Source: Oribacterium sp. P6A1 (lineage in GTDB: Bacteria; Bacillota; Clostridia; Lachnospirales; Lachnospiraceae). From it: a stretch of 35,265 nt of DNA. The notes beneath the pieces are model-generated. The model saw only the letters and a list, made by a program, of their open reading frames with translations. It had not been told where the DNA came from and made no database searches. Positions within the stretch are counted from its first letter, which is position 1, and each line of letters opens with the position of its first letter. Positions 1 to 35,265 of the stretch are shown here, one piece after another. The translations under genes were made by a program, and so were the position numbers. The stretch covers positions 1-35,265 of the forward strand of contig NZ_JNKO01000026.1 in the NCBI RefSeq assembly GCF_000702885.1, given 5' to 3'.

Positions 1-63
1 TAATTTTTTACGTCGCATTTACGTCTTACTTAATTAGTGTATGCTCAGCAACCGCCTAATTTT

Positions 64-684
64 TCAGACGGCTGCTTCATATAAACAATTGTACCTTGAA
101 AATATCAAAATCAATTTTTGGAACAAAGAAAGCCTGAGGAGGCAATCTAAGTTCATGGATATAATCGATAGTGCTATAGAGCTTCGACTTGTTTCTTCAA
201 GTTTTGTCATGATTAATCCAAGACCGTGACTATGTTTTGATAATGCAAATTTTCGCTCTACTTCAATTCTATCAACGCTATCCACGTACTCCGTGTGCTT
301 ATCAATTGAAACATTCTTTCCGGGCCTTCCTAAAGCTGGTCCCGCAAGTCTTATCCCGCGTGCTTTACAGTATGCGAGATTTTCTCTGTTTCGGTAAATC
401 TTATCAGCAAGTGCTCGTTTTGGGTAATGACCATTACGCTTGAAGAAATTCTCAATAGCAGATATCAATACTTCGCTTTCATTGTATGCGTCGAATGATA
501 TTTTTTCCAATCTGCCGAGTCCATTTTCAATACTAAGATCGATCTTGGCACCGAATTCTACAGGCGATTTGCTCTTGCCTCTGACTATCGGTCTTACAAA
601 AGGTTGGGATATGCTTACAATCCTATCAGGAACAGTGTGAACATTGTTTTTATACATGTATTCCTGCTGTTTACACTCCCCCTT
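64..684 (-). pseudogene. IS5/IS1182-type transposase, C-terminal remnant
   Basis: About 200 residues match the C-terminal half of a DDE transposase of the IS5/IS1182 kind. Recognisable blocks are RIVSISQPFVRPIVRGK, SPVEFGAKIDLSIENGLGR, ALADKIYRNREN (second catalytic Asp) and RIEVERKFALSKHSHGLG (catalytic Glu). Full-length relatives are roughly twice as long. The N-terminal half with the first catalytic Asp is absent: the frame can be read upstream of the Met at 657 only to 684, where an in-frame TAA closes it. It should therefore be inactive. It lies beyond the 3' end of pheT, and no intact inverted-repeat ends were found around it. The family call rests on motif memory, not a search. Confidence 0.8.
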
Positions 685-708
685 TTATGATTCTAATTGT
701 AGCAAAAG

Positions 709-732
709 GCCTGTCCAAACATATGGACAGGC
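709..732. terminator. Candidate bidirectional hairpin terminator
   Basis: A perfect 9-bp stem (GCCTGTCCA / TGGACAGGC) with a 6-nt AACATA loop. On the minus strand it is followed by CCTTTTGC, and on the plus strand, after a short gap, by a T-rich run near 739-746. It could end pheST transcription before the transposase remnant. The T-tracts are not ideal, so the role is uncertain. Confidence 0.4.
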
Positions 733-759
733 ACTTATATTTTTTGCTGTTTTGTTTTA

Positions 760-1002
760 GGTCTCATATATAGATTTTATAACTAAGTCTCACTGAGTCT
801 CATTTACGCATGAGACTCAGTGAGACTATGGTGAGACTGCAATGAGACTTTCCTATATAAATCCCACCATTTCAGCATTTTTCAATTAATACATAGTCTC
901 ATTTTGATGAGACTGATATGAGACTCAGTATTATAATTTCCACACAGATTCATTTTTATCATAAACAGCACCTGTGATTTTCTTTATCTTAGCATAGTCT
1001 CT
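760..1002. repeat. Phased array of TGAGACT heptamers
   Basis: The 368-base gene-free gap between the transposase remnant and pheT carries nine exact copies of TGAGACT or its complement AGTCTCA, plus two near copies. Exact starts are 786, 796, 811, 821, 832, 843, 895, 908 and 919; near copies are GGTCTCA at 760 and AGTCTCT at 996. Most neighbouring copies are 10-11 bp apart, about one helical turn. Opposed copies form a perfect 12-bp stem (792-803 with 810-821, 6-nt loop) and an 8-bp stem (895-902 with 907-914, 4-nt loop). The function is unknown; such spacing suits cooperative protein binding. No gene is seen in the gap. Confidence 0.75.
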
Positions 1003-1025
1003 AAATATACATTAATTAACTTTCA

Positions 1026-3464
1026 TCAGCTTCTGAGTGAAACACCCATTCTCTCAAGGCCGTTAAGGATCTTCTTTACAACTCCGTTTATCTCATCATC
1101 TGTAAGTGTGTGATCCTGGGCACGGAGTGTAACCTTGTATGCCATTGACTTGTAGCCCGCGAGCACCTGTGCACCGACATATACGTCGAAAAGCTCAACA
1201 TTCTCACAAAGCTTACCTGTTCTCTGGATAAGAACGTCCTCGATCTGACCTGCTGTTACATCAAGCGGAACAAGCATAGAGAAGTCTCTGGTCACAGACG
1301 GGAACTTGGCAAGCGGTGTGTACTTGGTATCATCATTTACAAGAGGATAAACCTCAGGCATATCGAGAACTGCAACGTATGCCTTGTCACCGATTGAATA
1401 GTTCTCAAGTACTGTAGGATGGATCTCTCCGAGGAATCCGATCACCTTTCCATCATAAATAATGTTTGCACGGCGACCAGGATGAAGGAATGGCTTAGCA
1501 CATCCCTCTGCATCATACTTGAAACGTCCGAGGATTCCAAGCTGGTTAAGGATATCCTCCACATCACCCTTCATGGTGAAGAAATCTCCCTCGCCGATAA
1601 ATCCAAGTGTCAGAGTCATACGCTCGTCAGGAAGCTCGGTGAGTGGTAATGCCTTCGGAATATAGACATTGGCCATTTCATAAAGCTTTGCAGACTTGTT
1701 TCTGCGGTTATAGTTTGTAGAAAGTGCTGTAAGCATTCCGTTAAGGCTGGAGGTTCTCATAACAGAGAAGTCCTCACCGAGAGGATTGCTGATTCTGATC
1801 TGCTGCTTCTCGGCTGCATCCTCAGGGAAAAGAAGCTTGTCGTAAACCTTCGGAGACTCGAAGCTGTACATGAAAGCCTGTGAGTATCCAAGAGCCTGAG
1901 CATAATGTCTCACTCTCTCATTTACAGCAAGATCCGGAGCAAGTCTTCCTGCTACGTCAGAGCCACCCGGAAGAGTGGTAGGTACGTTGGCATAGCCATA
2001 GAATCTTGTAATCTCCTCAGCCACGTCACACATACGATGAATGTCCTGACGGAAGGTAGGTGCTGTAACTGTAAGAGTATCTCCGTCAGCACCTATTTCT
2101 GTGCTGAGCTCGATTCTCTCAAGATACTCCTTCATCTCTTCTGCTGTAAGGTTGAAACCGATAAGACTGTTAATGTCTGATGCCTTGCATACAACAACTG
2201 AAGGCTCACGCTTTACAGGATAAACATCGATCATTCCGCCCACAACTTCTCCGGCCTGAAGCTCCTCGATGAGAGCACATGCACGGTTGATAGCTGACTC
2301 TGCAAGATTTGGATCGAGACCCTTCTCGAAGTATGCGGAAGCATCTGTTCTGTCTCCTACCTTACGGGCGCTGAGACGGATGTTGGTACCGTCAAATGTA
2401 GCTGCCTCAAATACCATGGTCTTAACGTCATCAGTGATCTTTGAGTTCTGACCTCCCATGATTCCTGCGAGACCGATAGCTCCCTCTGCATCACAGATGG
2501 TAAGGATAGTGTGATCGAGCTTTCTCTCCTGCTGGTCAAGAGTCTCAAATACATCACCGTCTGCTGCACGCTTTACGATGATCTTGTGTCCTCTGATCTT
2601 ATCGTAATCGTAGCTGTGCATCGGCTGACCATACTCAAGCATTACGTAGTTTGTGATATCAACGATGTTGTTGATAGGACGGATGCCTGCACTTGCAAGA
2701 CGGATCTGCATCCACTTTGGTGATGGAGCGATCTTGATGTTCTTAACCATTCTTGCTGTGTAACGGGGACAGAGGTCTGTGTCAATGACTTCGACCGATA
2801 AATAGTCATTGATATCCTCATTGTTTCCTGACTTCTCTTCCTTTGGCATGTGGAATGCCTTCTTGAAGGTTGCTGCACCCTCTCTTGCGATACCGATCAC
2901 GCTGTAGCAGTCAACTCTGTTTGAAGTGATCTCATACTCATGGATAGCGTCATTGAAACCGAGAAGTGCAGGTGCGTCCTGTCCTACCTGAGTTCCCTCA
3001 GGGAATATGTAAAGACCATCCTCAGGTGCTTCAGGATAGAACTCCCGGCTTGAACCAAGCTCTTCGATGGAGCACATCATACCGTAAGACTCGATGCCTC
3101 TTAACTTTCCTGCCTTGATCACAACACCATCCTCAGGAAGCTCACCGCCGTCATGTCCGCCGGCAACCTTACCTCCGTCAAGAACTACAGGAACAACATC
3201 TCCTACCTTCTGATTCTGTGCACCTGTTACGATCTGAACAGGCTCTGCCTGTCCTACGTCTACCTGGCAGATCCAAAGATGATCTGAATCAGGGTGCTTC
3301 TCCATGGACTTTATCTGTCCTGTTACGATCTTATCAAGATTTTTATTTAAAATGCTGCAGGTCTCTACCTTTGTACCTGTGAGAGTAACTGCATCTGTCC
3401 ACTCCTTTGGTGTACAGTCAAGATCAGGAACATACTCCTTGATCCAATTCATTGATGTATTCAT
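1026..3464 (-). CDS. pheT: Phenylalanine-tRNA ligase beta subunit
   Basis: Beta chain of the cytoplasmic heterotetrameric PheRS, which charges tRNA-Phe. Its 812 residues are the usual full length. Domains in order: the N-terminal region with an EMAP/OB tRNA-binding domain (about 44-155, with KHPDSDHLWICQVDVG); the B3/B4 editing domain; B5 (about 400-480); the catalytic-like core; and a C-terminal FDX-ACB anticodon-binding domain from about 718 (FPSVTRDFSMLVP) to the end. The start at 3464 is preceded by AGGAG at 8-nt spacing (AGGAGAATCAAA then ATG). It lies 187 nt downstream of pheS and is presumably co-transcribed under the same T-box. Confidence 0.97.
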   Translation of the reverse strand: MNTSMNWIKEYVPDLDCTPKEWTDAVTLTGTKVETCSILNKNLDKIVTGQIKSMEKHPDSDHLWICQVDVGQAEPVQIVTGAQNQKVGDVVPVVLDGGKVAGGHDGGELPEDGVVIKAGKLRGIESYGMMCSIEELGSSREFYPEAPEDGLYIFPEGTQVGQDAPALLGFNDAIHEYEITSNRVDCYSVIGIAREGAATFKKAFHMPKEEKSGNNEDINDYLSVEVIDTDLCPRYTARMVKNIKIAPSPKWMQIRLASAGIRPINNIVDITNYVMLEYGQPMHSYDYDKIRGHKIIVKRAADGDVFETLDQQERKLDHTILTICDAEGAIGLAGIMGGQNSKITDDVKTMVFEAATFDGTNIRLSARKVGDRTDASAYFEKGLDPNLAESAINRACALIEELQAGEVVGGMIDVYPVKREPSVVVCKASDINSLIGFNLTAEEMKEYLERIELSTEIGADGDTLTVTAPTFRQDIHRMCDVAEEITRFYGYANVPTTLPGGSDVAGRLAPDLAVNERVRHYAQALGYSQAFMYSFESPKVYDKLLFPEDAAEKQQIRISNPLGEDFSVMRTSSLNGMLTALSTNYNRRNKSAKLYEMANVYIPKALPLTELPDERMTLTLGFIGEGDFFTMKGDVEDILNQLGILGRFKYDAEGCAKPFLHPGRRANIIYDGKVIGFLGEIHPTVLENYSIGDKAYVAVLDMPEVYPLVNDDTKYTPLAKFPSVTRDFSMLVPLDVTAGQIEDVLIQRTGKLCENVELFDVYVGAQVLAGYKSMAYKVTLRAQDHTLTDDEINGVVKKILNGLERMGVSLRS

Positions 3465-3542
3465 TTTGATTCTCCTCTACATTCTGTAAATACCTTCTTT
3501 TGTTTGCGAAGATATCTTATATATGAAATCCAGTGGTTTCTC

Positions 3543-3582
3543 ATTTAGTACTAAGTGTTTTTCACTTTGATTTGTACTAAAT
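3543..3582. repeat. Nested inverted repeat in the pheS-pheT spacer
   Basis: A 9-bp outer stem (ATTTAGTAC / GTACTAAAT) encloses a 5-bp hairpin (AAGTG, T5 loop, CACTT). It sits in the 187-nt spacer between pheS and pheT and has no run of T typical of a terminator. It could be an RNA processing or stability element; the role is unknown. Confidence 0.5.
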
Positions 3583-3651
3583 CCTTATAATCCTCAAAAT
3601 AGATGTCTTCTTCAATTTTTATCAGCAGTACGTGACTATCCCGCTCTTTTA

Positions 3652-4674
3652 TCAGAACTGATTGAGGAAACGAGTGTCATTCTCATAGAGAAGACGCATG
3701 TCATCAATTTCATACTTGAGAAGAGCGATTCTCTCAAGACCTACACCGAAAGCGAAGCCCTGATACTCATTAGGATCGATTCCGCACATCTCGAGAACGT
3801 GTGGGTGAACCATACCGCAGCCAAGGATCTCGATCCAGCCCTCTCCCTTACAGAAACGGCAGCCCTTTCCGCCGCACTTGAAGCAGGATACGTCAACCTC
3901 TGCTGATGGCTCTGTGAACGGGAAGTGATGAGGACGAAGCTTTGTCTTGGTTTCAGGTCCGAAAAGCTCCTTGGCAAAGGTATCAAGTGTTCCCTTGAGA
4001 TCTGCAAATGTAACATGCTTGTCGATTACGAGACCTTCGATCTGATGGAATGAAGGTGAGTGAGTAGCATCAACAGCGTCTGAACGGAAAACTCTGCCCG
4101 GGCAGATCATACGAATAGGAAGCTTGCCCTGCTCCATGACTCTGGCCTGTACGGATGAAGTCTGGGTTCTGAGAAGGATGTTTTCATTGATGTAGAATGT
4201 ATCCTGCTCGTCTCTTGCAGGATGTCCTGCAGGGATATTGAGCTTTTCGAAATTGTACTGATCAAGCTCTACTTCAGGACCTTCAACAACCTCATAGCCC
4301 ATACCTACGAAGATCTTTTCAACCTCTTCAAGGGCTCTTGTGTTTGGATGAGCATGACCGTAAGCCATCTTCTTTGCAGGAAGTGTTACATCAATGGTCT
4401 CTGCTGCCATTCTTGCTTCCTTGGCCTTCTCCTGAAGCTCTGTCATATGCTTCTGGAGTTCCTCTTCAACCTCCTGACGGATAGCATTGACCATCTGTCC
4501 GAATTTAGGCTTCTCCTCAGGACTAAGATCCTTCATAGACTTAAGCAGGGAAGTGATCTCACCCTTCTTACCGAGAAATTTTACGCGGATATCATTAAGT
4601 GCATTGGTATCCTGTGCTTCACGGATGCAATCCGAAGCAAGCTTCTTCAGCTCTTCCAACTTTGTGTTTTCCAT
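3652..4674 (-). CDS. pheS: Phenylalanine-tRNA ligase alpha subunit
   Basis: Catalytic alpha chain of PheRS, 340 aa, the normal length. It has an N-terminal coiled coil (about 1-85) and then the class II aaRS core: FHQIEGLVID, the FPFTEPSAEVDVSCF block, and motif 3 GFAFGVGLERIALL near the C-terminus. A CxxCxxxxCxxC insert (CFKCGGKGCRFCKGEGW), familiar from Firmicutes-type PheS, is present. The start at 4674 is set by AGGAG (TAAGGAGAAAGAA then ATG). The frame stays open upstream to 4818, but that stretch is the T-box leader RNA, so the longer start is rejected. The gene is regulated by the upstream T-box. Confidence 0.97.
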   Translation of the reverse strand: MENTKLEELKKLASDCIREAQDTNALNDIRVKFLGKKGEITSLLKSMKDLSPEEKPKFGQMVNAIRQEVEEELQKHMTELQEKAKEARMAAETIDVTLPAKKMAYGHAHPNTRALEEVEKIFVGMGYEVVEGPEVELDQYNFEKLNIPAGHPARDEQDTFYINENILLRTQTSSVQARVMEQGKLPIRMICPGRVFRSDAVDATHSPSFHQIEGLVIDKHVTFADLKGTLDTFAKELFGPETKTKLRPHHFPFTEPSAEVDVSCFKCGGKGCRFCKGEGWIEILGCGMVHPHVLEMCGIDPNEYQGFAFGVGLERIALLKYEIDDMRLLYENDTRFLNQF

Positions 4675-4683
4675 TTCTTTCTC

Positions 4684-4980
4684 CTTATAAAAAAATCCCT
4701 GTGTCATAAATATGACACAGGGACGAATTATCGCGGTACCACCCTTGTTCCTGACACCCGGCTTTATATAACTACTGCATAAGCCATGCATCAGACTCTC
4801 AAAATGCTTAACGCGCATACACGTTCCGGACTACTATAACTTCACCCGGACAACTCCGGTGGGAAAATTCGTTTCGGATATCTCTCAGACCGCTCTCAGC
4901 GCCTCACGGTCATTCTCTTTAGAGAGATGGTTCCAAACTACTGTGCACCATCAACGTCTTTAAGTTTATTAGATTAAAAC
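4684..4980 (-). promoter_or_regulatory. T-box riboswitch leader of pheST
   Basis: The leader RNA holds the T-box proper, AAGGGTGGTACCGCGA (4731-4746), which pairs with the acceptor end of uncharged tRNA. Upstream lies an extended Stem I region with paired GATGGT/ACCATC and GACCG/CGGTC arms. A Phe codon TTC at 4863-4865, in the context ACGAATTTTCCCACC, is the likely specifier; that assignment is inferred from position and from the downstream gene. Uncharged tRNA-Phe should favour the antiterminator and allow pheST transcription. Confidence 0.93.
4689..4723 (-). terminator. T-box-controlled intrinsic terminator
   Basis: A perfect 13-bp stem (TCCCTGTGTCATA and its complement, 4696-4708 with 4711-4723, 2-nt loop) is followed on the minus strand by seven T. 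It overlaps the T-box antiterminator side and ends a few bases before the pheS ribosome binding site, the standard arrangement for transcription attenuation. Confidence 0.93.
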
Positions 4981-4987
4981 TTTGTTC

Positions 4988-5016
4988 ATCATATTTCTTT
5001 CCCGGGAAAAAGTCAA
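4988..5016 (-). promoter_or_regulatory. Promoter of pheST
   Basis: TTGACT (-35, 5011-5016) and TATGAT (-10, 4988-4993) are separated by exactly 17 bp, each matching the housekeeping sigma consensus at five of six positions. Transcription should start near 4981, just before the T-box leader. Confidence 0.85.
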
Positions 5017-5153
5017 GATAACTTTGGGTTATATCGGTTATGCCTCTTTCGAAGCAGCAACAGTTCAGCCGGTCGAGTCAGATGGAATCCATATTAGTTC
5101 GAGGCGCCGATGCTGGAAAAATCAAGAATCTGGTCCCTAAGTGGTCAGAGAAA

Positions 5154-5434
5154 GAATCCTTGCGGATTCATCTGAACCGCTCAAAGCCGCGTGGCTCCCA
5201 CGATTAAAAAACAAATCGTGGGAGCTAAGACCATCAAATACTCACTCTCTTCCAGTACAGGCAGCCGCCTTCTGAATCCCACGTATTTTTTGCCGGTCTG
5301 TAGGACATCGAATTTCCCAAGAAATTCGATGTCCGTACACGTGGTTTTTTGGCCCCTGCCAAAAAACCATCCGGCTTTGCCGGATTTCCGAACGCATTTT
5401 CCCTGGTCGCGTTCGGAAACCTGTATATTTCAGG
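5154..5434. repeat. Cluster of perfect hairpins over the 3' end of the PHP gene
   Basis: Within 281 bp there are at least six perfect inverted repeats: 5154-5169 (6 bp), 5194-5225 (12 bp, 8-nt loop), 5303-5334 (14 bp, loop CCAA), 5342-5369 (12 bp, loop CCCT), 5369-5385 (7 bp, loop TTT) and 5385-5419 (11 bp, 13-nt loop). A weaker 4-bp one (CCTG/CAGG) lies at 5421-5434. The last hairpins abut each other. Four lie inside the coding sequence for the final ~60 residues of the PHP protein and two lie beyond its stop. The density suggests a mobile or amplified palindromic element rather than ordinary coding sequence. Whether copies exist elsewhere cannot be seen here. Confidence 0.75.
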
Positions 5435-6301
5435 ATCATATCCTTCGCCCGGATTTCTCACCAGTATATTCACATGGTCAAATCCGGCTTTCTTTGAAGC
5501 TTCCAATGCTTCTTCAAATCCTCCCTCCAGAAGTTCTTTCTGATGGGCATCGGATGAAACAAGTATCTCCCCTCCGATTTCATGGATATACTTAAGAAGT
5601 AACGGCCCCGGATATGCTTCCTTTTTCCTGCCCCGGTTTATGGCTCCGCAGTTTATCTCAAAGGGTATGCCGTAAGTCACAAGTTTATCCAGGGATTTTC
5701 TTGCGGGTCTAAGATACTTTTCCGAAGTTTCATCCAGGAAATGTCCGCCATCTTCTTTTGAAATATCATTGAATCTTGTGATGAGATCAAAATGACCGAT
5801 AAAAGCAGGGCTCATACGTTCACAGATCAGAGACTCGAATTCGAAATATCGGGCTGACATCTCATAGAAATCGCCATTGAAGTATTGTTTGCACTTGTCA
5901 TGAAGCACCTGAACAGATCCGTCTACTCCGCAAAGACCGGAATCCGGATCTGTTTCAAGATGAGTTCCATTCTCAACTGTTCTCTCCCAGACTTCACTTC
6001 CCGGTACCGGTATAAAATGAGTAGAGCCTATGTAATACTCCACTCCCGGAACAGATTTCGGATCGTAGACATTATCAAGCTCCACACCCCGGAGGATATC
6101 TATTTTGTCACTATAGAGACTCTGAAGTCGTTTTATTTCCTCATCATAGGCCTGAAAGTCCATACGAACCCCGGGATCAATGTGCCCGCTGAATCCAAGA
6201 TGGGTAAAGCCCTTTTTTATCGCTTCTTTTACAACATCTTCTGCAGTATCTGAACCGTCGCAAAATGTGGTATGTGTATGATAATTTGCTTTTATCTCCA
6301 T
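5234..6301 (-). CDS. hisK: PHP-family histidinol-phosphatase
   Basis: Metal-dependent phosphoesterase of the PHP superfamily. It most resembles histidinol-phosphatase (HisJ/HisK type), which makes histidinol from histidinol phosphate. Metal-ligand motifs are HTH (8-10), GHIDPG (39-44), GVE (72-74), STHF (93-96), GHFD (169-172) and SDAHQ (250-254). It lies 27 nt after the SpeE-like gene and downstream of the his operon, which otherwise lacks this phosphatase. Oddity: the conserved domain seems to end near residue 297. The remaining ~58 residues (RENAFGNPAKPDGFLAG onward) are encoded by the hairpin cluster and look like an added tail. Symbol by family; hisJ is equally usual. Confidence 0.82.
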   Translation of the reverse strand: MEIKANYHTHTTFCDGSDTAEDVVKEAIKKGFTHLGFSGHIDPGVRMDFQAYDEEIKRLQSLYSDKIDILRGVELDNVYDPKSVPGVEYYIGSTHFIPVPGSEVWERTVENGTHLETDPDSGLCGVDGSVQVLHDKCKQYFNGDFYEMSARYFEFESLICERMSPAFIGHFDLITRFNDISKEDGGHFLDETSEKYLRPARKSLDKLVTYGIPFEINCGAINRGRKKEAYPGPLLLKYIHEIGGEILVSSDAHQKELLEGGFEEALEASKKAGFDHVNILVRNPGEGYDPEIYRFPNATRENAFGNPAKPDGFLAGAKKPRVRTSNFLGNSMSYRPAKNTWDSEGGCLYWKRVSI

Positions 6302-6328
6302 ATATTTCTCCTCATCTACGTGAAGTTT

Positions 6329-7225
6329 TCACATCTCAAAGGGCGCGTCGGAAGCGAAAAAAACGCAGTTCTGAGGAGCATAGGGATTCAGTTCGTCATC
6401 GCAGGGAAGAAGGAAGGTGTAGTTGAAAACCTCTGCAAAAACCTCCATGTCCTTCCTGGACTGCTGAGACCCCGGCCCTTTCAGGGGAATCACCAGATTC
6501 GCTGCATAGATTCCGTCCTCATTTAAACAGGTCTTTATGAGCTCTGCGGATTTTTTCAGAAGAGAACTGGACTTATGTCCTACGAAGGCATCATTCAGGA
6601 TAACATCGTACTTCATAATTCCACTTTTCCCATCTGCCCCCGGTTCCGAAAGAGTATCCTTAACTTTAACGGTACCCGTTTCCGATGTCTCACCAACACT
6701 TTGCTCCGAAGTCGCCCCTTTTATATCTTTTCCGGCAGCTGCTTTCTTGTTTTCAAAGCTTCTTATCTTCAGTGCCAGATCTATGAGATAGGCATTACCA
6801 TCCCCCACTATGACCCTGAGATGCTCTCCCGCCTTTTCCTCCAAGTCTCTTAACCCGAAATAGTCTCTTGCAACATCTATGACCTTCTGACTTATCTCAA
6901 TCGCGTCTATATATCGCTCCGGATACCTGTGAAGATAGTACTTAGGATAGGCAAAGCCGCCACCGCCTATGAGAAGGGTTTTCTTGATGTGCTTGTTCAG
7001 TCTGAATATCCAGTTAAAGCTCTCCATATAATCAAAAGGAAGCTCAAGCTCTCCATCTCTTTCAAGAAGTTCCGCCGACTGCATGGAACCGTCCACCAGA
7101 AGGAACCGCATATATTCTTCATCATAGTAACCCTCGCAGACCTCTATCCTGCCTGTCAGGGGATCATCTGTTGTATAAAGCGTTTTACGCTCGTCTATTA
7201 TCTCGTCTATATCAAATGTTTCCAT
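6329..7225 (-). CDS. SpeE-like (spermidine synthase fold) protein
   Basis: A Rossmann methyltransferase/aminopropyltransferase fold of the spermidine-synthase superfamily, 298 aa. The cofactor-binding loop is LLIGGGGFAYPK (about 84-95), the acidic residue follows in DAIEI (about 107-111), then VGDGNAY (about 140-146) and YDVILNDAF (about 206-214). A hydrophilic insert of about 45 residues (157-203, rich in K/E/S/G/T) separates the last two motifs; it is probably a disordered loop. The ATG at 7225 follows AGGAT; the TTG just before it is a less likely start. It lies 22 nt after the NUDIX gene and 27 nt before the PHP gene. True polyamine synthesis is unproven: many members of this subfamily have unknown substrates. 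Confidence 0.75.
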   Translation of the reverse strand: METFDIDEIIDERKTLYTTDDPLTGRIEVCEGYYDEEYMRFLLVDGSMQSAELLERDGELELPFDYMESFNWIFRLNKHIKKTLLIGGGGFAYPKYYLHRYPERYIDAIEISQKVIDVARDYFGLRDLEEKAGEHLRVIVGDGNAYLIDLALKIRSFENKKAAAGKDIKGATSEQSVGETSETGTVKVKDTLSEPGADGKSGIMKYDVILNDAFVGHKSSSLLKKSAELIKTCLNEDGIYAANLVIPLKGPGSQQSRKDMEVFAEVFNYTFLLPCDDELNPYAPQNCVFFASDAPFEM

Positions 7226-7247
7226 CAATAATCCTATTTAAGCTATT

Positions 7248-7778
7248 TCAATTTTCAATTCCCATCGCCTGAAGAAGTCTCCGGTAATGCAGGAACTCCG
7301 ACTTCTCATTAAGCGCCCCGATTTCTTCTATAGTTGCAAATTTATGATCTATAGCTTCCGATTTTTGAATATTAACATCTTTTTCTTCAAAAGGAAAAAT
7401 AAAATGATAGATATCTACAAAATAATTATCTCCTCTTTCCAGATCCTCATTCATGTATGAATATATGGGACTTCTCTGCTCCTCGGGGCATACTGTGACC
7501 AAAAGTCCCGTCTCCTCCTGAACCTCTCTTACAACCGCTTCAAAAGAAGACTCTCCGGCCATGGATGCACCCCCGGGAATCTCCCAGGCTCCTGCTGCCC
7601 ATTTCTTATCAAGGGCACGGCGGGTTATGAGCATTTTCCCATCCGATGGTCTCTCCAGAATGGCGAGAACATACATCATAAACTCACCCTTCCTAAGAGG
7701 AGTCTTTCTGTCTGCTATGCGCCCCGTTCTCTGCTTGTTCTCATCATATATATCCATGTATTCAACTGCCTTACCCAT
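7248..7778 (-). CDS. NUDIX hydrolase
   Basis: 176-aa NUDIX pyrophosphohydrolase. The Nudix box Gx5Ex7REUxEExGU is complete at residues 70-92 (G70, E76, R84-E85, E88-E89, G91). The N-terminus (DIYDENKQRTGRI) resembles IPP-isomerase-like or YfcD-like NUDIX proteins, so the substrate cannot be named. The start at 7778 is fixed by TAGGAGG with 6-nt spacing. The frame stays open upstream to 7817, but that part overlaps a terminator hairpin. It is the first gene after hisI and runs into the SpeE-like gene with a 22-nt gap. Since no hisE is seen, a role on a histidine-pathway pyrophosphate bond is conceivable but speculative. Confidence 0.9.
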   Translation of the reverse strand: MGKAVEYMDIYDENKQRTGRIADRKTPLRKGEFMMYVLAILERPSDGKMLITRRALDKKWAAGAWEIPGGASMAGESSFEAVVREVQEETGLLVTVCPEEQRSPIYSYMNEDLERGDNYFVDIYHFIFPFEEKDVNIQKSEAIDHKFATIEEIGALNEKSEFLHYRRLLQAMGIEN

Positions 7779-7799
7779 TAAAACCCTCCTATTTATTCC

Positions 7800-7834
7800 A
7801 AAAAGCCTGTTCACCATACCATGACGAACAGGCT
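7800..7834 (-). terminator. Intrinsic terminator after hisI
   Basis: A 9-bp stem (AGCCTGTTC / GAACAGGCT, 7804-7812 with 7826-7834, 13-nt loop) is followed on the minus strand by TTTTT. It lies between the hisI stop and the NUDIX ribosome binding site and should at least partly separate the two gene groups. Confidence 0.65.
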
Positions 7835-7857
7835 CTGTAAAACATCATTATAATCTT

Positions 7858-8238
7858 TCAGATTTCATCCTTAACATTTCTTGACGGCTTGTTTTCCTGC
7901 CATTCCTTATACAGCGAATCATCAAAACAGCTGTCATTTCCTCTATGACAGGCGGGACCGTCCTTCATCACCTGAACAAGAATTGCATCCCTGTCGCAAT
8001 CGGCTTCCATGGTGACAATGTGTTGGAAATTGCCGCTGGTTGCTCCCTTTAACCAAAGCTCCTGTCTTGATCTTGACCAAAAGCAGGTGCAGCCTTTTTC
8101 AAGGGTAATGCCTAAGGATTCACGATTCATGTAGGCAAGGGTCAGGACTCTTTTCGTCACATAATCCTGAACTATGCAGGGCACCAGTCCCTTATCATCA
8201 AACTTTACTTTTTCTATATCAAAATTTTCGATAGCCAT
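7858..8238 (-). CDS. hisI: Phosphoribosyl-AMP cyclohydrolase
   Basis: Third step of histidine synthesis: opens the adenine ring of PR-AMP to give ProFAR. The 126 residues cover only the HisI domain, with no fused HisE. Signatures are WSRSRQELWLKGATSGN, the zinc-site region ADCDRDAILVQV and ACHRGNDSCF. The start at 8238 is chosen because GGAGA precedes it at 5 nt; an ATG four codons earlier at 8250 has no good site. It follows hisF by 55 nt and is the last gene before a terminator. Confidence 0.95.
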   Translation of the reverse strand: MAIENFDIEKVKFDDKGLVPCIVQDYVTKRVLTLAYMNRESLGITLEKGCTCFWSRSRQELWLKGATSGNFQHIVTMEADCDRDAILVQVMKDGPACHRGNDSCFDDSLYKEWQENKPSRNVKDEI

Positions 8239-8293
8239 ATGAATCTCCATTCAATTTCCGCTGCTTCCGTAAACCTCTAAACCCGAACTATAT

Positions 8294-9052
8294 TCAGATT
8301 CTTACCAGAATTCCTTCTTCCTTCAGTCTCTTCTTGAGATCATCTATCTTTACTTCCCCGAAATGGAAGATAGATGCTGCAAGGCCGGCCGAAATGTCAG
8401 GTATTTCATTAAAAAGATCCACGAAATCCTGTATGGAACCTGCTCCGCCGGAGGCAATAACCGGAACCTTCACAAGCTCATTGACAGCCTTCAGCATCTC
8501 AAGGTCGAAGCCCTTCTTAACTCCGTCTGTATCTATGGAATTCAGCACCACCTCTCCGGCTCCGCGCTCAACACCTTCTTTTACCCATTTAAGAGCATCC
8601 ATACCTGTATCCACACGGCCGCCGTTAAGGAAAACATGATAGGAACCATCCACTCTCTTGGCATCCACAGAGAGAACTACGCACTGATTACCGTATTTCT
8701 TTGCGGCTTCATCAATGAGAGATGGATTCTTGATGGCACCGGAATTCACAGAAACCTTATCGGCCCCGCACTTAAGCACCCTGTCAAAATCATCCACTGT
8801 GTTAATGCCTCCGCCTACAGTCAGCGGGATAAAAATCTTTGACGCAACCTCTGTAAGTATATCAGTAAAAAGCTTTCGTCCCTCGAAGCTCGCTGTAATA
8901 TCGTAAAATACCAGCTCATCTGCTCCGCAGTCACTATAGTATTTTCCCAGCTCCACAGGACTGTTGACATCCCTGAGTCCTTCAAAATTAACACCTTTTA
9001 CCACACGCCCGTCTCTTACATCAAGACAGGGAATAATTCTTTTAGTAATCAT
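8294..9052 (-). CDS. hisF: Imidazole glycerol phosphate synthase, cyclase subunit
   Basis: TIM-barrel cyclase that with HisH makes imidazole-glycerol phosphate and AICAR from PRFAR. The 252 aa are the canonical length from the start at 9052, where GGGAGAGG precedes ATG; the longer reading to 9088 adds 12 atypical residues. Catalytic Asp residues are D11 (IIPCLDVRDG) and D130 (VVLSVDAKR). Phosphate-binding glycines are at LTVGGGI (78-84) and VIASGGAGS. It lies 153 nt downstream of hisA in the his operon. Confidence 0.96.
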   Translation of the reverse strand: MITKRIIPCLDVRDGRVVKGVNFEGLRDVNSPVELGKYYSDCGADELVFYDITASFEGRKLFTDILTEVASKIFIPLTVGGGINTVDDFDRVLKCGADKVSVNSGAIKNPSLIDEAAKKYGNQCVVLSVDAKRVDGSYHVFLNGGRVDTGMDALKWVKEGVERGAGEVVLNSIDTDGVKKGFDLEMLKAVNELVKVPVIASGGAGSIQDFVDLFNEIPDISAGLAASIFHFGEVKIDDLKKRLKEEGILVRI

Positions 9053-9205
9053 CAGCCTCTCCCACAAGGTAAACTGCCCATAAGCCATTTATCTTCTTAA
9101 AAAGATTAGAATACCACTGAAACCTGCCACTTCACATAAATACAGGTTTACAAATCAAAAACCACCTTCGTGAATCGAATATCCCGTTCATATATCTCCT
9201 TCAGC

Positions 9206-9922
9206 TCAGGAATTGACCAGTTCAAGCGCCTCCGAAAGCTCTATGGCCCCGTTATACATGGCCTTTCCCAGTATCGCACCATAGATATTCATAGCTTTAA
9301 GAGCCCTAAGGTCATCAAGTGTCGAAACCCCGCCTGAAGCTGTAATGTCTATGCCTGACAGCTTCGAAAGTCTCTCATACAACGGAAGATTTGTTCCCTT
9401 CATGGCGCCGTCCTTTGAAATGTCAGTAACGATAGCTGTCTTAACTCCCATTTCCTTTATATCATTAAGGAAGTCAAACATATCCACATCCAGAACATCA
9501 AGCCATCCGTTAACGGCAACATGCCCGTCCTTCGCATCAACTCCGACTGCTATCTTATCTCCCCATTTCAAAACAGCTTCCTTAAGAAACTCCGGCTCCT
9601 TCACAGCCTTGGTTCCCAGGATAACTCTGGAAACCCCTGCATCAAGATACTTTTCAATGGTTTCGAAAGATCTGATACCGCCACCTATTTCAACCTTGAG
9701 GCCGGTTTCTTTCACTATGGCTTCCACTACCGGAAAGTTCGGTGTGGTTCCGTCTTTGGCCCCTTCAAGGTCCACAAGGTGAAGCCATTTTCCACCCATG
9801 CTCTCAATATCCTTTGCTGTCTTAACAGGGTCATCACTGTATACTGTCATCTTCTGGTAATCACCCTTTAAAAGTCTCACGACCTTCCGGTCATATAAAT
9901 CTATAGCAGGAAACAGAATCAT
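9206..9922 (-). CDS. hisA: ProFAR isomerase
   Basis: (beta/alpha)8-barrel isomerase converting ProFAR to PRFAR, fourth step of the pathway. 238 aa, typical. Catalytic Asp residues are D8 (FPAIDLYD) and D129 (VGVDAKDG), the latter by family position. Phosphate loops are VEIGGGIRS (78-84) and ITASGGVS. The ATG at 9922 follows GAGG at about 6 nt; a TTG one codon upstream is ignored. It lies 103 nt downstream of hisH. Confidence 0.96.
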   Translation of the reverse strand: MILFPAIDLYDRKVVRLLKGDYQKMTVYSDDPVKTAKDIESMGGKWLHLVDLEGAKDGTTPNFPVVEAIVKETGLKVEIGGGIRSFETIEKYLDAGVSRVILGTKAVKEPEFLKEAVLKWGDKIAVGVDAKDGHVAVNGWLDVLDVDMFDFLNDIKEMGVKTAIVTDISKDGAMKGTNLPLYERLSKLSGIDITASGGVSTLDDLRALKAMNIYGAILGKAMYNGAIELSEALELVNS

Positions 9923-9981
9923 CAATCAACCTCACTTATCAGGAATATAAGTTCATGCATCGCTTGCTAAAAAGCTTTTTT

Positions 9982-9999
9982 ATCCGCTTCACTGCGGAT
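9982..9999. repeat. Small hairpin between hisH and hisA
   Basis: A 6-bp stem (ATCCGC / GCGGAT) with loop TTCACT in the 103-nt hisH-hisA gap, next to the AT palindrome AAAAAGCTTTTT (9970-9980). It lacks a T-tract on the minus strand, so it is not a clear terminator. Confidence 0.3.
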
Positions 10000-10025
10000 T
10001 AACTAATATGGTATAAGCCCCCATA

Positions 10026-10685
10026 TCAGAGCTCTGCAAATGCCTTTAAAATCTTCATGCCTACATCACCGCTCTTTTCGGGATGGAACTGGGTGCCATA
10101 GACATTGTTATTCTGTACTGCTGCAGTAATGGGAATACCATAATCTGCCACAGCTGTAACATTACGCGCACATTCAAATGCAGCGAAGCTATGCACGAAG
10201 TACACATGGTCTCCTTCTTTTATATCCTTAAAAATAGAAGATCTGCCTGTGGGAGCTCCGAAGGCATCACACTTATCCGGTGAAAGTCCGAGCCTTTCGG
10301 TGAAGTGAAGACCGTTCCAACCCATATGAGGAATGTCCAGATTCTCAGGTATCTCACCTTCTAAAGGGCGCACAGCTCCGGGAACAAGCCCCAGTCCTTC
10401 ATGTTCTCCGTATTCATAGGATTTGTCGAAAAGAAGCTGCATACCGAGACAGATTCCGAGAAAAGGCTTGCCTGTGGCTGCCTGTTCCTTAACAAAATCA
10501 AAAAGCTCTGCCTCGCGAAGTTTTTTTACCGCATCCCCGAAAGCCCCTACGCCCGGAAGAATGACATGATCAGCCCTGTCAATGACATCCTTTTCCGATG
10601 TCACCACAGCCTCAGCTCCGATAGATGCTATAGAACTTTTCAGTGAAAAAAGATTTCCCACACCATAGTCAATTATTGCTATCAT
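10026..10685 (-). CDS. hisH: Imidazole glycerol phosphate synthase, glutaminase subunit
   Basis: Class I glutamine amidotransferase subunit feeding ammonia to HisF. 219 aa. The triad is visible: nucleophile C79 in FLGICLGMQ, then H201 and E203 in GTQFHPEKSG. The oxyanion region is LPGVGAFG (43-50). The start overlaps the hisD stop by one base (TAATG), implying translational coupling. Confidence 0.97.
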   Translation of the reverse strand: MIAIIDYGVGNLFSLKSSIASIGAEAVVTSEKDVIDRADHVILPGVGAFGDAVKKLREAELFDFVKEQAATGKPFLGICLGMQLLFDKSYEYGEHEGLGLVPGAVRPLEGEIPENLDIPHMGWNGLHFTERLGLSPDKCDAFGAPTGRSSIFKDIKEGDHVYFVHSFAAFECARNVTAVADYGIPITAAVQNNNVYGTQFHPEKSGDVGMKILKAFAEL

Positions 10686-11971
10686 TAGTCCCTGTCCTCT
10701 TTTCCAAATCTGATGTCTACTGCCCTGGCGTGCGCCGTGAGACCTTCCCTGTTTGCAAAAAGTGAGATTTTATCGTAATCCTTCTCCAGTGCTTCCTTTG
10801 TGTAGTAGCTGTACTGCATCTTCTTCACAAAATCATCAACAGACAACGGGCTATAGAAACGGGCTGTTCCAGATGTCGGAAGTGTGTGGTTAGGACCTGC
10901 GAAATAGTCTCCCGTAGGCTCTGCATTGTACCGTCCAAGGAATACAGAACCCGCATTCTTTATAAGAGGGAGATAATCAAAGGGCTGATCCACACAGACC
11001 TCCATGTGCTCCGGAGCGATACGGTTCGCCGCATCTATTCCCTCCATCAGGTCACGGGCCACTATGATCTTTCCGTTGTTCTCAATGGACGGGCGGGCAA
11101 TGTCTTCTCTTGTAAGCTTCCTGAGCTGAACCTCAAGTTCCTCCTGAACCGCCTTTGCAAGGTCCATGGATTCCGTGATAAGCACAGCGGAAGCATTCTT
11201 ATCATGCTCCGCCTGGCTGAGAAGATCTGCTGCCACAAAACGTGGATCCGACTTTCCGTCTGCAAGTACCAGAACCTCGGAAGGACCTGCTATCATATCG
11301 ATGCCAACCTGTCCGAATACCTGCTTCTTTGCCTCCGCTACGAAAGCATTACCGGGACCCACTATCTTGTCCACTCTCGGAATGGATTCGGTGCCGTAGG
11401 CAAGAGCTGCAACCGCCTGGGCACCGCCTATCTTGAATATACGGCCAACCCCCGCAACATGTGCTGCTGCAAGAATGTAAGGATTGACACCACCCTCCTT
11501 GTTGGGAGGAGTCACCATAACGATCTCCTCAACTCCGGCGATTTTTGCAGGAATGGAGTCCATAAGAACTGTTGAGGGATATGCCGCTGTACCTCCCGGA
11601 ACATAAAGTCCCACCTTCTCAAGAGGAATGACTCTCTGGCCGAGAATAACACCGGGCTTGTCCGCCATGATAAAGCTGTTTCTCACCTGCTTACTGTGAA
11701 AAGCACTTATATTCTGAGCTGCCTCTTCAAGAACAGCTATAAACTCAGGCTCTACCTTTTTGAGGGCTGCCTCTATCTCTTCTTCAGTTACCAGAAAATC
11801 TGAAAGCTCCACATGATCAAACTTAGAGCTGTATTCTCTCAGGGCTTCGTCACCCTTTTCTCTTACATGGGCGATAATATCCTTAACGATATCTTCTACA
11901 CTGCTTGTAGGTTCAAAACGGGCGAAAATCTCTTCGTCTTTTATTTTTCCCATCTCATAAATTTTGATCAT
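10685..11971 (-). CDS. hisD: Histidinol dehydrogenase
   Basis: Zinc- and NAD-dependent four-electron oxidation of L-histidinol to L-histidine, the last two steps. 428 aa, full length. Signatures are VGLYVPGGTAAYPSTVLM, IAGPSEVLVLAD, the zinc/catalytic segment SQAEHDKNA, NRIAPEHMEV and GPNHTLPTSGTARFYSPL. AGGAG lies 7 nt before the ATG at 11971. The 214-nt gap to hisG is the largest in the operon; no convincing promoter or terminator was seen in it. Confidence 0.97.
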   Translation of the reverse strand: MIKIYEMGKIKDEEIFARFEPTSSVEDIVKDIIAHVREKGDEALREYSSKFDHVELSDFLVTEEEIEAALKKVEPEFIAVLEEAAQNISAFHSKQVRNSFIMADKPGVILGQRVIPLEKVGLYVPGGTAAYPSTVLMDSIPAKIAGVEEIVMVTPPNKEGGVNPYILAAAHVAGVGRIFKIGGAQAVAALAYGTESIPRVDKIVGPGNAFVAEAKKQVFGQVGIDMIAGPSEVLVLADGKSDPRFVAADLLSQAEHDKNASAVLITESMDLAKAVQEELEVQLRKLTREDIARPSIENNGKIIVARDLMEGIDAANRIAPEHMEVCVDQPFDYLPLIKNAGSVFLGRYNAEPTGDYFAGPNHTLPTSGTARFYSPLSVDDFVKKMQYSYYTKEALEKDYDKISLFANREGLTAHARAVDIRFGKEDRD

Positions 11972-12185
11972 TTCTTTCTCCTTCAGATTGTTCTTTCATT
12001 ACTCTGTATTACGACCATGTTTCCGTTCAGATTCACATGACTAAACAGCACACTCTTCCTATAACATCAGAAATGCTTTATCTGATTCAGAAGGACTCAC
12101 TAAAGCCACAAACCTTCGCCTCTAAAAATACGCTTTACCAAAGTCCCAACTCTGCCGGAATCAGCTTCCATATATTTTTCTCATC

Positions 12186-12842
12186 TCAATGCTCCAGCTT
12201 GATTGTCTCCACCTTTTCGCCGCTGTTTACTATCCTCGAAAGGCCGTCTCTAAGTTCCATGATCTTCTCATGCTTGAACTGGAAGCTCACCTTGTTGCAG
12301 ATAAGTCTGGCACTCACCGGCACAACTTCCTGAAGCACATGGAGGTCATTCTCCCTAAGAGTGCTTCCTGTCTCAACTATATCGAAGATAACATCACTGA
12401 GGCCCAGAAGAGGTGCTATCTCTATGGAACCGTTCAGCTTTATGATGTCAATGTCTCTCCCTATGGATTCATAGTACTTGCTGGCAACATTGGAAAACTT
12501 GGTGGCAACTCTCAGAGTGCGCTCTTCGTTGTCATAAAAATCCTTGGGTCCAGCCACGCACATACGGCACTTTCCTATGTCGAGATCCAGAAGTTCATAG
12601 ATATCCGGCTCGTACTCAAGTAATATATCTTTTCCACAGACACCAACGTCTGCTGCGCCTCTTTCTACATATATGGCCACATCCGACGGCTTGACCCAGA
12701 AGTACCGAACGCCCTTTTCTGCATTCTCAAAGGTAAGTTTTCTGTTCTTCTCGAGAATCGCAGGACAGTCAAATCCCGCAGCCGCCATCATGGAGTATGT
12801 CTTCTCTCCGAGGCGTCCCTTTGCAAGTGCAATATTAATCAT
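12186..12842 (-). CDS. hisG: ATP phosphoribosyltransferase, short form
   Basis: First committed step: joins ATP and PRPP to give phosphoribosyl-ATP. The 218 residues fit the short HisG_S form, which lacks the C-terminal histidine-binding domain and needs HisZ. Motifs are ALAKGRLGE at the N-terminus, GAADVGVCGKDIL, and the PRPP loop ending in DIVETGSTL. The gene overlaps hisZ by 4 nt (ATGA), and AGGAGG lies inside the hisZ 3' end, so the two are coupled. Confidence 0.96.
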   Translation of the reverse strand: MINIALAKGRLGEKTYSMMAAAGFDCPAILEKNRKLTFENAEKGVRYFWVKPSDVAIYVERGAADVGVCGKDILLEYEPDIYELLDLDIGKCRMCVAGPKDFYDNEERTLRVATKFSNVASKYYESIGRDIDIIKLNGSIEIAPLLGLSDVIFDIVETGSTLRENDLHVLQEVVPVSARLICNKVSFQFKHEKIMELRDGLSRIVNSGEKVETIKLEH

Positions 12843-13927
12843 ATTTCAGCCGCCTCCTTTTCCGCTTCCTGCAGGCTCAGAGTCTTTCTTGCCTTTATCT
12901 TGTGCTCCATAGTGCTTAACTCGTCAAGTCTCACACTTCTCACCTTACAGTCCGCATGATTAAATGTTTCAACCACTGCAGCCACCTTTGCCGCAGTATC
13001 TTTTTCACCGTCGTAGGTAATGAGATAATCCACGTCATAGTCGTGAGGCTTTACAAGGTAGTTCTCAACGGTATCAAGATAAAGAGCGAAACCTATAGCT
13101 CCAACCTTACGTCCCATCTTTTCCGGAAGTTTGTCGTAACGTCCTCCGGAAAGAACTGTGAACGGTATATCCGCTACAGCTCCCTGGAACATGATTCCAT
13201 TGTAATAATCCATGGAATTAACCAGTGAAAAATCAAGGAATATGCAGTCAAGGACACCGAAACTGTCAAAGATAGATGCAAGCTCCGCAAGATGTGAAGC
13301 CATCATGGCAGAGACATTGGAAATAGCATACTTCTTCAGCTCTGCCACACCTTCCTTGAAAGGCATGTACAGATCCACCATCTTCTTAAGAGTAGCTGCA
13401 CTTGCCTCAGTAAGCATTCCCTTAGTAACCAGCTCGTCAAAGCCGGCAGCATTCTTCATGGAGAAAAGTTTCAGGGCCTCTTCCTCAGCTTTTTCGCTGA
13501 GTCCCATGGTCTCAAACATCTGCTTCAGAAAAGCCGCATCGGAAATTCTGATAACATACTTATCGGAAATAAGCTGAAGAGACTTTGCCGCCAGGGCAAT
13601 CACTTCCGCCTCACTGTAGGAATCAATCTTTCCTATACACTCGATACCGGACTGAAGTATCTCATGGTACCTGTGATTCTTCGGGCGGTAAACCGTCTCG
13701 TTATAGTAAACCTTTTCCTCACCGCCGAGATTTGACTTAATGATACTGAGGGTTACATCCGGCTTAAGAGCAAGTAATGATCCGTCCAGATCCGTAAAAG
13801 TTATGAGCTGATTTGACTTAAGAAAGTCCCTGTTGTCTGCATAGAGATCGTAAGGCTCAAACTTCGTCATCTTGAACTGACGGTATCCGTATCTTTCATA
13901 TAAACAATTCAATTTACTCGTGATCAT
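12839..13927 (-). CDS. hisZ: ATP phosphoribosyltransferase regulatory subunit
   Basis: A HisRS-like protein without tRNA-charging function that forms a hetero-octamer with short HisG and carries histidine feedback inhibition. 362 aa. Class II-synthetase-like motifs remain: LKPDVTLSIIK, VYRPKNHRYHEILQSGIECIG and LSGGRYDKLPEKMGRKVGAIGFAL. The start shares one base with the hisB stop (TGATG), and GGGGG lies upstream within the end of hisB. Confidence 0.95.
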   Translation of the reverse strand: MITSKLNCLYERYGYRQFKMTKFEPYDLYADNRDFLKSNQLITFTDLDGSLLALKPDVTLSIIKSNLGGEEKVYYNETVYRPKNHRYHEILQSGIECIGKIDSYSEAEVIALAAKSLQLISDKYVIRISDAAFLKQMFETMGLSEKAEEEALKLFSMKNAAGFDELVTKGMLTEASAATLKKMVDLYMPFKEGVAELKKYAISNVSAMMASHLAELASIFDSFGVLDCIFLDFSLVNSMDYYNGIMFQGAVADIPFTVLSGGRYDKLPEKMGRKVGAIGFALYLDTVENYLVKPHDYDVDYLITYDGEKDTAAKVAAVVETFNHADCKVRSVRLDELSTMEHKIKARKTLSLQEAEKEAAEI

Positions 13928-14520
13928 CAGGCTAGTACCCCCTTGGTGCTGGGGATGTCGGTTCCGAAACGTTCATCCAAGGAAACCGCCTCTCGGAGAG
14001 CATGAGCGAGGCCCTTGAAACATCCCTCTGCAATATGATGGCTGTTAAATCCGGCAAGCTCACGCACATGCAGCGTGATGCCTGCATTAGCAGCAAATGC
14101 CGTCAAAAATTCTGTAACGAGCTGGGTGTCGAAGGTTCCGATCTTTTCTGTCGGGAATGGAATGTCTCCGTAGAAGCCTCCCCTTCCGCTTACATCAACG
14201 GAAACAAGTATCAGCGCCTCATCCATGGGAAGTGTGAGGCTTGCATATCTCTTGATTCCCTTCTTATCCCCGAGAGCTTCCTTCAGTGCTTCACCCAGTG
14301 TGATGCCAATGTCTTCAACGCTGTGATGATCATCCACCCAGGTGTCACCTTCACAGGTCAGGCTCATCTGTATGCCGGAGTGACGGCTGAGAAGAGTCAT
14401 CATATGGTCAAAAAATCCTATGCCTGTTTTGATCTCCGACTCCTTGCCGTCTCCGTCAAGGTCAATCCACAGGTTCACATCTGTTTCATTTGTTACACGA
14501 TTTATTTCTGCTGTTCTCAT
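13927..14520 (-). CDS. hisB: Imidazoleglycerol-phosphate dehydratase
   Basis: Manganese enzyme converting imidazole-glycerol phosphate to imidazole-acetol phosphate. 197 aa, the single-domain form without a fused histidinol phosphatase, which fits the separate PHP gene downstream. Both His-rich metal motifs are intact: DDHHSVEDIGI and NSHHIAEGCFKGLAHALR. It lies 84 nt downstream of hisC. Its Shine-Dalgarno is weak (GGGG about 8 nt before ATG). Confidence 0.97.
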   Translation of the reverse strand: MRTAEINRVTNETDVNLWIDLDGDGKESEIKTGIGFFDHMMTLLSRHSGIQMSLTCEGDTWVDDHHSVEDIGITLGEALKEALGDKKGIKRYASLTLPMDEALILVSVDVSGRGGFYGDIPFPTEKIGTFDTQLVTEFLTAFAANAGITLHVRELAGFNSHHIAEGCFKGLAHALREAVSLDERFGTDIPSTKGVLA

Positions 14521-14604
14521 TTACACACCCCGAAAAATAGGCTGAAGCCTTTTTTTGAATTATATGATATAAGTGTCCCAAGTATTTGCCACTCACTTAT
14601 GATG

Positions 14605-15717
14605 TCAAGACCCGCATCTCAAATCCGGAAAATTCAGGATATCTGTTACTGCCTCAAGAAATGCATCCATTTCCTCTCTGGAACCTATGGTGATTCTGTT
14701 GAAGTTTGAAATCTTCGGATCATTGAAGTGACGAACCAGAACCCCTCTCTCCTTTAGTGCCCTGTACAGCTCTCCGCCCTCTATCATATTGCTTTCCGCA
14801 AAGAGGAAATTGGTCTCTGAAGGAAGTACCCTGAATCCGAGACCCTCAAGAGCTTTCTTCGTATAGGCTCTGTTTTCCTTTATCTTACGGCAGTTTGTGT
14901 CAAAGTAATCCTTATCCCTCAGTGCTTCAACTGCGCACTTCATGGAAATCCTGTTCACATTATATGGATTATTGGAATTTCTAAGTGTCTCCAGATCCTG
15001 AATGAGGGCCTCGTTTCCAAGAGCAAATCCGACTCTTGCGCCTGCCATGGATCTGGACTTCGAGAAGGTCTGAGTCACCAGAAGATTCTCATATTTCCCG
15101 ATCAGGGCAACCGCCGAAGTACCCTCCGCTGCAAAATCCACATAGGCCTCATCTATCATAACCACGTGATCACTGTTGGCTTCACAGATTCTTGAAATAT
15201 CGGAAAGGCTGATGATGATTCCTGTTGGAGCATTTGGATTCGCTATGACAATGCTTCTGCCTATGCCTTTGTAACTTCCATCCGGATTCTTTTCTCCCAG
15301 GAATGCCTCTATATCAATAGTGAAATCAGAATTCAGAGGTTTCACATCTGTTTTAATGAGATTTAATTCGGCTATTACTTTATAAAAGCTGTAGGTGATA
15401 TCCGGATATGCAAACCCGTCTTCTCCAAATGCCATAAATGCGTAGTTTAGGCACTCGTCGGATCCGTTTCCTATGAAGACATTTTCCTTCTTAACAGAAA
15501 AGGTCTCTGCCAGCTGTGCCTTGAGAGGCTTAAGCTCAGGATCGGAATAGAGTCTCAGATCTTCAGCTTCTTTGGAATTCACCGCCGCGATGACTCCCGG
15601 TGCCGGCGGAAAAGGCGATTCGTTGGTATTTAACTTCACATACTTCTTATCCTGTGGCTGCTCACCAGGCGTATAAGGCGTAAGCCCCTTATAAATAGAA
15701 TTAAAAAACTTTGACAT
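14605..15717 (-). CDS. hisC: Histidinol-phosphate aminotransferase
   Basis: PLP-dependent fold-type I aminotransferase, 370 aa, converting imidazole-acetol phosphate to histidinol phosphate. The Schiff-base lysine is K220 in TFSKSRSMAGARVG; the PLP-pyridine Asp is D189 in MIDEAYVDF; NPNAPTG (160-166) and the N-terminal LNTNESPFPP are also present. GAGGTG lies 6 nt before ATG. It is the first gene of the his operon, with a leader of about 200 nt behind a near-consensus promoter. Confidence 0.95.
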   Translation of the reverse strand: MSKFFNSIYKGLTPYTPGEQPQDKKYVKLNTNESPFPPAPGVIAAVNSKEAEDLRLYSDPELKPLKAQLAETFSVKKENVFIGNGSDECLNYAFMAFGEDGFAYPDITYSFYKVIAELNLIKTDVKPLNSDFTIDIEAFLGEKNPDGSYKGIGRSIVIANPNAPTGIIISLSDISRICEANSDHVVMIDEAYVDFAAEGTSAVALIGKYENLLVTQTFSKSRSMAGARVGFALGNEALIQDLETLRNSNNPYNVNRISMKCAVEALRDKDYFDTNCRKIKENRAYTKKALEGLGFRVLPSETNFLFAESNMIEGGELYRALKERGVLVRHFNDPKISNFNRITIGSREEMDAFLEAVTDILNFPDLRCGS

Positions 15718-15790
15718 CCGGCACCTCTTCTCTGTTATCCAAAACCGTTAGTTTTCAAGAAACCGACATAAAAATATGATTGATTCAAGC

Positions 15791-15862
15791 TTATGATCTC
15801 ATATATACTTTCACTCTTTTAAGTATATCATCATAATAAAACTTTCTGTCATAAGATTTCAT
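15791..15862 (-). CDS. Possible leader peptide in the hisC 5' UTR
   Basis: A 23-codon frame (MKSYDRKFYYDDILKRVKVY, then MRS) lies inside the predicted his leader RNA. It covers an extended hairpin whose arms are 15791-15797 with 15830-15836 and 15803-15810 with 15821-15828. It has four Tyr and no His, so it is not a classical his attenuator peptide, and its ribosome site (GGA about 15 nt upstream) is poor. It may be chance. Confidence 0.2.
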   Translation of the reverse strand: MKSYDRKFYYDDILKRVKVYMRS

Positions 15863-15923
15863 TATGTCTGCAATTTCCGCTTTATCGCTCTACCGTAGTA
15901 GCACGCTAAAGTGTATGAATGAA

Positions 15924-15952
15924 ATAATACAGACCTTCGGGCGGTCTGTCAA
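15924..15952 (-). promoter_or_regulatory. his operon promoter with palindromic spacer
   Basis: TTGACA (-35, 15947-15952) and TATTAT (-10, 15924-15929) are 17 bp apart, a near-perfect housekeeping promoter. The spacer contains ACAGACC / GGTCTGT (15929-15935 and 15943-15949, 7-nt centre), a palindrome touching both hexamers and a good candidate operator. The transcript should start near 15917, giving a 200-nt leader. No T-box motif was found in it. Confidence 0.85.
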
Positions 15953-16014
15953 GAAAAAAGAATGAATGTAACACATAAAAATGGAAAAGAATATAACTGC
16001 ATTAACATTAACAT

Positions 16015-16048
16015 AAAACGGAGCCACGATTTCTCGCAGCTCCGTTTT
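16015..16048. terminator. Terminator between the pilin operon and the his promoter
   Basis: A 10-bp stem (AAAACGGAGC / GCTCCGTTTT, 14-nt loop) with T on both outer sides. It lies 6 nt after the Rpn-like fragment and should stop minus-strand pilus transcripts before the his promoter. Confidence 0.8.
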
Positions 16049-16053
16049 GATTA

Positions 16054-16314
16054 TTAGTCATTCTTATGATGCTTCAGGTAATTCTCCATCTTAGCTGTAA
16101 ACTCCTTCTCAGAAAGTCCTGCTCTGGAAGCCGCATCAGGTAGTGTCATAACTTTTTCATTCACCAATGAGAAAAGAAGCGACTGCTGTCCTTCCTGCCA
16201 ACCTTCCTCGAAACCTTCCTCTTTCATTCCTTTTACAAACGATTTCTCATCAAATTCTGTAAGCACCATATCCACTACCTCCGCTCTGTGCGCTAACAGC
16301 CAATCCGGTTCCAT
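16054..16314 (-). pseudogene. Rpn-type recombination-promoting nuclease, C-terminal fragment
   Basis: 86 residues resembling the C-terminal tail of Rpn/YhgA-like (PD-(D/E)XK transposase-like) proteins: DWLLAHRAEVVDMVLTEFDE followed by the charged EEGFEEGWQEGQQ segment. The nuclease core, which would precede this, is missing. The Met at 16314 lies 7 nt after the stop of the giant pilin gene and has no ribosome binding site. It is probably a remnant, perhaps of an insertion or deletion event after the pilin gene. Confidence 0.65.
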
Positions 16315-16321
16315 GTGACAT

Positions 16322-19300
16322 TCACGAAAACCTCAATATTCCCCAGTCACCATAGAATAACATTAATTTGGTATCCGAATCCTCTATATAACCATTACTA
16401 TCAGTCCAGTTTTTATAAGGATAATCAGCTATAGGATGAAGCGAATCCACATGAAAAGTATGTCCTTCTCCGGTTTTGTCAACATTATCTGTATTTCCCC
16501 ATATATGGATGCATTCATTTTCTCCGTCTTCGACTATGCTTATAGTTCCACTGCTAGCAGCCTCTGCCAGCTCATGCATGTTATTATAACCGTCATATCT
16601 GTCAAGATAATAAGCATTAGTAACTGATGCAGAGCCTTCTATTCTGCCGGCAAATGCTCCATGATGCTGCCAAACCGAAGTCCATGGTCTTACATATCCC
16701 ACTGTATAACAGTTATTTATCACTGAACTATCAGAACAAACTCCAGCAAATCCTCCTATGTAATCCTGACCGGCATTGAGTCCGGGTCCCAAAGAAGTTA
16801 TGGAATTAGTCGAGAAGCAATTCTCTATTGTCACAGGATTAACAGATGAACTCTTTACCACTCCGACAAATCCGCCGATAGAACTGCAGTAATTACCGAT
16901 TATATTCCAGCGCCCCGCTATTTCCATATCATCTGTCCTGTCTACCACAGTTCCGCCGGAAGTATGACCGCCGGCATAACAATTTGATATGTTGCCTGTA
17001 CAAGTATGATCACTGATGTTTCCGATGAAACCGCCGACTCCGATACCGGATCCAGATAGATAAGCTGTGGCAAAGCTGTTTTTAATATCCATATGGACCC
17101 CGGCAACCTTTCCTATAAGTCCTCCCAAATCGCCATTATACGCATTGAGAGTTCCATTGCTAATACGACCGGAGTGAGCAAAGACTCCCACACAGTTAAT
17201 GTTCAGAGAACCTTTGTCCATATAACCCAGCGCTCCACCTGCTTCTACATAACCATAAACATCGATTCTTCCATCTATGCTTATATTCTTCATGGTAAGG
17301 TCAGAGCTTGTATAGCCAACGACACCACCACTCTCCATGCGACTCAAAACCGTAGTAGTACCATAAATAATGACGTTTTCCACAGTCAGCTTCGCTCCCG
17401 GATTTCCAACTATAATTCCGGATGCCAGCGTACCTGTCTGTAAATCAGAATTACCCACGGTAGTGTTACTGAAAAACAGATTTTTCACTGTTAATGCAGT
17501 TGTTGTTTTTGCAAACAATCCAGCATTTACTCCACCGTTTATATAGTTAGTGTCCAGATTAAAATTATGCATCGTACGTATCTGTCCATCATACTCAGTG
17601 ATATCCGGATTATATATGGACAGCATCTTTCCTGCACTGCTCAGCTTGTAGTCTTTATACAATTCATACATAGAAGCTGCCGGCAGTTCTGTAAGATAAG
17701 GCTGGGTTTCAGCATTATAAAGGTTTGTACCATAGGTACCATCATCTTCCCAATAAATATCATCAGTCTGTATGGCTTTTGTTATCCTGATTCCAAGACC
17801 GGAAATGGCCGGATTCAGATTCATGAGATGTCGGCTGTTTGATATATATGCTGTATAAGTACCGTCTGCATTCTTTTCTGTCTTTTGGAATAGGCTATTA
17901 GCAGTTATGGAAATATCTGTTGAGGTTTTTATGCCATCAAAAGTCGGACTGATATAAACCGTGAAATTCTCTCCGGCTGTAGGTTCCGTCCAAAAGCTTT
18001 GCATGGTTCCCTTATAATTGGTCCTGTTTCCTGATATATTGTCAACATAAAAGTCCAAAAACTTCTTTCCGCCTCTTTTTACATATACCGCTCTGCCGGT
18101 ATTTACATTAAAGTAATTCTGCCATCCGTCACCTACCTGTATGGCCTGAATAATCACAGCGTCATCATTGTATAGAACTTTATAGTACTCCTTTGCTTTA
18201 CTTAATTCTCCCTCCAATCTTAAATATGTCACATTATAGACAGTAGTTCCCACAAGTTCAGTGCTGTAAGTTTCATTCTCTTTCAGATATACAGAAACCT
18301 TTAATCTATTTCCATTATCCACAGAAACAGGGCTTAACTTTTCAGGCACCATCCAGTCGCCGTAAAATACTGTATGCCCTAAGCCGTTTTGGGATGTATC
18401 CCTGTATGGGAATTCTTCTAATTTCTTATTGAAAGTAATAACATCAACAAACTCATGATAGTCATTTCTAATATGAGACGAATCATGATCTACAAATTCT
18501 ATTCCGGTTATCTCATAGGCTGGTGAGCTTATCGGATCTCCAAAATTCACTAGTTTCAAAGTTGTATCATCATTAAAGTTGTCACCCTGTAGAACATATA
18601 CGTTTTCAAATATAGGTATTTTATCTTTATCATTCTCTAAAGTCCATTTTTTACCATTATAGTTATGTCCTATAAAAGCACCCATTAAATCTGTGCCGGA
18701 GTAAAGCTTACCTTCCGCATAACAGTTACTATATTTCTGAAATTTGTGTTGCATTCTTCCAATAAATCCACCTACCGCACCACTTTTATTTGTTTCATCG
18801 CCTATTGTTGCCTCAGAATGAACCGATGATGTAGTAAAGCATCTTTGAATGAGAGTCTGTTCATTCATATCAGTTCCGATGTACCCTATAAATCCTCCAC
18901 TTGCTATATATCCGCAGACATTATATCCACCAGGTTCTACTATGGTTGTCACCGTCGACAGATCCGAAATACTTATATTCGTCGACAGAGCACTACGACC
19001 AATATAAGTCTCATCCAAACTAACGTGTCCTCCGGCAAAACAGTCTGAAATAGTTGATTGTCTCTTAGGCTGAAATGCTCCAATAAATCCTCCGGCACAA
19101 CGAGATTTTTCTGCATAAACATATGCAGATGCGCCGGAATCATTGATATAATAAGCCCCATACAACGCATATCCTATTAGCCCACCTGCATGAGGGCCAG
19201 TTTTAGGATTTTTATCCTCCGATAATGTTCTTACAAGTGCATTCTTTCCGTAAACATAAACATTATATATTTTAAAGGTACCACCATTACCATTCTCAGA

Positions 19301-22300
19301 CTCTCCACTTCTATCAGTCTCACCTATAAGTCCACCGGCACTTCCATTTTCAGAAACCACAACAGGCTCGATCAGAGTAAGGTTATGAATCTTTTTAGTC
19401 TCTCCGGTAGAGGTCTTTATAAGTCTGAAAAGACCTGCACTTGCATTTTTTTCCGGATCGGTTGAAACAGGATTTTTGTTATAAATAAAAATATTGTTGA
19501 TACTCTTATTATTTCCGTCAAAGTCCAGAATATTTGGATTGTAAATGCCATAAAATGCATTTTCTACCGTCAGGGCTTCAGGATCCGATTCATCTCCTGC
19601 CTCTCTGAAAGGATAAATCAATACAGATGATTTCCCGCTTTCAGTTTTTATGGCATCCAGAAAAGCCCTGTTTGCTGAACCGGCACTGCTTACAGAATCA
19701 TCAGAAGCTTTCCAGTAAAGATCTTTCAACAGCTTAACTTTTGTGTAATCACTGTCAATGTTTGAGACTGTAGTATCCAGATTCTGAAGATGTCTGAAGT
19801 TCATGATCAATGCTGTTTTACTGTACTCAGATGCACTGGCAGGGACTGCCGCTATAGCCTCTGCCGGATTTATATCACTGTAATGTGAATATTCATACTT
19901 TTCGTTTTGAATATATCCTGAACCTGCCGCAAACAGACTATTGGTGATACCTGACATAGGAAGCCTCTTACCAACAGGCTTCGAAAGTTCTGTGATAGCA
20001 TCACTCCTTAATTTAATCCAGTCTACAAATCCCTGCCTTATCGAAATCCTTATATCCTCCCCGTTTACGAAACCATCATAAAACTGAGAAGCAAAACTCA
20101 GTCCCGGTTCTGTAACATCATCTAAGTAGATTCCAAAATACGCCATATCACCGTAAATTACTTTATTATATCTTACGGATTTGATATAAAAAATCTCTGA
20201 CCCGTCATGTTCACCGGAAAGATTTGAAAGAGCTGTTTCTTCCGGTATGGTTTCGACATCATTTATTCCATTATTGAGCATACCCAGATTGATCTGCATA
20301 TATGCTTTCCTACCGCTGGTCATGCCTTCCATCAGAAATGAAGCGACAGTATTAGAATTCAGGCTGTTTAAAGGTAAAGAAAGCACAGCAAGAAGTTTTT
20401 CTTCATTACTGATAAATAATTTAAGGTTATTTGGCTTAGCAAGAGCCCAGTCTCCCCGGTGATCATCAAAGTCTGATTCAGCGCCGCTTAACTGTCTGAT
20501 GGTTTTATATGCATAGGTATTTCCCAGTTCAGCATCCCAGGGATATGCAACTTTATCAGCTGTTCTCAGAATCTCATCACCAGAGGTTTCAAAAATATTT
20601 GTCACTGTACCGGTTCCTGCTGCCGCAATCGACTCATTAAATCCCACACCCTTCAGATAGTAATTATCATTATTGCCATCTTTTCCGGAAGCTGTTCCGC
20701 TTCCCACAAAGCCTCCTTTGATTCCTCCTGTCACAGAATCTATAAGTCCTGTACAGTAGGTGTTTGAAATACGTATCCCGTTACTTTTGCCAATGAACCC
20801 ACCGGCATAAGAAGCGTATACAGAAGCTGTTGCATAGGAATTTGTTACATTGACTGCAACTTCTGCATTACCAATGAAGCCTCCCGCATTGAGGCCTGAG
20901 TTGACATTAAAATTATAAGCTGAAACTTTCTTTTCAGTTCCGTTTCTGTAGCTTGCGCCTCTTGTATGTCCTGAGGCATAAGAACCATCTATGTCATTAT
21001 CCGCTACCGATGCCACAAGGCCTATGAAACCTCCTGCATTGCTTCCTGCAAAAACATATGAAGTACAGTAAGTCTTCTTTATGTCCAGTCCGCCTGATGC
21101 CTTTCCTATTATTCCTCCGGCATTACTGCTTTCTCCCTTGCCCTCTGTTTTTATTTTTTCGCCCAGTACATAGCAGGAAAGCAGTTTCGCTTTCCCACTG
21201 GTGCTTCCTAAAAGTCCTCCGGCATTTTCATTTCCTTCCACAGTAAAAGTGTCATCTCTGATATCGGATGCGCTCAGTTCAGCTTCATTAGAGCATCCGC
21301 CTATGCCTCCGGCATCCCCTGAAGCACTGATTTTATTGTCTGCTCCTGTAAAATGAACATGCTCTGTCCTGAACACACCTGTGATTTTCCCCGCAAATCC
21401 GCCGGCACTTCCACTTTTTGCAGATATATTTGCAGCTTTTCCAAGGATATTACAATTGTTGACACGCATCAGGCTTCCTGTGTTCTGTCCGACAAATCCG
21501 CCCGCATTTCCGCCATTTGAAATAATCTCTATAGCAGAACCTGAATACTGGGAAGATACCTTATCTTGTCCTGTGATATCGCATTCTACTATCTCAAGCA
21601 GGTTATCACTTTTTCCTACAAACCCTCCGGCATCACATCCGTCACCCAGAGAGCAGATTTTGTGACTGTTCATTCTGAGATAACAGTTCGTCAGTTTAGC
21701 CTTGCTAACAGCATGGGCAACAAAGCCCCCTGCATTTCCTGCATCGGTGCTTTTCACAAAATCACTGTTTTCTATTGTAAGATTCTTGATGCTGAAGGTC
21801 TTTGTCCCATCATTTAATGAAGCATAGGAGAAAAGACCTGTATCACCATTCTTTCCTGTGGATGAATATATATTTTTGATGCTGTGACTGTAGCCATCAT
21901 AGCTAACAAGGTCCTCATTAGATACACCATAGTATCCTGCTCCCAAAACTGACCCATCATATTTATAAATCTTCAGGGTTCTGCCGGCGTTATCTGAAAT
22001 ATCTTTTCTTATATCAAAAACAAAGGATCCGTTACCGCTATAAGTGATATCACCTGACTGGAATGCATCCGTTACACTTATCTCTCCTTTTTTTCCTTTA
22101 AGCTCGTCATAGAGACATTTACGCTTCAAGCTGAGATTGGAAATATCAGGGTCAAGATTCTCAAGATGCCTTATGTTCCTGATTTCCGCTCTGCTCCCGT
22201 TAAGGCTCTGAAACAGACTGTTTACTTCAGCTTTTGTGCTTTCAGGAGCTGCCAGCACTGAATCATCCATGATCTCAGCTTCTATTTCAAGCTGCTCGCC

Positions 22301-23353
22301 CGGAATCATATATGGAAAACTGTTATAAAAATGGCCGTTCTTTGAGGTTATGTCATCCAGAGTAAAGGTGAAATATTCTGATTTTAATACTGTTTCATGT
22401 CCCCACTCAGGGTATGACACATTATCGTCACTTACCGAAGGTCCGTTTGCGTTGGAGTATCTTGTCTTAACAGCGGCCCCTGACACAGTTCCAAGGGTTT
22501 TTAAATACATGATCTGTTGGTTTTCGCTGGTAAGTCCCTTTACCTTTAAAAGTATGGTCTGCTGGTCTGTTGAGGTATTATAGGTTTTGTAATTAGGGTT
22601 TTCTATAGTTACCTTTAACTTTGAACCATTGTCAATGTCTACCTTCAGCGGCTTAAAAGTTACTGATGTGATATTATCCTTTTCAGCTGCAGTATAACAG
22701 CCTATGATGGAATCTTCCGTCTCTTTCCTGTAATGAACTCTCTTAGACCTGTCATTAACAGCATCCTTAAGATAAGCATTTCCGCTTTCATATGCTTCAT
22801 CAGCTGTAAACTGATGAATATGAGAGCCGCCAAAAAAGGTGTGAGCTTTTCCCGAATAAAAAACAGCAAGTACAGAAGCTGAATTTACTTCATAAACGAT
22901 AAGGTAATTTCCTTCTTCCTCTATCTCCTTATCTATGGCATAACCGGGAAGCATATACGAAAGAATGAGAGCTTTCGTGCCCCCCTCTTTTCCTGACCCA
23001 TTAGATATGATATAACGATAAACCGAATCTTCATTAACAAAATCAACGCCATCCAGATATCCGGGCTTCGTGTCCAGTTTTGCACCATAATTAGCGCTCA
23101 GATCTGTATCCTTATATTCCTGGTATTTTCTTTCATATTCTCCACTCGCAAAAGAAGCACTGAGATGATTCTGTGCAGCGATGAATATTTCCTTCGCTGT
23201 ATTATCCATCTCAAGTGCCTGAAGATTTCTTATATATCTGCTGACCGCAACAAAAGAAACTCCCGCAAGTATTCCCATGATCGCAATGACGACAAGAATC
23301 TCAGCAAGAGAAAATCCTTTACTGTTGGTTTTTCGTTTTACTGTTTCTATCAT
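16322..23353 (-). CDS. Giant prepilin-like protein with three GLUG-repeat modules
   Basis: 2343 aa. The N-terminus is a class III (type IV prepilin) signal: short basic leader, cleavage after G13 (SKG, then FSLAE), Glu at +5 (E18) and a hydrophobic helix to about 38. After a pilin-like region to about 235 come three tandem modules, about 235-970, 971-1663 and 1664-2343. Each runs: a beta-rich segment, NSLF, RHLxNLxPxIS (near 394, 1186 and 1841), a degenerate IYNPxIxxYDG segment, AGLF-like, then GLUG repeats of the form AGGFIGx(5-10)IxNCYAxG. Roughly 25 GLUG units are seen, in arrays near 545-885, 1340-1560 and 1980-2230; each array ends before a GDW motif. GLUG repeats are known from large surface proteins and probably fold as a beta-helix. 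It is the last intact gene of the pilus operon, 97 nt after the pilW-like gene, with a weak ribosome site. Inferred role: surface-exposed pilus-associated adhesin. Confidence 0.88.
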   Translation of the reverse strand: MIETVKRKTNSKGFSLAEILVVIAIMGILAGVSFVAVSRYIRNLQALEMDNTAKEIFIAAQNHLSASFASGEYERKYQEYKDTDLSANYGAKLDTKPGYLDGVDFVNEDSVYRYIISNGSGKEGGTKALILSYMLPGYAIDKEIEEEGNYLIVYEVNSASVLAVFYSGKAHTFFGGSHIHQFTADEAYESGNAYLKDAVNDRSKRVHYRKETEDSIIGCYTAAEKDNITSVTFKPLKVDIDNGSKLKVTIENPNYKTYNTSTDQQTILLKVKGLTSENQQIMYLKTLGTVSGAAVKTRYSNANGPSVSDDNVSYPEWGHETVLKSEYFTFTLDDITSKNGHFYNSFPYMIPGEQLEIEAEIMDDSVLAAPESTKAEVNSLFQSLNGSRAEIRNIRHLENLDPDISNLSLKRKCLYDELKGKKGEISVTDAFQSGDITYSGNGSFVFDIRKDISDNAGRTLKIYKYDGSVLGAGYYGVSNEDLVSYDGYSHSIKNIYSSTGKNGDTGLFSYASLNDGTKTFSIKNLTIENSDFVKSTDAGNAGGFVAHAVSKAKLTNCYLRMNSHKICSLGDGCDAGGFVGKSDNLLEIVECDITGQDKVSSQYSGSAIEIISNGGNAGGFVGQNTGSLMRVNNCNILGKAANISAKSGSAGGFAGKITGVFRTEHVHFTGADNKISASGDAGGIGGCSNEAELSASDIRDDTFTVEGNENAGGLLGSTSGKAKLLSCYVLGEKIKTEGKGESSNAGGIIGKASGGLDIKKTYCTSYVFAGSNAGGFIGLVASVADNDIDGSYASGHTRGASYRNGTEKKVSAYNFNVNSGLNAGGFIGNAEVAVNVTNSYATASVYASYAGGFIGKSNGIRISNTYCTGLIDSVTGGIKGGFVGSGTASGKDGNNDNYYLKGVGFNESIAAAGTGTVTNIFETSGDEILRTADKVAYPWDAELGNTYAYKTIRQLSGAESDFDDHRGDWALAKPNNLKLFISNEEKLLAVLSLPLNSLNSNTVASFLMEGMTSGRKAYMQINLGMLNNGINDVETIPEETALSNLSGEHDGSEIFYIKSVRYNKVIYGDMAYFGIYLDDVTEPGLSFASQFYDGFVNGEDIRISIRQGFVDWIKLRSDAITELSKPVGKRLPMSGITNSLFAAGSGYIQNEKYEYSHYSDINPAEAIAAVPASASEYSKTALIMNFRHLQNLDTTVSNIDSDYTKVKLLKDLYWKASDDSVSSAGSANRAFLDAIKTESGKSSVLIYPFREAGDESDPEALTVENAFYGIYNPNILDFDGNNKSINNIFIYNKNPVSTDPEKNASAGLFRLIKTSTGETKKIHNLTLIEPVVVSENGSAGGLIGETDRSGESENGNGGTFKIYNVYVYGKNALVRTLSEDKNPKTGPHAGGLIGYALYGAYYINDSGASAYVYAEKSRCAGGFIGAFQPKRQSTISDCFAGGHVSLDETYIGRSALSTNISISDLSTVTTIVEPGGYNVCGYIASGGFIGYIGTDMNEQTLIQRCFTTSSVHSEATIGDETNKSGAVGGFIGRMQHKFQKYSNCYAEGKLYSGTDLMGAFIGHNYNGKKWTLENDKDKIPIFENVYVLQGDNFNDDTTLKLVNFGDPISSPAYEITGIEFVDHDSSHIRNDYHEFVDVITFNKKLEEFPYRDTSQNGLGHTVFYGDWMVPEKLSPVSVDNGNRLKVSVYLKENETYSTELVGTTVYNVTYLRLEGELSKAKEYYKVLYNDDAVIIQAIQVGDGWQNYFNVNTGRAVYVKRGGKKFLDFYVDNISGNRTNYKGTMQSFWTEPTAGENFTVYISPTFDGIKTSTDISITANSLFQKTEKNADGTYTAYISNSRHLMNLNPAISGLGIRITKAIQTDDIYWEDDGTYGTNLYNAETQPYLTELPAASMYELYKDYKLSSAGKMLSIYNPDITEYDGQIRTMHNFNLDTNYINGGVNAGLFAKTTTALTVKNLFFSNTTVGNSDLQTGTLASGIIVGNPGAKLTVENVIIYGTTTVLSRMESGGVVGYTSSDLTMKNISIDGRIDVYGYVEAGGALGYMDKGSLNINCVGVFAHSGRISNGTLNAYNGDLGGLIGKVAGVHMDIKNSFATAYLSGSGIGVGGFIGNISDHTCTGNISNCYAGGHTSGGTVVDRTDDMEIAGRWNIIGNYCSSIGGFVGVVKSSSVNPVTIENCFSTNSITSLGPGLNAGQDYIGGFAGVCSDSSVINNCYTVGYVRPWTSVWQHHGAFAGRIEGSASVTNAYYLDRYDGYNNMHELAEAASSGTISIVEDGENECIHIWGNTDNVDKTGEGHTFHVDSLHPIADYPYKNWTDSNGYIEDSDTKLMLFYGDWGILRFS

Positions 23354-23450
23354 ATTTCATCAAGTCCCGTAATCTGTATTCCTGCATCATGCTGATTTAC
23401 GAAAAGCTTTGAAACTTCTTTACCGGTGAAAGACTATCCATAAGCATTAA

Positions 23451-23987
23451 TCAGGCATTTACAGGAACTATCTTTATGTGTTCGATACCTACAAGTTCGA
23501 TAATCGAATCATTTTCTTTCTTTTTCACAGAGAGATCAATATCAAAATGATCATCATCGTATGTCACGTTCCAATCTGTAAAAATATCTTCTTTTTTCTG
23601 ATATCCTACAAGAGGTTGGGGGGCTGTAAATCCTCCATCCTTTTTATAGCTGATGGCTAAACCTCCGGTTCCTTCAGAAACAGTATTCAGCCTTATGATT
23701 CCTTCCGAAGCATGCTCAAAAGTCAAGGTTCCGCTTTCAACACTGAATGTTTCAGAATCCGGTTTTGCATATATAAGCTTGTCCTTTAAAAGAGTAAGGG
23801 TATTGGCAAGCAGCATCTGAGCCTCTTCATACTCGGTCATCTGCCTGTGAACTCTGGCCATTGTTGTCATTCCTGTAGCCACCATGATACCAACCATAGA
23901 CATGATTATAATCGTAGAAAGAGTCTCTGTAAGCGTAAATCCCCGACTGTCTGTAATTTTTTCAGAAATACTTTTCAGAACAGACAT
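23451..23987 (-). CDS. Minor prepilin, PilW-like
   Basis: 178-aa pseudopilin. Class III signal with 16-residue leader, cleavage at G16 before FTLTE (Glu at +5, E21) and a hydrophobic helix to about 39; then a coil and a short beta-rich C-terminal domain. The start at 23987 is preceded by AAGGAA at 7-8 nt. The frame extends to 24056, but a start there has no ribosome site and gives an oddly long leader. It lies between the PilV-like gene and the giant pilin. Assignment to PilW/PilJ is by length and position only. Confidence 0.8.
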   Translation of the reverse strand: MSVLKSISEKITDSRGFTLTETLSTIIIMSMVGIMVATGMTTMARVHRQMTEYEEAQMLLANTLTLLKDKLIYAKPDSETFSVESGTLTFEHASEGIIRLNTVSEGTGGLAISYKKDGGFTAPQPLVGYQKKEDIFTDWNVTYDDDHFDIDLSVKKKENDSIIELVGIEHIKIVPVNA

Positions 23988-24057
23988 GTTATTTTCCTTC
24001 ATCCCTTTTATTCTCTTTCGCTGTAATGCTTTTATACAATCTTTTTCACTTCTCATA

Positions 24058-24405
24058 TCAATAGCTATATATGATCATTTTATATTCGTCAGAAGACTCG
24101 TTTTTCTCATTACTGTATAGTTTAACGCCATCTGAACTGTCATATTGAGACTTTTCATAAACCGGAGACCTGCTGAAAACTATTTTTCCACCCGAATACT
24201 CTTTCACTTCCGTTCCCCTAACTTCCATCATGGAGTTCCTGGAATAATAGTCTTTTATGGTTTCCCTGCTGGACTTAACTATGTTTTGCGAAGCCATGAC
24301 CATCCCTGCGAAAATAAGCATTGAAACCGCCGCAATAAGTGTGGCAACCAAAACCTCAGATATAGTCTCACCTTTATTTTCAGTCAATTTTTTTAAACAC
24401 CGCAT
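24058..24405 (-). CDS. Minor prepilin, PilV-like, with Glu at +1
   Basis: 115 aa. The leader is MRCLKKLTENKG with cleavage expected after G12, followed by ETISE, so the +5 Glu (E17) is present but the +1 residue is Glu rather than the usual Phe or Met. A hydrophobic helix runs to about 38. GGTAAGG lies just before the ATG. It starts 8 nt after the PilX-like gene. It is probably a PilV/PilI-class minor pilin that helps prime pilus assembly; that role is by analogy. Confidence 0.72.
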   Translation of the reverse strand: MRCLKKLTENKGETISEVLVATLIAAVSMLIFAGMVMASQNIVKSSRETIKDYYSRNSMMEVRGTEVKEYSGGKIVFSRSPVYEKSQYDSSDGVKLYSNEKNESSDEYKMIIYSY

Positions 24406-24413
24406 ATCCTTAC

Positions 24414-25259
24414 CTAAGCTTTTTCTATAATTATAGGCGTAAATGTTAAATCGTACTCCCTTGTAATGGTAGTAGTCTCTTTTTTTTCATCTTCACTTAT
24501 ATTTTCTGTCACTGTACTCTCATGGGGTGTAACTGTTTTGTTACACTGCATCTTTAAAACCATAGAATATTCATTCATTGCAAGTCCGGCCGAGTCTTCC
24601 TGGATATCATTAATCAGCTTTATTGAGAGTTCCCCTGATGGCTTAAGATTTACTGACATTTTTACCTTTAATCCGGAAATATCTTCCGATCCGTTTTTTA
24701 CACTGATTTCCGTATCGCTTACAGTAATTCCCTCTTTGGCCTCATCACTTATATCACTCTCGCTCTTGAACCAGTCCTTACTAAAGGCATCCGGATAAGT
24801 ATCAGAATTCGATTCAGAAGTTTTTTCACCATAATTGGTGATTGAAGAATTTGTAAGCAGATACAAAAGTATATTATCCTCTGATCTTACATCAGAATTT
24901 ATCAACTGTTCACTGCCATTAACCACATGATAAAAAACAGGCTTCTCATAAGTGTAACTTGTTGTAACTTCCTCTTTAGGAACCTCATCTTCAATAGTTG
25001 TTACAGTTGTTTCCTCTATAATAAGTTTTTCTTTGGCTTTTATATGTTCATTTGAAAGCTGTTTCTCTATGAATTTTGCAGCAGATCTTACGGCATAGTA
25101 GTTCTGGTCAGAGGCCTTCATGCCCTCAAGTCTGCCTGCTGTTGTAGTAGCACCAAGGAGTATCATGCTTCCGGTAACCGCGCAGACCACAAAAAACAGG
25201 AGAGCCATCATGAGAGTCGCACCGCTATTTGATTTTAGTTTATTACTTATCGCACCCAT
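24414..25259 (-). CDS. PilX-like minor pilin component
   Basis: 281 aa. N-terminus SNSGATLMMALLFFVVCAV: a PilX_N-like membrane helix (about 14-36) after a Gly, without Glu at +5. The rest (about 60-281) is hydrophilic and rich in Ser, Thr, Glu and Lys, beta-prone and extracellular by inference. AAAGGG precedes the ATG. In other bacteria, proteins of this shape cap minor-pilin complexes together with PilV and PilW, which follow here directly. No sequence family beyond the helix was recognised. Confidence 0.65.
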   Translation of the reverse strand: MGAISNKLKSNSGATLMMALLFFVVCAVTGSMILLGATTTAGRLEGMKASDQNYYAVRSAAKFIEKQLSNEHIKAKEKLIIEETTVTTIEDEVPKEEVTTSYTYEKPVFYHVVNGSEQLINSDVRSEDNILLYLLTNSSITNYGEKTSESNSDTYPDAFSKDWFKSESDISDEAKEGITVSDTEISVKNGSEDISGLKVKMSVNLKPSGELSIKLINDIQEDSAGLAMNEYSMVLKMQCNKTVTPHESTVTENISEDEKKETTTITREYDLTFTPIIIEKA

Positions 25260-25433
25260 TTCGACCCTTTACACTCAAAAGCTAAAATGCAGAGTAAAAA
25301 ATCCGCAGATTTCTATTCATCTCCCATTAATGCATCTTTAATCCATAATGCTGACATACAGATTAATCTAATCGGCTCAAGTACCATGTCTCCCGTTATG
25401 TATTCCCGGCAGATCATTTTATCTCCGGATACA

Positions 25434-26129
25434 TCATCCGTTTTCCGCCGCTATTGATTCAGCGATAGTCTCCAGTGTATTTCTTTCCAGCTTGGAGAAA
25501 TCCGCTCCTGCCAGTCCAACATACTCATTCTTCTTTTTTGATTCTCCCATGATGAGTCCCGATGTGGTCTTTGCTCCGATCAGAGTCTCATAAAATGTCA
25601 CCGTCAGATTGCACCTTATCGGACTGTTCAGCACGCTTACAAAATTTTCGGTGGATTTGCTCACGGCAGAAACATTGACATCCTTTATCATGCAGCGGTA
25701 ACGGCTGTCATGAACCATCTGGATGATCTTTCTGCAGATCCGGTAATCCAATGCGGTAAAGCTGATTTTAATGTTTCTGCGGACAGTATTGTCCTCTGCC
25801 ACCGGAACCTCAAAGCCGTAGTTATAAGTTTCCGCAAGCGGAACAAAAATGGTGTTCAGAAACGCCGCCTCCGCCTTGAAATTGTCATAGGTCGAAACAA
25901 CACCTATCATGTTTTCCTGATTTTCGCTTACCTCTTCCTTCATGGACTGGATAAGCAGGGCTTTGTTCTTTTCGACCTCCAACTGTTCCTCTATCATAGA
26001 AGTATCTGCCGCCTCTATCCTGTCTCTTACAGGTATACGGATAAATCTGTAGTATACAAGTCCCAACAGCAGAACCACCAATATGAGCAGAAATACTTTT
26101 TCGATTTTTGTGAATGACCTGTTAAGCAT
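25434..26129 (-). CDS. pilO: Pilus inner-membrane alignment protein, PilO-like
   Basis: 231 aa. Short cytoplasmic N-terminus, one membrane helix (about 12-27), a coiled coil (about 35-75) and a small alpha/beta (ferredoxin-like) domain, the PilO layout. Position right after PilN and before the pilins supports this. AAGGAG precedes the ATG. Sequence similarity to Gram-negative PilO is low, so the name rests on architecture and order. Confidence 0.75.
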   Translation of the reverse strand: MLNRSFTKIEKVFLLILVVLLLGLVYYRFIRIPVRDRIEAADTSMIEEQLEVEKNKALLIQSMKEEVSENQENMIGVVSTYDNFKAEAAFLNTIFVPLAETYNYGFEVPVAEDNTVRRNIKISFTALDYRICRKIIQMVHDSRYRCMIKDVNVSAVSKSTENFVSVLNSPIRCNLTVTFYETLIGAKTTSGLIMGESKKKNEYVGLAGADFSKLERNTLETIAESIAAENG

Positions 26130-26181
26130 ATTTCCTACTCCTTAAACAACTAAATAATCACATCGATGTTAATGTCTTTCC

Positions 26182-27336
26182 CTAGCCCCAGGGTGATCCG
26201 CTCTGTATCGAAACCGAACCGCTTCCGAAAGGATTGGCGGAAGGGGTATCGATATAAACGTTCTGTGCTGAAGTACTTCCTCCTGTCTGGGCTGCTGCCT
26301 GCTGCTGGGCTGCCCATGCCTGTTGTTGGGCTGCCGCCTGAGCTGCTGCCTGCTGCTGGGCCGCCGCCTGTGCCGAAGAATTCGAAGAAGACTTGGAACT
26401 TGATTTGGATGAAGAACCGGTACTTCCGGAACTGTTTCCCGTACTTCCGCTCTTGGAACTGCTGCCTGAGCTGTTGTTCTTTGAGCTGCTGTTCTTAGAA
26501 CTGCTGTTTTCAGATTTTGAATTCTCTGACTTTTCTTCAGCCACCGTTCCATCCTCTGTCTCCGGAGCGACAGTCTCCATGATATAGGGTACGTAAGCAT
26601 TATCCCCTACAGCCTGTCCGGTAGGACTCGCATCAAGGTAAGCATCCACAGTTTCACTTCCGCTTGAAACGGCATTGGTTACTTCCTCAGGTGAACGGAA
26701 ATATACTGTGATCGATGCATCCACATACTGGGGAGCGATGACATTGCCCTCCTCATCCACAGTAACCTTGTTGTAATTCTGTTCCACCGTGCTGGCTGTC
26801 TGGGCCGTAACATAGCTTATATACTCCGACTCCTCCAAAGACCTGATGATCTCGGGAAGACGGTTGGCATCTGCTATTCCGAGTTTTATCTCTGCCACAT
26901 TTCCGGAAACATTGACACTCTGAATAGCGCCTTTCTCATGTATGCGCTCGTCAATGATGTTCAGCATGGTCACCATATCCTGGGCGGCTGATTCCTCATC
27001 CGTCATGTAGCTGTTTCCGTATCTGCTGTATTCAGTCCGGACATCCATGAACTCATTGTTCTTTTCCTGAAGTTCCTGAAGCTCATGAAGCTTCTCGGCA
27101 TAAATCCTCTCAGCATTATCTGCTTTACTCAGTTCCCTGTATACACCGTATTTTGTGAAGAAATACAGAAGTACAAGATAAACTGCAAACAACGAAAGGG
27201 AGAAGGCTATATTTCTTACCTTCTTTTCCTTGTACATGAGATTTATGTATTTTTTACTGGGATACTTTTTATCACGTCTTATCCCTATGCTCTTCGACGT
27301 TTTCGTGGTAGCCAAGAATATGCCCCCTATACTCAA
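26182..27336 (-). CDS. pilN: Pilus inner-membrane protein, PilN-like, with low-complexity tail
   Basis: 384 aa. A basic cytoplasmic N-terminus includes YINLMYKEKK (30-39), matching the INLLP-type motif by which PilN docks into PilM; then a membrane helix (42-60), a coiled coil (about 65-95) and a ferredoxin-like domain to about 250. Unusual: about 80 residues (272-350) of Ser/Asn/Lys/Gly then Ala/Gln repeats, probably disordered. The start is a TTG at 27336 overlapping the pilM stop (TTGA); another TTG at 27315 with AGGGGG upstream is possible. Confidence 0.78.
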   Translation of the reverse strand: MSIGGIFLATTKTSKSIGIRRDKKYPSKKYINLMYKEKKVRNIAFSLSLFAVYLVLLYFFTKYGVYRELSKADNAERIYAEKLHELQELQEKNNEFMDVRTEYSRYGNSYMTDEESAAQDMVTMLNIIDERIHEKGAIQSVNVSGNVAEIKLGIADANRLPEIIRSLEESEYISYVTAQTASTVEQNYNKVTVDEEGNVIAPQYVDASITVYFRSPEEVTNAVSSGSETVDAYLDASPTGQAVGDNAYVPYIMETVAPETEDGTVAEEKSENSKSENSSSKNSSSKNNSSGSSSKSGSTGNSSGSTGSSSKSSSKSSSNSSAQAAAQQQAAAQAAAQQQAWAAQQQAAAQTGGSTSAQNVYIDTPSANPFGSGSVSIQSGSPWG

Positions 27337-28715
27337 CTGTTCCCTTTACTTATCTGTTCCGTAAGCTCTTCTATAGCTCTTAATGTATCTGTGTTTACTT
27401 CTTTCGTATCTTCGACAGTACTCTCTTCGGAAGAATATCCGACGGTATCGGAATGTGCACCCTGCCCGGTCTCTTCAGGTTCACTGTCATCAAGTCTCAC
27501 CAGTTCTTCATCATTCCCTTCCGGAACATGAATCTGTGTTTTCGAATTCAGGAAAGATTCCGGAATAACTGTTCCGGAAGATTCATTATCTGAACTCTCT
27601 GTAACGGCTGATATGCTGTCTTCATAAGCCTCTGCTTTCTCCGATGAATCAGCAGTTTCAAAACTATCCTGCTGCTTTCTTGCTTCTGCGATCTCCGCTT
27701 CCGAAAGAGCTGTCACATCCTCATCCGGATCCAGCGCAACACCGTAGCTTTGAGGACTCAGCGAAAAAGCGAGTCCAATTTCCTCATCTAAAATACCTGC
27801 AAGATCCCTGAGGGGTCTCACCGGAATGTTCAGAGTCTCCGAAAGTATCTCTACCAGTTTCCTGATATTGCCTGAACCTCCGAAATAATAAAGCGTATCA
27901 ATGGTATTTGAAGTATTGCTGTAACTATAGAAATTCAGCGCTCTCATGATCTCTACCGCCCTGCTTTCATACAGCTGTACAAGCTTTTCATGAGTCTGAA
28001 TGTCGTTGACATTTTCCTCTTCCGTGATACGGGCGATATGAACATCAGTACCCGTTATCTCAGAGATCGTCTGTGCAAATGAATATCCTCCCGGCTCCAG
28101 GCTTCTGGTTACGTCGTAGACCCCATGATTGTAAAAATGAATCTTGAAGCTCTGATCACCCATATCCAGTATGGCATAATCCTTATCTGCCGGAACCGAA
28201 AACAGCTGATTGTATCTGTTCAGTATCCGCTGTATTCCGATCACATCCGGAACCAGTCCTATAGGATTCAGCTTTGCGTTTTTCGCTAAATTTCTGTATT
28301 TGTTTATGAGCTCTCTGCTGCAGGCTACAGCAAGAAGCTTCATATTTTTTTCGCCCTGCTCGATAACGGCATAATCATAGAAATATTTATCCGTATTGTC
28401 TGAAATATAATCCTGAAACTCAAAGGGAAGATTCAATTCCAGCTGCTTAATGGTCATGACAGGCAGCTCTACCGCCCTGACATAAACTCCGTTTACGGGT
28501 ACGCTGAAAATAACATTTTTGCACCGGATTCCATGCGACTTGAAGGTATCCTTCAAAAAAATCGCCATGGCATCCCAAAATTTTATCATGCCGCCCTTAA
28601 CAGCATTGTCAGGTACATCCTCATAGAAGGACTTTTTAACATTTCCCTTTACTATATATGATACTTTTATCCGATAATCACCTATGTCAATGCCGACAAC
28701 TTTAGTGCTTTTCAT
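27333..28715 (-). CDS. pilM: Pilus actin-like ATPase PilM
   Basis: 460 aa. FtsA/actin-fold protein recruiting PilN at the inner face of the membrane. Nucleotide-site motifs are phosphate 1 VVGIDIGDYRIKVSYI at the N-terminus, phosphate 2 YAILDMGDQSFKI, and the adenosine motif LYYFGGSGNIRKLVEIL. The start at 28715 has GGAGG at 7 nt; the open frame to 28778 is upstream of it. The last ~120 residues form an acidic, Ser/Glu/Asp-rich tail beyond the normal PilM fold, probably disordered. Confidence 0.9.
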   Translation of the reverse strand: MKSTKVVGIDIGDYRIKVSYIVKGNVKKSFYEDVPDNAVKGGMIKFWDAMAIFLKDTFKSHGIRCKNVIFSVPVNGVYVRAVELPVMTIKQLELNLPFEFQDYISDNTDKYFYDYAVIEQGEKNMKLLAVACSRELINKYRNLAKNAKLNPIGLVPDVIGIQRILNRYNQLFSVPADKDYAILDMGDQSFKIHFYNHGVYDVTRSLEPGGYSFAQTISEITGTDVHIARITEEENVNDIQTHEKLVQLYESRAVEIMRALNFYSYSNTSNTIDTLYYFGGSGNIRKLVEILSETLNIPVRPLRDLAGILDEEIGLAFSLSPQSYGVALDPDEDVTALSEAEIAEARKQQDSFETADSSEKAEAYEDSISAVTESSDNESSGTVIPESFLNSKTQIHVPEGNDEELVRLDDSEPEETGQGAHSDTVGYSSEESTVEDTKEVNTDTLRAIEELTEQISKGNS

Positions 28716-28861
28716 TCTTACCTCCATGAACCAGGCACGGGAAGCATTCCTCCTCACCAGTATCTGACCCATCAACAAAGTTTAAGTATTCATTTTAAAA
28801 CCTGAACCGCATATTCATACTATGACATGAGTGTCAAAAGTCGATATCGGACCGCTTCGCG

Positions 28862-29740
28862 CTATGCCAGTAAACCAGTATACCAAACAATAAACTCACT
28901 TCCTATCGTGATAGAAACCAAAGATGCCACCGAAATAGACGGTCCAAAAGGTATTTTTTCCTTTTTCAGGCAAAAAACAAAAATCAGCCCGACTATACAG
29001 CTCAGAATCAGATTAAAAAATGCAACAAAGGTGCTCATATAAAGCCCTGTCACGAACAGCAGCTTAATGTCTCCGCCTCCCAGTGATTCCTTACCCGATA
29101 CCTTGTCAAAAACCAGGGATACTATCATCATGAAAAGTGCCACTGATAAAGCACTCACAAAGCCCATCATGAAATCCCTGATCAGGTAGGAATAAAAGGT
29201 CAGGCCTGTAAAATCCCCGGGAATATTATCTGCTGCCGCAAGATAGAAGTCCGGTGACAGATAGCTCATAATGCCCACTCCCTTTGTGTATGTTATGAGC
29301 GGAAGTGTCAGCAGCCACCACGCTATACCCGCCGCATGAAATCTGTCGGGTATGATATAGGTCTTCAGATCCACGAGACTGAGTCCCATAAGTATAACTG
29401 CAAGCCCCATACTTCTCAGGGCAACAAATGAAACATCAAATTTAAAAACAAATACAACAAAAACCGTGCCAAGGACTAACTCGACCCATGTAGATTCCGA
29501 GCTTATCTTTGCCCCGCAATACCTGCACTTTCCGCCTGAACCGATATATGAAACAATCGGTATCAGATCTCTGATTCCAAGCTGATGATTGCATACATCA
29601 CAATGAGACCGTCCGCTGAGAACTTTCTCTTTCTTTACGATACGCCAGGCAGTACAGTCTATGAAGCTTCCGAATACAGCTCCCAGGACAAATGCAATAA
29701 CCAGAACATATATCATCAACCCTATGCTTGTATGGTACAT
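28862..29740 (-). CDS. pilD: Type IV prepilin peptidase
   Basis: 292-aa membrane aspartyl protease of family A24 that removes the prepilin leader and often N-methylates the new N-terminus. It has the N-terminal GSFIDCTAWRI block, a zinc knuckle of two CxxC pairs (C47/C50 and C72/C75), and catalytic Asp D124 (LVDLKTYIIPD) and D224 (GGGDIKLL), with about seven to eight membrane helices. AAGGAAGG precedes the ATG. It is the first gene of the pilus operon here and the natural processing enzyme for the downstream prepilins, including the giant one. Confidence 0.95.
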   Translation of the reverse strand: MYHTSIGLMIYVLVIAFVLGAVFGSFIDCTAWRIVKKEKVLSGRSHCDVCNHQLGIRDLIPIVSYIGSGGKCRYCGAKISSESTWVELVLGTVFVVFVFKFDVSFVALRSMGLAVILMGLSLVDLKTYIIPDRFHAAGIAWWLLTLPLITYTKGVGIMSYLSPDFYLAAADNIPGDFTGLTFYSYLIRDFMMGFVSALSVALFMMIVSLVFDKVSGKESLGGGDIKLLFVTGLYMSTFVAFFNLILSCIVGLIFVFCLKKEKIPFGPSISVASLVSITIGSEFIVWYTGLLA

Positions 29741-30010
29741 AAACCTTCCTTATACATTATCGCAGCCAAAAATCCACTCCCTTTTCTCCGGTTTAAATTT
29801 ATACCGGAAACACAAAAAGAGTATCCAACCAAACGATAACTTCTCTTATCATTTATATCGGATAAAATCAATAGCTTATAAAATATTTTTTCTTTTCTAT
29901 TTAATTTTACAATTTTATTCTTCCTATATGAAGTTAAATCCGCTAAAAAATTGAGAATTTCTTTCAATCCTTACTCTTTTTTCCTATTTGTTAATTCTTT
30001 TAATTATTGA
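29741..30010. other. AT-rich divergent intergenic region
   Basis: Together with the promoter and leader to the right, this is a 411-bp gene-free gap between divergent pilD and the wall-binding protein gene. It is very AT-rich. A small inverted repeat TCCGGT / ACCGGA lies near 29788-29809. The minus-strand promoter for pilD must lie here, but no convincing -35/-10 pair was found. A frame on the minus strand (29722-29967) overlaps pilD and looks like chance. Confidence 0.5.
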
Positions 30011-30038
30011 TTTGAATTTAATACACATGTGCTATACT
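30011..30038 (+). promoter_or_regulatory. Promoter of the wall-binding protein gene
   Basis: Extended -10 TGC-TATACT (TG at 30030-30031, hexamer 30033-30038) with a weak -35 TTTGAA or TTGAAT (30011-30017) at 15-16 bp. It predicts a 5' leader of about 105 nt that matches no riboswitch I recognise. Confidence 0.6.
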
Positions 30039-30151
30039 TTAGCTGTTGCATGATTACGTTTAAGTATAGATAAGCTTACATGCATCGTCAGACCTTAAAA
30101 AAGTAAATCAATCATGAGGACTGGCGTTCCCAGAATAAGGAGGGGTTAGAT

Positions 30152-30712
30152 ATGAAGTTGAAAAAATTATTAGCAGCAGGACTTGCATCACTTATGATCG
30201 TAGGTTCATCTATGACAGCTATGGCCGGCATGTGGATGCAGTATGGCGGATCATGGTTCTACCTTAACGATTACGGCACATTCACTACAAACCAGTGGGT
30301 TGGAAACTACTACCTCGGACCTACAGGTGCTATGCTCACAAACACATGGACACCTGACGGATATTTCGTAGGCGCTGACGGAAAGTGGATTCCTAATGCA
30401 GCATCCGGTGATGTAAACAACAGCCTTTCACATATCGGAACATATCTTTGGGCATATACAAAGAGTTCTAACGGAAGTGTTGTAAATGCATACTACACAG
30501 ATACACGTCAGGTTTCTATAAACAACGATAAGTCACTTACTGTTATCCAGACAACAAACGGTGTTGTTGGTGCTACTTCACAGGTTTCATTCCTTGGAAC
30601 AAATCAGTACGTAAGTGTTATCAACGGTCTCAAGTATTCATTCCCTTCATCAATCGAGCTTGTTATCACTGATAATCAGGGTACTGAGATGCACTACGCA
30701 AAGATTTCTTAA
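30152..30712 (+). CDS. Secreted cell-wall-binding repeat protein
   Basis: 186 aa. A clear Sec signal peptide (KLKK, hydrophobic core, AMA cleavage near residue 25) precedes two to three choline-binding-like aromatic repeats (about 26-85: GGSWFYLNDYGTF, NYYLGPTGAML, GYFVGADGKWIPN). The unassigned C-terminal ~95 residues are rich in Ser, Asn and Thr. GGAGG lies 8 nt before the ATG. It is transcribed alone, divergently from the pilus operon, and is followed by a strong terminator. It probably attaches non-covalently to wall polymers; the C-terminal function is unknown. Confidence 0.85.
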   Translation: MKLKKLLAAGLASLMIVGSSMTAMAGMWMQYGGSWFYLNDYGTFTTNQWVGNYYLGPTGAMLTNTWTPDGYFVGADGKWIPNAASGDVNNSLSHIGTYLWAYTKSSNGSVVNAYYTDTRQVSINNDKSLTVIQTTNGVVGATSQVSFLGTNQYVSVINGLKYSFPSSIELVITDNQGTEMHYAKIS

Positions 30713-30737
30713 TAGAAAAACATTTCATACATTAAAA

Positions 30738-30770
30738 AAGGTTCTGAGATAATCACATCTCAGAACCTTT
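30738..30770. terminator. Bidirectional intrinsic terminator
   Basis: A perfect 13-bp stem (AAGGTTCTGAGAT and complement, 6-nt loop) with six T downstream on the minus strand and TTTAATTTA on the plus strand. It serves both the wall-binding protein gene and the convergent 170-aa gene. Confidence 0.9.
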
Positions 30771-30793
30771 AATTTATTGTTGCTTCAACTTCT

Positions 30794-31306
30794 TCAGACA
30801 ACACGATCATATGTAGATCTCTCCTCATCCAGTAAAAAATCATCCTCTATCGACACAGAACTCTCTGCATAAAGAGTATCGATTCTGTGAGCTATACCTG
30901 AATGATTTATCTGCGCATTTCTCAGTTCTTCCTTGGTCTTGGCTTCACGTAAAACACGCTTATATTCTTTCAGCTCCTGTTCTCTGTCAGCCACTTTTCG
31001 ATAAGTCTCTGGATCATACTGTTGAAGATAAGCCTTTTCGCTTGGTGTCAGAGCATCTCCGTTATCCACCTTACGCTTCAGATTTTCAAGGCTTTGCTCA
31101 CTGGGACGCTCAAAAAGAATCCTGTTGTTCATTTTGGCTTCCTCAGAATCCTCATCCTGAAAATCCTTATGCTCAGTCTGGTAGGCCTGATCGAGTTTGT
31201 TGTTGTTTCTGCTTCGCATCTCAAGATACTGTTGCCATCGACTTTCCGTACTTATACGTTCTAGGTTATCGTATCTGGCAACGCCTTCTACTGCCTGATA
31301 ACTCAT
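30794..31306 (-). CDS. Hypothetical charged helical protein
   Basis: 170 aa, not recognised. It is highly hydrophilic, rich in Glu, Arg, Lys, Asn and Gln, with no signal peptide or membrane segment, and is predicted largely helical with coiled-coil character around 110-140 (EQELKEYKRVLREAKTKEEL). AGGAGG lies 7 nt before the ATG and a strong terminator follows, so it is very likely expressed. It is the last of three co-directional genes after the EAL and CheC-like genes, separated from the latter by 156 nt. Confidence 0.75.
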   Translation of the reverse strand: MSYQAVEGVARYDNLERISTESRWQQYLEMRSRNNNKLDQAYQTEHKDFQDEDSEEAKMNNRILFERPSEQSLENLKRKVDNGDALTPSEKAYLQQYDPETYRKVADREQELKEYKRVLREAKTKEELRNAQINHSGIAHRIDTLYAESSVSIEDDFLLDEERSTYDRVV

Positions 31307-31462
31307 AGGGGGTACCTCCTTGTATTAAGCGTGCCGCATTCCTTCGCAGCATTTCATTGTATACACGCATATATACTTATATATTTTTATAAATTATACT
31401 ATAAAAAATATAAATAGGAAACCCCTTATATATTGTTTTCAAGTGTCGACGGTATTTAAATT

Positions 31463-32074
31463 TTAAAGTTGTCCGGCCTTTTTCTTTAAAGTAAATTTAT
31501 CGACCATCTCTACAGCGAAGGAAATCGGATAAAGCTGAACCATAGTTGAGTGTATAAGATCGCCGATATCCATCTTGAAAGCAACCTTTACGAACTGATC
31601 CTGGGGCGAAGCAAATATCTTTTCAAATGTCTTTACACTGTCAACATCAATTTTGCACACTTCCGGCGGGCTGATATCAACCATACGATCGAGTAAAGCC
31701 GCAAGAGATGTTGCCGATGCTCCCATCATCTGGTTCATAGCCTCTGATATGGCACTAAGGTGCATCTCATTCACCTCTTCCTGATTATTGGTCCCGTCAC
31801 CACCCATCATAAGATCCGTAATGGATACTACATCCGGCTGCTGAAGAATAAAAACATTGTTTCCGTCAAGTCCAACAATATAATGTATCTGAACGAATAT
31901 GCATGTCCTCTCATAATCGTCCAGAGCCGCGCTGCGATTGATAACACTGACTCCGGGTGTCGTGATATTAACGGGAAGATTAACCAGCTTACTTAAGTTA
32001 GTAGCCGCATTTCCCATACTTATGTTCGCAATTTCGCCTAAAATATCTTTTTGTTCATTAGTTAACTCACTCAT
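31463..32074 (-). CDS. CheC/FliY-type CheY-P phosphatase
   Basis: 203 aa. Both CheC-family phosphatase signatures [DS]x3Ex2Nx22P are exact: D10-E14-N17-P40 and S107-E111-N114-P137. Two sites are typical of CheC and the FliY N-terminal domain. There is no SpoA/FliN C-terminal domain, so it is a stand-alone enzyme, probably dephosphorylating CheY-P or another response regulator. GAGGGAA lies upstream of the ATG. It follows the EAL gene by 128 nt. No chemotaxis or flagellar genes are visible around it, which leaves open a role in pilus or other signalling. Confidence 0.9.
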   Translation of the reverse strand: MSELTNEQKDILGEIANISMGNAATNLSKLVNLPVNITTPGVSVINRSAALDDYERTCIFVQIHYIVGLDGNNVFILQQPDVVSITDLMMGGDGTNNQEEVNEMHLSAISEAMNQMMGASATSLAALLDRMVDISPPEVCKIDVDSVKTFEKIFASPQDQFVKVAFKMDIGDLIHSTMVQLYPISFAVEMVDKFTLKKKAGQL

Positions 32075-32202
32075 TCGCGTTCCCTCGATAATGTTTTATT
32101 TGAACACCAGTAACCTGACACATAGTCTTATATATACTTATCGGTTAAAGAATGTGCAAAATAAGCAGCAAACGCAAAAAACTGTAAATTAGGCATAATT
32201 TG

Positions 32203-33879
32203 TTATTTCAAATATTTATCAGCGAATGTGTCCATAGGTATAGGTTTTGAGTAAAGATATCCCTGCATCTTATCAACTTTACAGCCCCTTAAGGTATCTC
32301 TCATTTCAACAGTTTCCACACCTTCAGCGCATGTTATGGCTCCAAAGATTCCTGCAAGCTTATTTACGAGTTTCACCAAAGATGACTGCTTTTCATCGCT
32401 GACGATATCCTTCACAAACTGTCTGTCAATCTTTAACACATCAATAGGCAATTCCTGAAGCAATTCAAGTGATGAAAAACCTGTTCCGAAATCATCAATT
32501 GCAATCTTAATTCCTTTGTTTCTAAGCTTGCCGCTTAAGTCTTTAAGCATATTATGATCCAGGAGCCTGCACCTTTCGGTTATCTCAAGACACAGATTTT
32601 CCGGAGGAAAACCTGCCTCCTCAATCGCCTTATTTACAACACTCAGAAAATTCAGCTGCTGAAGCTGTGCATAAGACAAATTGATATTTAAAACAAAGTC
32701 CGGACAAGTATCCAGAATTCCCAGACATTCTTCCATGGAATGTCTCAATATCCATTCTCCCAGTTCCGGGAACAATGCATCGCTCTCAAGGACAGGAATA
32801 AAATCATTAGGCATGACAAGGGATCCGTCATCATCGATCCAGCGTATCAGAGCCTCTGCTCCCACAAGATTCTCGGATTTTGCATCGAGAATAGGCTGAT
32901 AGTAAATTACGAAATTCCTGCAGCCGTTGGCTACGCATTTCCTTATCCTGTTGATTCTTTCCAGCTCGTCAATACCGTTTTTTCTTAATCCTGTATCAAA
33001 GAAACAGAAGCCTCCCTGCTTAGTGTACTTGGACTCCTGATATGCATGAATGAGACAGGACAGGATAGTATCAACATCCACGTCAAAGCTGTCTACTGAA
33101 ATAGCGCCTGCATTGATATTGAGTTTAACCTGTTCTCCTTCAAACTCAAAAGCCGTAGCAGCTCTTTCTCTGTAGGATTCATAGTTTTTTTCCAGTTCCT
33201 CTATGGTGGCATCCCGGCTTATCATCGCAACCTTCACGCCATCAAGTCTGTATAAATCCCCCTTACCCGCGTCATGATCAAGCATAAACCTGATTATATG
33301 CTGAAAAATACGTGTACCGAAATCGTATCCGAAGATATCATTGATCCTTGTATAGTTTGTTGAACCGTACATAACTATCTTAATAGGAACATGGGATTTC
33401 AAGTACCTGTGTACATCCTGAAAAAATCCGTTCTGATTCCGTAATCCTGTGATGTTATCTACACTTTCATTTACAGAATGATTTCTTATCATTCCGACAA
33501 AGTATTCCGGTTCATCATTATCATCTTTTAAAACAATCCCTCTGCAGGTACAGGTATAATACTTTCCTGATACATCTCTGACTCTGTATTGGATATCATG
33601 CTTTCCTTCGCCGCTGCTGAAGAGCTCATCTATACTTTCCCTGTAAATGCCTCTGTCCTCGGGATGAATATATCCCTCCCAGACATCTCCGGCCGCATAG
33701 ATGTATTCCGACTCCAGTCCATACAATTCAACTGCGCTCTTTGACCAGCGGGAATAATTATATCTCATGTCACAGACATATACATCCGTTCCCTCTGCGA
33801 CCATGGCATATGATTCAAACATTCTGTTTAATTTATCAATTCTGTTCTGTGTGATCTCTTTCATATCCGAATACAACAT
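32203..33879 (-). CDS. PAS - degenerate GGDEF - EAL c-di-GMP phosphodiesterase
   Basis: 558 aa, cytosolic. A PAS domain (about 25-135) with a PAC-like end; a GGDEF fold (about 140-300) whose signature is replaced by DGVKV (213-217), so no cyclase activity is expected; and an EAL domain (about 315-555). EAL catalytic residues are all present: E342 (EAL), N400, E432, D462-D463 (DDFG), K483, E519 and Q539. It should hydrolyse c-di-GMP, with PAS and GGDEF modules as sensors. No clear Shine-Dalgarno precedes the Met at 33879; an in-frame ATG at 33864 is an alternative. Confidence 0.92.
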   Translation of the reverse strand: MLYSDMKEITQNRIDKLNRMFESYAMVAEGTDVYVCDMRYNYSRWSKSAVELYGLESEYIYAAGDVWEGYIHPEDRGIYRESIDELFSSGEGKHDIQYRVRDVSGKYYTCTCRGIVLKDDNDEPEYFVGMIRNHSVNESVDNITGLRNQNGFFQDVHRYLKSHVPIKIVMYGSTNYTRINDIFGYDFGTRIFQHIIRFMLDHDAGKGDLYRLDGVKVAMISRDATIEELEKNYESYRERAATAFEFEGEQVKLNINAGAISVDSFDVDVDTILSCLIHAYQESKYTKQGGFCFFDTGLRKNGIDELERINRIRKCVANGCRNFVIYYQPILDAKSENLVGAEALIRWIDDDGSLVMPNDFIPVLESDALFPELGEWILRHSMEECLGILDTCPDFVLNINLSYAQLQQLNFLSVVNKAIEEAGFPPENLCLEITERCRLLDHNMLKDLSGKLRNKGIKIAIDDFGTGFSSLELLQELPIDVLKIDRQFVKDIVSDEKQSSLVKLVNKLAGIFGAITCAEGVETVEMRDTLRGCKVDKMQGYLYSKPIPMDTFADKYLK

Positions 33880-33940
33880 CTTTTGAAAATAAGGTTTAAT
33901 GTTTGTTTCAATCTTAACAATCCTTGTCAGGCAAGTAGGT

Positions 33941-33969
33941 ATTATACTATTTAATTGCTAAAGTGACAC
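33941..33969 (-). promoter_or_regulatory. Promoter of the EAL gene
   Basis: TATAAT (-10, 33941-33946) with GTGTCA (-35, 33964-33969, four of six) at 17 bp. Predicted start near 33934, about 55 nt upstream of the coding region. Confidence 0.6.
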
Positions 33970-34102
33970 CCTGCTTTGAATGCATTAAATATTATATTTC
34001 TATAAAGTATTTAATATCTCTTTATTCCCACATATTTTTAATCCAAACACTATATTTTTTAAACATCCTTTTAAAGTGTATCGGCATTAGGCTTCAAAAT
34101 AT

Positions 34103-34130
34103 TTGCAAATGAGTGTTTTTTCCATATAAT
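34103..34130 (+). promoter_or_regulatory. Promoter of the RelA/SpoT-like gene
   Basis: Perfect TATAAT (34125-34130) and TTGCAA (34103-34108) at 16 bp. Transcription would begin near 34137, only about 5 nt before the first ATG at 34142, which argues for the internal start at 34190 or for a near-leaderless message. Confidence 0.6.
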
Positions 34131-34189
34131 TTAAGCTATAGATGTTAAATATATTTTGTTTTTCTAAGTCTTTTTGTGATTATTTAATT

Positions 34190-35179
34190 ATGGTTAAACT
34201 AAACGATTATTTATATGACGGGCATACAGTCCTTGAAATTCTTCACAACTACAGCAGAGATTTAAAAGCCAGCGCTTTGAAATCCCATAATCAGATAGAT
34301 ATTGCCCACTGTAATTTTCTTATCGAACTGTCACAGATTCTGGAGCACAATGAATTTCTGACTTCCGAATCCCAGAGAATACAGGACTTCTATATATTTA
34401 TGTCACAAAGATATCCCTTCCTGTCATTTAATCTGAAGGGCCGCATCAAATCATTATTGCGTGCAGAAAAAAAATTCAATGGCTATATAGTTCAGTTCAT
34501 ATATGATTATTACAGACTCCACGGTGAGTATCCTCCTCTCTCTGCCATAAAAGCAAAGGTTCATAATTTCAAGGATCTCATTGCTTACCGCATAGTCATA
34601 TCCTTACCTTTAAGTAATCTTTCCGAGGGGGAGAATCAGGCCGAGTCGGAATTGAATTATCTTTATGAGATTGCCAATGTACTGCCTGAGTTTTTGGAAG
34701 AACGGGGCTTCACCGCTGAACTTTCATCCCTTAAGCAGGAGAATGCATCTCCATTACTCTCTCCTTCCGTGGCACCATACTACAGAGACTACGTGGCAAA
34801 TCCCAGAAGTTCCGGTTACAGATCATTACACATTACGTTTTATGACAATATCTCCAGGGGCTTCACAGAATTGCAGCTTCGAACAAAGGATATGGACGAT
34901 TTTGCCGAAATCGGTACCGCAAACCATTATTTCTACGAGAAAAAGCAGGAAAATCCTCTGGTACAGAGGAACACTATTCCCGTAGGTGAATGTATTTATT
35001 TCGATGAAGCCTACAATCGTATAATTGAACTCAGAAATCTGGATTTTTCAAAAGTCAGGGTTGATATGTTCAATGCTGTGGATAATACAAAAATGAACGA
35101 TGGCTGCGGCTTTTATAAGGGACGTCTCATCCTGCCCTATGAACATCTGGCAAAACCGAAAACATCATTGAAAAGCTGA
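34190..35179 (+). CDS. RelA/SpoT synthetase-domain protein (putative (p)ppGpp synthetase)
   Basis: 329 aa from the chosen start. Motifs of the RelA_SpoT nucleotidyltransferase domain: GRIKS (84-88), KDLIAYRIVIS (128-138), ANPRSSGYRSLH (203-214), ELQLRTKDMDDFAEIGTANH (227-246, holding the catalytic Glu region). There is no HD hydrolase and no TGS/ACT domain, so it resembles a small alarmone synthetase, with a long N-terminal helical part and about 75 residues after the core. The frame is open to an ATG at 34142; neither start has a Shine-Dalgarno. Activity needs testing since alignment to SAS families is weak between the motifs. The transcript is divergent from the EAL gene. Confidence 0.8.
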   Translation: MVKLNDYLYDGHTVLEILHNYSRDLKASALKSHNQIDIAHCNFLIELSQILEHNEFLTSESQRIQDFYIFMSQRYPFLSFNLKGRIKSLLRAEKKFNGYIVQFIYDYYRLHGEYPPLSAIKAKVHNFKDLIAYRIVISLPLSNLSEGENQAESELNYLYEIANVLPEFLEERGFTAELSSLKQENASPLLSPSVAPYYRDYVANPRSSGYRSLHITFYDNISRGFTELQLRTKDMDDFAEIGTANHYFYEKKQENPLVQRNTIPVGECIYFDEAYNRIIELRNLDFSKVRVDMFNAVDNTKMNDGCGFYKGRLILPYEHLAKPKTSLKS

Positions 35180-35265
35180 TATGTAATGACCTTTGTCAAG
35201 AAGTAAATTGAGCCAAAGATCCCTACAAACTTATTTGATTGTTTCTGAAGGCATCTTGATAGAGC

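Follow-up and report, generated by a model that had tools for sequence, protein, structure and literature searches.

What does a prepilin of 2343 residues, about ten times the usual size of a pilus subunit, do beside the genes of a pilus machine in the anaerobe Oribacterium sp. P6A1? The gene lies in a 35,265-nucleotide stretch of contig NZ_JNKO01000026.1 (assembly GCF_000702885.1; hereafter the window). By combining profile searches with comparisons across the genus, the family Lachnospiraceae and its order, we arrive at a reading to which we give a probability just short of 0.6: that this giant is a tip-proximal modular minor pilin, standing in the H position of a type IVa-like pilus and carrying a large adhesive graft.

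The open frame starts with ATG and runs through 2343 codons without an internal stop. An earlier note on this DNA had described it as a class III prepilin with GLUG repeats, and the profile searches bear that description out: Pfam N_methyl scores 26.7 bits against a cut-off of 21.2, the NCBIfam prepilin domain TIGR02532 scores 22.6 bits against 16.3, and Glug, taken over the whole protein, reaches 28.4 bits against 20.5, with no single unit attaining an E-value of 1. The leader (Table 1) is followed by F14-S-L-A-E18, which places a glutamate at +5, and then by one hydrophobic helix, the 19-residue segments starting at residues 11–23 being the sole part of the protein with a mean hydropathy above 1.6. 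When the protein is aligned with 15 relatives, Phe14 and Glu18 are invariant (16/16) and Gly13 is nearly so, with Ala in its place in one genome, G005. Approximately 225 N-terminal residues can be aligned across the window protein and 32 relatives, and a graft-free relative (G006, discussed below) ends approximately at this boundary. Pilins in the PDB, Streptococcus sanguinis PilE1 among them, match a profile that takes in this region (A2) at positions 5–69, that is, over the helical part only, and for the rest of residues 14–225 we infer a pilin globule. A class III signal joined to an extra domain that is not specific to pilus biology points to a modular type IV pilin. LPxTG with a C-terminal hydrophobic segment is absent from the window giant, and a second hydrophobic stretch is absent both from it and from all 17 further giants checked; a sortase-anchored adhesin was ruled out on the lack of LPxTG and of a second hydrophobic stretch. 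A tblastn search with residues 1–225 found no match in 72,556 plasmid records, on which ground a plasmid origin was rejected, and a promoter scan stayed at chance level (43 seen against 39.3 expected).

Behind the pilin module follow three mutually homologous graft modules of 600–800 residues each, with approximate limits, and each of them runs from a non-GLUG segment through an RHLxNL motif and a GLUG array to a GDW motif. Module profiles, each made from the window protein and four orthologues, align with one another in hhalign at a probability of 100 (E = 2.6e-39, 2.1e-48 and 1.1e-39, with 0.61 for a reversed control), and positions 225–407 of profile A2 match a second time at 17783–18340 of the window, in module 3. 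A unit profile made for this analysis recognises 20 GLUG units in the giant, the weakest at 6.3 bits, and none in each of 20 shuffles; since its 67 seed units come from five proteins, the giant itself and four orthologues, 20 is the count of a home-made model. By this count the earlier estimate of roughly 25 units is somewhat high, and the three arrays it described are confirmed, with 8, 5 and 7 units at residues 574–881, 1338–1553 and 1978–2221. A Glug search of the whole genome at E ≤ 0.001 gave no match, from which we take the units of the window to be divergent, and the GLUG module profile matched no solved structure in the PDB at E ≤ 1.

Table 1. Features of the giant prepilin gene and of its operon in the window, with the evidence for each
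Feature	Position	Strand	Basis
Giant modular prepilin, 2343 aa	16322..23353	-	Open frame; N_methyl and Glug exceed their Pfam cut-offs
Class III leader, residues 1-13, MIETVKRKTNSKG, Gly13 at -1	23315..23353	-	Motif and relatives
Pilin module, residues 14-225: hydrophobic helix and conserved region to near IGYYG-like motif	22679..23314	-	
Graft module 1, residues 226-1040	20234..22678	-	RHLENL 395, 8 GLUG units, GDW 967
Graft module 2, residues 1041-1680	18314..20233	-	RHLQNL 1187, 5 GLUG units, GDW 1665
Graft module 3, residues 1681-2343	16325..18313	-	RHLMNL 1841, 7 GLUG units, GDW 2335
Minor prepilin, J type (GFTLTE)	23451..24056	-	N_methyl 17.1 bits, below 21.2
Minor prepilin, I/PilV type (GETISE)	24058..24405	-	type_IV_pilV 18.8 bits, below 52.2; kept in relatives
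Minor prepilin-like, K type without Glu+5 (GATLMM)	24414..25259	-	GspK 16 bits, below 130
PilO/GspM-like	25434..26129	-	T2SSM 15.0 bits, below 27.8; synteny
PilN-like	26182..27336	-	PilN 17.3 bits, below 22.8; synteny
PilM	27333..28778	-	PilM_2 85.3 bits, cut-off 27
Prepilin peptidase (A24)	28862..29740	-	A24_N_bact 90.5 bits, cut-off 23

A prepilin peptidase, PilM, PilN-like and PilO-like proteins, three small prepilin-like proteins and the giant are all encoded on the minus strand. The operon proposed in the earlier note stands for the peptidase and PilM, which exceed their cut-offs (a second peptidase model, Peptidase_A24, gives 24.1 bits, slightly under 26.5), whereas PilN, PilO and the three small prepilins fall below the cut-offs of their models and owe their names mainly to position and synteny. 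The TTG start listed for PilM is probably too far upstream, judging from relatives that align from residue 22. In relatives, too, the J-type prepilin is the immediate upstream neighbour of the giant. Glu5 is absent from K in 11/11 sequences and present in I (11/11), J (10/10) and the giant (16/16), the sets for the small prepilins leaving out G004 and those for K and I including G052 of another family. The locus thus has the marks of an HIJK set in its K without Glu5 and its adjoining I and J; among operon ORFs of at least 80 residues there is no further H-like prepilin, and on the giant itself GspH gives 19 bits against a cut-off of 80 and ComGE 17.3 bits. Because K, I and J are present and the operon offers no other candidate, the giant is, by elimination, the likeliest H.

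The surroundings of the operon hold further genes. Between the giant and hisC lies an ORF of 86 residues without a Pfam match (16054–16314), which, judged by eye, may be akin to the C terminus of transposase-like proteins. A secreted-looking choline-binding-repeat protein is encoded near both pilus loci of the genome (window 30152–30712, plus strand, and L042:1240–1983). Upstream of the operon are genes for a PAS-GGDEF-EAL protein (32203–33879) and a CheC-like protein (31463–32074).

The motors and platform of the machine are encoded elsewhere. Contig C29, and not the contig of the operon, carries PilB, PilT, PilC and short pilins. Its PilB scores 419.5 bits with T2SSE, over the cut-off, contains an MshEN domain and stays under the cut-off of the type_IV_pilB equivalog (544.5 against 675.65), and its PilT passes a curated cut-off (429.9 against 319.1 bits). 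The same contig holds PilC, a pilin of 135 residues and two more prepilins, and, between PilB and PilT, a gene for a TraX-like membrane protein (L042:7800–8561). One more short prepilin is found on contig C35, and a separate ATPase and platform pair on contig C4 is probably of the Tad type. Across the genome, a type IVa-like machine is represented by prepilin peptidase, PilM, PilB-type ATPase, PilC-type platform and PilT, with PilN and PilO short of their curated cut-offs (Table 1). The MshEN domain binds cyclic di-GMP, and with the PAS-GGDEF-EAL and CheC-like proteins encoded upstream of the operon, second-messenger control of the pilus is possible.

The link between the giant and the pilus genes extends over the genus. 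The prepilin occurs in 11 of 17 genomes; exactly these 11 also have PilM, a coincidence with odds of 1 in 12,376 for independent genomes, an assumption that does not hold here. K-I-J stand directly upstream of the prepilin in all 11 (two of them cut by contig ends), and the order PilD-M-N-O-K-I-J-giant is common to Oribacterium sp. WCC10 and C9, Lachnospiraceae bacterium JC7, G014 and G005; beyond the giant, hisC-hisB follow in the window, WCC10, JC7 and C9. Seven of the 11 proteins have at least 2000 residues, those of G004 and G006 have 808 and 311, and those of G002 and G003 are cut by contig ends. The operon, the co-occurrence with PilM and the constant K-I-J order thus support the earlier note in tying the fusion to the genes of a type IV pilus, and the fusion is kept in relatives, contrary to one of the refuting results that the note had named. 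In the four closest orthologues the pilin module is 51–59% identical to that of the window and the graft segments 33–50%, so the pilin base is better kept than the graft. In G006 (L053:8287–9222) the slot after K-I-J is filled by a 311-residue pilin without a graft, a natural graft-free variant from which it follows that the graft is dispensable in that genome; an unrelated helicase gene comes after it. A tree of the pilin module places G006 beside forms of 800 residues, on a long branch and with weak support (90/76), a position that is consistent with, though no proof of, the graft having been lost. In G004, a frame of at least 1181 residues without a Pfam match lies behind the 808-residue giant (L048:12457–15999); on visual inspection its beginning resembles a Sec signal, and it is perhaps a separate secreted partner.

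Related proteins recur well beyond the genus. At 1e-6 the N-terminal profile matches 161 of 397 family genomes, in many cases by way of short pilins of the ordinary kind. From 75 bits upwards, a threshold chosen in this analysis, there are at least 57 matches in 52 of the 397 sampled family genomes, a figure that includes the window's own genome and reflects at most four scored candidates per genome, and in which G000, G018, G020, G028 and G031 match by construction through their rows in the query (A1). Measured from stop to stop, the frames reach at least 1000 residues in 44 of these 52 genomes, at least 2000 in 36 and at least 3000 in 21, the longest having 7664 residues; long frames under 75 bits are left uncounted (G346, 3452 residues at 64.9 bits; G246, 676 at 72.5; G160, 1696 at 53.5). 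Of 295 genomes sampled across the order, 37 match at 1e-15 and 28 reach 75 bits, and 22 of the latter have frames of 1000 residues or more; the rows of A2, the query for the order-wide and genus searches, likewise match by construction. PilM matches 311 of 397 family genomes, and we used only the genus-level PilM test because the family matches are, in our judgement, swamped by FtsA-like proteins and other PilM relatives.

A starred split divides the pilin-module tree into one group with 23 rows and another with 10. In the group that contains the window, 12 of 17 genomes have PilM, PilN or PilO within the stretch that was fetched; in the other group, five of eight genomes have PilC there and three of eight have PilB together with PilT. 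A core machine gene above 100 bits accompanies the giant in 15 of 24 fetched stretches beyond the window; the other nine have none, and a K-I-J set is found in two of these. The 24 stretches represent 23 genomes, three of them of the genus, and were scored with profiles built here, of which those for PilB, PilT and PilC rest on one sequence each. The wider family varies more than the orthologues of the window do, since among 26 other giants N_methyl exceeds its cut-off in 14, Glug in six (the best, in G309, at 32.5 bits) and both in only two; GLUG therefore recurs in the family without being present throughout, and many of the grafts have no match to anything known. Our own unit profile found no GLUG unit in the giants of G031, G028, G018 and G020, nor in 11 of 17 further giants. 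The RHL motif occurs in 24 of 29 translated loci (window included; of 30 loci, L064 was left out), the five others being two short stretches, that of G369, which has the motif further on, and two G398 giants that lack RHLxN altogether.

Several individual loci stand out. Contig C19 of G218 encodes a prepilin-like protein of 7662 residues beside PilT, PilB and PilD (L092:2577–20000 and L093:1–5565), with N_methyl at 20.5 bits, slightly under 21.2; its last ~250 residues match the wall-cutting domains NlpC/P60 (55.9 bits) and Hydrolase_2 (51.8 bits). G115 (L101) has two J-plus-giant pairs in tandem, with giants of 782 and 797 residues, and G223 (L098) has two consecutive giants of 3220 and at least 2098 residues.

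GLUG proteins (PF07581) include M26 IgA1 proteases, and we take IPR011493 to be GLUG and the architecture IPR012902-IPR011493 to be prepilin plus GLUG. The accessible parts of a survey of modular pilins, which covers more than 1,200 proteins in 264 architectures, name this architecture, assign it to M26 peptidases, and call an 860-residue protein the most extreme, for its number of domains (PMC8179133). Pilin–GLUG fusions are probably already among the published modular pilins, and as the 860-residue case is extreme by domain number and not by size, we claim no size record for the giant. Like GLUG proteins in its above-cut-off Glug score, the giant differs from them in having no HExxH and in being held by a pilin helix. 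Papers on giant or GLUG-bearing Lachnospiraceae pilins were absent among the matches listed, which lie mostly outside subscription journals. The term "poorly described" used in the earlier note thus holds in part: the principle of modular pilins has been surveyed in print, whereas the size, the triple module and the wide, machine-linked occurrence were not found there. To our knowledge, the solved grafts of monoderm modular pilins are all small (vWA, lectin).

The accessible text on S. sanguinis PilB and PilC describes, as here, a class III signal, a small pilin module and a larger C-terminal graft (PMC8179133, PMC9934059), in a monoderm with a pilus gene set, and PilA, PilB and PilC are modelled as an adhesive complex at the tip (PMC9934059). 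In contrast to the three GLUG modules in 2343 residues here, those grafts are vWA or lectin domains (PilB has 50.5 kDa), and where the giant has a K-I-J set beside it, S. sanguinis has PilA, PilB and PilC. PilC/PilY1 of diderm type IVa pili is also very large and modular, and in the available passages PilY1 sits at the tip with HIJK, a complex of four minor pilins that K caps in the published model (PMC9934059, PMC10191384). PilY1, however, does not belong to the pilins and, according to those passages, is lacking in monoderms, and the giant gives no match to a PilY1-type (beta-propeller) Pfam domain at E ≤ 1. The tips of Myxococcus Kil/Tad pili (KilLMN) likewise have a large minor pilin whose distal extra domain confers function; they differ in belonging to Tad pili, in comprising three subunits and, as far as the accessible text goes, in that a GLUG graft is not described (PMC12075869).

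The giant could in principle reach the cell surface without being part of a filament. Its pilin helix, cut or uncut, might only anchor it, with the graft crossing the wall unpolymerised as a membrane-held stalk, and the single membrane segment, the lack of any wall anchor found and the nine stretches without a core pilus gene would all agree with this, as would a rough estimate by which three modules could span a monoderm wall. Against it stand the joint occurrence with PilM across the genus and the gene order K-I-J-giant, and the invariance of Phe+1 and Glu+5 in 16/16 sequences would be needless for a mere anchor; we regard such a stalk as unlikely, if worth keeping in mind. Nor does much favour a pseudopilus-like piston or a cargo-recognition subunit of a secretion machine in place of a surface-pilus adhesin. 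The weakly scoring minor-pilin models do include type II secretion and competence types besides those of type IV pili, but PilT exceeds its curated cut-off, the genome encodes several short pilins, and the graft far exceeds in size any cargo receptor known to us, so that we consider this role quite improbable.

A surface enzyme displayed on a pilus, such as an M26-type peptidase, would accord with the assignment of IPR012902-IPR011493 in the accessible parts of the survey (PMC8179133) and with the one far relative that ends in NlpC/P60 and cell-wall hydrolase domains. HExxH is nevertheless missing from the window giant and from 15 relatives (two of them partial), and no catalytic Pfam domain matches the giant at E ≤ 1; we judge an enzyme to be very improbable, and an M26 peptidase was rejected for the window giant on the absence of this zinc motif. 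That a sequencing or assembly error joined two genes, which the earlier note had placed near residue 60–240 if it existed, we consider practically excluded, given intact long fusions in other assemblies and a codon-position GC without obvious change across the junction.

We therefore favour a tip-proximal modular minor pilin with a large adhesive graft, and hypothesize the following course. The pilin module would sit in the membrane, where the prepilin peptidase of the operon would cut after Gly13. The giant would join the tip-initiating minor pilins K, I and J and take the H place below the cap formed by the Glu5-less K; H links the minor-pilin tip complex to the filament. Because a pilin near the tip emerges ahead of the rest of the filament, a large graft can ride on it, and the three GLUG modules, exported beyond the membrane, would be carried through the wall on the growing filament to act as a large tip-proximal adhesin, with PilT retraction pulling the cell towards whatever the giant holds. 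The adhesive role is suggested by the repeat architecture and by analogy with S. sanguinis PilB and PilC.

Extending this to the other genomes, we tentatively posit, at odds somewhat below even, that giant modular pilins of ~600 to more than 7,600 residues form a widespread monoderm class in Lachnospiraceae and sister families, built on a pilin base, usually with a segment ending in RHLxN, and on open-ended grafts, and that they fill the H place and play the part that PilY1 has in diderms, with distal cell-wall hydrolase domains in at least one lineage. That such proteins recur beside pilus genes in relatives suggests a way of displaying very large surface proteins on a pilus. Pilus-mediated adhesion of monoderms, which proceeds without PilY1, is little explored, and a conserved class of pilins 10–50 times the normal size would readily answer how it is achieved, while posing a testable physical question: how a protein of ~250 kDa or larger joins a filament that passes through a thick wall.
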